A stretch of DNA of 53,188 nt, from contig NZ_SELT01000022.1 in assembly GCF_004361065.1 (NCBI RefSeq), positions 1-53,188 of the forward strand, given 5' to 3'. The stretch comes from Cognatilysobacter terrigena (GTDB lineage: Bacteria; Pseudomonadota; Gammaproteobacteria; Xanthomonadales; Xanthomonadaceae). How positions within the stretch are numbered: the first letter of the stretch is position 1; the number at the start of each line of letters is the position of its first letter. Position numbers and translations under genes: made by a program. A model generated the notes under the pieces. That model saw nothing but the letters and a program-made list of their open reading frames with translations, was not told the origin of the DNA and did not search any database. Of this stretch, positions 1 to 53,188 are shown in pieces.

Positions 1-1
1 G

Positions 2-355
2 AACGACGTGTGCGTGCGCATCGACGAGCGCGTGCTGCGCCAGGTGAGCGAGAACCTCGTCACCAACGCGATGAAGTACGCGCCGGAAAGCGAACTCACC
101 ATCGCGGGCCGTCCAGGCGCGCCCGGTTACTGGCAGCTGGTGGTCGAGGATCGCGGCCCGGGCATTCCGGCCGCGAAGCAGCGCGAACTGTTCAAGCCGT
201 TCGTGCGCCTGCACGAAGGCGACGACGGCATTTCATCCGGTCTCGGCCTGTCGCTGGCGAAGCAGATCATCCAGAAGGCCGGCGGCCAGCTCTGGTACGA
301 AGACCGCAAGAACGGCGGCGCGCGCTTCGTCATCGAGCTGCCGCAGAGCGCCTGA
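2..355 (+). CDS. Sensor histidine kinase, C-terminal ATPase part (5' truncated by window edge)
   Basis: The frame is open from the first bases of the window, so this is the tail of a larger gene. The visible part is a GHKL/HATPase_c domain: an N-box (ENLVTNAMKYAP), a G1 box (VEDRGPGIP), an F-box region (ELFKPFVR) and a G2 box (SSGLGLSLAKQI), ending close after the last strand (GARFVIELP). It binds ATP and would phosphorylate a histidine upstream of the window. G1 reads DRGPG rather than DTGxG, a common variant. Sensor input, dimerisation domain and partner regulator are outside the window, so the signal cannot be inferred. The call as a kinase ATPase domain is secure; the subfamily is not. 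Confidence 0.9.
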   Translation, partial: NDVCVRIDERVLRQVSENLVTNAMKYAPESELTIAGRPGAPGYWQLVVEDRGPGIPAAKQRELFKPFVRLHEGDDGISSGLGLSLAKQIIQKAGGQLWYEDRKNGGARFVIELPQSA

Positions 356-400
356 GCGCACTTCGACGCGCTGCGTCGAGCGCCGAACCCATCACCGCAC

Positions 401-432
401 AAACGAAGATGCCGCCGGAGGCCGGCGGCATC
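401..432 (-). terminator. Rho-independent terminator of the Arg-rich membrane protein gene
   Basis: A perfect 11-bp stem (GATGCCGCCGG / CCGGCGGCATC) with a 3-nt loop lies 34 bp beyond the stop of the leftward gene. Read leftward, it is followed by a T-rich run (TTCGTTTGT). The rightward side has no T-run, so it probably serves the leftward gene only. Confidence 0.65.
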
Positions 433-465
433 GACGGGTCGGCCCGGGCCGACCTCCTCTGGAAC

Positions 466-879
466 TCAGTGCTCGGTGCGCGACTCGCGCGTGCTGCGCG
501 CACGGCTGGTCGACGCGCGGCGGGTGCCGGTGCGGCGCTGCGTGCGCGTGCGGCCCTGCGTCGTGTTGTCCTCGTCGGCGTTGCGCGCCTCGATGCGGCG
601 CGAGCGGCCTTCGATCGCGCCGTCGTTGCCGTTCTCGGCACGCTTGGCGCGACGACGCGCGGCGTACCAGAGCAGGCCGGCGCCGGCCAGCGCCGCGCCG
701 AACACCACCGGGTTGCGACGAACGACCTTGAGGCCGACCTTCGACGCGCCCTTCAGCGCGCCCAGCTTGGCGCCCGCGTCGAGCCACTCGCTCGCGCGCG
801 GGGCGAGGCTGCCGATGCGGTCACCGGCCTGGCTGGCGAGATCCAACATGCGTTCGGGGAGACGGTCCAGCGTGCTCAT
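466..879 (-). CDS. Small single-pass membrane protein with Arg-rich C-terminus, unknown function
   Basis: 137 residues. The start MSTLDRLPERM is chosen over a longer frame because an AGGA-type ribosome site lies just upstream. The N-terminal ~45 residues are amphipathic, one hydrophobic segment (NPVVFGAALAGAGLLWYAA) spans about residues 56-74, and the tail from ~75 to the end is very rich in Arg, Thr, Ser and Asn, hence probably disordered and nucleic-acid- or lipid-headgroup-binding in the cytoplasm. It resembles the small YtjA/ElaB-type stress membrane proteins in layout, but I recognise no family motif. It is monocistronic with its own terminator. Function unknown. Confidence 0.75.
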   Translation of the reverse strand: MSTLDRLPERMLDLASQAGDRIGSLAPRASEWLDAGAKLGALKGASKVGLKVVRRNPVVFGAALAGAGLLWYAARRRAKRAENGNDGAIEGRSRRIEARNADEDNTTQGRTRTQRRTGTRRASTSRARSTRESRTEH

Positions 880-1209
880 GGCGGAAGTCCTGCGGGGGAT
901 CGAGCGCCAGTGTTGGCGCGAAATCGTCGAAGCGGCGTGAGAGCGGAGCGTCATCGCTGAACAGCCGCTGGCTCGCGGGCGCGGTTCGCGGTCGGGGACT
1001 GCGGCAATGTCCTTGGGAGAACCGACGCGTGCTGGGTGCCGCTAACGTCGGACGGGACGTCGCGGAGTACGCAGGTGAATCGCTTCGGCCTTTGCGTAAT
1101 GCGTCGCGGTGTCATCCGCTTGCGATGCGATCGCAGCACGGAGTCAGGCGTCCCGCGTCCCGCCGGCGAAAGGTCGATTGCCGTGCAATACACGGGCTCG
1201 AACGAAAGC
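880..1209. other. Intergenic region without a recognisable gene
   Basis: About 330 bp between the start of the leftward membrane protein gene and the stop of hrpB. It must contain the promoter of the membrane protein gene. A short hairpin (GCGCCA-gtgt-TGGCGC, 904-919) sits just upstream of that gene. I see no convincing ORF, terminator for hrpB or RNA gene; open frames crossing it are antisense extensions of hrpB. Confidence 0.5.
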
Positions 1210-3720
1210 CTATGTTCCCCGCGGCTTCGCGCGATGCGTCGCCGTCGCGGTCCATGGATCGTCGGGCCACGGGTGCTTGGGGTACCGGCCTTTCATCTCC
1301 TTCTTCACTTCCGGGTACGTGCGTTCCCAGAAGCCGCGCAGGTCCTGCGTCACCTGCAGCGGTCGGCCGGCGGGCGAGAGCAGGTGCAGCGTCAGCGGGA
1401 TGCGGCCGTCGGCGATGCGCGGCGTGTCGGCGAGGCCGAAGAGTTCCTGCAGCTTGACTGCGAGCACCGGCGACTGCGGCGTACCGTCGGCATCCGTCGC
1501 GTAGCTGATCGCACGTTCCATGCCCGACGGCACGGCGATGCGCACCGGCGCGAGCGCATCGATGCGTTGGCGCGTCGACCAGTCGACGCCGGACTTCAGC
1601 GCTTCGCCGAGATCCTGTTCACTCAACGCGTCGAGTCGCGTCTTGCCGGTGAGTGCGGGCTTGAGCCAGGTGTCGAGCGTCGCGAGCAGCGCGTCGTCGG
1701 ACAGATCGGGCAGCGCATCGGCGAGTTCGGGCACCCACGCACGCAGGCCGCGCACGCGGTCGCGCCATTGCCGGAGGGAGTCGGTCCACGGCAACGCATC
1801 GAGGCCGAGCTGACGCACCGCATCGACCAGCGCATCGGCATAGCGCGACGGATCCGGCTTCGGCAGCGGCTTGGATTCCAGCACGATGCGATCGAAGCGA
1901 CGCTCGCGCACCGCGGCGATCGCGCGGGCGTTCGCATCCCAGACCACGCGATCCTCGCTGACGAAGCGCTGCGGGAATTCACGTTCCAGACGCGCCTCGT
2001 CGAGCGGCGCAGCCTGCAGGATGCGCGCATCCCGCGCTTCGTCGCGCAGCTCGTTGACGACGAGCCACGGCTCGCCGCGCAGCAGCGAGTCGTCGAAGAG
2101 GCGCACGGTGCGGCCGGTCGCGAGCTGGTAACGGAGTGCGTCGGTCGGATGCTGGCGCGCGATGCGATCGGGAAACGCATGCAGCAGCACGTCGCCGAAC
2201 AGATGCGGCGCGACGTGCGACGGGGGTGCGGCATCGAGACGCAGGCGGCGTCGCCACTGCTTCGAGGCCTGGTCGATCTGCGCGAGTCCGCTGCGCGAGG
2301 CGTCGGCCGGCACGCGGCCGTTGCGGAAGGCCGCCAAGGCTTGCCAGCGATCGGCGAGCGCGTCGCTGCGCGGGCGACCCGGTACGGGCCGCAGCGGATC
2401 GCGCGCTTCGATCAACGCGGCGAGGTCGCAGGCGATCGCCTGTTCGCGCCCATCGGTCGACGCGAGCAGCATCGCCGCGAGGCGCGGATGCGTGCCCAGC
2501 GCGAGCATGCGCTTGCCGAGCGTCGTGACGGTGGTGCCGTCGAGCGCGCCGAGGCGACGCAGCAGATCGCGCGCCGCATTGAATGCGCCCGTCGGTGGTG
2601 CATCGGGGAAGCGGAGGTCGTCGCCGCCCCAAAGCGCGAGTTCGAGCGCGAGTGCCGACAGATCAACCTGCGCGATCTCCGGTCGACGCTGCGGTTCGAG
2701 CCGTTGCGACTGCGGCCACAGCCGATACGCCCAACCGTCGGCGACGCGCCCCGCGCGGCCCGCACGCTGGTCGGCCGAGGCCTGCGCGATCGGGACGACG
2801 TCGAGTCGCGAGAAGCCGCTGTTCGGATCGAAGCGCGGCTCGCGCGCGAGGCCGGTGTCGATGACGACGCGAACGCCGGGCAGGGTGACACTCGATTCGG
2901 CGACGTTGGTCGCGAGCACCACGCGACGTCGCCCATCGGTCGACGGTTGCAGCACGCGCGACTGCTGTTCGACGGGCAGTTCGCCGTGCAAGGCGAGCAC
3001 CTCGGCGTCGACGTACTCGACGAGCTGCTGCATGCGCGCGATCTCGCGCTGGCCGGGCAGGAACACGAGCAGGTCGCCCGGATGCGTCGCAAGCGCGTGG
3101 TCGATCGCACGACGCACCTGATGCTCGCTCTTCTCGTCACGACGCGCCGGAAAATGCGCGATCTCGACGGGATAGCTGCGGCCTTCGCTGGACAGCCGCG
3201 GCGCGTCGAGGAACGTCGCGAGGCGCTCGCCGTCGAGCGTCGCCGACATCACGACGATGCGCAGGTCCTCGCGCAGCTGCGCCTGCACGTCGAGCGCGAG
3301 CGCGAGGCCGAGGTCGGCGGCCATGTGGCGCTCGTGGAATTCGTCAAACAGGATCGCGCCGATGCCATCGAGCATCGGGTCGTCCTGGATCATGCGTGTG
3401 AGGATCCCTTCGGTGACCACCTCGATCCGCGTCGCCTTAGACACGCGATTCTCGAAGCGGATCCGATAGCCGACGGTGTCGCCGACCTCCTCGCCTCGAC
3501 TCTTCGCCATGAACATCGCGGCTGCACGCGCGGCCACGCGACGCGGCTCGAGCATCAGGATCTTCCGCCCCTCGAGCCACGGCGCATCGAGCAGCGCCGG
3601 CGGCACCTGCGTGGTCTTGCCGGCGCCGGGCGGCGCTTCCAGTACGAGGCGCGGATGCACGGCGAGCGACTCGCGGATGCGCGGCAGCAGGGGATCGATG
3701 GGAAAGGCGAGGCGATTCAC
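1210..3720 (-). CDS. hrpB: ATP-dependent helicase HrpB (DEAH-family)
   Basis: 836 residues, GTG start (GTGAATCGCCTC). Motif I is PGAGKTT at residues 31-37, motif Ia contains LEPRRVAARAAA, motif II is DEFH (126-129, the HrpB-typical variant of DEAH) and motif III is SAT (159-161). The second RecA domain has the HRPxxR-like VI motif QRAGRAGR. The C-terminal third with its HrpB-specific region (GxxPxHPWPDDPWTATATHR at the end) completes the usual length. The family is a DEAH helicase conserved in proteobacteria; in Xanthomonas and E. coli it is linked to RNA handling, adhesion and biofilm phenotypes rather than to type III secretion. Divergent from tatD with ~110 bp between start codons. Identity is confident, substrate not. 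Confidence 0.95.
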   Translation of the reverse strand: MNRLAFPIDPLLPRIRESLAVHPRLVLEAPPGAGKTTQVPPALLDAPWLEGRKILMLEPRRVAARAAAMFMAKSRGEEVGDTVGYRIRFENRVSKATRIEVVTEGILTRMIQDDPMLDGIGAILFDEFHERHMAADLGLALALDVQAQLREDLRIVVMSATLDGERLATFLDAPRLSSEGRSYPVEIAHFPARRDEKSEHQVRRAIDHALATHPGDLLVFLPGQREIARMQQLVEYVDAEVLALHGELPVEQQSRVLQPSTDGRRRVVLATNVAESSVTLPGVRVVIDTGLAREPRFDPNSGFSRLDVVPIAQASADQRAGRAGRVADGWAYRLWPQSQRLEPQRRPEIAQVDLSALALELALWGGDDLRFPDAPPTGAFNAARDLLRRLGALDGTTVTTLGKRMLALGTHPRLAAMLLASTDGREQAIACDLAALIEARDPLRPVPGRPRSDALADRWQALAAFRNGRVPADASRSGLAQIDQASKQWRRRLRLDAAPPSHVAPHLFGDVLLHAFPDRIARQHPTDALRYQLATGRTVRLFDDSLLRGEPWLVVNELRDEARDARILQAAPLDEARLEREFPQRFVSEDRVVWDANARAIAAVRERRFDRIVLESKPLPKPDPSRYADALVDAVRQLGLDALPWTDSLRQWRDRVRGLRAWVPELADALPDLSDDALLATLDTWLKPALTGKTRLDALSEQDLGEALKSGVDWSTRQRIDALAPVRIAVPSGMERAISYATDADGTPQSPVLAVKLQELFGLADTPRIADGRIPLTLHLLSPAGRPLQVTQDLRGFWERTYPEVKKEMKGRYPKHPWPDDPWTATATHRAKPRGT

Positions 3721-3829
3721 GCGACAAGGATAGAGCGTCGGCGCGCACGACCTCGGCCTGCGCGCGTCATCGCGACGAGCACGGCGTGCTCCTCGCTATC
3801 CTATGCAGCCGTTTCCGCGAGCCCCCGAC

Positions 3830-4621
3830 GTGCAGCTCATCGACATCGGCGCCAACCTCACCCACGACTCGTTCGATCGCGACCGCGACGCCGTGCTCGA
3901 ACGCGCGCGCCATGCGGGCGTCGTGCAGATGGTGGTGACGGGCGCCCGCCGCGAGCATTCGCCGAAGGCGCTGGAACTCGCGCAGGCGCATCCGGGCGTG
4001 CTGTTCGCGACCGCCGGCGTACATCCGCACCATGCCGTCGAATACACCGTCGAATGCGACGCGGAGATGCGCGCGCTGCTCGCGCACGACGAAGTCGTCG
4101 CCGTCGGGGAATGCGGGCTCGACTACTTCCGCGATTTTTCGCCGCGCCCGGCGCAGCGTCGCGCCTTCGAGATGCAGCTGCAGACGGCGGTCGACACCGG
4201 CAAGCCGCTGTTCCTGCACCAGCGCGACGCGCACGACGACTTCGTCGCGATCATGAAGAACTTCGAGGGCCGCATCGGGCCGGCGGTGGTGCATTGCTTC
4301 ACCGGCACGCGCGAGGAAGCGTTCGCCTACCTCGATCGCGACTGGCACATCGGCATCACCGGCTGGCTCTGCGACGAACGCCGCGGCCAGCACCTGCGCG
4401 AGATCGTGCCGCACATCCCCGCGAACCGCCTGATGATCGAGACCGACGCGCCCTACCTGCTGCCACGCACGCTCAGGCCGACGCCGAAGGATCGCCGCAA
4501 CGAGCCCGCGTTCCTCGCGCACATCGTCGAGGAGCTTGCGCGCGACCGCGGCGAGACCGTCGAAACGGTCGCCGCGAAGACCACCGAAGTGGCGCGCAAG
4601 TTCTTCCGCCTGCCGGCCTGA
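3830..4621 (+). CDS. tatD: TatD family metal-dependent 3'-5' DNA exonuclease
   Basis: 263 residues from a GTG start that gives the classical TatD N-terminus (QLIDIGANLTHDSFD). An upstream in-frame ATG at 3803 would add nine residues, but a -10-like TATCCT abuts it (3797-3802), which favours the GTG. Metal ligands are visible: GVHPHH, the Glu in VGECGLDYFRDFS, H in LFLHQRDAHDD, H in VVHCFTGT and the final Asp in IETDAPYLLPR. TatD removes nucleotides from single-stranded or damaged DNA and has been tied to DNA repair and apoptotic-like DNA turnover. It ends 9 bp before the convergent RND pump gene. Confidence 0.93.
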   Translation: MQLIDIGANLTHDSFDRDRDAVLERARHAGVVQMVVTGARREHSPKALELAQAHPGVLFATAGVHPHHAVEYTVECDAEMRALLAHDEVVAVGECGLDYFRDFSPRPAQRRAFEMQLQTAVDTGKPLFLHQRDAHDDFVAIMKNFEGRIGPAVVHCFTGTREEAFAYLDRDWHIGITGWLCDERRGQHLREIVPHIPANRLMIETDAPYLLPRTLRPTPKDRRNEPAFLAHIVEELARDRGETVETVAAKTTEVARKFFRLPA

Positions 4622-4630
4622 CGACGAGCG

Positions 4631-7600
4631 TCAGCCGTTTTCCACCACGGCGTGCGCGGGCTTGCCACGCCGCAGCTTGCGCCGCATCCAGCCACCGAGG
4701 TCGTCGACGACGGTGTATGCGGCGGGAATCACGACCAGCGAAAGCAGCGTCGACGTGATCAGGCCGCCGATCACCGCCACCGCCATCGGTCGACGGAAGC
4801 TCGAATCCCCCGACAGCCCGAGCGCGATCGGCAGCATGCCCGCGCCCATTGCAATCGTCGTCATCAGCACCGGGCGCGCGCGCTTGCGGCAGGCGTCGAC
4901 CAGCGCGTCGTGCTGCGTCATGCCCTGTTCGTCCTCGGCGATGACGGCGTAGTCGACGAGCAGGATCGAGTTCTTGGTCGCGATGCCGATCAGCATCAGC
5001 AGGCCGATCAACGCCGGCAGCGAGAGCAGGTTGTTCGTGAGCAGCAGCGCGCCGAACGCGCCGCCCGCGCACAGCGGCACCGCGGTGAGGATGGTCAGCG
5101 GTTGAAGCGCGTGGTTGAACAGCAGCAACAGCACCATGTAGATGCAGGCGATGCCGGCGATCATCGCAACGACGAAGCCCGTGAACAGTTCGACGAAGAC
5201 TTCGGCGTCGCCGGTGTTGATGAAGCTCAGGCCGGCGGGCGGATTCTTCACCGTCGGCAGCTGGTTCACTTCCTTCATGACGTCGCCGAGCGGACGCCCG
5301 TTGAGTTCGGCGGTGAAGGTGACGTTGCGCTGGCGCTGGTAGCGCGAGATCACCGACGGCCCACTGCCGGGTTCGATGTCGGCGACCGCGGCGAGCGGCA
5401 CCGGCCCGTTCTTGCCCGGCACGCGCAGCTGGCCGATCAACGCGGGATCGCGCAACGTCTGTTCGGAGAAGCCGACGCGGATCGGGATCTGGCGCTCGGG
5501 GAGGTTGAGCTTCGCGAGACGCTGCGTGTAATCGCCGCTGGTCGCGATGCGCGCGGCTTCGGCGATGTCGGCGGTCGATACGCCGAGATCGGCCGCGCGT
5601 TGCGGATCGGGACGGATCTCGATTTCCGGGCGCAGCAGCGACGCCGACGAGCTGATGCTGCCAAGCCCCTTGATCGTGTGAAGCTCGCGTTCGAGCGTGA
5701 CCGACGCGTCCTGCAGGCGCTGCGCGTCGTCCCCGGCGAGCACGAGCATCAGGTTCTCGCCGGGCTCGTTCGAGATATACGACAGCCGCACGCCGGGCAG
5801 GTCGGCCAGCTGCGTGCGCACCTCGCGTTCGAGCTGCTTCTGGTCGCGGTCGCGCGTCTTCGGCTGGCCCCAGTCGAGCACGAGCGTCGCCTTGCGCGGC
5901 TCGCCGACGCCGGTCTTGTTCGGATCGCCGACGTCGAGCACGCTGCCGACGGTGGTGTAGACCTGCTTGAGCTCCGGGATCGCATGCAGCTTCGCGCGCG
6001 CCTGCTCGGCGATGCGCGTCGTGTCCTCCAGTCGAGTGCCCGGCGGCAGTTCGAGCTGCAGGTTGCTGCGACCGATGTCGGTGAACGGAATGAACGTGGT
6101 CGGGATCAGCGGCACCAGCGCGAGCGAGGCGATGAAGAACACCGTCGAGATCGCGAGCGTGATCCAGCGATGGCGCAGCGCGGCGTCGACGAGGTGCAGG
6201 TAGCGCCGCATCAGCGGACCTTCCTTTTCCTCCTCGCCATGCGACTTCAGCTGGTACGCGGCGATCATCGGCGTCAGCAGCCGCGCGACCAGCAGCGAGA
6301 ACAGCACGGCGGTCGCGGCGGTCCAGCCGAACTCGCGGAAGAACTTGCCGGCGATGCCGGGCATGAACGCGACCGGGATGAATACCGCGGCGAGCGTCAT
6401 CGAGGTCGCGATCACCGCGATGCCGATCTCGTCAGCCGCTTCGCGCGCCGCCTCGAGCGGCGTCTTGCCCATGCGCAGGTGGCGCACGATGTTCTCGATC
6501 TCGACGATCGCGTCGTCGACCAGGATGCCCACGACCACGCTCAGCGCAAGCAGCGTGATCATGTTGAGCGAGAAACCGAGCCAGTACATCACCGCGAAGG
6601 TCGGGATGATCGACAGCGGAAGCGCGATCGCGGAAATCCACGTCGCGCGGAAGTCGCGCAGGAACAGCCAGACGACGGCGAGCGCGAGCAGCGCGCCTTC
6701 GAACAGCATCTCCATCGACGAGTGATACGAACGCTCGGTTTCGCCGACGGTCGACGTCACCTGCTGGAAGCGCATGCCGGGGTTCTTCTTCGCGAGCGCA
6801 TCGAGCGCCGCTTTCACGCCGTCGGCGACTTCGAGTTCGCTCGACCCGCGCGTGCGCGATACCGAGAACGCGACGACCGGCCGGCCATCGAGCAACGCGA
6901 CCTGCGTCGGGTCCGCGGTCGAATCGCTGATGCGCGCGAGCGTGCCGAGGCGCACGGCGCGGCCGTCGGGCAGGGTGATCGCGAAGTTCTCGAGGTCCTT
7001 CGCGTCCTGCACGGTCGCGATCGTGCGCAGCACCTGCTGGCCCGCGCCGACCTCCGCCTTGCCGCTCGGCCGTTCCACCTGCGAACGCGCGAGCTGCGCG
7101 TTCACGGCACCGGCGGTGGTGCCGTAGGCCTGCAGCGCATCGGGATCGAGGTCGATGCGCACCATGCGATCGACGCCGCCCTGGCGCGCGACCTGCGCGA
7201 CGCCCGGCACGCCGAACAGCGTGCGCGTGACGTCGCGATCGACGAACCACGACAGCTCGTCGGTGCCCATGCGGTCGGACTGCACCGCGTACGTCATCAA
7301 CGCGCCGCCGATCGTGACCTTGGTGACCAGCGGTTCCTGGATGTCCTGCGGCAGGTCGGCGCGGATGCGGCTCACTGCCGCGCGCGTGTCGTCGAGTGCG
7401 CCGGCGAGGTCGGTTTCGAGCTTGAACTCGATCGCCGTCGTGCTCACGCCTTCGGTGACGGTGGACGTGACGCGCTTGACGCCGTCGAGTGTCGCGACCT
7501 GGTCTTCGACCTTGCGCGTGACTTCGGTTTCGAGCTGGCTCGGCGACGCACCCGGCTCGCTGATGGTGACCACCACCATCGGGAACGAGATGTCCGGAAA

Positions 7601-7711
7601 GCGTGCGACCGGCAGCTTCCAGAAGCCCCAGAGGCCGGCGACGCACAGCACGAAGAAGATCATCAACGCCGGCAGCGGCCGGCGGATCGCCCAGGCGGAG
7701 ACGTTGATCAT
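4631..7711 (-). CDS. RND multidrug efflux permease (AcrB/HAE1-like)
   Basis: 1026 residues, normal length for an AcrB-type trimeric proton antiporter in the inner membrane. The N-terminal helix (MINVSAWAIRRPLPALMIF) is followed by the first periplasmic loop. TM4 carries the proton-relay pair DD in VGILVDDAIVEIEN, and TM10 carries the matching Lys in GIATKNSILLVDYA. Its start codon overlaps the stop of the adaptor gene by four bases (ATGA), so the two are translationally coupled. No outer-membrane TolC-type gene is adjacent; the pump must borrow one. The gene reads convergently to tatD. Substrates cannot be told from sequence. Confidence 0.93.
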   Translation of the reverse strand: MINVSAWAIRRPLPALMIFFVLCVAGLWGFWKLPVARFPDISFPMVVVTISEPGASPSQLETEVTRKVEDQVATLDGVKRVTSTVTEGVSTTAIEFKLETDLAGALDDTRAAVSRIRADLPQDIQEPLVTKVTIGGALMTYAVQSDRMGTDELSWFVDRDVTRTLFGVPGVAQVARQGGVDRMVRIDLDPDALQAYGTTAGAVNAQLARSQVERPSGKAEVGAGQQVLRTIATVQDAKDLENFAITLPDGRAVRLGTLARISDSTADPTQVALLDGRPVVAFSVSRTRGSSELEVADGVKAALDALAKKNPGMRFQQVTSTVGETERSYHSSMEMLFEGALLALAVVWLFLRDFRATWISAIALPLSIIPTFAVMYWLGFSLNMITLLALSVVVGILVDDAIVEIENIVRHLRMGKTPLEAAREAADEIGIAVIATSMTLAAVFIPVAFMPGIAGKFFREFGWTAATAVLFSLLVARLLTPMIAAYQLKSHGEEEKEGPLMRRYLHLVDAALRHRWITLAISTVFFIASLALVPLIPTTFIPFTDIGRSNLQLELPPGTRLEDTTRIAEQARAKLHAIPELKQVYTTVGSVLDVGDPNKTGVGEPRKATLVLDWGQPKTRDRDQKQLEREVRTQLADLPGVRLSYISNEPGENLMLVLAGDDAQRLQDASVTLERELHTIKGLGSISSSASLLRPEIEIRPDPQRAADLGVSTADIAEAARIATSGDYTQRLAKLNLPERQIPIRVGFSEQTLRDPALIGQLRVPGKNGPVPLAAVADIEPGSGPSVISRYQRQRNVTFTAELNGRPLGDVMKEVNQLPTVKNPPAGLSFINTGDAEVFVELFTGFVVAMIAGIACIYMVLLLLFNHALQPLTILTAVPLCAGGAFGALLLTNNLLSLPALIGLLMLIGIATKNSILLVDYAVIAEDEQGMTQHDALVDACRKRARPVLMTTIAMGAGMLPIALGLSGDSSFRRPMAVAVIGGLITSTLLSLVVIPAAYTVVDDLGGWMRRKLRRGKPAHAVVENG

Positions 7712-8871
7712 GGCGCGGCGTCCGACTCCGACGCGGCGCGTGCGGGCGTCGTCGACGGGACGGGTGTCGTCGTCGCAGCAGGCGCTGTCGACGCCGCCGC
7801 CGGGACGATGCGCACCGTGTCGCCGTCGCCGAGGAAGCCGGCACCCTGGTCGACGACCTGTGCGCCGCTCGCGAGCCCGTCGAGGATTTCGACGACGCCG
7901 TTCGCGGTGGTGCCGGTGCGCACGCGCATGCGATGCGCGATGCCCTTCGGATCGACGGTGAACACATACGGATTGCCGTCGCGCTGCACGATCGCCGTCG
8001 CCGGCACCACCAGCGCCTTCGCATTGCCGACGAGGATGCGGCCCGGCAGGTACGCGCCGGTGCGCAGGCCGTCCGGTTCCGGCAGATCGGCATACACCGT
8101 ACCGGTGCGCGTCGACGGATCGACACCCGGCGGCACCGCGCGCACTTCGCCTTCGACGTCATGCCCGTCCGGCGCACGCACCATCACCGCATCCCCGACG
8201 TTGACCGCGGCAAGTTCGGCGTCGGCAAGATCGGCGCGCCACTCGAGGCGTCCATCGCGAATCAGGCCGATGAGTTCCGTGCCGGCGGCGACAATTTGTC
8301 CCGGCTGCACCGCGCGCTTGCTGACGATGCCGTCGTCCGGCGCGCGCAGTTCCGCGTAACTGCGACGCAGCCTCGCGGCGTCGAGCTGCGCACGCACGGT
8401 GGCGACGCGCGCGTTCGCCTGGTCGCGCGCCGCGCGCAGTTCGTCGACCTGGCCCGCGGAGATGTACTTCTGCGCGACCAGCGGCTCGGCGCGACGCAGG
8501 TTCGCCTGTGCGAGCGACGCCGCGGCCTGCGCCTCGCGATAGCTCGCCTGCGCCTGTTCGAGTTCGCTCTGCAGCGAACGCGCGTCGAGATCGAGCAGCA
8601 CCTGCCCACGTCGCACGAAATCGCCGACGTCGACATAGAGGCCGGTGACGCGCAACCCGCTCAGTTCGACGCCGAGCTGCATCTCCTCGCGCGCGGCGAC
8701 GGGGCCGGACACGCGGATCTCGCGCGGAATCTCCTGCAGGCGAGCCGGCACGGTGGTGACGGCCATCGCCGGCGAGGCTTCGGCGGGTTTGGCGTCGTCC
8801 TTCTTGCCGCAGGCCGCGAGGGCGACGGCGGCGACGAGCAGGGCGCAACAGCGGAGCGTCGTGGGGCGCAT
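7708..8871 (-). CDS. RND efflux periplasmic adaptor lipoprotein (AcrA/MexA-like)
   Basis: 387 residues from the ATG that opens a lipoprotein signal (MRPTTLRCCALLVAAVALAAC, lipobox LAAC, lipid-modified Cys then GKKDD). The lipoyl/barrel-sandwich halves (VSGPVAAREEMQLGVELSG, and later AELRAPDDGIVSKRAVQPGQIV) flank an alpha-hairpin rich in Ala/Gln/Arg. This hairpin contacts the outer-membrane channel, and the beta-barrel and membrane-proximal domain follow. Upstream in-frame codons exist but would precede the signal peptide. First gene of a two-gene pump operon. It ends with a Thr/Pro/Ala-rich tail of ~30 residues that is probably disordered. Confidence 0.92.
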   Translation of the reverse strand: MRPTTLRCCALLVAAVALAACGKKDDAKPAEASPAMAVTTVPARLQEIPREIRVSGPVAAREEMQLGVELSGLRVTGLYVDVGDFVRRGQVLLDLDARSLQSELEQAQASYREAQAAASLAQANLRRAEPLVAQKYISAGQVDELRAARDQANARVATVRAQLDAARLRRSYAELRAPDDGIVSKRAVQPGQIVAAGTELIGLIRDGRLEWRADLADAELAAVNVGDAVMVRAPDGHDVEGEVRAVPPGVDPSTRTGTVYADLPEPDGLRTGAYLPGRILVGNAKALVVPATAIVQRDGNPYVFTVDPKGIAHRMRVRTGTTANGVVEILDGLASGAQVVDQGAGFLGDGDTVRIVPAAASTAPAATTTPVPSTTPARAASESDAAP

Positions 8872-9017
8872 TCGAAGGGAGCGGGGCGGTCGAGGCCGCC
8901 AAGGATACGGGGCGGTATGTGCAGGACGTCGCGCCGGCATCGGGCGACGTTGCGGAAGGTGATGGCGGTGTCGATGCGTGCTCGTTTCGGGTGCTTTACG
9001 CGCCCAGATCGCCTTGT

Positions 9018-9055
9018 CCGAAAAGACGACGCCCGCCGGGTCAGCGGCGGGCGTC
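9018..9055 (-). terminator. Rho-independent terminator of the small secreted protein gene
   Basis: A perfect 11-bp GC-rich stem (GACGCCCGCCG / CGGCGGGCGTC) with a 6-nt loop, followed leftward by GTCTTTTCGG, 25 bp after the stop of the leftward gene. It also separates that gene from the RND operon. Confidence 0.7.
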
Positions 9056-9080
9056 GAGGTCGACTGCGCGGTGCGCGAGA

Positions 9081-9452
9081 TCAGTGCTTCTTCTTCGGCG
9101 GCGCCGCGTTGAAGTGCACGCCCTGCGCTTCGAGTCGCGCACACACCGCGCGGCGCTCGGCGGCGGACTTGGCCTTCATGTGCTTGGCCTCGGCGTCGTA
9201 GGCGCGGGCGAAGCGGGCGTCGAAGTCCTTGGGCAGCATGTGGCGCGCCTGCAGCATCTGCTTGGCGCCGTCATGCGCGTTGCGGCGATGCGTGTCCGCG
9301 CTGCCGCCCGCGCAGTTGGCGGCGGCGACCGCGCCGGCCGCGCTGGCGCCGATCACGTCGGACGCGGTCATGGACGGCGGATTCGCGGCCGTCGCGACGG
9401 TCGACGCGGCAGCGAGCGAAAGGGCGAGAAGAGTGCGGATCATCGTGCGCAT
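9081..9452 (-). CDS. Small exported protein with two cysteines, unknown function
   Basis: 123 residues with a clear Sec signal peptide (MRTMIRTLLALSLAAASTVATA-A). The mature ~100-residue protein is helical, with two Cys (in AANCAGG and RRAVCARLE) that could form a disulfide in the periplasm, several His (THRRNAH, ARHML, KHMK) and a basic PPKKKH end. It has its own terminator and lies between the RND operon and the MacB-like permease without overlap, so it is probably monocistronic. I do not recognise the family. The His/Lys content makes metal or anion binding possible, but this is inference. Confidence 0.7.
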   Translation of the reverse strand: MRTMIRTLLALSLAAASTVATAANPPSMTASDVIGASAAGAVAAANCAGGSADTHRRNAHDGAKQMLQARHMLPKDFDARFARAYDAEAKHMKAKSAAERRAVCARLEAQGVHFNAAPPKKKH

Positions 9453-9507
9453 CCTGCAGGCGGGCGCGGCAGTGTAGCGGGGCGTTTTTGAACCGCCCCG
9501 TCACGCG

Positions 9508-10727
9508 TCACTCGTAGCGCAGCGCCTCGATCGGATCGAGCCCGGCGGCCTTCGACGCCGGCATCAGGCCGAACACCACGCCGACCAGCGCCGAAAAACC
9601 CGCAGCGACCAGCACCACCCACAGCGGCACACTGGCCGGCGGGAAATTCGGAATCATCATCGCGATGCCCGCGCCCGCGGCGTAGCCGAGCACGATGCCG
9701 ATGACGCCGCCGAGCAGCGCGAGCAGGGCGGCTTCGAGCAGGAACTGCACGAGGATGTCGCGTCGCGTCGCGCCCAGTGCTTTCAGGATGCCGATCTCGC
9801 GCGTCCGCTCGGTCACCGACACCAGCATGATGTTCATGATGCCGATGCCGCCGACCAGCAACGAAATGCCGACGATGCCGCCGAGCACCGCGGTGGCGGT
9901 CGCGGTGATCTTCGACAGCTGGTCCTTGATCGAATTCGCCGCTTCGATCTTGAAGTCGTCGTCCTGGCCCGGCTTGAGGCCACGGCTCGCGCGCAGCGCA
10001 CGCCGTGCGCGCTCGCGCACCGAATCGACGTCCTCGATGCGCCGCACGGTGAACGACACGCCGATCATCGGTTCGACCGTGTTGCCGTTCATCGCACGCG
10101 CGACTTCGAACGGGATGACGACGTAGTTGTCCTGGCTGAAACCGAACACTTCGCCCTTCGGTTCCATCATGCCGACGACCTTGAACCAGTCGCCGCCGAG
10201 CTTGATGTATTCGCCGACCGGATTCGCCGGCAGGTGCAGCTCTTCGCGCACCTTGGTGCCGATCACCGCGACATGGCGCCGCCCGGCATCGTCCACGGCG
10301 ACGAGGAAGCGGCCCACCGACGGAAAGCGCGATCGCACCTGCTGGAACGCGGCGGTGGTGCCGATGATCTGCGGCTGGCTACTGCGGCCGCGATAACCGG
10401 CCTGTCCACCCGGCACTACCAGCGTCGGCGCCACGTCGTCGATGCCGGTGACGCGATAGCGCAGGGCATCGACGTCCTCGGCGGTGAGCGTGTTGATCTT
10501 GCCGGTGCGGAAGTTGTCGTTGTCGTTCTGCGCCTCGACGCTCAGCGTGTTGCCGCCGAGGTCGGCGAACTGGTTGCTGATCGACGCGGAAAAGCCCTGC
10601 ACCAGCGACACGACGGCAATGACGCTCGCCGTGCCGATGAGGATGCCGAGCGTCGTCAGGAAGCTGCGCATGCGATGCGCCGACAGGCTCGACAGCGCGG
10701 CGCGGAATGCCTCGAGGTAGGCCTGCA

Positions 10728-10728
<1 letters not shown>
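9508..10728 (-). CDS. MacB-type ABC transporter permease (MacB_PCD + FtsX domains)
   Basis: 406 residues. TM1 is near residues 21-45 (RSFLTTLGILIGTASVIAVVS), followed by a large periplasmic MacB_PCD domain. Three more TM helices lie in the C-terminal FtsX domain, with the coupling motif TRTREIGILKALGATRRDI. This is the mechanotransmission type of ABC exporter that drives periplasmic substrates outward rather than transporting across the inner membrane. Unlike E. coli MacB, the ATPase is a separate polypeptide encoded just upstream; the ATPase stop and this ATG share one base (TGATG). It pairs with the HlyD-type adaptor to form a tripartite exporter lacking its own outer-membrane gene here. 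Confidence 0.9.
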
Positions 10729-11422
<694 letters not shown>

Positions 11423-11426
<4 letters not shown>

Positions 11427-12682
11427 TTGGCTTCGCCGTCCTTCGCGTCCTCGAGTTCCTTCGCGCTCTTTTCGCTCACGCGATCGCCATCGTGCAGCGT
11501 GCGCAGCGTCTTGGCCGGGCCGACGATGACCTTGTCGCCCGACTTCAGGCCCGAGGCGATCACCTGCCAGCGGTCGTCGGCGACGCCAGTCTTCACCGCC
11601 TGCTTGCGTGCGCGGCCGTCGCGTTCGATCCACACGTAGGTCTTGGCGACGGTCGCCTTGGCCTCCTCGTGCTTGGTCGCATTGGCGTCGTCTTCCGCTG
11701 CGGCGGCGGCGAGTTCGTCGCTGTCGTCCATCACCGCTTCGACCGGCACTGCGAGCTGCGGGCGCCCGTCGCCGAGGTAGATGTCGGCACGCGCGCTCAT
11801 GCCCGAACGGGGGTTGAGCGAGCCCGGCAGGGTGAGCGCGACGGTGACCTTGTACGCGCGCGCCTGGCCTTCGACCGTCGGCGCGAGTGCGATCTTGTCG
11901 ACGCGGCCGTGCAGCGCGGTGTCGGGATACGCGGCGGGATACACGTCGACCGCCTGGCCCACCGACACCTGGCCGATGTCGGCTTCGTCGACCTTGAGCT
12001 CCGCGGTGAGCGCGGAGACGTCGGCGATCTTCATCAGCTTCGCGCCGGCGAGTGCGTTCGTCGACGGGATCGCGGTCTCGCCGACCTTGATCGGCAGATC
12101 GACGATGCGGCCGGAGATCGGCGCGCGGATCTCGGTCTTCGACAGCTGCTCGTACGCGTCGCCGAGCACCGCCTGTTGGCGCTGCAGGCTCTGCGTGCTC
12201 GTCGCGAGCTCGGCGCGCGCCTGCTCGAGCGCGAGTCGACTTTCTTCCAGCGAGTTGCGATCGATCAACTGCTGCGCCGCGAGCTTCTGCGCACGCGCGT
12301 ACTGCGCGGTGCGCAACTGCAGCGTGGCGCGCTGACGCGAGATGTCGATCGTGCCCTGGCGACGGCCCGCGGATTCGCGATCGATCGCGTTGCGGTAGAG
12401 CTTCGGATCCAGCGTCAGCAGCAGTTGGCCCTTCTCCACCGTGTCGCCTTCCGCGACGAGGATTCGATCGACCTTGGCGACGACTTCGGAGGTGAGGTTC
12501 ACCTCGGTGCCGTAGGCGAGCGTGCCGGAGGCGAGGATGGTCGGACGCACCGCGTGCACCGTCGCCGGTTGCACCTGCACCGGCGTGCCGTGTTCGCCAC
12601 GCAGGCCGCGCAGCGCGAACGGCAGCACGAGGACCGCCACCACCAGCCCGCCGGCCAGTGCCTTCTTGGTATTCGGTTTCAT
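11423..12682 (-). CDS. HlyD/MacA-type periplasmic adaptor of the ABC exporter
   Basis: 419 residues. One N-terminal membrane segment ([19 protein letters not shown], residues 9-27) serves as anchor. It is followed by a split barrel-sandwich domain ([17 protein letters not shown] and later [18 protein letters not shown]), a long alpha-hairpin coiled coil (about 100-190) and a beta-barrel. A charged insert rich in Glu/Asp/Ala ([22 protein letters not shown]) precedes the last domain and is unusual. The C-terminal ~30 residues are again highly charged. It couples by GTGA overlap to the ATPase. The role is bridging the MacB-like permease to an outer-membrane channel encoded elsewhere. Confidence 0.9.
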
Positions 12683-12689
12683 TACTGCC

Positions 12690-13373
12690 TCAGCCGAAGG
12701 CCACCGCGACTGCCGCCATCACGCCGTAGAGAACGACATAAGGAAGCACCGCGATCAGGATCGACTTGCCCCAGGACGCGCGGGTGAACGTGCGCCAGCC
12801 GAGCGCGGCGAGGAACAGCGACCACAGCGACAGCAGATCGAGGCTCTGGGCGAGCTTCTGCCAATGCGAACCGGTCGTGTCGATCAGCAACGGATCGACG
12901 TGGGTCAGCATCAGCGATTCCATCGTGGCCTGTCCGGTCATCGTGAGCGCACCGACGAGTCCGACCACCGAGCCCAGCGCACCCGGCATTGCCGACCACG
13001 CGGTGAGGCTCACGCCGTGCTTGAAGCCGAGGCCGGCGCCGGTGATCTTCGAGGCCAGCCAGTAGTAGAGGCCGATCAGGGCGAAGATCAACGCGACCGC
13101 GACCGGGCCCAGCACGGCACCGAAGATCGCCATCACGCGCGTGCCCGGCATCATGGCTTTCGCCTGCGCCATCTCCTTCGCGGTCATGCTCGCGCGCTTG
13201 GCGTCGAACATGTGGTCCGCGTACCACGCGGCATCCACGCGCATGAAGTAGGCGAGGCTCAGCGCCACGGCGAGCGCCGCGAGCACCAGCCACGGCACCA
13301 GGAACGTCGGGCGCTCGCGCTCTTCGGCGAACACCTTCGACGGCTGCAGGAAAATATCGACGAGCTTGGCCAT
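12690..13373 (-). CDS. Yip1/YIP1-family polytopic membrane protein
   Basis: 227 residues, starting at MAKLVDIF preceded by a strong GGGAGGGA ribosome site; a longer frame lacks such a site. The N-terminal DIFLQPSKVFAEERERP matches the typical Yip1-domain entry (IFxxPxxxFxxxxxxP), followed by five predicted TM helices. The residues between TM1 and TM2 form a ~50-residue loop. Yip1-family proteins in bacteria are uncharacterised. The gene is 7 bp upstream of the MacA-like adaptor and almost certainly the first gene of that operon, suggesting a helper role in the exporter (inference). Confidence 0.85.
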   Translation of the reverse strand: MAKLVDIFLQPSKVFAEERERPTFLVPWLVLAALAVALSLAYFMRVDAAWYADHMFDAKRASMTAKEMAQAKAMMPGTRVMAIFGAVLGPVAVALIFALIGLYYWLASKITGAGLGFKHGVSLTAWSAMPGALGSVVGLVGALTMTGQATMESLMLTHVDPLLIDTTGSHWQKLAQSLDLLSLWSLFLAALGWRTFTRASWGKSILIAVLPYVVLYGVMAAVAVAFG

Positions 13374-13452
13374 CCCTGTCCCTCCCCGGGCGTTGGTGGC
13401 GCGGACTGTGGACCCCTGCGACCCCCGTCGCAATGGGCCGGAGGTCACATCC

Positions 13453-14253
13453 TCAGCTGCGCAGGCCGACGCCGCGCTTGAGCAGCCACAGGCCGAGCGA
13501 TGCGAGCGCCACGACGAACGCGAGCATCAGCCCGTAGGCGACGGCGAGCGGCACGTCGCTGCGGTCGAGCAGGCCGTAACGGAACGCGTTGACCATGTAG
13601 AAGATCGGATTCAGGTGCGTCGCCGCTTCCGCCCACGTCGGCAGCAGCTTCACCGAATAGAACACGCCGCCGAGATACGTGAGCGGCGTGAGGATGAAGG
13701 TCGGCACGATCGCGATGTCGTCGAACTTCTTGGCGTACACCGCATTCACGAAACCGGCGAGCGCGAAGATGGTCGCGCCAAGCAGCACGGTGGTGAACGT
13801 CACGAACGGATGCGGCACGCGCACGTGGGTGAAGAACATCGCGATGATCAGCACGATGGCGCCGACCATCAGGCCGCGCAGGACGGCGCCGGCGACATAA
13901 CCGGTGAGGATCACCCAGTTCGGCATCGGGCTGACCAGCAGCTCCTCGACGTGCCGGCCGAACTTCGCGCCGAAGAAACTCGACGAGATGTTGCCGTAGC
14001 TGTTCTGGATGATCGACATCATCACCAGGCCCGGCACGATGAAGTCCATGTAGCGGATGCCGTCCATCTGACCGACGCGCGAGCCGATCAGGCCGCCGAA
14101 GATCAGGAAGTACAGCGTCATCGTGATCGCCGGCGGCACCAGCGTCTGGCCCCAGATGCGCAGGATGCGATGCACCTCGCGGCGCACGATCGTGCCGAGC
14201 GCGATGAGGTGGCCCGAAGGCGGCGTCTGGACGGTGGCGGGCGAGGTGGACAT
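13453..14253 (-). CDS. ABC-2 type exporter permease (YadH-like)
   Basis: 266 residues, six TM helices. The ABC-2 pattern is visible: an N-terminal amphipathic stretch (RREVHRILRIWGQTLVPPAITM), the YFLIFGGLIGSRVG helix, the DFIVPGLVMMSIIQNSYGNISSSFF segment and the ELLVSPMPNWVI cytosolic coupling motif. The start at ATG 14253 was chosen because the longer frame would run into the ATPase gene. It follows the ATPase by 32 bp and pairs with it. E. coli YadGH homologues are exporters of unknown substrate. The neighbouring Yip1 gene starts 79 bp downstream and may be transcribed from the same message. Confidence 0.9.
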   Translation of the reverse strand: MSTSPATVQTPPSGHLIALGTIVRREVHRILRIWGQTLVPPAITMTLYFLIFGGLIGSRVGQMDGIRYMDFIVPGLVMMSIIQNSYGNISSSFFGAKFGRHVEELLVSPMPNWVILTGYVAGAVLRGLMVGAIVLIIAMFFTHVRVPHPFVTFTTVLLGATIFALAGFVNAVYAKKFDDIAIVPTFILTPLTYLGGVFYSVKLLPTWAEAATHLNPIFYMVNAFRYGLLDRSDVPLAVAYGLMLAFVVALASLGLWLLKRGVGLRS

Positions 14254-14285
14254 CGGTGGTTCCGTAAAAGCGTGGCGTTCGACGA

Positions 14286-15236
14286 TCAGACCGCGGCGGT
14301 GCCGGCGTTCTCGCCGGTCAGGCGCACGAACAGTTCTTCGAGGCGGTTGGACTTGGTGCGCATCGAGCGCACGCGGATGCCGTTGGCGTCCAGCGCAGCG
14401 AACACGCGATTGAGATCCATCGCGCGCGGCATCTCGACGTCGAGCGTGTGGTCGTCGGTGGCGACCATCGTGGTGTTCTCCACCTGCGGCAGCGCACCCG
14501 GCAGCACGCCGTCGATGTCGAGCACGAAGCCTTCGACGTCGAGCTTGGACAGCAGCGCCTTCATCGAGCCCTGCGCGACGATCAGGCCGCGGTCGATGAT
14601 GGCGACGTTGCGGCACAGGCTCTCGGCTTCCTCGAGGTAGTGCGTGGTGAGGATGATGGTGGTGCCCTGCGCGTTGATCTCGCGCAGCGTCTTCCACATG
14701 CCGCGGCGGATCTCGATGTCGACGCCGGCGGTGGGTTCGTCGAGGATCAGCAGCCGGGGCTGCGTCATCATGGCGCGCGCGATCATGAGGCGACGCTTCA
14801 TGCCGCCCGACAGCGTGCGGCTCATGACGTTCGCCTTTTCCCACAGCTGCGAGCGGCGCAGTTCGATCTCGGCACGCTTGAGCGCTTCCTCGCGCGGCAC
14901 GCCGTAGAAGCCGGCGTAGTTCACGAGGATGTCGATCGGCTTCTCGAACATGTTGAAGTTGATTTCCTGCGGCACCAGGCCGATCTGCCGCATCGCCGCC
15001 GCGCGATCGCGCGTGAGGTCGATGCCGAAGACGTCCACGGCGCCGGAGGTCAGGTTCGCCAGCGAGCTGACGATGCCGATCAGCGTGGACTTGCCGGCGC
15101 CGTTCGGGCCGAGCAGTGCGAAGAAGTCGCCCGGCTGCACCTCCAGCGAGACGCCCTTCAGCGCTTCGACGCGGTTGTCGTAGGTCTTGCGCAGGTCGCG
15201 CACGGACAGCGCGACGGTCGAAACGGTTGCGGCCAT
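14286..15236 (-). CDS. ABC-2 type exporter ATPase (YadG-like)
   Basis: 316 residues. Walker A GPNGAGKST, signature LSGGMKRRL, Walker B LLILDEPTAGVD and H-loop LTTHYLEEA are all intact. The ~85-residue C-terminal extension after the ATPase core (from QGSMKALLSKLDVEGFVL) is typical of drug/antibiotic-type ABC-2 ATPases. The start MAATVSTVAL is in good agreement with the family; the upstream extension has no ribosome site. Divergent from the ferredoxin reductase gene, with a TATACT element in the shared upstream region. It forms a two-gene exporter with the permease downstream. Confidence 0.92.
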   Translation of the reverse strand: MAATVSTVALSVRDLRKTYDNRVEALKGVSLEVQPGDFFALLGPNGAGKSTLIGIVSSLANLTSGAVDVFGIDLTRDRAAAMRQIGLVPQEINFNMFEKPIDILVNYAGFYGVPREEALKRAEIELRRSQLWEKANVMSRTLSGGMKRRLMIARAMMTQPRLLILDEPTAGVDIEIRRGMWKTLREINAQGTTIILTTHYLEEAESLCRNVAIIDRGLIVAQGSMKALLSKLDVEGFVLDIDGVLPGALPQVENTTMVATDDHTLDVEMPRAMDLNRVFAALDANGIRVRSMRTKSNRLEELFVRLTGENAGTAAV

Positions 15237-15263
15237 GTCAGGGGATCGAACGGCGATGCCGGT

Positions 15264-15269
15264 AGTATA
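15264..15269 (-). promoter_or_regulatory. -10-like element upstream of the YadG-like ATPase gene
   Basis: TATACT on the reverse strand, 27 bp upstream of the ATPase start codon. No convincing -35 box is found at 17 bp, so this is only a candidate. The same bases read TAGTAT on the forward strand in front of the reductase gene. Confidence 0.3.
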
Positions 15270-15349
15270 GGCAGCCCGTGTGCACCGCCTGCGCGCTGCA
15301 GCGTTCCAGCGGCCGCGTCGATGCACACCGACGTGAGGATTCCACCGCC

Positions 15350-16117
15350 TTGGCCATCGTCCAGTTCCCGCTTCAGCTCGTCTCGCGCCGCATGCTCGCG
15401 CCCAGCGTCGGTCACTACGCCTTCGTGCGTGCCGACGGGCAGCCGCTGGATTTCATCCCCGGCCAGTTCATCCAGGTGCATTTCGAGTACGCGGACGGCA
15501 CGGCGACCAAGCGTAGTTATTCGCTCGCGACGATCCACGATCACGCGATCGGTCCCGGCGAGGCGGTGGAGATCGCGGTGAGCTACGTGCCGGGCGGCGC
15601 GGCGACGGCACTGTTCGAGAGCCTGGAAATCGGCGGCAAGGTGAACGCGAGCGGCCCGTTCGGGCGTTTCTGCCTGATGCCGCAGGACGCGAACCGTCGC
15701 TACCTGCTCATCGCGACCGGCACCGGCGTGACGCCGTATCGCGCGATGCTGCCGGAGCTCGAGAAGCAGATCGCGAGCCGCGGCATCGAAGTCGTGCTGC
15801 TGTTCGGCGCGCGCACGCCGGTCGAACTGCTGTACGGCGACGAGTTCCGCGCGTTCGCGGCGAAGCATCCGTCCAACTTCCGTTTCGTGCCGTGCTTCTC
15901 GCGCGAACTGCCCGCACCCGATTCGCCCCAGGCGCACGCGGACGTGCGCCACGGTTACGTGCAGCAGTTCCTCGACGAGTTCGCGCCGAATGCGGACGGC
16001 GACATCGCGTATCTGTGCGGCAATCCGAACATGGTCGACGCGTGCTTCGAAGCGCTGAAGGGCCATGGCCTGCCGGTGCCGCAGATTCGCCGCGAGAAGT
16101 ACGTCAGTTCGAAGTAG
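15350..16117 (+). CDS. fpr: Ferredoxin/flavodoxin--NADP+ reductase
   Basis: 255 residues from a TTG start, chosen because it gives the family N-terminus ending in FPLQLVSRRMLAP and has GAGG 11 bp upstream; an upstream GTG at 15278 would add 24 Cys- and Arg-containing residues atypical of the family. The FAD-binding motif RSYS (55-58), the PGG phosphate loop, the NADP-binding GTGVTP (124-129) and the CGNP motif near the C-terminus are all present. It exchanges electrons between NADPH and ferredoxin or flavodoxin in the cytosol, feeding Fe-S and oxidative-stress reactions. Single gene, divergent from the yadGH-like operon. Confidence 0.9.
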   Translation: MAIVQFPLQLVSRRMLAPSVGHYAFVRADGQPLDFIPGQFIQVHFEYADGTATKRSYSLATIHDHAIGPGEAVEIAVSYVPGGAATALFESLEIGGKVNASGPFGRFCLMPQDANRRYLLIATGTGVTPYRAMLPELEKQIASRGIEVVLLFGARTPVELLYGDEFRAFAAKHPSNFRFVPCFSRELPAPDSPQAHADVRHGYVQQFLDEFAPNADGDIAYLCGNPNMVDACFEALKGHGLPVPQIRREKYVSSK

Positions 16118-16212
16118 CGCCGCACGGTCCAAGCGCGTTCCACGTCCGCGCCGGGCCCGCTGAACCGTTGTGCCGTCGCTTTGCCGTCCGTCGGCCGCCG
16201 TGTAAAGCACGC

Positions 16213-16242
16213 TTGACAGCCCGCTACCGCCGGTCCTAACGT
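16213..16242 (+). promoter_or_regulatory. Sigma-70 promoter of the membrane protein/XRE cassette
   Basis: A perfect -35 TTGACA (16213-16218), an 18-bp spacer and a weak -10 TAACGT (16237-16242). Transcription would begin within the adjacent inverted repeat, ~20 bp before the first start codon. The -35 box with its next base (TTGACAG) is itself identical to one arm of the downstream operator. Confidence 0.55.
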
Positions 16243-16244
16243 GC

Positions 16245-16264
16245 CTGTCAAGTTTGTTTGACAG
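16245..16264 (+). promoter_or_regulatory. Inverted-repeat operator, probable XRE regulator site
   Basis: CTGTCAA-gtttgt-TTGACAG, a perfect 7-bp dyad with 6-bp spacer that covers the expected transcription start and ends 6 bp before the ATG. A third copy of the right arm coincides with the -35 element. The small XRE repressor encoded two genes down is the obvious candidate ligand (inference), giving autorepression. Confidence 0.6.
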
Positions 16265-16270
16265 GCCGTC

Positions 16271-16849
16271 ATGACCCGTTTTTCGCCCCGCCTCTTCATC
16301 GCTGCCGGTGCCGCCGTCCTGGCGTCCGCCGTGGCGATCGGCTTCTTCGCGCCGCACGTGCCGGACTTCGTCCGCGGGATGCTCTACGGCGTCGGCGTCG
16401 CGCTGGTCTTCGGCGGCGTGCTGCGCTCGCAGATGCCGGACGCCTGCGACGCCAGCACGCCCGCGCTGCGCCGCCGCTACATGCGCGAGTTCGTGCCGCC
16501 CATGGTCGGCTACGTCGCGACCATCATGGGCTCGGTCTGGCTGCTGAAGTCGGTGACCGATCCCGCGCTGCGTGCGCTAGTCGCGCTCGCGCCGGTGCCG
16601 TTCATCGCCCTCGCGATGCGCGCGGTGGTCCGCTACATCCGCGACACCGACGAACTGCAGCGACGCATCGAAGTCGAAGCGGTGAGCTTCGCGACGGCGC
16701 TCGTGTCGCTCGGCTATTTCACCGCGGGGCTGCTGCAGGCCGCGAAGGTGATCGACGTGCCGTCGGCGGTCGCGATGATCTGGGTATTCCCGCTCATCTG
16801 CCTCGTCTACGGCGTCGCGAAAGTCGTCATTTCGCGGCGGTACGCCTGA
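16271..16849 (+). CDS. Polytopic membrane protein co-transcribed with an XRE regulator
   Basis: 192 residues with about six hydrophobic segments (8-28, 36-50, 79-95, 103-120, 138-158, 165-182). Short polar loops carry charged residues (RRRYMREF, RYIRDTDELQRRIEVE). No enzyme motif is visible. It is followed one base later by an XRE-type regulator and then a 54-residue membrane protein, all overlapping or nearly so. This looks like the widespread arrangement of a small helix-turn-helix repressor with a membrane protein it controls. The function is unknown; sensing of a membrane-active compound is a guess. Confidence 0.8.
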   Translation: MTRFSPRLFIAAGAAVLASAVAIGFFAPHVPDFVRGMLYGVGVALVFGGVLRSQMPDACDASTPALRRRYMREFVPPMVGYVATIMGSVWLLKSVTDPALRALVALAPVPFIALAMRAVVRYIRDTDELQRRIEVEAVSFATALVSLGYFTAGLLQAAKVIDVPSAVAMIWVFPLICLVYGVAKVVISRRYA

Positions 16850-16850
16850 C

Positions 16851-17051
16851 ATGGAAAGCCGCGTGCGCGAACTGCGGGAAACGCAGGGCTGGTCGCAGGG
16901 CGAACTCGCCGATCGACTCGCGGTGTCGCGCCAGACCATCAACGCGATCGAGACCGGCAAGTACGACCCCAGCCTGCCGCTCGCGTTCCGAATCGCGCGC
17001 CTGTTCGGCGAACCGATCGAATCCATCTTCATTCCCGGAGACCTGGCATGA
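16851..17051 (+). CDS. Small XRE-family transcriptional regulator (YozG-like)
   Basis: 66 residues, consisting of a single Cro/C1-type helix-turn-helix domain. VRELRETQGWSQGELADRLA is helices 1-2, SRQTINAIETGKYDPSL is the recognition helix and following turn, and LAFRIARLFGEPIESIF is the final helix. The length and the IESIF ending match the small YozG/YgzD-type repressors, which have no ligand domain. It is the likely binder of the inverted repeat in front of the cassette. Start ATG lies 1 bp after the previous stop, and its own stop overlaps the next start (ATGA). Confidence 0.9.
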   Translation: MESRVRELRETQGWSQGELADRLAVSRQTINAIETGKYDPSLPLAFRIARLFGEPIESIFIPGDLA

Positions 17052-17212
17052 ACCCGCAGCATCCGCGTGTCCTTGCGCTTTTCGTCGTCGCCATCGGTTG
17101 CGCGGTGATCGCGATCGTCGGCGACCGCCCGATGTTCGCGACCACGCTGTTCCCCGCGCTTTACATCGCGGCGTTCGGCGGCGCGCAGCGTCGTTGCCCG
17201 GCGCCGCTCTGA
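17048..17212 (+). CDS. 54-residue membrane protein, third gene of the XRE cassette
   Basis: Starts on an ATG that overlaps the regulator's stop by four bases (ATGA). The protein reads MNPQHPRVLALFVVAIGCAV and continues with two hydrophobic stretches (9-24 and about 30-43) separated by GDRP, ending QRRCPAPL. The tight overlap and sensible hydrophobic pattern support a real coding gene, though nothing outside the context proves it. No family is recognised. It may be an accessory of the six-helix membrane protein or may simply be a translationally coupled relic. Confidence 0.6.
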   Translation: MNPQHPRVLALFVVAIGCAVIAIVGDRPMFATTLFPALYIAAFGGAQRRCPAPL

Positions 17213-17252
17213 TCCATCTCGTCGTTCCCCTCTGTCTTACCGGAAGGAATCC

Positions 17253-18758
17253 ATGTCCCGCACCCGAATACTCGCGAGCGCACTGACGCTCGCGCTCGCC
17301 GGCTGCAGCGGCGCCGCGCACGGGCCCGTCGCCCACAGCGACGCCGAGTCGGCCAAGCGCACCGTCGGCCGCGTCGCGTTCGAACCCTGCGCGTTGTCGA
17401 GCGCACTCGCGGCGCAAACCGTCGACGGCATGTGCGGCAGGCTCGCCGTGCCGGAAAACCCCGCGCAGCCGAACGGTCGCAAGATCGACCTGCGCATCGC
17501 CTGGCTGCGTCCGAACGACAACGCGGACGTCGCGGCGGACCCGGTGTTCTTCCTCGCCGGCGGCCCCGGCCAGGCGGCGAGCGAATACGCCGCGCAGGTG
17601 CAGGGCGCGCTGCACGAGGTGCTGAAGACGCGCAACGTCTTCCTCGTCGACCAGCGCGGCACCGGCCAGTCGGCGCCGCTGGATTGCCCGAAGGAATTGC
17701 GCGACGAATACAAGGATCGCGAGGACGACGGCGCGATCGCCGACTACTCGGCCAAGTGCGCCGCTGCGCTGAAGAACGATCCGCGTTTCTTCACCACGAC
17801 GGTCGCGGTGGAGGATCTCGACACCGTGCGCAAGGCGCTCGGCGCGCAGACGATCGATCTCGTCGGCGTCTCGTACGGCACGCGCGTGGCGCAGCAGTAC
17901 GCGATGCGCCACCCGCAGCAGACGCGTGCGGTGGTGCTCGACGGCGTGCTGCCGAACGACGTCGTCGCAGGCGGCGAATTCGCACGCACGTTCGAACGCT
18001 CGCTGGAACTGCGCGCCAAGGCCTGCGAGACCGACAAGGCCTGCAAGGCGCGTTATCCGCAGGACCTGCGCGCGCAGCTGGCGACGCTCAAGCAGCGTCT
18101 GGCCAACGCGCCGGTCGACGTCGAATACCGCGACCCCGCGACTGGCGAGGCGAAGCACGACAAGCTCACCGCGCAGACCGTCGTCGGCCTGACGCAGCTG
18201 TTCTCGTACGTGCCGCAGGCCGCGGCGCTGTTGCCGGTGGTCGTCGACGAAGCGGTGCACGAACGCTACGGCCCGCTCACCGCGCTCGCCTCGCTCGGCG
18301 GCGAATCGATGGCGGGTAGCATGAACCGCGGCATGCAGTGGTCGGTGATCTGCGCGGAAGATGCGGATCGCTACGTCGAAGATCCGCGCGATGCCACCAC
18401 CGCGCTCGGCACCGACATGGCGCGCACGTTCTTCGCCGCCTGCCGCACGTGGCCGCACGGCACGCGTCCGGCCGACTTCAACAAGCCGCTGACCGGCAAC
18501 GTGCCGGTGCTGCTGATGTCGGGCGAACTCGATCCGGTGACGCCGCCGTACTACGCGGACCGTGTTGCGAAGGCGCTGCCGAACTCGAAGGCGGTCGTGC
18601 TGAAGGGCCAGGGCCACAACGTGATGGGCACGGGCTGCATGCCCAAGCTCATCGGCAAGTTCATCGAAACCGCCAACGCGAAAGCGCTCGACACGACGTG
18701 CACCAAGACGGTCGCGCCCGTGCCGCCGTTCACCAGCTTCAACGGATGGGAGCCGTAA
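17253..18758 (+). CDS. Exported alpha/beta hydrolase, TAP-type (tripeptidyl aminopeptidase-like) lipoprotein
   Basis: 501 residues. The signal peptide ends in a lipobox (LAGC, Cys18), so it is probably an outer- or inner-membrane lipoprotein. The oxyanion motif GGPG is at 103-106, the nucleophile Ser207 sits in GVSYGTR, the acid Asp is in SGELDPVTPP and the His in GQGHNV near the C-terminus. The C-terminal TAP-like domain holds the last two. Several Cys pairs (145/169 and 368-region) fit periplasmic disulfides. The family cleaves short N-terminal peptides or esters. It stands directly before natA with 7 bp spacing, so they may be co-transcribed. Substrate unknown. Confidence 0.88.
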   Translation: MSRTRILASALTLALAGCSGAAHGPVAHSDAESAKRTVGRVAFEPCALSSALAAQTVDGMCGRLAVPENPAQPNGRKIDLRIAWLRPNDNADVAADPVFFLAGGPGQAASEYAAQVQGALHEVLKTRNVFLVDQRGTGQSAPLDCPKELRDEYKDREDDGAIADYSAKCAAALKNDPRFFTTTVAVEDLDTVRKALGAQTIDLVGVSYGTRVAQQYAMRHPQQTRAVVLDGVLPNDVVAGGEFARTFERSLELRAKACETDKACKARYPQDLRAQLATLKQRLANAPVDVEYRDPATGEAKHDKLTAQTVVGLTQLFSYVPQAAALLPVVVDEAVHERYGPLTALASLGGESMAGSMNRGMQWSVICAEDADRYVEDPRDATTALGTDMARTFFAACRTWPHGTRPADFNKPLTGNVPVLLMSGELDPVTPPYYADRVAKALPNSKAVVLKGQGHNVMGTGCMPKLIGKFIETANAKALDTTCTKTVAPVPPFTSFNGWEP

Positions 18759-18765
18759 GCCGGCC

Positions 18766-19512
18766 ATGATCACCGCACGTAATCTGCACAAGGCGTTCAA
18801 GACCAAGGCCGGCGTGGTCAAGGCGGTCGACGGCGTCGAATTCGAAGCCCGCGACGGCCAGATCACCGGCCTGCTCGGTCCCAATGGCGCCGGCAAGACC
18901 ACCACGCTGCGCATGCTCTACACGCTGATGCATCCCGACAGCGGCGAAGTGCTGGTCGACGGCATCGACACCGCGAAGGATCCGATCTCGGTGCGTCGCG
19001 CACTCGGCGTGCTGCCCGACGCACGCGGCGTCTACAAGCGACTGACCGCGCGCGAGAACATCGCCTACTTCGGCGAACTGCACGGCATGTCGTCATCGGC
19101 GATCGCCGCGCGCACGCAACTGCTTGCACGCGAGCTGCAGATGGAGGACATCCTCGATCGCCAGACCGAAGGCTTCTCGCAGGGCCAGCGCACCAAGACC
19201 GCGATCGCCCGCGCGCTGGTGCACGACCCGAAGAACGTGATCCTCGACGAGCCCACCAATGGCTTGGACGTGATGACCACCCGCGCGATGCGCGGCTTCC
19301 TGCAGCAACTCAAAGCGGAAGGACGCTGCGTGATCTTCTCGAGCCACATCATGCAGGAGGTGGCCGCGCTCTGCGATCGCATCGTGATCATCGCGAAGGG
19401 GCAGGTGGTCGCCAGTGGCACGCCGGACGAGCTGCGCGCGCGCTTCGGTGAAAGCAATCTGGAGGATGCCTTCGTCAAGGCGATCGGTTCGGACGAGGGC
19501 CTGCACGCATGA
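18766..19512 (+). CDS. natA: NatA-type ABC transporter ATPase
   Basis: 248 residues. Walker A GPNGAGKTTT, Walker B VILDEPTNGLD and H-loop FSSHIMQEV are intact; the signature is FSQGQRTK rather than LSGGQ, the form seen in NatA-type Na+ exporters. Its stop overlaps the permease start by four bases (ATGA). Bacillus NatAB extrudes Na+; in proteobacteria the substrate is unproved, so the symbol indicates family only. Together with the permease it forms a two-gene inner-membrane exporter. Confidence 0.88.
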   Translation: MITARNLHKAFKTKAGVVKAVDGVEFEARDGQITGLLGPNGAGKTTTLRMLYTLMHPDSGEVLVDGIDTAKDPISVRRALGVLPDARGVYKRLTARENIAYFGELHGMSSSAIAARTQLLARELQMEDILDRQTEGFSQGQRTKTAIARALVHDPKNVILDEPTNGLDVMTTRAMRGFLQQLKAEGRCVIFSSHIMQEVAALCDRIVIIAKGQVVASGTPDELRARFGESNLEDAFVKAIGSDEGLHA

Positions 19513-20693
19513 AGACCGGACTGCTCTCCACCGTGTGGTCGGTGATGCGCAAGGAACTGCGCGACATCTCGCGCGATCGCCGCACGCTTGCGATCGCGCT
19601 GCTGCTCGGCCCGCTGCTGTATCCGCTGATCATCATCGGCACGGGCTCGATCGCGGAAAAGCGCGCGAAGACCGAACTCGATCGCACGCTCACCAGTCCC
19701 GTCGAAGGCATGGAGCGCGCGCCGAACCTGGTCGCGTTCCTCGCGACGCAGGGCATCGTCGCGAAGAGGCCGCCGAAGGACCTCGACGCCACCGTCGCCG
19801 ACCAGAGCGAGGACGTCGGCCTGCGCATCGACGAGGATTACGCGAAGGACTGGCGTGCCGGTAAGCCGGCGGTCGTCGAGATCGTCGCCGACAGCACGCG
19901 TCGCAATGCCGAGATTCCGATGGCGCGCGTGCGTGCGGCGCTGGAAGGCTATCGCGACCAGATGGGCGCGCTGCGCCTGCTCGCACGCGGCATCGATCCG
20001 TCGGTGACGCGCGCGGTGAACGTCGGCAGTCGCGATGTCGCCAGCGAACAGGCGAAGAAGGGCCAGGTGCTGTCCATCCTGCTGCCCTATCTGCTCATCC
20101 TCGGCTCGTTCCTCGGCGGCGCCTACCTGATCCTCGACGCCACTGCGGGCGAACGCGAACGTCAATCGCTGGAGCCGTTGCTCGCCACGCCGGCGCGTCG
20201 TAGTGCGGTCGTGAGCGGCAAGATCCTGGCGGCATGCTCGCTCGGCCTGTTGTCGATGCTGCTCACGCTGCTGTCGTTCAAGCTGAGTGCGCAGATGGCG
20301 ACGACCGCGCGCATGCTCGACGTCAGCTTCCCGGCGATCGCGAAGATGCTGTTCACGCTGCTGCCGATGCTGCTCATCGGTACGTCGCTGCTTACCTTCC
20401 TCGCCGCATCGGCGAAGAGCATGAAGGAGGCGCAGAGTCACATGACGTGGCTGATGCTGCTGCCGATGCTGCCGTCGATCGTGCTGATGGCGAATCCGAT
20501 CAAGACGCAGCTGTGGCAGTTCGCAGTGCCGTTCCTCGCACAGAACCAGTTGCTGCTGAAGATCGTGCGTGGCGAGGCGATCGACCCGCAGGTGTGGATG
20601 GTCTATCTCGCCGCCGGCTTCGGCCTCGCGCTGCTGTTGTGGTTCGCGGCGGTGCGTCGCTACCAGCAGGAGCGGCTGGCGATCTCCGGCTGA
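19509..20693 (+). CDS. natB: NatB-type ABC transporter permease
   Basis: 394 residues with an N-terminal cytosolic helix (RKELRDISRDRRTLAI), TM1 at ~31-48, a long periplasmic loop (50-195) and five further TM helices. The ABC-2/NatB fingerprint LDATAGERERQSLEPLLATP follows TM2. The loop carries the sequence DQSEDVGLRIDEDYAKDW typical of this family. Coupled by ATGA overlap to natA and followed by a strong terminator. Confidence 0.88.
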   Translation: MKTGLLSTVWSVMRKELRDISRDRRTLAIALLLGPLLYPLIIIGTGSIAEKRAKTELDRTLTSPVEGMERAPNLVAFLATQGIVAKRPPKDLDATVADQSEDVGLRIDEDYAKDWRAGKPAVVEIVADSTRRNAEIPMARVRAALEGYRDQMGALRLLARGIDPSVTRAVNVGSRDVASEQAKKGQVLSILLPYLLILGSFLGGAYLILDATAGERERQSLEPLLATPARRSAVVSGKILAACSLGLLSMLLTLLSFKLSAQMATTARMLDVSFPAIAKMLFTLLPMLLIGTSLLTFLAASAKSMKEAQSHMTWLMLLPMLPSIVLMANPIKTQLWQFAVPFLAQNQLLLKIVRGEAIDPQVWMVYLAAGFGLALLLWFAAVRRYQQERLAISG

Positions 20694-20719
20694 TACAGCG
20701 TCCCGGCGTGTGCGGTTCC

Positions 20720-20762
20720 CTGCGGCAGCGTTCGCCTTCGGCGGCGCTGCCGCAGTTCTTTT
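20720..20762 (+). terminator. Rho-independent terminator after natB
   Basis: An 11-bp stem (CTGCGGCAGCG / CGCTGCCGCAG) with an inner 4-bp stem in the loop, followed by TTCTTTT, 26 bp after the natB stop. It closes the hydrolase-natA-natB unit. Confidence 0.75.
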
Positions 20763-20946
20763 GGGCTCTCGCTTCGGCAACGCGGTGATCGAATGCTTCG
20801 ATCGCGCATGCCGACGCATCCGACATCGCAGCGGTCCTGCGCGACGTGTCGACGTTCGTGAGCCGTCGCTGACGGGTTTACGGCCGGTTTCACGACGCAT
20901 CGCCGCCGACCGGTCGACGCTGCATCCCGGACTCGGGAGATCGACC

Positions 20947-21471
20947 ATGCGCAGCATCCTCGCCACCCTCAGGAACGAACACGACCAGCTCCGCGCGCTG
21001 TTCGAGCAGATGAACGCGACGACCGATCGCGCGGAGAAGACGCGCCTCGAACTGCTGCAGAAGATCGAGGCCGCGCTCGTGCCGCACGCAAAGTGGGAAG
21101 AGCTTGTGTTCTATCCCGCGCTCAAGTCACGCGCGAGCCACGAGCAGAAGCTGCTGTGGGCAACGGCGATGCAGGAGCATCGTGCGGTCGAGCAGAGCGT
21201 GCTGCCCGACCTCAAGGCCTGCGAGCCGACGAGCCGCGAATTCGCGGGCAGCGCCAAGGTGATGGGCGAGCTCATCGACCATCATGCGAAGGAAGAGGAA
21301 CGCGACATCTTCGCCGTCATGCGCGAGCTGTTCACCGCGCAGGAACTGGCCAATATGGACGAGCAGTACGAGGAGTGGAAGGCGTCCGGCATGGGCGAAG
21401 GCGTGGCCCTGCACGCGAAGATCAAGACGGGCATCGCATCCATTTTCCGTTCACCGGGTTCCCCCGGGTAA
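20947..21471 (+). CDS. Hemerythrin HHE-domain protein
   Basis: 174 residues, ATG preceded by GGGAGA. The iron-binding hemerythrin pattern is spread over four helices: H in LRNEHDQLRALFEQM, H and E in LVPHAKWEELVFYPAL, H in MQEHRAVEQ, and H with E in LIDHHAKEEERDIFAVM. Such HHE proteins carry a di-iron centre that binds O2 or NO and are often linked to stress or iron-sulfur repair in the cytoplasm. Single gene between two terminators, with ~180 bp downstream holding nothing recognisable. Confidence 0.88.
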   Translation: MRSILATLRNEHDQLRALFEQMNATTDRAEKTRLELLQKIEAALVPHAKWEELVFYPALKSRASHEQKLLWATAMQEHRAVEQSVLPDLKACEPTSREFAGSAKVMGELIDHHAKEEERDIFAVMRELFTAQELANMDEQYEEWKASGMGEGVALHAKIKTGIASIFRSPGSPG

Positions 21472-21654
21472 GCAGCGGCGCTTGCGAGCCGTAGGTTCGT
21501 GCCGCTGCGAACGCTGAAGCGCCGCGCGCTTCGGTGGAAGAGTCGCCACGGGAAGGGCGGCGGCTCTGACATCGACGGCCGCCGCGCAGATCGGTAGACA
21601 TTGCACGACCACGCTGACTTTCGGTCGTACCCATCGCCCGCTCGTCACCCAAAG

Positions 21655-21682
21655 AAAAAGCCCGGCCGAAGCCGGGCTTTTT
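21655..21682. terminator. Bidirectional rho-independent terminator
   Basis: AAAAAGCCCGGC-CGAA-GCCGGGCTTTTT, a perfect 12-bp stem with A- and T-tracts on both sides. It can end both the rightward hemerythrin transcript and the leftward TonB-domain lipoprotein transcript. Confidence 0.9.
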
Positions 21683-21702
21683 CGTGCGTCACGTTCGCGG
21701 GA

Positions 21703-22761
21703 TCAGGTGCCCGGGTTGAACGTGATCGTGCGGCGCGTGGTGACCGGCGCGTCGACCGGCTGGAAGCGCCAGCGCTTGACCGCGTTGACCGCGGCGCGGT
21801 CGAACACGCGCGGCGGGTTCGCACGCACCACGCGTGCGGCCGACACCGAACCGTCCGGCGACACGGTGAACTCGACCTGCACTTCGCCCGACTGCGCCGA
21901 ACGCAGCGCCTCCGGGGGGAACGCAGGCGCCGGCGTCGACAGTGCACGCAGCTCCGAGTTGCCGCCACCGGCCGCGGGACGCGACGGCGTCGCGGCGGCG
22001 GTCTGTGCGGCAGCGGCGCGCTGCGCGGCTTCGCGCTCGGCCGCGGCGCGATCGGCGGCTGCCTTGTCGGCCGCAGCCTTGTCCGCAGCGGCTCGATCCG
22101 CTGCCGCCCTGTCGGCGGCGACGCGGTCGGCCGCGGTCTTGTCGGCGAGCTGCTTGGCGGCCAGTTCCTGCTGCTTCTTCTGGTCTTCCAGGCGCTGCTT
22201 CTCGAGGTCGGCCTGCTTCTTTGCCTGCTCCTCGGCAGTGAGCTGCTGCTGGGTGGCGCGCTGCTGCGCGACCTGCTGCTGCTCGGTGATCGAGGTCTTC
22301 AGGCGGTTCAGCGCCGGATGCTTCGGATCGGCCTTCTCGAGCAGCGCGGTCAGGCGCTGCGCTTCGCTGAAGTCGTCGCGCGCGACGCTCTGTTCGGTCG
22401 CGATCACGGCCATCGGCAGCAGGTCGGTCAGCGCGCTCGCCACCGACGGATCGTTCGGCGACTTGTCGCGCAGCGCGAGGTAGTACTCGATCGCGTTGTC
22501 GCCGGCCGGCGCGTACAGGCGGTTCTCGTTGTACGCCTTGCTGGCGGCATCGCGCAGCTGGTCCGGCGTCATCGACGCGACCTTGTCGGAAATCACGGTC
22601 GCCGGCGTGGCGGCCGGCGTGGCGGTCGACGCGGCCGGGTTGGCGGCGGTCGGCGCGGTGTCGTCTTTGCCACAGGCGGCGAGCAGGCCACCGAGCGCCA
22701 ACACCAGGGCCACGCGCGGCAGGACGGAAACGCGCGAGGGCGCGCGGGTATCGGAATTCAT
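21703..22761 (-). CDS. Lipoprotein with coiled-coil repeat and C-terminal TonB domain
   Basis: 352 residues from an ATG preceded by GGGGAGTGAGA. The signal peptide ends in a lipobox (LLAAC, Cys30). Residues 60-160 are helical with a TPR-like look (DQLRDAASKAYNENRLY). Residues 160-250 form a highly charged Gln/Ala/Lys coiled coil ending in a pentapeptide repeat. Residues ~265-352 are a TonB C-terminal domain (FPPEALRSAQSGEVQVEFTV, AVNAVKRWRFQP). It lacks the N-terminal signal-anchor helix with His that TonB uses to interact with ExbB, so it is unlikely to be an energy transducer; a periplasm-spanning or envelope-spacing role is inference. Confidence 0.85.
   Translation of the reverse strand: MNSDTRAPSRVSVLPRVALVLALGGLLAACGKDDTAPTAANPAASTATPAATPATVISDKVASMTPDQLRDAASKAYNENRLYAPAGDNAIEYYLALRDKSPNDPSVASALTDLLPMAVIATEQSVARDDFSEAQRLTALLEKADPKHPALNRLKTSITEQQQVAQQRATQQQLTAEEQAKKQADLEKQRLEDQKKQQELAAKQLADKTAADRVAADRAAADRAAADKAAADKAAADRAAAEREAAQRAAAAQTAAATPSRPAAGGGNSELRALSTPAPAFPPEALRSAQSGEVQVEFTVSPDGSVSAARVVRANPPRVFDRAAVNAVKRWRFQPVDAPVTTRRTITFNPGT
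22036..22140 (-). repeat. Seven pentapeptide-coding 15-bp repeats
   Basis: Residues 208-242 of the TonB-domain lipoprotein are seven units of D(K/R)xAA type (DKTAA, DRVAA, DRAAA, DRAAA, DKAAA, DKAAA, DRAAA). The nucleotide copies differ by synonymous changes, so the array is old and selected at protein level rather than a fresh slippage product. Confidence 0.8.
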
Positions 22762-22971
22762 CGGTCTCACTCCCCAGGAGTGCACGCGGCGCGCGCACGC
22801 GCCTAGATCGCTTGTGCCACGGGGCTTTGTCAAGCGCTTTGCCGCTGCTTTTCCGCCCGGATCGTGAAGCGCGTCGCAGGCGGCCGCGGAGGGTCGACGC
22901 GTCGCGTCAGACTGCGACGCGGGGCGGCAAGCGGGTCGGGCGGGCGATCGACGCGACGCGACGTCGCGCCG

Positions 22972-25900
22972 TCAGACGCGCGCCGCGGTTCGCCGGTGCG
23001 CGCGGGCCAGCGACAGGGCCTGTTCGATGCCGGTCAGATCCACCGGCTTGACCAGGTGCAGGTCGAAGCCGGCGGCTGCGGTGCGCTCGCGATCCTCTGT
23101 CTGCCCCCAGCCCGTGAGCGCGACCAGCGTGATGCGATGGCCGAGCCGAGCGCGCAGTTCGCGCGCGACCGCATACCCATCCGGCGGCGGCATGCCGAGA
23201 TCGAGGAAGACGAGGTCCGGCGCCTGCTTGTCGGCGAGTGCGAGCAACTGGTTGCCGCCGTACGCGACGCCGACGTGGTCGACGCTGCATTCGAGCAGCA
23301 TGCGCAGGCTGTCGGCGGCGTCGCGGTTGTCGTCGCAGACGATGACGTGCAGTGCATCGCCGGCATCGTGCGCGGCGCGGCCGACCACGCGCTCCGGCAC
23401 CGCGCAGGTCGCGCCGAGCATCGGCAACGTCACACGGAACACGCTGCCGCGGCCGGCGCCTTCGCTGCGCGCGCTGACGTGGCCGCCGTGCAGTTCCACG
23501 AGTTGCTTCACCAGCGCGAGCCCGATGCCGAGGCCCGTCGGCAACGCGCCGGTATCGGAGCGCCGGCCCTGCACGAAGAGGTCGAACAGTTGCGGCAGCA
23601 GGTCCGCTTCGATGCCGATGCCGGTGTCGCGCACTTCGATCGCGACGTCGTCGCCGTCGCGCAGCACGGCCAGCGTGATGTCGCCGCCGGCGGACGTGTA
23701 CTTCGACGCGTTGTTGAGCAGGTTCACGAGGATCTGCGTGAGCCGCACCGGATCGCCGTCGACCGCGATCGCCGGCGGTGGTGGCAGCTGCACGCTCAGT
23801 CGATGTCCCTGTGCCTCGAGCGTGGGGCGCGCGGCTTCGAGCGCGGCATCGACGATCGCCTGCACCGTGACGCGTTCGCGCTTGAGCTCGATCTTGCCTT
23901 GGCTGATGCGCGACACCTCGAGCAGGTCGTCGACCAGGCGGACGAGGTGGTCGACCTGACGCCGCATCATCCCGTGCAGTCGCGCGGGCGTCGCCGACGG
24001 CGCGTCGTGCTCGAGCAGCGTGATCGCCGTGCGCAACGGCGCGAGCGGGTTGCGCAACTCGTGCGCGAGCGTGGCGAGGAATTCGTTCTTGCGACGATCG
24101 GCGACCTGCAGTTCGTCGAGCGCGTCGTTGAGCGCACGCTGCGCATTCAGCCGCTGCAGCGCATCCCAGCATCGCGTGGCGACGGCTTCGACCAGCTGCA
24201 CTTCGGCCGGCGTCCAGTGCCGCGGCGTGCGCTGGTGTGCGGCGATGATGGCCACGAGCCGGCCATCGACGACGAGGCCGACCGACACGTAGGCGCGCAC
24301 GTCGATCGCGGCGTGGGCCTCGACGACGTCCTGCATGCTTTCCACGGTGTGCACGTCATCGACTACGAATGGGCGACCGGCGCGATACGCGTCGATCTGC
24401 CCGGTGCCGAAGTCGGCGATGGGCCATCGACCTTCGAGCGTGTCGAGTTCCGGCGTGGCGACGTACGCGCCCAGCACTTCGACGAAACCGGCGGCCTCGT
24501 CGACCTTGCAGAACGTGCAGCGGTCGAGGCCGAGATGCCGTGCGAGCAACGTGACGCCCTGCGTGAGCAACTCGCGCGGATCGTCGATGGCCTGCGCGTG
24601 ATCGGCGAGCTGCGCGAGGATGCGATGCCGCGCCTCGCTGTCGCGCAGCGCTTCGTTCGCATGCGCGATCTCGCCGCGTGCATGCGCGAGCTGCAGCACG
24701 CCCTGCACGCGTGCGATGAGTTCGCGCGCCTGGAACGGCTTGGTGAGGTAGTCGTCGGCGCCAGCGCGCAGGCCTTCGAGCCGCGCTTCGTCGCCCGCGC
24801 GTGCGGACAGAAGGATCAGCGGAAGGCCGGCGGTGTCGTCGTCGTCGCGCAGCCGGCGCAGCAGTTCGAAACCGTCGATGCCGGGCATCATCACGTCGGA
24901 CAGGATCAGGTCGGGCCGCACCGCGCGCGCGAGCGCCAGCGCCTCGAGGCCGTCGCCGCAGGTCACGACCTCGTACAGCGGCGCAAGCAGGCGTTCGAGA
25001 TACGCGCGCATGTCGGCGTTGTCGTCAGCGATGAGCACGCGATAGCGCGGGGCGTCGCCGGGCGGTGCGTCGATGGCGAGCGCGCGCGATTCCGACGGCG
25101 TGCCGCCGTTGGCGTCGAGCCAGCCTTCGATCTCCTCGACCCAGCCGGCATCCCACGTCGCAGCGTCGCTCTCGTTGTCGTCGATCTGGGCGTCGAGCAG
25201 GTGCGCGCGGCCGGTCGGAATGCTGACGGTGAAGCGACTGCCTTCGCCGGGCCGGCTGTGCACCGCGACGCGTCCGCCGTGCAGACGCGCGAGTTCCTGC
25301 ACCAGCGCGAGGCCGATGCCGCTGCCTTCGATCGAGCGGCCCGCTGCGCCTTCGACGCGATAGAAGCGTTCGAACAGTCGCGCCTGCGCGTCTTCGGGAA
25401 TGCCGCAACCGGTGTCGCTGACGATCAGTTCGAAGCGCGGCCCGCGGTCGACGATCTCCACCGCGATGCGGCCGGCGAGCGTGAACTTGAACGCGTTCGA
25501 CAGCAGGTTGAAGACGATCTTCTCCCACAGCCGGCGATCGAGATACACCGGGTCGACGATCGGCGTGATGCGGATGTCGAACTCGATGCCGGCACGCTCG
25601 ACCGCGGAGCGGAACATGCTGGCGAGATCCTGCGTATAGGCCGCGGCATCGATGCGTCGATACGTCGCCTGCATGCGGCCCGCCTCGATGCGCGAGAAGT
25701 CGAGCAGCGTATTGACCAGGCGCTGCAGGCGACGCCCGTTGCGGCGTGCCGTATGCAACAGCGTCTGCACCTGCGCGTCCTCGACACGCTCGCTCACTTC
25801 ATCGAGCGGTGAGAGGATCAGCGTCAACGGCGTACGCAGTTCATGACTCACGTTCGAGAAGAACGCGGTCTTGGCGCGATCGAGTTCGGCCAGCTGTTCG

Positions 25901-26880
25901 GCGCGGCGCGCCTGGTCCTCGAACGCGGCGGCGTCGGCCATGGCGTTCGCGACCTGTGCACCGGCGAGCTGCAGGAAGCGCTCGTATTCGCCATCGAGGA
26001 CGAGGCGTGGGCTCAAGCCGGCGACGAACAGCACGCTCGGCTTGTCGTCCTGCGGCGCGCGGCGCATCGGCACCACATACGCGCGCTCGACCGGCTCGCC
26101 CCATTCGCTCGCGACCGGCAGCAGCCCATCGAATCGATCGACCACGCCGGAATGGTTGTGTTCGAGCAGGCGCACGACCTCCTGCGGCAGCGCCGCGATC
26201 TCGGACGGCGCGGCCGGCACGCCGGTCGCGGCGACGCGACGTGCCGTCGTGCCGTCGACGCGGTAGATCGCGACGAACGGCAGGTCGCGCGACGCGCTCC
26301 TGAGCGTGTCGACCGCACGCGCGCAGGCATCGTCGACGCTGCGCGCACCGATCGAGCGCGCGGACAGATTCGCGATCGTCGCCATGCGCCGCTCGGCGAG
26401 CGTGCGCTCGGTGACTTCGGTGACGACGCAGAGCATCGCTTCGATGCGGCCGGTGTCGCCCTGCACCGGGCTGTAGGAGAACGTGTGGTACGTCTCCTCC
26501 TTGAATCCGCGACGCTCCAGATAAAGCTCGAGGCCTTCGTCCCACGTCGCTTCGCCGGTGCGCAGCACGTGTTCGATGCGCGGGCCGATGTCGGGCCAGA
26601 TCTCCTTCCACACCTCGCGCGCGGACGCGCCGATGAAGTCGCGCTTCACGCCGAGCGTCGGCCGGTATGCGTCGTTGCAGAAGAAGGTGAGGTCGTCGCC
26701 CCAGGCGAGCCACATCGCGAACCGCGAATCGAGCATCAGCTCGACGACGGTCTTGAGGCTGCGCGGCCACGTCGATGGCGGGCCCAGCGGGGTGGCCGTC
26801 CAGTCGCGTTCGGCGATGGTGCGGCGCATGGAGGCGTCGGAAGCCGGCGCGATCCGCGCCGCGGAAACGGTCGGCGTCAT
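22972..26880 (-). CDS. Giant hybrid sensor kinase, PAS-GAF-HK-REC-GAF-HK-REC
   Basis: 1302 residues, no membrane segment, so cytosolic. An N-terminal PAS-like sensor occupies ~24-160 and GAF 1 ~175-320. Kinase core 1 has His346 in SHELRTP, an N-box around Asn462, G1 at DTGCGIP (489-495) and G2 at GSGIGLAL. Receiver 1 has Asp662 and Lys714, GAF 2 spans ~765-905, kinase core 2 has His940 in AHELRNP, Asn1057, DTGIGI (1085-1090) and GLGIGLAL, and receiver 2 has Asp1227 and Lys1278. All catalytic residues of both modules are intact, so two complete phosphorelay modules are fused in tandem. No separate output protein is adjacent. The signal is unknown. Confidence 0.92.
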   Translation of the reverse strand: MTPTVSAARIAPASDASMRRTIAERDWTATPLGPPSTWPRSLKTVVELMLDSRFAMWLAWGDDLTFFCNDAYRPTLGVKRDFIGASAREVWKEIWPDIGPRIEHVLRTGEATWDEGLELYLERRGFKEETYHTFSYSPVQGDTGRIEAMLCVVTEVTERTLAERRMATIANLSARSIGARSVDDACARAVDTLRSASRDLPFVAIYRVDGTTARRVAATGVPAAPSEIAALPQEVVRLLEHNHSGVVDRFDGLLPVASEWGEPVERAYVVPMRRAPQDDKPSVLFVAGLSPRLVLDGEYERFLQLAGAQVANAMADAAAFEDQARRAEQLAELDRAKTAFFSNVSHELRTPLTLILSPLDEVSERVEDAQVQTLLHTARRNGRRLQRLVNTLLDFSRIEAGRMQATYRRIDAAAYTQDLASMFRSAVERAGIEFDIRITPIVDPVYLDRRLWEKIVFNLLSNAFKFTLAGRIAVEIVDRGPRFELIVSDTGCGIPEDAQARLFERFYRVEGAAGRSIEGSGIGLALVQELARLHGGRVAVHSRPGEGSRFTVSIPTGRAHLLDAQIDDNESDAATWDAGWVEEIEGWLDANGGTPSESRALAIDAPPGDAPRYRVLIADDNADMRAYLERLLAPLYEVVTCGDGLEALALARAVRPDLILSDVMMPGIDGFELLRRLRDDDDTAGLPLILLSARAGDEARLEGLRAGADDYLTKPFQARELIARVQGVLQLAHARGEIAHANEALRDSEARHRILAQLADHAQAIDDPRELLTQGVTLLARHLGLDRCTFCKVDEAAGFVEVLGAYVATPELDTLEGRWPIADFGTGQIDAYRAGRPFVVDDVHTVESMQDVVEAHAAIDVRAYVSVGLVVDGRLVAIIAAHQRTPRHWTPAEVQLVEAVATRCWDALQRLNAQRALNDALDELQVADRRKNEFLATLAHELRNPLAPLRTAITLLEHDAPSATPARLHGMMRRQVDHLVRLVDDLLEVSRISQGKIELKRERVTVQAIVDAALEAARPTLEAQGHRLSVQLPPPPAIAVDGDPVRLTQILVNLLNNASKYTSAGGDITLAVLRDGDDVAIEVRDTGIGIEADLLPQLFDLFVQGRRSDTGALPTGLGIGLALVKQLVELHGGHVSARSEGAGRGSVFRVTLPMLGATCAVPERVVGRAAHDAGDALHVIVCDDNRDAADSLRMLLECSVDHVGVAYGGNQLLALADKQAPDLVFLDLGMPPPDGYAVARELRARLGHRITLVALTGWGQTEDRERTAAAGFDLHLVKPVDLTGIEQALSLARAHRRTAARV

Positions 26881-26978
26881 GAAGTGGCGTCGGGGAAGCG
26901 TGGGGCGAGTATAGGAAGCGTGACGAAGCCTCCCGTGACGATGGTCTTCACGCCCGGCTACAGCGGGCGGACGCGGCC

Positions 26979-28301
26979 TTACTTGCCGATGCAGAAGCTC
27001 GAGAAGATGTGACCGAGCAGGTCGTCGGCGTGCACGCGGCCGGTGATCTCGCCGAGCGCGTCGTGTGCGCGGCGCAGCTGCTCGGCCGCAAGGTCGAGGT
27101 GCTCGTAGGCGAGCTGCTCGCGCGCCGCAGCGAGTTCGTCGCGGGCAAGGACGAGCGCATGGACGTGGCGGGTGCGCGCGGTGAAGGCGCCCTGCGCGGT
27201 GTCGGCCTGCGGGCCGAGGGCGAGCGCATGAAGGTGACGGCGCACGTCATCGAGACCGGCGCCGGTGCGCGCGGACACCGCGACGAAATCGTGGGGCACA
27301 TCGCCGCCGGACAGATCGATCTTGTTCGCGATACGCAGCACGTGCGGCACATCGGCGATCGCATCGCGCACCGCCTCGACGCCGGCCTCGGCGTCGCGGG
27401 CATCGACCACGACGATGGCCAGGTCCGTGCGTTCGAGTTCCCCCCGCGCGCGACGCATGCCTTCGCGTTCGATCGCATCGCCGCTCTCGCGCAGGCCGGC
27501 GGTGTCGACCAGCGTGAGTTCGACGCCTTCGATGCGCACGGTTTCGTGCAGCACGTCGCGCGTGGTGCCGGCGATGTCGGTGACGATCGCGCGGTCGACG
27601 CCGGCGAGCGCGTTGAGCAGCGAGCTCTTGCCGGCGTTCGGCGGCCCGACGATCACCGCGTGCAGGCCATCGCGCAGGCGGCGCCCCTGTTCGGCGGCGG
27701 CGATCAGCGCATCGAGATCGTGTCCGATCGCGTCGAGGCGGCGACGGAGGTCCACGCCACCGAGCGTGTCGATCGGTTCGTCGGCGAAATCGATCGCGGC
27801 TTCGCAATGCACGCGCACGTGTAGCAGGGCCTCGGCGAGTGCGTCGACGCGACGCGAGAAGTCGCCATCCAGGGCGCGGCGGGCGGCGCGGGCGGCGCGT
27901 ACATCCGCGGCCGCGATGAGGTCGGCGACCGCTTCGGCCTGCGCGAGGTCGAGGCGGCCTTCGAGGAAGGCGCGTTCGGTGAACTCCCCGGGCCGCGCCG
28001 GCCGTGCGCCGAGTGCGAGACAGGCATCGAGCAGTTGCGCGAGCACCGCAGGGCTGCCGTGCGCCTGCAGTTCGACGACGTCCTCGCCGGTGTAACTCGC
28101 GGGCGCCGCGAAGAGGATCGCGAGGCCGTCGTCGATGACGTCGTCGCCGTGATGGAACTGCACATGATGCGCGTGGCGTGGCGTCAGCGTGCGCTGCGCG
28201 ATGGCTTCGCCGATGCGGCGCGCCTCGCGTCCGGACAGTCGCACGATGCCGACACCCGCACTGCCGGCGGCGGTGGCGATCGCAGCGATGGTCTCGCGCA
28301 T
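26979..28301 (-). CDS. mnmE: tRNA modification GTPase MnmE
   Basis: 440 residues starting at [10 protein letters not shown], with GGAGG 6 bp upstream (a start four codons earlier lacks this spacing). The N-terminal formyl-THF-binding domain ([24 protein letters not shown]) is followed by a helical domain interrupted by the G domain: GPPNAGKSS (G1), DIAGTTRD (G2), DTAG (G3) and NKID (G4). The protein ends in FCIGK, the conserved catalytic Cys motif. With MnmG it makes the carboxymethylaminomethyl group on wobble U34 of several tRNAs. Last gene of the rpmH-rnpA-yidC-mnmE block. Confidence 0.96.
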
Positions 28302-28310
28302 CGAAGCCTC

Positions 28311-28337
28311 CAAACGACGAACCCGCCATGCGGCGGG
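28311..28337 (-). terminator. Weak hairpin between yidC and mnmE
   Basis: CCCGCC-gcat-GGCGGG followed leftward by TTCGTCGTTT, just after the yidC stop and immediately upstream of the mnmE ribosome site. The stem is short and the T-run interrupted, so it may only attenuate read-through into mnmE. Confidence 0.4.
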
Positions 28338-28350
28338 CCCGTGCGGTGCG

Positions 28351-30033
28351 TCAGTTCTTCTTCGCCGGCTCGCCGTACTTGCGCAGGAAGTACCACTGCT
28401 GCGCGAGCGTGAGCAGGCCGTTCGTGACCCAGTACAGCACCAGGCCGGACGGGAAGAACGCGAACATGATGCCGAACGCCAGCGGCATGAACTGCATCAT
28501 CTTCGCCTGTGCCGGATCCATGCCGGCGGTCGGCGTGAGCTTCTGCGTCACGAACATCACGGCCGCATTGATGATCGGGAGCACGAAGTAGGGGTCGCGC
28601 GCGGTGAGGTCGTGGATCCACAGAATCCACGGCGCATGGCGCAGCTCCACCGACTCCGAAAGCATCCAGTACAGGGCGAGGAAGATCGGCATCTGCACGA
28701 AGATCGGCAGACAGCCGCCGGCGGGATTGACCTTCTCCTTCCGGTACAGCTCCATCATCGCCATCTGGAACTGCTGGCGATCCTCGCCGTGGCGTTCCTT
28801 GAGCTGCTGCAGCTTCGGCTGCAGACGGCGCATCTTCGCCATCGAGCGGTACTGCGCGTTCGCGAGCGGGATCAGCGCGAGCTTGATCAGCACGACGAGG
28901 CCGATGATCGACCAGCCCCAGTTGCCGATGAAGCCGTGCAGCCACGCGAGCACCGCGTACAGCCAGCCCGCGAGCGTCGCCATCGTGGTGTAGCTGCTGA
29001 AGTCGACCGCGCGCTCGAGGCCCGGCACCTTCTGCGCGTCGATGCCTTCCACGCTCTTCGGGCCGACCCAAAGTCGCGCTTCGGTGCTCGCGCGCTGGCC
29101 GGGCGCGACGTTGAACGTCGGGCCGACTTCGCGGATCACGTAGTTGGTGCCGCCGGTGCCGTTGACGGTGAGCGTGTCGAACTTCGCGCCGTCGGCCGCC
29201 TGCGGAATCCACGCAGTGAAGAAATGATGCTGCAGGAACGCGATCCAGCCGCCCTTGACGGTCTTCGACAGCGCGGCGTCATCGGCGAACTTGTCGAACG
29301 GGCGCTTCTCGTACTTGTCCTGCGGGCTGTACCAGGCGGCGCCCTGGAACGCGAACACGCGCCCCGAAGTGAAACCGCCCTTGGGTTGCGGTGGCATGGT
29401 GCGCGTCAGCAGGCGATACACGCTGCCCTGCCACGGCGCAGTGCCGGCGTTGACCACCTCGTCGCGAACACGCACGGCGTAGTCGTTGCGCGAGAACGTA
29501 TAGGTGCGGCGAATGGTCACGCCGTTCGCGCCCTGCCAGACGAAGGGCACGTCGAGCGTCGTGGCGCCGGGCGCCAGCGAATACGCACGCGCCGGGCCGG
29601 CGGGCACGAAGCCGGCGAGATGCGTCGGCGCAGGCGCGCCCGCCGCGACCCAACCGCTCTGCGCAGCGAAGTAATGCGCCGGATCGGTGGAGAACAGGCG
29701 CACCGGGCGCGTCGGGTCGTCGAGGTCCGGATAGCCCGGCAGGTCGGCCTGCAGGATCTGGCCGCCGTCGAGCGTCGCGTCGAGCACGTTGGTGTGCACG
29801 GTGACGGCGCTGGGCGTCGCCGGTGTCGCGCTGGCGTTCGCGGTGGGCGCCGTCGGCACGGCGCCGGTCGATGCGGGCGTCGGAATGCCGGCGGCCGGGT
29901 TCGCGGCTGCGGCGGTCGTGGTGGTCGTCGGCGTGGGCTGCGGCGGCGCGGCCTTCTCGCGCGTCCATTCCATCCACAAGAGCGACGCCACGAGCAGCCA
30001 GGCGAACAGGAGGAAAGCGCGGGTCTGGTTCAT
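28351..30033 (-). CDS. yidC: Membrane protein insertase YidC
   Basis: 560 residues, the Gram-negative long form. TM1 is at the N-terminus ([18 protein letters not shown]), followed by a Pro/Thr/Ala-rich linker (~30-80) and the large periplasmic beta-sandwich domain. The conserved insertase core with five C-terminal TM helices contains [18 protein letters not shown], the coiled cytosolic loop ([18 protein letters not shown]) and [14 protein letters not shown]. It inserts and folds inner-membrane proteins, alone or with SecYEG. It follows rnpA by 30 bp with no yidD gene between them. Confidence 0.96.
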
Positions 30034-30063
30034 CGGCAGGCAGGCTCGGGCCGGGCGCGCGGA

Positions 30064-30471
30064 TTACGCGCCGGCGGATAGGTCGGTGGACGGCGGCGGC
30101 ATTGTGCCGGCGGGGGCGGGGGCCGGCAACGCGCGGGCCCGACGCAGGAGATCGTGGAACGCGGCGCGCAATTCAAGCCCCGACCGCTGCGATGCGCCCG
30201 GCCGCGCGACGACGACATAGTCGCCAGGCGCGAGCGTGGCGCGCAGGCGACGGAATTCGTCGCGCAGCTGGCGCTTGATGCGGTTGCGGCCGACGGCGTG
30301 CGGGTCGACCTTGCGCGAGACGGCGAGGCCGAGGCGCGGCGCGATCGCGTCGTCCTGCGTCCAGTGCAACGCGAGCACGGGAAGTCCGGCGCGTCGACCG
30401 CCTTTGAACACACGATCGAAATCGGCACGCGTTCGCACGCGCGCCGATCGGGGAAAGCGCTGGGAGATCAT
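30064..30471 (-). CDS. rnpA: Ribonuclease P protein component
   Basis: 135 residues. The N-terminal [20 protein letters not shown] is the substrate-leader-binding region. The central motif [24 protein letters not shown] contains the RNR signature that contacts the catalytic RNA. The C-terminus is extended with a Pro/Ala-rich stretch ([20 protein letters not shown]) that is longer than in E. coli. Together with RNase P RNA it matures tRNA 5' ends. It lies between rpmH and yidC as in most bacteria; the start ATG is the first in frame after rpmH. Confidence 0.95.
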
Positions 30472-30559
30472 GATGCGTCGTCGACGCAGGCGTCCGCGGC
30501 GATCTGGCGCGGCGCGGACGCGGCCCGGCGAGACACGCCAGGCGACCGGCCGAAGCCGA

Positions 30560-30700
30560 TCAGGCCGTCAGGCGCTTGCGGCCCTTGGCGCGGCGGCGGG
30601 CAAGAATCTTGCGGCCGTCGGCGGTGGCCATGCGCGCACGGAAGCCGTGGTCGCGCTTGCGCTTGAGGTTGCTGGGCTGGTAGGTGCGCTTGGTGGCCAT
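30560..30700 (-). CDS. rpmH: 50S ribosomal protein L34
   Basis: 46 residues ([20 protein letters not shown] at the start, ending [11 protein letters not shown]), the complete and highly conserved L34. The gene is too short to stand out among overlapping frames, but its sequence is unmistakable. It is the first gene of the leftward operon rpmH-rnpA-yidC-mnmE, preceded by a near-consensus promoter, and marks the left flank of the dnaA region. Confidence 0.97.
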
Positions 30701-30736
30701 GAGGCACTCGCGAAGAACGGCAAAAGTGAACCCGGA

Positions 30737-30766
30737 AGTCTAGCGGGCCGTGCTTGCCCGGGTCAA
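30737..30766 (-). promoter_or_regulatory. Sigma-70 promoter of the rpmH operon
   Basis: On the reverse strand TTGACC (30766-30761), an 18-bp spacer and TAGACT (30742-30737), with the rpmH start 36 bp further on. Close to consensus, as expected for a ribosomal protein gene. Confidence 0.65.
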
Positions 30767-30797
30767 GCCGGCGTGACGACGCAACTCCAGCGGGCGG

Positions 30798-30829
30798 TGT
30801 GGACAACCCTGTCCCCGCCCTGTGGATAA
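30798..30829. promoter_or_regulatory. Two DnaA boxes upstream of dnaA
   Basis: TGTGGATAA (30821-30829) is the exact complement of consensus TTATCCACA. TGTGGACAA (30798-30806) differs from it at one base. They lie between the rpmH promoter and dnaA and probably mediate DnaA autoregulation, or form one half of a bipartite origin. Confidence 0.7.
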
Positions 30830-30943
30830 ATGATAGGCTGCCCGACCCCCGAACGGTTGGACGCGGCCTCGCCCGAGGCATCCGCGCCGCCGGCTCGTCG
30901 CCTTCGTTTCCGCTGAATTTCCCGGGTTTTTGCCTTGTCGACG

Positions 30944-32275
30944 ATGGATGCCTGGCCGCGCTGCCTCGAACGCCTGGAAGCCGAACTGCCGGCCGAGGAC
31001 GTGCACACGTGGCTGCGACCGCTGCAGGCCGACCTGCAGGGCGACCGCGCCGTGCTGTACGCGCCGAACGCCTTCGTCGTCGACCAGGTGCGCGAGCGTT
31101 ACCTGCCGCGCATCCGCGAGCTGCTGAGCTATTTCGCCGGCGCCGACGAGGTCCGCCTCGAGGTCGGCGCGCTGCCCAAGCCCAAGAGCGCGGTCGCGAC
31201 CCCGTCGTCGATGAGCGCGTCGAGCGCGCCCGCTCCGGCGCCGATGCCGTTCAACGGCAACCTCGACAACCACTACACCTTCGAGAACTTCGTCGAAGGC
31301 CGCAGCAACCAGCTCGGTCGCGCCGCGGCGATGCAGGCCGCGTTGAAGCCGGGCGATCGCGCGCACAACCCGCTGCTGCTCTACGGCGGCACCGGCCTCG
31401 GCAAGACGCACCTGATGTTCGCCGCCGGCAACCTGATGCGGACGAACAACCCCGGTTTCCGGGTGATGTACCTGCGCAGCGAGCAGTTCTTCAGCGCGAT
31501 GATGAAGTCGCTGCAGGACAAGACGATGGACGCCTTCAAGCGGCAGTTCCAGCAGGTCGACGCGCTGCTGATCGACGACATCCAGTTCTTCGCGGGCAAG
31601 GACCGCACGCAGGAAGAGTTCTTCCACACCTTCAACCAGCTGTTCGACGGCCGCCAGCAGATCATCCTGACCTGCGACCGCTACCCGCGCGAAGTCGAAG
31701 GCCTGGAGCCCCGGCTGAAGTCGCGGCTGGCGTGGGGCCTCAGCGTGGCGATCGAGCCGCCGGACTTCGAGACGCGCGCGCAGATCGTGCTCAGCAAGGC
31801 GCGCGAGCGCGGCGTCGAGATTCCCGAGGACGTCGCCTTCCTGCTCGCGAAGAAGATGCGCAGCAACGTGCGCGACCTCGAAGGCGCGCTCAACACGCTC
31901 GCCGCGCGCGCCAACTTCACCGGCCGCACGATCACCGTCGAGTTCGCCCAGGAGACGCTGCGCGACCTGCTGCGCGCCCAGCAGCAGGCGATCGGCATCC
32001 CGAACATCCAGAAGGTCGTGGCCGACTACTACGGGCTGCAGATGAAGGACCTGCTCAGCAAGCGCCGAACGCGCTCGCTGGCGCGGCCCCGGCAGATGGC
32101 CATGGCGCTCGCGAAGGAGCTCACCGAGCACTCGCTGCCCGAGATCGGCGACGCCTTCGCCGGCCGCGACCACACGACGGTCCTCCACGCCTGCCGGCAG
32201 ATCCGCACGCTGATGGAGACGGACGGCAAGCTGCGGGAAGATTGGGACAAGCTCATCCGCAAGTTGAGCGAGTAA
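30944..32275 (+). CDS. dnaA: Chromosomal replication initiator DnaA
   Basis: 443 residues from ATG ([16 protein letters not shown]), the N-terminus I expect in Xanthomonas-type DnaA; an in-frame TTG three codons upstream is possible. Domain I spans 1-75 and a short Pro/Ser/Ala linker (80-105) forms domain II. The AAA+ domain has Walker A GGTGLGKT (148-155), Walker [10 protein letters not shown] (208-216) and the sensor/Arg-finger region. Domain IV carries the signature [11 protein letters not shown] (407-417) that reads DnaA boxes. It initiates replication at oriC. DnaA boxes lie on both sides of the gene. Confidence 0.97.
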
Positions 32276-32520
32276 GGTGTGCATGGCGCCTGTACGCGCC
32301 GGGGGCAAGCTGTGGACAATTCGGAGCGGTCGCGATGACGGCCGGTTTGTCCACAGGTTGATCACGATCCCGAGGGCGGTTTCCAACAGGGTCGTTAGGT
32401 CAGGAAAAACCAGAGATTTCAAAGGCTTGAGAGGGTTTTACCGGATTTCGGCGCCCTCCACCGCCACCATGCTTTTGATTTAATCCACTCTTTAGAAACG
32501 GAACGGGGATCGGGGTCCAG
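32276..32520. other. Candidate oriC in the dnaA-dnaN intergenic region
   Basis: 245 bp with two DnaA boxes in opposite orientation (TGTGGACAA 32311-32319; TTGTCCACA 32347-32355). They are followed by a stretch clearly richer in A and T than its surroundings (about 32393-32440 and 32468-32500, including TTTTGATTTAATC), which could be the unwinding element. It must also contain the dnaN promoter. Only two good boxes are visible, so the origin could be split across both dnaA flanks. Confidence 0.6.
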
Positions 32521-33624
32521 ATGCGCTTTTCCCTTCAACGCGAAGTGTTCTTGAAGCCACTCGCGCAGGTCGTCAACGTCGTCGAGCGACGCCAGACCCT
32601 GCCGGTGCTCGCCAACCTGCTGGTGCAGGTGCAAGGCGGCCTGCTCTCCCTGACCGGTACCGATCTCGAAGTCGAGATGGTCTCCCGCGTCGCTGTCGAG
32701 GACGCCCAGGACGGCGAGACGACGATCCCGGCCCGCAAGCTGTTCGAGATCGTGCGTGCCCTGCCCGACGGCAGCCGCATCACGATCAGCCAGAGCGGCG
32801 AGCGCATCAGCGTCCAGGCCGGGCGTTCGCGTTTCACGCTGTCGAGCCTGCCGTCGACGGATTTCCCGTCGCTGGATGACGTCGACGCCACCGAGCGCGT
32901 GCAGGTACCGGAAGCGGCGCTCAAGGAGCTGATCGAGCGCACCGCGTTCGCGATGGCGCAGCAGGACGTTCGCTACTACCTCAATGGCCTGCTGTTCGAC
33001 CTGCGCGAGAGCTCGCTGCGCTGCGTCGCGACCGACGGCCATCGCCTCGCGCTGTGCGAGTCGGGCCTCGAGGGCACGGGCGCGCAGACCAAGCGCCAGA
33101 TCATCGTGCCGCGCAAGGGCGTGACCGAGCTGCAGCGCCTCCTCGAGGGCGGCGACCGCATCCTCGAGCTGGAAATGGGCCGCGGCCACCTGCGCGTGAA
33201 GCGCGACGACGTGACCTTTACGAGCAAGCTCATCGACGGCCGCTTCCCCGACTACGAGGCGGTGATTCCGATCGGCGCCGACAAGGAAGTGCGTATCGAC
33301 CGCGACGTCCTGCGTGCCGCCCTGCAGCGCGCGGCGATCCTGTCGAACGAGAAGTACCGCGGCGTGCGCATGGAAGTCTCGCCGGGGCAGATCAAGGTCT
33401 CGGCGCACAACCCCGAGCAGGAAGAGGCGCAGGAGGAGGTCGAGTGCGAGACGCGCGTCGATGACCTCGCCGTCGGTTTCAACGTCGGCTACGTGCTCGA
33501 TGCGCTCGGCTCGCTCAAGGACGAGGTCGTCGTGGTGCAGCTGCGCGACGCCAATTCGTCCGCGCTGATCCGCGAGGCCTCGAACGAGCGATGCCGCCAC
33601 GTGATCATGCCGCTGCGGCTCTGA
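32521..33624 (+). CDS. dnaN: DNA polymerase III sliding clamp, beta subunit
   Basis: 367 residues, the usual length, made of three clamp domains. The N-terminus MRFSLQREVFLKPLAQVVNV, the central EERAF-like segment IERTAFAMAQQDVRYYLNG with the following ATDGHRLA, and the C-terminal CRHVIMPLRL that forms part of the hydrophobic partner pocket are all characteristic. It encircles DNA and holds polymerase III. Start ATG follows a purine-rich GGAACGGGGATCGGGG stretch. It is followed by a parS-like site and a hairpin before recF. Confidence 0.97.
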   Translation: MRFSLQREVFLKPLAQVVNVVERRQTLPVLANLLVQVQGGLLSLTGTDLEVEMVSRVAVEDAQDGETTIPARKLFEIVRALPDGSRITISQSGERISVQAGRSRFTLSSLPSTDFPSLDDVDATERVQVPEAALKELIERTAFAMAQQDVRYYLNGLLFDLRESSLRCVATDGHRLALCESGLEGTGAQTKRQIIVPRKGVTELQRLLEGGDRILELEMGRGHLRVKRDDVTFTSKLIDGRFPDYEAVIPIGADKEVRIDRDVLRAALQRAAILSNEKYRGVRMEVSPGQIKVSAHNPEQEEAQEEVECETRVDDLAVGFNVGYVLDALGSLKDEVVVVQLRDANSSALIREASNERCRHVIMPLRL

Positions 33625-33630
33625 CCGCTC

Positions 33631-33646
33631 GGTTCCACGTGGAACA
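33631..33646 (+). promoter_or_regulatory. parS-like ParB binding site 1 (dnaN-recF gap)
   Basis: GGTTCCACGTGGAACA, one base from the palindromic parS form TGTTCCACGTGGAACA. It lies 6 bp after the dnaN stop, in the usual origin-proximal position for chromosomal parS. Confidence 0.75.
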
Positions 33647-33650
33647 TCGG

Positions 33651-33679
33651 ACGCCCGGCTTCGGCCGGGCGTCGTCGTT
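33651..33679 (+). terminator. Hairpin after dnaN
   Basis: ACGCCCGGC-TTCG-GCCGGGCGT followed by CGTCGTTT. The stem is strong and the T-run poor, so it may give partial termination between dnaN and recF. Confidence 0.45.
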
Positions 33680-34203
33680 TGCGACGCCAGTGAACGACAA
33701 TGCCCTCTGGCCGGCGTCACCGTGAGTCGTGCCGGCCGCGGCTACCCTCTCCCGCCCCCTGGACTCGTCTTCGCCTGTGCAGGTCACCCGCCTCGACATC
33801 CGCCGGCTGCGGCGCTTCGACGACGTCAGCCTGGCGCCCGCGCCCGGCCTGAACCTGCTGATCGGTGATAACGGGGCCGGGAAGACCAGCGTCATCGAGG
33901 CCCTCCATCTGATGGCCTACGGTCGGAGCTTCCGCGGGCGGGTGCGGGAGGGGCTGGTCCGGGCGGGTGCGGAGGCTCTGGAGCTGTTCGTCGAGTGGGA
34001 GGAGGCGACGGGAAGTGGCGTTCGAACCCGACGCGCCGGGCTCCGCCACAGCGGCGGCGACTGGACCGGCAGGCTCGACGGCCAACCGGTGGCGCAGATC
34101 GGTGAGCTGTGTGCGGCGCTCGCGGTGGTGACGTTCGAGCCGGGCAGTCATGAACTCGTCCACGGCAGCAGCGAAGTGCGTCGCCGGTTCCTCGACTGGG
34201 GAC

Positions 34204-34219
34204 TGTTCCACGTGGAACA
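34204..34219 (+). promoter_or_regulatory. parS-like ParB binding site 2 (inside recF)
   Basis: TGTTCCACGTGGAACA, a perfect 16-bp palindrome of the parS consensus. In the recF frame it encodes LFHVEH, a segment conserved in RecF. Confidence 0.85.
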
Positions 34220-34832
34220 CGGGTTCCTTCGTCCGTGGCGGCGTTACGCGCGGGCGCTGAAGCAGCGCAACATCCTGCTCAAGCAGCGGGTGCGGGACGC
34301 CCAGCTCGATGCGTGGGACGCCGAGCTCGCCGAGACCGGCGAGGAACTGACCGAACAGCGGCAGCGCTACGTAGCCGCATTGGCGCCGGGCTTCGCGCAG
34401 GTCGCGGACGAGCTCGCGCCCGGGCTCGGCGTCGCCTCCCTCAGCTAGTCACCCGGCTGGCGTCGCGACGAGCTTTCGCTGGCCGATGCCCTGCTGCTCG
34501 CCCGCGACCGGGACCTTCAGGCCGGCCACACGAGTGTCGGTCCGCACCGGGCCGACTGGCGCCCCGCCTTCGCCGCAATCCCGGGCCGCGACGCCCTGTC
34601 GCGCGGCCAAGCCAAGCTCGCCGCGCTCTCGGCCCTGCTGGCGCAAGCCGACTTTCACGCCGAAGCGACTGGCCAGCAGCCGGTGTTCGCACTGGACGAC
34701 TTGGCCTCCGAGCTCGATCGCCACCATCAGCGCCGTGTCCTGCAGCGTCTCGCCGAGCGCGGCAGCCAGGTTTTCGTCAGCGGTACGGACATCCCCAGCG
34801 CGATCGCCCAACTCGACCTGTCGCCCAAGGTG

Positions 34833-34848
34833 TTTCACGTGGAACACG
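34833..34848 (+). promoter_or_regulatory. parS-like ParB binding site 3 (3' end of recF)
   Basis: TGTTTCACGTGGAACA, one base from either symmetric parS version. It encodes VFHVEH near the RecF C-terminus and lies about 75 bp upstream of the gyrB promoter. Confidence 0.78.
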
Positions 34849-34911
34849 GCAGCATCTCGGCGATCTGAGCGACGCCGTTCATCCCCCGTCCGCCGTTGCG
34901 CTGAGACGCGC

Positions 34912-34920
34912 TGCTATACT
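34912..34920 (+). promoter_or_regulatory. Extended -10 promoter of gyrB
   Basis: TGCTATACT, an extended -10 (TGnTATACT) 76 bp upstream of the gyrB ATG. No good -35 is seen at 17 bp (TTGCGC lies too close), as is usual for extended -10 promoters. Confidence 0.5.
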
Positions 34921-34938
34921 TCGCGCACGTAAAGCTAA

Positions 34939-37440
<2,502 letters not shown>

Positions 37441-37463
37441 TGCATCACCGCATCGTGTGATCA

Positions 37464-37495
37464 GAAGAGCCCGGTTCGCCGGGCTCTTCGTTTTT
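37464..37495 (+). terminator. Rho-independent terminator of gyrB
   Basis: A perfect 11-bp stem GAAGAGCCCGG / CCGGGCTCTTC with TTCG loop, followed by GTTTTT, 24 bp after the gyrB stop. Confidence 0.93.
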
Positions 37496-37635
37496 AAGGG
37501 TTTCGCTTTCGCCCGCTGTGCACTGCGTGCACGCCACGTGAGTGCATGAACCGCACATCGCCGCGCACTGTGCGTTTGACAACCCCTTGATTCTCCGCCG
37601 CTTACAACCGAAGCCCCATTCAGCCGGATACCGCC

Positions 37636-38445
37636 ATGAAACCGCTTCTGCTTGCGCTGGCCATCACCCTCGCGGTCTCCGGTTGCGCCACGACCACGAC
37701 GTCGCCGACGGGCCGCAAGCAGACCGTCGGTGCGGTGTCGCAGGAACAGCTCAACCAGCTCGGCGAGCAGGCCTTCGCGCAGGCGAAGGCGCAGACGCCG
37801 CAGAGCACCAACGCGACGCAGACCGCGTACGTGCGCTGCGTCGTCGGCGCGCTGACACGACAGCTCGCGCCGGAATGGCAGCAGGGCGGTTGGGAAGTCG
37901 CGCTGTTCCAGAAGGACGAGCCGAATGCGTTCGCGCTGCCGGGCGGCAAGGTCGGCGTGTACACCGGCATCTTCAAGGTCGCGACCAATCAGGATCAGCT
38001 CGCCGCGGTGATCGGCCACGAAATCGGCCACGTCGTCGCGCGTCACCACGACGAACGCATCACCAAGCAGATGGAAGCGCAGACGATCGTTGGCCTCGCC
38101 GGTGCGATCGCAGGCGCGAAGTACGGGTCCGGCATTGGCAATGCGGTCTCGCAATACGGTGCTGCCGGTGCGCAGACGCTGTTCCTTCTGCCGAACTCGA
38201 GGCAGCAGGAAAGTGAAGCGGACATCATCGGCCAGCAGATGATGGCGAAGGCCGGCTTCGATCCGCGCCAGGCCGTGAACCTCTGGCAGAACATGGCAGC
38301 GCTCGACAGCAGCCGTCCGCCGACCTTCCTGTCGACGCACCCGGATCCGCAGTCGCGACTCGCGGAACTCAGCCAGCGCGCCGGTGGTCTGATGCCGACG
38401 TACCAGCAGGCGCAGGCATCGGGATTGCGTCCGCGCTGCGGCTGA
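37636..38445 (+). CDS. M48-family zinc metalloprotease lipoprotein (LoiP/YcaL-like)
   Basis: 269 residues. The signal peptide has a lipobox (AVSGC, Cys17). The zinc motif HEIGH is at 128-132, and the third ligand Glu is in QESEADIIG. A conserved NAFALPGGKVGVYTGIF strand precedes the motif. It probably sits in the periplasmic face of the outer membrane and degrades misfolded envelope proteins, as E. coli LoiP or BepA do. A TTGACA hexamer at 37576-37581 may be its -35 box. Stand-alone gene between the gyrB terminator and the TPR gene. Confidence 0.9.
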   Translation: MKPLLLALAITLAVSGCATTTTSPTGRKQTVGAVSQEQLNQLGEQAFAQAKAQTPQSTNATQTAYVRCVVGALTRQLAPEWQQGGWEVALFQKDEPNAFALPGGKVGVYTGIFKVATNQDQLAAVIGHEIGHVVARHHDERITKQMEAQTIVGLAGAIAGAKYGSGIGNAVSQYGAAGAQTLFLLPNSRQQESEADIIGQQMMAKAGFDPRQAVNLWQNMAALDSSRPPTFLSTHPDPQSRLAELSQRAGGLMPTYQQAQASGLRPRCG

Positions 38446-38581
38446 CCGGCGCCGGAACGAGCCCGGCCGACGCCCTACGCACCCGTTCCACCGCCGGTCG
38501 CGATTCTGCTAGCGTGACCGCCCCCGCGGCGTTTCGGCCGCGTCCCCCGCCGCACGTGTGCGGTAGAACGAGGTTCCTTCG

Positions 38582-39838
38582 ATGAAGTCTTTCGATCGCC
38601 GCCAGCAGCTGCTGGCAGCCGCCGTCGCCGCGCTCGCCGGCGTCGCCACCCTCGCCCCGGTCGCGCACGCGCAGGACATGACCGACACGTCGTCGACGAG
38701 CCCGGCAGGCCGTCGTGCAGCGCGTGAGAAGGCCAAGCAGGCCGAACAGGCGGCCGCCACGAAGGGCAGCACCGCGGCGCCGACCGCCGCGCGATATCCG
38801 AATGCGACGCGCAAGGACCCGCAGGCCAAGGCATCGGCCAAGGGCGCGAAGCGCCTGCAGTCGCTCGTCGAGCTTTACAACGGAAAGAAGGATGCGGAAG
38901 TCCGCGCCGCGGCCGATGCGATCATCGCCGACGCGAGCGCGACGCCGTACGAGAAGGCGTTCGCGGCGCAGCTCGCTGCACAGGGTGCGATCGGCGCGCA
39001 GGATTACGATGCCGCGCTGAAGTACATCGGCACCGCCGTCGACGCCGACATCCTCGACAATGACCAGCATTTCACTCTGATGCTGCAGCGTGCGCAGCTG
39101 CAGGTGCAGGCGAAGGATTACAACGGTGCGCTCGCAAGCGCGCAGCGCTTCCTCGACGACACGAAGTCGAACGACCCTGCCGCGCTCGCGGTCAAGGGCA
39201 ACGCGCTGTATCGCCTCAATCGCTATGCCGAAGCCGCCGATGTGCTGACGCCGGCGGTTGCCGCGCAGCCCGATCGCGACGACCTCAAGCAGCTTCTCGC
39301 CGATTCGCTGCGTCGCAGCGGCAAGGCCGACGAAGCGATCCGCATTGCGGAACAGTCCGCCGCGGGCAATCCCGGCGACAAGCGGGCGCAGTTCAACCTC
39401 GCGCAGAACTACATCCAGACCAAGCAGTACGACAAGGCGGTCGCGACGCTCGAGCGCATGCGCCAGTCCGGTCAGCTCACGGACGAGACGGATTACCGCC
39501 AGCTGTTCTCGTTGTACGCGAACATGGAGGGCAAGGAGAAGGAGACGATCGCCGTCATCAACGAAGGTTTGTCGAAGGGCGTGCTGAAGCCCGACTACAA
39601 CGTCTATCTGTCGCTCGCGCAGTCGTACTACTACAGCGACCAGGTGGAGAAGGCGATCGAGAATTACAACAAGGCCGGTCCTCTCGGAAAGGACGGCACC
39701 GCGTACTACAACCTCGCGGTGCTGCTGAAGAACGAACAACGTATTCCCGAAGCAAAAGCGGCCGCGCAGAAGGCACTCGACAAGGGCCTGAAGAATTCCG
39801 CGGACGCAAAGAAGATCCTCGCTACCCCGAGCAAGTAA
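38582..39838 (+). CDS. Exported TPR-repeat protein preceding tonB
   Basis: 418 residues with a Sec signal peptide (RRQQLLAAAVAALAGVATLAPVAHAQ). A basic Ala-rich linker (45-90) is followed by tetratricopeptide units from ~95 onward, e.g. AQDYDAALKYIGTAV, QAKDYNGALASAQRFL, RLNRYAEAADVLTPAV, QTKQYDKAVATLERM and YYSDQVEKAIENYNKA. It is periplasmic and presumably a protein-interaction scaffold. Its stable position just before tonB-exbBD in these genomes (from memory) suggests a role with the TonB system, but a separate promoter lies between them. Confidence 0.85.
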   Translation: MKSFDRRQQLLAAAVAALAGVATLAPVAHAQDMTDTSSTSPAGRRAAREKAKQAEQAAATKGSTAAPTAARYPNATRKDPQAKASAKGAKRLQSLVELYNGKKDAEVRAAADAIIADASATPYEKAFAAQLAAQGAIGAQDYDAALKYIGTAVDADILDNDQHFTLMLQRAQLQVQAKDYNGALASAQRFLDDTKSNDPAALAVKGNALYRLNRYAEAADVLTPAVAAQPDRDDLKQLLADSLRRSGKADEAIRIAEQSAAGNPGDKRAQFNLAQNYIQTKQYDKAVATLERMRQSGQLTDETDYRQLFSLYANMEGKEKETIAVINEGLSKGVLKPDYNVYLSLAQSYYYSDQVEKAIENYNKAGPLGKDGTAYYNLAVLLKNEQRIPEAKAAAQKALDKGLKNSADAKKILATPSK

Positions 39839-39875
39839 GACAACGCGGCAGCGGTCACAAGCGCGTAAAAACCGC

Positions 39876-39904
39876 TTGGAACCGCTGCTGCTGTTTGGTA
39901 TATG
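39876..39904 (+). promoter_or_regulatory. Sigma-70 promoter of tonB-exbB-exbD-exbD
   Basis: TTGGAA (39876-39881), a 17-bp spacer and TATATG (39899-39904), 89 bp upstream of the tonB start. No obvious Fur box was recognised in the interval. Confidence 0.55.
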
Positions 39905-39993
39905 CTTGGTAGTTCCCACGGGCGTGAAGACCGTTGGGGTGAACCACGCCCGCGGCGCCATGGCGTCCGGAATTCCCTCCTGAGCAATGGCGC

Positions 39994-40656
39994 ATGACGC
40001 AAGACCTCTCCCACGCCACTCGTCGAGATAGCGAAGGGCTGAACTGGCCTCGTATTGCCGGTATCTCCTCCGCGATCGCCGTGCACGTCGCGGCACTCCT
40101 TCTTCTTCTCGTGCCGGCCACTGCGCCGAAGGTGCACAAGGAGGAGGAGCAGGTCACCGTCGTGAACCTGATCAAGCCGCCGCCGCCGCCCCCTCCGCCG
40201 CCGCCGCCGCCGCCGGAGCCGCCGAAGCAGCTGATCCTCAATCCGCCCAAGCAGCAGATCGTCCAGCCGACGCCGACGCCGCCGCCGCCGGAGCAGCCGC
40301 CGATCATCACGGAGGATGCCAACGCGATGTCGACGCCGGCCCCGCCGCCGGCTCCGCCCGCGCCGCCGGCCGCCGCGCCTGCGCCGCCGACCGAGCAGAA
40401 CGGTGGTGCGGCCAGCGTCTGCGGTCGTGCGCCGATCTCGTATCCGCCGACGGCGCTGCGCGAGCAGGCTGAAGGCACGACGTCGGTCACCGTCACCTGG
40501 ACGGCCGACGGCACGATCCAGACCGCAACCGTCCGCAAGAGCTCCGGCAATCGCGACCTCGACCGCGCTGCGGTCTCCCAGGTCAAGCGCTGGAAGATCT
40601 GCCCGGGCACGACCGGCTCCGGCTTCGTCGACTTCCAGTTCACGCTCGGCGGCTAA
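39994..40656 (+). CDS. tonB: Energy transducer TonB
   Basis: 220 residues. One N-terminal membrane helix (21-41, with the conserved intramembrane His31), then a Pro-rich periplasmic spacer with 13 consecutive Pro (62-74) followed by further PxP and Lys/Pro segments, then the C-terminal TonB domain. That domain (ISYPPTALREQAEGTTSVTV, AAVSQVKRWKICP) contains two Cys (CGRAP and KICPG) likely to form a disulfide. It transfers the proton-motive force from ExbBD to outer-membrane TonB-dependent receptors. First gene of the tonB-exbB-exbD-exbD operon. Confidence 0.95.
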   Translation: MTQDLSHATRRDSEGLNWPRIAGISSAIAVHVAALLLLLVPATAPKVHKEEEQVTVVNLIKPPPPPPPPPPPPPEPPKQLILNPPKQQIVQPTPTPPPPEQPPIITEDANAMSTPAPPPAPPAPPAAAPAPPTEQNGGAASVCGRAPISYPPTALREQAEGTTSVTVTWTADGTIQTATVRKSSGNRDLDRAAVSQVKRWKICPGTTGSGFVDFQFTLGG

Positions 40657-40717
40657 GCGAGCGCAGCTCCACCCACCCTTTGCACCACCTTTCAACTACT
40701 CAACAAAGGTAAGCGTC

Positions 40718-41491
40718 ATGTTGCAGGAAACCCTCGCCCAAGCCGCCGCCACCGGAGGCAACGCCGCATCTGCCCTGACGCAGATGGGCCCGCTGCACCT
40801 GCTGCAGGAAATGACCGGCAATCCGGGCCAGTACATCATCTCGTGGGTCGTGCTCCTGACCCTGACGCTGATGTCGGCCATGTCGATCTACTGGATCGTC
40901 ATGAACTTCATCAAGAACACCCGCCTGCGCGCCAGCAGCGACCGCGTCATCAGCACGTTCTGGGAAACCCCGAACGCGCAGGACGCGATCCGCTACATGG
41001 AAGAGCAGCCGCGCTTCGAGCCGTTCTCGAAGATCGCGCTCGACGCCGCCCAGGCCGCTGCCCACCACCAGCGTCACGAGGGTTCGCGCCTCGTCGAGTC
41101 GCTGAACCGCTCCGAGTTCGTCGACCGCGCCCTGCGCCAGGCCGTCACCCGTGAGTCGTCGCGTCTGGAAGCCGGCCTGACCGTGCTCGCCACCGTCGGT
41201 TCGACCGCTCCGTTCGTCGGTCTGCTCGGTACGGTGTGGGGCATCTACGGCGCGCTGATCCGCATCGGTGCTTCGGGCCAGGCGTCGATCGACGCGGTCG
41301 CCGGTCCGGTCGGCGAGGCGCTGATCATGACCGCCCTCGGTCTGTTCGTCGCGATCCCGGCGGTTCTGGCGTACAACTTCTTCAACCGCCTGAACCGCGT
41401 TACTAACAACAAGTTCGATACGTTCGCGCACGACCTGCACGACTTCTTCGCGACCGGCGCGCGCGTCGGCGAAGTCCCGGCCAAGCGCTAA
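40718..41491 (+). CDS. exbB: ExbB/TolQ-family proton channel subunit
   Basis: 257 residues, ATG preceded by AAAGGTAA. TM1 is near residues 39-62 (IISWVVLLTLTLMSAMSIYWIVMNF). The large cytosolic loop precedes TM2 and TM3, which carry the family motifs LTVLATVGSTAPFVGLLGTVWGI and VGEALIMTALGLFVAIPAVLAYN. It forms the pentameric channel that, with ExbD, drives TonB. Directly downstream of tonB, with 61 bp between. Confidence 0.95.
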   Translation: MLQETLAQAAATGGNAASALTQMGPLHLLQEMTGNPGQYIISWVVLLTLTLMSAMSIYWIVMNFIKNTRLRASSDRVISTFWETPNAQDAIRYMEEQPRFEPFSKIALDAAQAAAHHQRHEGSRLVESLNRSEFVDRALRQAVTRESSRLEAGLTVLATVGSTAPFVGLLGTVWGIYGALIRIGASGQASIDAVAGPVGEALIMTALGLFVAIPAVLAYNFFNRLNRVTNNKFDTFAHDLHDFFATGARVGEVPAKR

Positions 41492-41523
41492 TCACCGGTC
41501 GAACGTCCTAACCGGAGTCGGAA

Positions 41524-41940
41524 ATGGCCTTCAGTTCAGGCAACAGCGGCGGCCCGATGGCCGAGATCAACGTCACCCCCCTCGTGGACGTGATGCTGGT
41601 GCTGCTGATCATCTTCATGATCACGGCGCCGCTCATGACCCACAAGGTGAAGGTGGAACTGCCGCAGGCCAACCTCGAGAAGCGCAACGAGGACCTGCCG
41701 CCGGTGCCGCCCGTCACGCTGACGGTCAAGGACGACGGTTCCGTGTACTGGAACGACGAGCCGATCCAGAAGGGTCTGCTCGAGAGCCAGTTCTCGGTGA
41801 TCGCGCAGCAGACGCCGCAGCCGCAGATCAACGTCCGCGGTGACAAGACGACCAAGTACCAGGTCCTGAAGGAGCTGGTCGACATGGCCCAGAAGCAGGG
41901 CATGCGCAAGGTCGGCTTCGTCGCCACCAAGGAAAAGTAA
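41524..41940 (+). CDS. exbD: ExbD/TolR-family subunit 1
   Basis: 138 residues. The N-terminal [20 protein letters not shown] holds the membrane Asp that carries protons, and a periplasmic C-terminal domain follows (VTLTVKDDGSVYWNDEPI, INVRGDKTTKYQVLKEL). Normal length. It lies 32 bp after exbB. One of two tandem ExbD paralogues in the operon. Confidence 0.95.
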   Translation: MAFSSGNSGGPMAEINVTPLVDVMLVLLIIFMITAPLMTHKVKVELPQANLEKRNEDLPPVPPVTLTVKDDGSVYWNDEPIQKGLLESQFSVIAQQTPQPQINVRGDKTTKYQVLKELVDMAQKQGMRKVGFVATKEK

Positions 41941-41949
41941 GGAACCGCC

Positions 41950-42369
<420 letters not shown>

Positions 42370-42445
42370 TCGCAGTACGGCGCGTCAAGAACTCGAACAA
42401 CGTCGCGCCGCAGCAATAACGATTTACCGCTTACCTTGTTGAAAG

Positions 42446-42471
42446 CGCCGCCCTCGGGCGGCGTTTTTTTT
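42446..42471 (+). terminator. Rho-independent terminator of the tonB operon
   Basis: CGCCGCC-ctcg-GGCGGCG followed by eight T, 77 bp after the exbD2 stop. Confidence 0.93.
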
Positions 42472-42668
42472 GGCCCGTTTCCGGTCGCGCGCATCGTCCA
42501 CGCGCCGAGTGCTTTATCGCCGCATCGAGCGCGCGTGACGGCGTCTGTTCGCAGGCGCTGCAGATCGAATAACACGGGACGGGTCGAGCGCGTCCTAGAA
42601 GACAAGATCGCGTATTGCCGACTACCCGACGTTCGCACACATAGCGATGTCGACTCGCCGCACCGGAC

Positions 42669-43451
42669 TTATTCGTAAGCGCTGCGAATCACGCGCAGAT
42701 AGCCATCGACCGTCGCGCGGAGGCCGTCGTACAGCGCCTCGCTAATCAACGCGTGGCCGATCGACACCTCGAGAACATCGGGTACGCCGCGAAGGAACGA
42801 TGCAAGATTGGCCTGGCTGAGATCGTGGCCTGCGTTGACGCCCAGTCCGACCGCCTGCGCACGGCGTGCGACAGTCGATGCCGCCGCGATTGCTGCACGC
42901 GCATCGCCATGCGCAAAGGCTTCGGCATAGGGTCCGGTGTAGAGCTCGACGCGATCGGCGCCCACATCCGCTGCGCGCTCCACGCCACGCGCCGACGGCA
43001 ATGCTGCTGCGTCCGCATCGGCGTCGACGAACAGGCTCACGCGACAGCCGAGCGACCTCAACGCCGCAACCAGTTCGCGAAGCCGGCCCAGGTCGCCACC
43101 GAAATCGAAGCCGTGGTCCGAGGTGATCTGCGCATCGCTGTCGGGCACGAGCGTCGCCTGCGCAGGGCGCGTCGCTTCGCACAAGGCGAGGAAGCCGGGA
43201 TAGCCGGCACGAGGTGGGGCGAACGGATTGCCTTCGATGTTGAACTCGACGCCGCGCGCGCGCGTCAGCTCCGACAGGCTGTAGACGTCGTCGGCCGTGA
43301 TGTGCCGCGCGTCGGGGCGCGGATGCACCGTGATGCCCGCGGCTCCAGCATCGAGACAAGTTGCTGCCGCCCGTACGACGCTCGGTTCGCTGCCGCCTCG
43401 GGAGTTCCGAAGCACCGCGATCTTGTTGACGTTGACGCTGAGCAAGGTCAT
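42669..43451 (-). CDS. pdxJ: Pyridoxine 5'-phosphate synthase
   Basis: 260 residues of TIM-barrel type. The N-terminal [17 protein letters not shown], the HPRPDARHI motif, [53 protein letters not shown] and the terminal [12 protein letters not shown] phosphate-binding loop are all characteristic. It condenses 1-deoxyxylulose 5-phosphate with 3-amino-2-oxopropyl phosphate to pyridoxine 5'-phosphate in the cytosol. Convergent with the tonB operon; its upstream side is a 500-bp non-coding stretch. Confidence 0.96.
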
Positions 43452-43951
43452 GACCCGATCGTAGCGCGACGCACCACGATTCGCGCGCAGCCTCCATGGC
43501 GACTGCCGACGTGCAGCGTCGTCAATGCGGCGGAAAGACGAAAGCCGCTAGGGACGGAGTTCGATGCGAGCAACCGTCGAGCGGCACATGCGCGCGTCGC
43601 GGCCAGTCGATATGGCCCTCGAGGGCAGAGCTATGCCAATGCCAACGTGGCAGTCGCCGGCCACGCTGACGACGGCTGGACGTCGTTCGCCATCTGGCCA
43701 CATCCCCGCAAGCAAACACGCACGTGCGCGGCCGCACGTGCAGCAATCTCTGCGCAACCGACTTTGCAGCAGCTCGACGTGACGCGCCGGCGTGGTGCAC
43801 GCGAAGCCCCCGAGTGCGTACCAAAGCGAGGCGTACGTTACACGCCCTGCGCATGCGATTCGCAGGCCGCGAGCCTCCGCGCCAACCGGTGCGCGCGCTC
43901 CGCACGCCGCGAGTCGCGTGCATCCACCCAAGGCGCGGCCACGCAGCGCGA
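43452..43951. other. 500-bp intergenic stretch upstream of pdxJ
   Basis: Lies between the pdxJ start and the stop of the next leftward gene. Small open frames on both strands are Arg/Ala/Thr-rich and lack ribosome sites, signal sequences or domains; I consider none real. A short dyad TGCCA-acg-TGGCA is at 43640-43652. It must contain the pdxJ promoter and could hold a decayed gene or a long leader, but I see no defined RNA. Confidence 0.45.
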
Positions 43952-44212
43952 TTAAACGGTCGGCGGTTCCGTGTTCGCCGCTGCGGCCTGCCGTGCCTCC
44001 GCCTGCTCGCGCAGACGCGTGAGTTCCGCGGGGTCGACGATCATCGCGGGGTTGCCGCTCCGACTTTCGAGGCGTGCCGCCAGCAGGCCCATCAACCATG
44101 CGATCACCAGCGCGAACGCGACGATCAGGGCGACCACCATCAACGCGGTCGAGGCGGTCTTGAAGGCGACGGCGAAGGCCGCGATCGCGAGCAGGAGATA
44201 GAGCCAGGACAT
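43952..44212 (-). CDS. Small two-helix membrane protein, unknown function
   Basis: 86 residues starting at MSWLYLLLAIAAF with GAGGAA upstream; a longer frame has no ribosome site. Two hydrophobic helices (2-18 and 25-48) are followed by a charged, Glu/Arg/Ala-rich cytosolic tail (DPAELTRLREQAEARQAAAA) that looks like a coiled coil. No domain recognised. It stands alone between pdxJ and the cardiolipin synthase gene. Confidence 0.7.
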   Translation of the reverse strand: MSWLYLLLAIAAFAVAFKTASTALMVVALIVAFALVIAWLMGLLAARLESRSGNPAMIVDPAELTRLREQAEARQAAAANTEPPTV

Positions 44213-44479
44213 GCGATGTTCCTCGTGGGACGAGGCGAGTGTAGCGCCGTCATCCGCCGCTGGGCCTCGTCCGGGCCGCGACGTCGACCGTCTATCGGAG
44301 CGTTGTCGCGCCAAGGCACGCCGGCTGCGGCCCAACGCAAGCTGCCCATCCGCTGGAACCGTCGTTCCGCCTTCAAGGGGCTTCGTCGGCCGCGCCATGC
44401 CCCGCGCGGAATCCGGCACGCGCGCGACAGCCCATCGCGGCAACCAACGCCTCTATCCACTGCATTGAGCGACCCACGG

Positions 44480-45907
44480 CTACAACAACGGCGACATCAA
44501 CCGCGCTAGCGCTTCCGGCAGCTTCGCCCGTAGGAACGACCGATGACGATCCACGCGCACCCGCGGGGCATGCGACATGTCGTGATGCAGGATGTCGGCG
44601 AGCGACGCCGCGATCCCCGCGTCGCGGAACAGCATCGATACTTCGAAGTTCAAACGGAAACTGCGGTGGTCGAAGTTCGCGCTGCCGATGATCGCGATGT
44701 CGTCGTCGCAGAGCAGCGCCTTGGTGTGCAGCATGCGCGGGCCGTATTCGTGGATGCGAACGCCGGCAGCGAGCAGCTCGTCGAAGTACGAGCGTGCCGC
44801 GTAGGTCACCAGGCGCGAGTCGCTGGTGCGCGGCACGAGCAGGCGCACGTCGAGGCCCGCGAGCGCGGCCGAGGTCAGCGCCATCATCGCGGCCTCGCCC
44901 GGCACGAAATACGGCGTCGCCAGCCACACGCGCTGGCGTGCGCCGTGGATCGCCGACACGTGCATGCGATGGATCGCCTCCCACGACGCATCCGGCCCGG
45001 ATACCACGACCTGCGCCGACACCTCGCCGGGCTCGAACGTCACCCGAGGCAGGCTCGGCGGCCGCTGCCCGGTCGCGTAGATCCAGTCCTCGATGAAGAC
45101 CTGCTGCAGTGATGCCAGCACGTCGCCTTCGAGTCGCAGGTGGAGGTCGCGATAGGCGTCCGGGCGCAGGCGCTCGTCTTCCTCGTCGGTGACGTTGATG
45201 CCGCCGGTGAACCCGATGCGGCCGTCGATGACGACGATCTTGCGGTGCGACCGCATGTTGAGCCACGGCCGCCGCCACCGCGACAGCATCGGATGGAACC
45301 ACGCGACCTCGGCACCGGCCTCGAGCAACGGCGCGAGGAAGCGATGACCGACCTTCGCCGAGCCCACCGCGTCGATCAGCAGACGCACCGCGACGCCCGC
45401 GCGCGCACGTTCGATCAGCGCATCGCGTACGCGGGTGCCGGTGCGGTCCGGCTCGAAGATGTAGTACTCGAGGTGCACGTGTTCCTGTGCGTTCCCGATC
45501 GCCTCGAGCAGCGCATCGTAGGTCGCACCGCCATCGACGAGCAGGCGTACGTCGGTGGCGGTGGATGCAGGCAGGCGCGTCGTCGCCAGGCCGAGGCGGG
45601 CGAGCTCGCGCGATTCCGCGGCTTCGGCGCTGTCGGGCGTCTCGGGCATGCGCGCACGCGCGCGACCGCGACGCAGGCGCTGGCGTCGGATGCGCTGCGG
45701 GCCGAACACGTAATAGACGACGAAGCCCACATACGGCAGCGCGGCGAGGCTGATCAGCCAGGCCAGCGTCGCCGCCGGTTCGCGTTTCTGCAGGACGATC
45801 CACAGACCCAGGCCGACGAGGTAGACCAGCCAGCCGGCCAGCAGCCACGCGCCCAGCGTCGGGTGTGCCCGCACCAGCCCGTGCAGGGCGTCGACGAGAC
45901 TCAGCAC
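44480..45907 (-). CDS. cls: Cardiolipin synthase-like phospholipase D enzyme
   Basis: 475 residues from a GTG (VLSLVDALHGL) preceded by GGTGG; a longer frame adds an Arg-rich stretch with no family resemblance. Two N-terminal TM helices (20-38, 47-67) are followed by two HKD motifs: H221-K223-D228 in SHRKIVVIDG and H394-K396-D401 in LHTKALLCDDD. The associated GGINVTDEE and GSANFDHRSFRLNFE motifs are present. It would condense two phosphatidylglycerols into cardiolipin in the inner membrane. The exact start is the main uncertainty. Confidence 0.9.
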   Translation of the reverse strand: MLSLVDALHGLVRAHPTLGAWLLAGWLVYLVGLGLWIVLQKREPAATLAWLISLAALPYVGFVVYYVFGPQRIRRQRLRRGRARARMPETPDSAEAAESRELARLGLATTRLPASTATDVRLLVDGGATYDALLEAIGNAQEHVHLEYYIFEPDRTGTRVRDALIERARAGVAVRLLIDAVGSAKVGHRFLAPLLEAGAEVAWFHPMLSRWRRPWLNMRSHRKIVVIDGRIGFTGGINVTDEEDERLRPDAYRDLHLRLEGDVLASLQQVFIEDWIYATGQRPPSLPRVTFEPGEVSAQVVVSGPDASWEAIHRMHVSAIHGARQRVWLATPYFVPGEAAMMALTSAALAGLDVRLLVPRTSDSRLVTYAARSYFDELLAAGVRIHEYGPRMLHTKALLCDDDIAIIGSANFDHRSFRLNFEVSMLFRDAGIAASLADILHHDMSHAPRVRVDRHRSFLRAKLPEALARLMSPLL

Positions 45908-46072
45908 GACGCCACCGCGGGCGCGGCCGGGACAGGGCGGGGTGGAGCGGCGTGCATCGTTCGCGACCGGACGGACACCGGGCGCCCGATCATACGGCCG
46001 CTGCGTCGAGGCGGAGGTGACATCCACAGCCGGGTCGCGGAGGGTGAGACGACCGCGACCGACAATCGGCGC

Positions 46073-47161
46073 ATGACCGACGCCCGCAAACCGCAGAAGC
46101 CGATCAAGGGCCGCGGCTCGGCGTCGCGGGTGGCCGGCCGGTTCGAGGTAACGACGACCGAAGGCGTCGACGATGGCTGGGGTTCGGTCTACGAGGATCT
46201 CGTCGATCCGCCGAAGCTCGCGACCACCGTCACCGAAGAACGCGCGCGCACGATCCTGACGCGCAACCAGTCGCCGGACGTCGGCTTCTCGCAATCACTC
46301 AATCCGTACCGCGGCTGCGAGCACGGCTGCGTGTACTGCTTTGCGCGGCCGACGCACGCGTATCTCGACCTCTCGCCCGGTCTGGACTTCGAGACCAAGC
46401 TCTACGCGAAGACGAACGCACTCGAGCGGTTGCGCGACGAACTCGCCAAGCCCGGCTACGTGCCGATGGTGACTGCGCTCGGCATCAATACCGATGCCTA
46501 CCAGCCGATCGAACGACGCTACGGCATCACGCGGCAGGTGCTCGAACTGTTCGCGGAGACCAAGCATCCGGTGAGCTTCGTCACCAAGAGCGCGCTGATC
46601 GAACGCGACGTCGACCTGCTCGCCCAGATGGCGCGCGACAACCTGGTCAGCGTGCACTTCTCGGTGACGACGCTCGACAACCATCTCGCCTCGAAGCTCG
46701 AACCGCGGGCCACCGCGCCGCATTCGAAGTTGCGTGCGATGAAGACGTTGACGGACGCCGGGGTGCCGGTGGGCGTGATGGTCGCGCCGGTGATCCCGAT
46801 GATCACCGACATGGAGATGGAGCACATCCTCGAGGCCGCGTACGAACACGGCGCGCGCGAGGCCGGCTACACGCTGCTGCGGCTGCCGTACGAGCTGAAG
46901 GACGTGTGGCGCGAATGGCTGGAGCTGCACTACCCCGATCGCGCCGCGCACGTGATGAGCCTGGTGCAGCAGATGCGCGGCGGCCGCGACTACCAAGCGG
47001 AATTCGGCACGCGCATGACCGGCACCGGCGTGTTCGCGCAGCTCGTGCAACAGCGCTTCCGCAAGGCGCGTGCGCGCATCGGCTATGGGCGGTATCCGGA
47101 ACTGGATGCGAGCAAGTTCGTGCCGCCGCGGAAGGTCACGCCGCAGGGTGAGTTGTTCTGA
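46073..47161 (+). CDS. PA0069-family (SplB-like) radical SAM protein
   Basis: 362 residues. The cluster motif is GCEHGCVYCFARP, with Cys82, Cys86 and Cys89 (CxxxCxxC) binding a 4Fe-4S cluster and SAM. The following region (GLDFETKLYAKTNALERLRD, VTALGINTDAYQPIE) and the partial TIM barrel match the Rv2578c/PA0069 group related to SplB spore photoproduct lyase. An N-terminal basic region KPIKGRGSASRVAGRFE precedes it, as is typical. The function is unproved; DNA-related repair chemistry is inference from SplB. Its stop abuts the convergent permease's stop with no spacer. Confidence 0.9.
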   Translation: MTDARKPQKPIKGRGSASRVAGRFEVTTTEGVDDGWGSVYEDLVDPPKLATTVTEERARTILTRNQSPDVGFSQSLNPYRGCEHGCVYCFARPTHAYLDLSPGLDFETKLYAKTNALERLRDELAKPGYVPMVTALGINTDAYQPIERRYGITRQVLELFAETKHPVSFVTKSALIERDVDLLAQMARDNLVSVHFSVTTLDNHLASKLEPRATAPHSKLRAMKTLTDAGVPVGVMVAPVIPMITDMEMEHILEAAYEHGAREAGYTLLRLPYELKDVWREWLELHYPDRAAHVMSLVQQMRGGRDYQAEFGTRMTGTGVFAQLVQQRFRKARARIGYGRYPELDASKFVPPRKVTPQGELF

Positions 47162-48955
47162 TCACACCGGCCACAACGGACCACCCAGCCACAGCCACTG
47201 CGCCATCCACGCGCTGACCAGCGCGATCGTGGCGGTCAGCGGCACGCCGACTTTCAGGAAGTCGGCGAAGCGGTACTGCCCCGGCCCGAGGATGAGGAGG
47301 TTGCCGTGGTGGCCGATCGGCGTGAGGAAGGCCACGACCGCACCGAGCGCCGTGCACACCACGTACGGCGTCGCCGGCTGATCGAGCGAATGCGCGACGT
47401 TCAGCGCGATCGGCGCGAGCAGCACCGTCGTCGCGCCGTCGGAGAGGATCTGCGTGAGCAGCGCGGCCGCACCGAACATCACCAGCAACACGCCGAGCGG
47501 CGGCCAGTGCGCGACGACCTTGAGCAGCGCATCGGCGAGCAGTTGCGCCGTGCCGGTCGATTCCATCGCGATACCGAGCGGGATGACGCCGGCGATCATC
47601 ACGAAGATGCGCACGTCGATCTCGCGATAGGCGCGGTCGACGTCGACGCAGCGCGTCGCCACCATCGCGACCGCGCCGCACAGGAACGCGAGCGGCGCGG
47701 GCAGCCATTCGGTCGCCGCGGCGATCACGGTCGCGGCGAGGATGCTCAGCGCAAGCGGTGCGCGCAGCCGTCGCATCGCTTCGCCGCCGAACGGCATCAG
47801 CATGAGGAAGCCGTGGTGCGCGGCCAGTTCGGCGAAGCGCGACGCGCGGCCGTAGAGCACGAGCAGGTCGCCTTCGCGCAGGCGCTCGTCGGCCAGGCGC
47901 GTGCTGTGCACGCCGTAACGACGCCACAGGCCGCCGACGACGACACGGAAGCGCCGCGCGAAATCGAGTTTGCGTAACGAACGGCCGATGAATTCCGACG
48001 CCGGCGCGACAACCGCCTGCACGAACTGCGTATCGCCCTCGCCGTCGATGTCGCGGCCGAAGCGCGCGATCGCATGCAGGTCGAGGCCCGGATCGTCGTG
48101 CAGCGACGCCATCGCGTCGGCCGACGCCTCGACGAGCAGCAGATCGCCGGCGATGAGCGGGCTCGCGTCACCCAGGTCGTCGCGAACGCGGCCGTCGCGC
48201 ACCCAGCCGTGCAGCTGGAAGGTGTCGCCGAGCGCGTCGCGCAGTTCGGCGAGCGGGCGCGTGCTCCAGCGCCCGCCTTCGACGACGCACAGCTCCGTGC
48301 GATAGCGATCGAGCGTCATCCAGTCGTTGCCGCTCGCCGCGCCCGCACGCCGCGGCAACAGCCAGCGCGCCAGCAGCATGTAGGGAATGCTGATCGCGAC
48401 GAGCGCCAGGCCGATCGGCGTGATCGAAAAGATGTGCAGCCGGCCCGCGTGCGAACGTTCGAGCAGGTCCGCCGCGAGCAGGAACGCCGGCGCGCTGACC
48501 AGCGTCAGCGTGGTGCCGAGCGACGCCGCGAGCGACATCGGCATCAGCAGTCGCGACGGCGACAGGCCACGCGCCTGCGCGAAGCGGGTGACGATCGGCA
48601 GCATCATCGCCGTCACCATCACGTGGTGGGTGAACGACGACAGCGCCGCCACCGCCGGCATGATCACCAGTACCGCGCGCCATTCGCTCTGGCCGGCCGC
48701 ATGCCCGATCCATTGGCCGAGGCGTTCGGTCACCCCGGTCGCCGCCAGCGCGCCGGAGATGACGAATACCGCTGCGATGATGATGGCGGGCTCACTGGCG
48801 AACCCCGACAACGCCTGCTTGGCGTCGAGCACGCCGGTCAGCACCAGCGCGACCAGCGTCAGCATGGCGGTGACGTCCACGCGCAGCCGCTCGCTCACGA
48901 AGAGATAGAGCGCGCCGGCGAGGATCAGCAGGAAGGCGATCTGGTGGACGTCCAT
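47162..48955 (-). CDS. SLC13/DASS-type anion permease with two RCK-C domains
   Basis: 597 residues from MDVHQIAFLL. An N-terminal set of TM helices includes the membrane motif SSFTHHVMVTAMMLPIV. About 170 residues of cytosol contain two TrkA-C/RCK-C-like domains (GRWSTRPLAELRDALGDTF, SEFIGRSLRKLDFARRF), followed by a C-terminal TM bundle with LTQILSDGATTVLLAPIALN and TPIGHHGNLLILGPGQY. Such inserted RCK-C domains are common in bacterial sulfate or dicarboxylate permeases of this group. The substrate is unknown. A longer frame upstream lacks hydrophobicity. Confidence 0.9.
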   Translation of the reverse strand: MDVHQIAFLLILAGALYLFVSERLRVDVTAMLTLVALVLTGVLDAKQALSGFASEPAIIIAAVFVISGALAATGVTERLGQWIGHAAGQSEWRAVLVIMPAVAALSSFTHHVMVTAMMLPIVTRFAQARGLSPSRLLMPMSLAASLGTTLTLVSAPAFLLAADLLERSHAGRLHIFSITPIGLALVAISIPYMLLARWLLPRRAGAASGNDWMTLDRYRTELCVVEGGRWSTRPLAELRDALGDTFQLHGWVRDGRVRDDLGDASPLIAGDLLLVEASADAMASLHDDPGLDLHAIARFGRDIDGEGDTQFVQAVVAPASEFIGRSLRKLDFARRFRVVVGGLWRRYGVHSTRLADERLREGDLLVLYGRASRFAELAAHHGFLMLMPFGGEAMRRLRAPLALSILAATVIAAATEWLPAPLAFLCGAVAMVATRCVDVDRAYREIDVRIFVMIAGVIPLGIAMESTGTAQLLADALLKVVAHWPPLGVLLVMFGAAALLTQILSDGATTVLLAPIALNVAHSLDQPATPYVVCTALGAVVAFLTPIGHHGNLLILGPGQYRFADFLKVGVPLTATIALVSAWMAQWLWLGGPLWPV

Positions 48956-49088
48956 GGGCGAGCCGTCGGGTGTCGACCGATGCTGCCACCGACGACGGTC
49001 AACGCCGCGCGTGCAACCGGACCGGGTCTTCACCCCCGGGGACTAAACTCAAGGTTTCCGCTTGTGCCCGCCCGCCGTGCCTACTCCT

Positions 49089-50081
49089 ATGCCGACCGAC
49101 CGGATGGATCCGACGGCCAGCGCCTCCACGGCCTGGCTCTCGGCCTGCGCGGCGCCGACCGCGTTGATCGATGCGGACGGGCGCGTGCTCGCGGCGAATG
49201 CCGCGTTTACCCGACGCCTGCACGTCGGCGAGGGCGCACGCCTGGCCGACGTCGACCCCGCGCTGGGCGATCGCGCGACGCTTGATAGCCAAGGCCCGAG
49301 CGACGTCGCCGGCCATCCGACGGGTCACCTGCACATCGGCACGCTCGACGCCACGCATCGCGTCGCGCAGTGGATCGATACCCCGCCGGACCATCACGCC
49401 GAGCAGCGCCAGCTGCAGATGTTCGCCGACACCGTCGCGCACGACCTGCGCGCGCCGCTGCGGTCGATCGAAAGCTTCGCGAAGCTGCTCGAGGATCGCG
49501 CGTCGGAAAAACTCGACGCCAGCGAGCGCATGCACCTCTCGCGCATCCGCGCGGCGGCGACGCGCATGTCCGGCCTGCTGGTCGCGCTGGGCGAGCTGTC
49601 GCGCGCCGCGAGTGCGCCAATGCAGCCGGGCGAGGTCGACATCTCCATCCTCTGCGAATGGGCGCTCGCCGAACTGCACGATCTCGACCACGGGCGCGAC
49701 GTCATCGTCCATGTCGATCCCGGCCTGCGTGCGGTCGGCGACGAACGCCTGCTCCGACAGTTGCTGAAGTCGCTGCTGGAGAATGCGTGGAAGTTCACAC
49801 GCAACGTCGACCAGCCGCGCATCGACGTACACGGCGAGCGTGTCGGACGACGACTCAAGCTCGTGATCCGCGACACCGGTGCGGGTTTCGACATGCAGTA
49901 TGCTCACAAGCTATTCCAGCCGTTCCAGCGCCTGCACGGGTTGGACCAAGGCGCAGGCCACGGGCTCGGTCTCGCCATCGCGCAGCGCATCGCGCAACGG
50001 CATGGCGGGCACATCACCGCCGAGTCCACCGAAGGGCAGGGCAGCACGTTCACCGTCGACCTGCCCGCCGTCGACGACTGA
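49089..50081 (+). CDS. Soluble sensor histidine kinase (phytochrome-kinase type)
   Basis: 330 residues, no TM helix. A short N-terminal PAS-like part is visible (ALIDADGRVLAANAAFTRRL, 34-53 in the longer frame). The HisKA motif is FADTVAHDLRAPLRSIESFA with the phosphoaccepting His. HATPase boxes are LLENAWKFT, DTGAGFDMQYAHKLFQPF and GHGLGLAIA. The AHDLRAPLRSI form and FQPFQRLHG loop are those of Cph1/bacteriophytochrome-like kinases, but the chromophore domains are missing. The response regulator starts 8 bp later, forming a clear two-component pair. Start ATG 49089 chosen; GTG at 49062 or ATG at 49104 are possible. Confidence 0.88.
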   Translation: MPTDRMDPTASASTAWLSACAAPTALIDADGRVLAANAAFTRRLHVGEGARLADVDPALGDRATLDSQGPSDVAGHPTGHLHIGTLDATHRVAQWIDTPPDHHAEQRQLQMFADTVAHDLRAPLRSIESFAKLLEDRASEKLDASERMHLSRIRAAATRMSGLLVALGELSRAASAPMQPGEVDISILCEWALAELHDLDHGRDVIVHVDPGLRAVGDERLLRQLLKSLLENAWKFTRNVDQPRIDVHGERVGRRLKLVIRDTGAGFDMQYAHKLFQPFQRLHGLDQGAGHGLGLAIAQRIAQRHGGHITAESTEGQGSTFTVDLPAVDD

Positions 50082-50088
50082 GGCGCCG

Positions 50089-50520
50089 ATGCACAAAGAC
50101 ATCCTTCTGGTCGAGGACAATCCGGACGACGTCGAACTCACGCGACTCGCGTTCGACGAAGCCAAGATCGCGAACCAGCTCGCGGTCGTCGGCGACGGCG
50201 CCGAGGCGCTCGACTATCTGTTCGCGCGCGGTCGCTTCGCCGATCGCGATCCGGCCGACCTTCCGTCGCTGGTGCTGCTCGATCTGAACCTGCCGAAGGT
50301 GGACGGTCGCGAAGTGCTGCAGGCGATCCGCGGCAACGACGCCACGCGCTCGCTGCCGGTGGTCGTGCTGACCACGAGCACCGAACCGTTCGACGTCGAA
50401 GCGACGTATGCGCTCGGCGTGAACAGCTACATCCAGAAGCCCGTCGACTTCGAGCAGTTCGTGTGGGCGGTGAAGCAGGTCGGGCTGTACTGGCTGGTGC
50501 TCAACCACTCACGGCCGTGA
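50089..50520 (+). CDS. Single-domain response regulator (Rcp1-like)
   Basis: 143 residues, a receiver only. The acidic pair Glu9-Asp10 (LLVEDNPDD), phosphoacceptor Asp65 (LVLLDLNLPKVDGRE), Thr in VVVLTTST and Lys in YIQKPVDFEQF are all present. The NPDDVELTRLAF start is typical of Rcp1-type receivers that pair with phytochrome-like kinases and act by protein contact rather than DNA binding. Cognate to the kinase just upstream. Its stop overlaps the start of a small membrane protein (GTGA). Confidence 0.92.
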   Translation: MHKDILLVEDNPDDVELTRLAFDEAKIANQLAVVGDGAEALDYLFARGRFADRDPADLPSLVLLDLNLPKVDGREVLQAIRGNDATRSLPVVVLTTSTEPFDVEATYALGVNSYIQKPVDFEQFVWAVKQVGLYWLVLNHSRP

Positions 50521-50741
50521 CGTCGCAGGCGAAGCGCGTCTGGCTCGCGCTCGCCGCACTCGTTCTCTCCGTCCCCGTCGCCCTCATCGCGACGTTCGCG
50601 CTCGCGCCGCTATGGCGGTGGATCGAAGCTGCGACCGGGATCGAATCGATCGGCCATTCGGGTCCGGCGGCGTGGTGCGTCGGCGCGGTCGAAGCATTGC
50701 TTGTCGTCACCGTGCTCACCGCAATGGCACGACGTCGCTGA
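50517..50741 (+). CDS. 74-residue membrane protein coupled to the response regulator
   Basis: Starts at a GTG overlapping the regulator's stop by four bases, a hallmark of translational coupling. Two hydrophobic helices (7-29, and about 51-69) are separated by a short loop with Trp and Glu (LWRWIEAATGIESIGHSGP). It ends four bases from the convergent oxygenase stop. No family recognised. It could be the membrane output of the two-component pair (inference). Confidence 0.6.
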   Translation: MTSQAKRVWLALAALVLSVPVALIATFALAPLWRWIEAATGIESIGHSGPAAWCVGAVEALLVVTVLTAMARRR

Positions 50742-50745
50742 CGCC

Positions 50746-51459
50746 TCAACGCGCGCCGAACAGCGTCTCCGCACGCTGGAACAGGATCCAGCTCGTCGCG
50801 ATCATCTTGTCGCCGCCCTGCGGCCGATTGCCGCGGTGCGTATGGGTGAACGCGGCGGGTGCGATCAACAGCGCACCCGTCTTCGGCGCGATCTTGCGAC
50901 GCTGATAGAGGAATTCGGTTTCGCCTTCGCGGAAACCGTCGTTGAGATAGACGGTCCATAGCAGGTGGCGGTGCAGCGTTTCCGCGCTCGCGTCGCGCGG
51001 CATCAGTTCGCAGTGCCAGTACGGATACCCGCCGCGGCCGGCGGTGTAACGCTGCAGATTGATCGTGCCCGGACGGAACAGCTGCATCAGCAGCGGCGTG
51101 AGCGCGGCATCGTCCATCGCCTGCAGGCGCTCGCCGGTGAGGCGATGGCGCTTGTCGCCGTCCTGCATCTCCAGCATCAGCGGCGCGACGACGGTATGCG
51201 GCCAGCGCCGCACGTAGTCGCGCAGGCCCGCGACCACCGCTTCGTTGAGCGTGTTGGTGACGTCCAGCCACTCCTCGCGTGTGGAGATGGCGAGGTCGAG
51301 GCTGTCCTTCATGTCCGGAAACACACCACCGCCGACGCGCCCCGGCTCATGCCCGGCGCCGCGCGAGAAACGTTCGACCACCTGCGCGCACCACGCCGGA
51401 TCGAGCGCGTTTTCGATGACGTGGATGAAGTCGGGCGCGGCGGTGTCGTCGGCGGTCAT
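50746..51459 (-). CDS. 2-oxoglutarate/Fe(II) oxygenase of prolyl-4-hydroxylase type
   Basis: 237 residues. Iron ligands are likely His149 and Glu151 (YWHCE), the first acid ligand being Glu instead of the usual Asp, and His208 (THTHRGNRPQGGDK). Lys218, exactly ten residues after His208, fits the 2-oxoglutarate-binding Lys of the P4H family. The double-stranded beta-helix strands around them (LHRHLLWTVYLNDGF, GETEFLY, GALLIAPA) agree. The substrate is unknown; it may hydroxylate a protein or a small molecule. A single gene, convergent with the two-component operon. Confidence 0.82.
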   Translation of the reverse strand: MTADDTAAPDFIHVIENALDPAWCAQVVERFSRGAGHEPGRVGGGVFPDMKDSLDLAISTREEWLDVTNTLNEAVVAGLRDYVRRWPHTVVAPLMLEMQDGDKRHRLTGERLQAMDDAALTPLLMQLFRPGTINLQRYTAGRGGYPYWHCELMPRDASAETLHRHLLWTVYLNDGFREGETEFLYQRRKIAPKTGALLIAPAAFTHTHRGNRPQGGDKMIATSWILFQRAETLFGAR

Positions 51460-51645
51460 GGGGCAATGGGACGGCGGCGGGCGGACGGCGATCCTCGCAC
51501 GGCGCTCCCGGTTTCGCGGATGAAACACGGGCCCCGAGCGGGCGGTCCGAACCGGCCGTAACGGCGGAAACGCTGGCCCGGCGTGGTCCGGCAGCCACGA
51601 CCGTGGATAGGGCCGCTGTCACGGCGCGTCGATATCGGTGAATTC

Positions 51646-51667
51646 TTCCTGAGCGGCGTTTCAGGAA
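51646..51667. promoter_or_regulatory. Dyad upstream of the sigma-54 promoter, candidate enhancer-binding site
   Basis: TTCCTGA-gcggcgtt-TCAGGAA, perfect 7-bp arms with 8-bp spacer, centred about 105 bp upstream of the -12 element. That distance is typical of upstream activating sequences used by sigma-54 activators. The specific activator cannot be named. Confidence 0.5.
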
Positions 51668-51747
51668 TGAAACGATTGAGCTCGCCGACCTCGGGCCGGC
51701 CTCGGTCTTCACCGCAAAAACACCTTTCCGAACAATCACTTAAAAAG

Positions 51748-51764
51748 TTGGCACGGGACTGGCT
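51748..51764 (+). promoter_or_regulatory. Sigma-54 promoter of the repeat-protein locus
   Basis: TTGGCACG-ggac-TGGCT, with the invariant GG (51750-51751) and GC (51762-51763) exactly ten bases apart. It matches the sigma-54 consensus YTGGCACG-N4-TTGC with one mismatch (TGGC for TTGC). It sits ~31 bp before the first gene's GTG, whose ribosome site CGGAG fits in the leader. Confidence 0.65.
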
Positions 51765-51794
51765 CCTAGGGGCATACCCCAGCGGAGTCCACCC

Positions 51795-52301
51795 GTGCCC
51801 CTGTCCCGCCCCGCCCTGACGCTGACCCTCGCCACCGCATGCCTTGCGGCGGGCCCGGCTTGCGCGGGCGACGGTGCCCCCTCCCCCACGGGCATGGACG
51901 CGGCGCAGAACCTGACCATGGTGGTGGTGCGCGACGTCAATCCGCGCATCGCCTACCGCGGCCTGCCCGACACCACCGACAACCCGGCCCGCGTCACGGC
52001 CACCGTCTTCCCGGGCCAGGTCTTCGGCAACGCGCTCGGCGGAATCATGGACACGCTGGTGGGCGACAGCGCGCTGGGCGACACCGCACCGACCTCGCTC
52101 GACCTGCGCACCGCCCGCGAGCCGCGCATGGTCGGCGGCGAGGCGATCGAACTGCGCGCCGGCATGCCGGTCGGCGCGGGTGCGACGCCGCTGGGCATGA
52201 GCGGAACGATCGGTAGCACGGTGCTCAGCGCGACGTCGGGCATCGCCGACACCGTGACCAACGCCGCCATGCGCGCGACCAAGATCGGGGTGGGCCCGTG
52301 A
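51795..52301 (+). CDS. Exported protein, first gene of a repeat-protein (Fap-like) locus
   Basis: 168 residues from GTG with CGGAG 7 bp upstream. Signal peptide MPLSRPALTLTLATACLAAG ends near ACA-G. The mature part has no known motif: a strand-rich beginning (LTMVVVRDVNPRIAYRGL), a Gly/Ala/Thr-rich middle and a C-terminus MSGTIGSTVLSATSGIADTV that could be a membrane-associated helix. Located between a sigma-54 promoter and two repeat-type exported proteins, it may be the accessory or chaperone of the locus, as FapA is in Pseudomonas, but I see no direct resemblance to prove it. Confidence 0.72.
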   Translation: MPLSRPALTLTLATACLAAGPACAGDGAPSPTGMDAAQNLTMVVVRDVNPRIAYRGLPDTTDNPARVTATVFPGQVFGNALGGIMDTLVGDSALGDTAPTSLDLRTAREPRMVGGEAIELRAGMPVGAGATPLGMSGTIGSTVLSATSGIADTVTNAAMRATKIGVGP

Positions 52302-52888
52302 TGCGTCGCGCGTCGATCGTGCTCACGCTGCTCCTCCTCGCTCCGGCCGCGTTCGCGCAGTCGCGCGACGACAGCCGCATCGACGGCAATGCCGCCGCCG
52401 ATGTGTCGGGCGTCGCCAGCCTCAACGTCGCCGCGGGCGTCGGCAACGCACAGACGAACCTCCGCGCGATCGCGATCGGCGATGCCAGCCTCGCGATGGC
52501 GTTCGGCGCGCAGGCGGTCGACACCACCGGTGCGGATCTTTCGCGCGATGCGCACGCCACGATCAGCGGCGGCGCGCTCGGCAACGCGACCGGCGTCATT
52601 GGTGTCAACCAGATCGCCGGCCAGGCGAACGCGCAGGCGAACCTCGTCGCGATCGGCACCGCGGCGGGCGTCACGTTCGCGCAATCCGTCGACGAATCCG
52701 CGCTCGCCGCGACGGCCGCGCCGACGTCGACCACCACCAGTTCAACGCCCGTCGGCGTGCGCGAAGCGCGCATCGATGCGGGCGCGATCGCGGCGCCCAC
52801 CGGCGTGCTGCAGATCAACCAGACAGCGGGCGTCGGCAACGCGTCGGCGAACGCCATCGTGCTCCAACTGCCGGGGGGCACGCCGTAA
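52301..52888 (+). CDS. Exported Gly/Asn/Ala repeat protein, FapB/curlin-like
   Basis: 195 residues after an ATG that shares one base with the previous stop (TGATG; a GTG one codon earlier is possible). Signal peptide MRRASIVLTLLLLAPAAFAQ. Three ~36-residue repeats (25-61, 86-122, 156-191) align without gaps around the pattern I-x10-GV-x4-N-x-x-AG-x-x-NA-x-x-N, e.g. GVASLNVAAGVGNAQTN, GVIGVNQIAGQANAQAN and GVLQINQTAGVGNASAN. A Thr/Ser linker precedes repeat three. Regularly spaced Asn, Gln and Gly are typical of functional amyloids (FapB/FapC, CsgA) and beta-solenoid adhesins. Secreted fibre or nucleator is inference. Confidence 0.75.
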   Translation: MRRASIVLTLLLLAPAAFAQSRDDSRIDGNAAADVSGVASLNVAAGVGNAQTNLRAIAIGDASLAMAFGAQAVDTTGADLSRDAHATISGGALGNATGVIGVNQIAGQANAQANLVAIGTAAGVTFAQSVDESALAATAAPTSTTTSSTPVGVREARIDAGAIAAPTGVLQINQTAGVGNASANAIVLQLPGGTP

Positions 52889-52934
52889 CCCACGGCAGCT
52901 AGGCAGACCCACGTCGTATCAAGGAGAGAACCCA

Positions 52935-53188
52935 ATGAAACTGCATCGCACGCTGATCGCGCTGGCCGCCAGCGCACTGTTCGCCGCCCCGGCCTTCGCT
53001 TACGGCGACGCCACGATCTTCAACTACACCGATTCCACCGACTACGCGATCACGCTCGGCTTCGTCGACGTGTATGGCGACATCAGCGTCTCCAGCAAGT
53101 CCGCTGCGGTCGCCGACCAGACGCAGGAAGCGGTCGAGAACTTCTCGATCGGCGACGGCTCGCACGCCGCCGACTTCAACGGCAACGC
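52935..53188 (+). CDS. Exported repeat-type protein (3' truncated by window edge)
   Basis: ATG with an excellent AAGGAGA 7 bp upstream; the frame stays open to the end of the window (84 codons). Signal peptide MKLHRTLIALAASALFAAPA ends at FA-Y. The mature start (DATIFNYTDSTDYAITLGF) and GDISVSSKSAAVADQTQEAV followed by GDGSHAADFNGNA resemble the N-termini of large exported Asn/Gly-repeat proteins often annotated as adhesin or heme-utilisation protein next to C39-type peptidases (from memory). It is the third gene of the sigma-54 locus and may encode the main structural subunit. Confidence 0.65.
   Translation, partial: MKLHRTLIALAASALFAAPAFAYGDATIFNYTDSTDYAITLGFVDVYGDISVSSKSAAVADQTQEAVENFSIGDGSHAADFNGN

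Follow-up and report, generated by a model that had tools for sequence, protein, structure and literature searches.

Organisation of the locus

The window, meaning the whole 53188 bp stretch of DNA that was analysed, is contig C22 in a genome assembly of 88 contigs and 3.2 Mb, and its end is the end of that contig. The last 1.4 kb contain a -24/-12 promoter-like site followed by three consecutive genes on the plus strand (Table 1). An earlier reading of this DNA, made from the sequence only, had described three consecutive genes with a one-base overlap and then a 46 bp gap containing a ribosome site, all of which are present. The overlap is between the ATG of the second gene and the stop codon of the first, and an alternative GTG start 3 bp upstream is also possible. 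Signal peptides of the window genes were judged by eye.

The second gene was rightly described as having three repeats. The third was said to run off the window as a repeat-type gene, and it does continue to the contig end; its visible 84 aa hold no complete repeat, and its repeat-type nature is known from the copies in relatives. The upstream neighbour of the promoter, at 50746-51528 on the minus strand, is a gene of the 2OG-Fe(II) oxygenase type (Pfam, 4e-7), and an ORF with the same C-terminus adjoins the fap genes in a closed congener genome (G002).

Table 1. Features at the end of the window, and a related locus elsewhere in the same genome
Feature	Position	Strand	Remarks
-24/-12 (sigma-54 type) promoter-like site TGGCACGGGACTGGC	51749..51763	+	31 bp before fapA start codon
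fapA homologue	51795..52301	+	GTG start, TGA stop, 168 aa, Sec-type N-terminus by eye
fapB	52301..52888	+	ATG at 52301, TAA at 52886-52888, 195 aa, three amyloid-type repeats
FapB repeat 1	52379..52459	+	aa 27-53
FapB repeat 2	52562..52642	+	aa 88-114
FapB repeat 3	52772..52852	+	aa 158-184
Ribosome-binding-like AAGGAGAGA before fapC	52921..52929	+	within the 46 bp between fapB and fapC
Start of fapC (84 aa: signal peptide, N-terminal region)	52935..53188	+	ATG start; contig ends just before repeat 1
Sister C39/FapF-like system, contig C25 of the window genome	L076:9982-14121	minus	same locus L077; family loci L202-L221

The remainder of the operon

In G002 the locus is uninterrupted and reads fapA-fapB-fapC1-fapC2-fapD-fapE-fapF, followed on the opposite strand by a sigma-54 activator gene. 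The first two window genes are 85 and 86 percent identical to their G002 copies, and the complete counterpart of the window fapC lies at L033:15780-16538:-. In the window genome, fapD-fapE-fapF and the activator are found on another contig (C47), one end of which lies within a fapC, in its last repeat. Gene content and the order A-B-C-D-E-F are complete in the closed genome; in the window genome they are split over the unjoined C22 and C47. The sequence-only reading had suggested looking downstream for a C39 peptidase, a FapF-like barrel and a FapE homologue, and each of these is present both in G002 and on C47. An unrelated downstream pathway, which would have spoken against that reading, was not seen in either place.

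A DNA search of the window assembly with the fapC region of G002 found two ends, on C22 and C47, and did not find the middle of the region. The two contig ends share no exact overlap of 15 to 399 bp. As the ends do not overlap and the middle of fapC was not found, the contigs were left unjoined and the fapC copy number unassigned. The assembly probably broke at near-identical repeats.

Assignment to the Fap family

The NCBIfam Fap models match FapB to FapF, each protein with its own model. Window FapB matches NF058557 at E 1.8e-31, with 109 bits against an equivalog cut-off of 190. FapC1 and FapC2 of G002, with three repeats each, match NF058558 at E 1.6e-26 and 1.7e-23 (FapC 94 bits, cut-off 195), and the visible 84 aa of the window FapC match no NCBIfam model. 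FapD matches NF058616 at E 2.7e-60 in the window genome (203 bits, cut-off 330) and at E 1.1e-59 in G002, where it also matches Pfam C39 (E 5.8e-21); the FapD of the window genome contains the Cys motif QQYDFSCGSAA and, by eye, a signal peptide. FapE matches NF058559 at E 4.5e-10 in the window genome (39 bits, cut-off 250) and at E 3.5e-9 in G002. FapF matches NF058560 (E 3.3e-101 in the window genome, 339 bits, cut-off 700; E 7.7e-98 in G002), the start of the protein being coiled-coil-like by eye, and G002 FapF matches the solved FapF structure 5o65 at E 3.9e-73. None of the scores from FapB to FapF reaches its equivalog cut-off, and the proteins are therefore filed here as divergent homologues, not as equivalogs. 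More widely, matches to the FapF model occur in 121 of 297 genomes of the family, when a weaker sister class is counted in, and in 69 of 369 genomes of the class, with many weak matches; the 14 control genomes gave none, and no match is over its cut-off.

The first gene needs a less direct argument. Window FapA has no Pfam or NCBIfam match over cut-off, and a FapA profile has no match to solved structures at E 1 or better. With a profile grown from G002 FapA, homologues were recovered in 80 of 83 fap loci, and the three misses (L079, L141 and L147) are all contigs that end before fapA. The NCBIfam FapA chaperone model NF058617 matches 29 of the 46 FapA proteins in our alignment (A3) at E 0.01 or better, the window protein not being among the 29. 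From this family link through relatives, and from its position, we take the first gene to be FapA. In a published survey, fapA was absent in 6 of 16 genera (PMC3792158).

The sequence-only reading had allowed for a distinct fibre system that only resembles Fap, with unrelated subunits, a convergent Asn/Gly repeat and a secretion pore of its own. The sub-cut-off scores, the lack of a direct family match for the first gene, and FapC copies that vary in number and in a C-terminal CxxC could all be read in this way. However, all the Fap components apart from FapA match their own models and follow one another in the same order, FapF aligns with the solved pore structure, and FapA is of the same family in nearly all relatives. 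The FapB repeat also resembles the published Fap motif (PMC5557850), alongside the FapB model match below its equivalog cut-off. A distinct system is therefore extremely unlikely, and the Fap-like reading is the one that the shared gene set, gene order and model matches favour.

Curli (csg), or another amyloid of the nucleation-precipitation type, is vanishingly unlikely and was rejected. Curlin profiles had been proposed as a further check. In a Pfam scan of the proteins of the window and of G002, with hits taken at E 1 or better, no curlin-type match was seen, most matches above about 0.1 being removed by the HMMER filters. The locus has a FapF-like pore gene and a C39 peptidase gene.

On sequence evidence, then, the locus almost certainly represents the 5' part of a fap operon of the order fapA-fapB-fapC(...)-fapD-fapE-fapF from a Lysobacter-like bacterium, with amyloid formation and promoter activity predicted. 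It has the gene set, order, repeat motif, C39 FapD and FapF barrel of Pseudomonas fapABCDEF. Fap systems have already been reported in the same bacterial order, the Xanthomonadales, in Stenotrophomonas and Rhodanobacter (PMC3792158). The window adds one more fap operon, in a genus (Lysobacter) that the main texts of the distribution papers PMC3792158 and PMC6173800 do not name. This operon is ordinary in kind, and the comparisons with relatives are worth more.

FapB repeats and predicted fibre assembly

The repeat pattern claimed for the second gene stands as to the three-repeat motif, and the spacing needs correction, being I-x9-GV and not I-x10-GV. Among 20000 shuffles of the mature protein, none gave even one copy of the core motif. 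In the predicted FapB model there are three strands per repeat, with low confidence (mean pLDDT 55.4, pTM 0.49), and a FapC fibril is its best match among eight chains compared. This agrees with the suggestion that the repeats would prove to be beta elements, within the low confidence of the model. With Foldseek alone, no structure matched the model at E 0.001 or better, and the top match was FapC 9nqd at E 0.87. The FapC fibril structures 9nqd and 9u4u are matched by both the FapB profile and the FapB predicted model; these structures are of FapC, whereas FapB is the minor subunit, and there is no FapB chain among the FapB-profile matches to solved structures.

By analogy with Pseudomonas, Sec would export all of the subunits. 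FapD would process a partner, for which FapE is the published suspect, and thereby license FapF, through which FapB and FapC would pass unfolded. Outside the cell these two may polymerise into stacked cross-beta fibres with one layer per repeat, contributing to the biofilm matrix, with FapB as the probable nucleator.

The sigma-54-type site and a candidate activator

The -24/-12 site before fapA contains a GG-N10-GC element, and is the only place on either strand of the window that scores at least 18.5 of a maximum of 19.5. Among Lysobacteraceae, 13 of 14 loci have a score of at least 18.5 in the 350 bp that precede the mapped FapA match, where 0.003 would be expected per region, and all 14 have at least 17.5. 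In 62 other loci, scanned over 1000 bp upstream, 59 have a site of at least 17.5 and 17 have one at 18.5 (0.009 expected at 18.5), the background rate having been computed for the 18.5 threshold only. The scan left out L081 and L124 (incomplete contigs), L079, L141 and L147 (no fapA), and L039 and L040.

If the operon were under a housekeeping promoter, the -24/-12 match would be a coincidence. When the upstream sequence is shuffled, the best score averages 15.2 of 19.5 and reaches 18.5 in 0.4 percent of 1000 shuffles, which leaves some room for this. Against it stand the single occurrence of such a score in the whole window, the recurrence of the site in Lysobacteraceae far above expectation, and the presence, in 79 of 83 loci, of activator genes that fall in one clade, so that a housekeeping promoter is highly unlikely. 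Sigma-54 control, as the sequence-only reading had claimed, is the better supported prediction, with the sole high-scoring site in the window, the sites before fapA in relatives and the nearby activator gene all pointing to it.

This activator gene was not found in loci L124, L132, L150 and L040. Of 18 Lysobacteraceae sources, 17 have one, in every case convergent with fapF; the distance is within 1 kb in 12 of the 17 and 1.6 to 5.9 kb in the other 5. The copy on C47 matches Sigma54_activat (2.1e-69), VpsR (2.1e-19) and a Fis-type HTH (4.5e-10). In a tree that includes five other sequences of the window genome, 122 activators of fap loci and the copy of the window genome form one clade of 123 leaves, apart from those five, with support 0.989; two of the five (L190 and L191) hold the same protein, and L192, which escaped the selection pattern, is in neither the tree nor the domain scan. 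The VpsR domain is present in all 59 activators scanned, the window genome's copy included. GAFTGA is invariant in 59 sequences, a set selected with the pattern G[AS]F[TS]GA. Four other activators of the window genome have FleQ or response-regulator domains, with no VpsR match over cut-off.

RpoN control of fap, which the sequence-only reading had noted as reported, is in print for P. fluorescens PF07 (PMC9207406), and BrfA has been described as sensing c-di-GMP, with BrfA-type factors widespread in Pseudomonas (PMC13101488). The system in PF07 shares with the present one a -24/-12 site before fapA (PMC9207406; PMC13101488) and a reverse-oriented sigma-54 activator gene, brfA, downstream of fapF. 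The activators studied here resemble BrfA in their sigma-54 class and in the gene layout. By this analogy, the VpsR-type activator may respond to c-di-GMP and open the sigma-54 promoter. Among the matches listed, no paper mentions both VpsR and fap. The sigma-54 site and the VpsR-type activator travel with fap in Lysobacteraceae and Burkholderiales loci, an association that opens the control of Fap by c-di-GMP in bacteria other than Pseudomonas to direct test.

Two rpoN genes of the window genome score above the cut-off of the family (C8:51586-52965 and C14:6583-7932), the C14 copy lying near a FleQ-domain activator. In Paraburkholderia fap loci (L103, L097 and others), the operon has a sigma-54 activator on either side, upstream as well as downstream, and in L103 both contain the VpsR domain.

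FapC copy number and the C-terminal CxxC

In comparison with the Pseudomonas fap operon, there are two fapC genes in congener G002 and 1 to 4 in relatives. Within the Lysobacter/Luteimonas group, 16 sources (L078-L092 and G002) were compared: one copy is found in 5 (one of them a contig that ends within the locus), two in 8, three in 2 and four in 1. The 63 other contig loci with these genes have one fapC once the first repeat gene is read as fapB. In several cases the fapC paralogues of one genome cluster together (support 0.98 in G002 and 0.97 in Luteimonas gilva), which indicates that duplication has recurred or that the copies have been homogenised. In Lysobacteraceae, then, tandem duplication of fapC has occurred repeatedly or the copies were homogenised; duplication of fapC is absent from the passages of PMC3792158 on Fap distribution.

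Pseudomonas UK4 FapC ends with a CxxC, as seen in the alignment, whereas FapC of G002 and the visible FapC end on C47 are without it. The motif is kept in most Lysobacter and Luteimonas copies, including those of the congeners L. xinjiangensis and GW715. Besides G002 and C47, it is missing in L. lacus, L. segetis, L. bugurensis and the 63 other loci.

A candidate cleavage site for FapD

The target of FapD is given as undetermined in the passages concerned of PMC5557850 and PMC6173800, the hint being a loss of the FapE N-terminus in mass spectrometry. GG motifs in FapE and in FapF are mentioned in PMC5557850, and fapD and fapF homologues have been reported side by side in five further phyla (PMC6173800). 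Among the matches listed, no newer paper (after 2017) names a FapD cleavage site in its title or the start of its abstract.

In 82 aligned FapE proteins the N-terminal region contains V-x-[DE]-x-x-L-x-x-x-x-G-[KR], the Gly and the following Lys/Arg being present in 82/82, the Leu in 81/82 and the Val in 77/82. This is the spacing of a double-glycine leader, with the last Gly replaced by Lys/Arg.

A sister system on contig C25 of the window genome (Table 1) provides a comparison. It encodes a FapD-like C39 peptidase (6.5e-40), a FapF-like barrel (9.4e-41) and two small exported partner proteins, which have canonical double-glycine leaders of the form ...L-x-x-[LM]-R-G-G (LRGG/MRGG). In 22 sister loci, namely those of the window genome and G002 and 20 hand-chosen from the weaker FapF-match class, the RGG leader is found in partner 1 in 22/22 and in partner 2 in 21/22, the remaining one (L219) being in an ambiguous frame. 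Profile comparison of FapE with partner 2 gave a probability of 85.7 and a score of 43.8 over 21 columns ending VDDATLAGMTGKF / PVPQERLDELRGGF. The profile rows were picked by motif-containing patterns: for FapE (alignment A5), 31 rows were taken from the 45 that carry the motif among 78 loci, and for the partners (alignments A6 and A7), rows from 14/22 and 8/22 loci. The motif counts, in 82 FapE proteins and 22 sister loci, were redone without motif-based choice. As controls, 400 column permutations of this comparison scored at most 24.9, and comparisons with partner 2 gave 0.1 for FapB, 7.0 for FapA and 0.3 for reversed profiles. FapE against partner 1 reached a probability of only 1.3 and was aligned elsewhere, despite the same kind of leader, which counts against a common leader; partners 1 and 2 match each other at 84.7.

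It is plausible, if somewhat short of probable, that FapE has a disguised double-glycine leader and that the C39 peptidase FapD cuts right behind it. The cut in FapE would then follow Gly-Lys (residue 51 in the window organism) and take off a leader by which FapF is gated, and FapD-type peptidases would represent a periplasmic branch of double-glycine processing. The comparison gives an exact, testable candidate cleavage site for FapD.

An RGRG follows the FapF coiled coil in at least 90 percent of 84 sequences. It may be a processing or hinge site; as an alternative FapD site, which was considered, it is without the leader spacing.

No FapB/C match was seen among the four proteins of the C25 sister locus that were scanned, and partner 2 had no NCBIfam match in 14/14. 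The sister locus (L076) also encodes a Ser/Asn/Asp-rich exported protein, and partner 1 ends with a conserved GI.TVIQNTG.NVLIQN.M motif.
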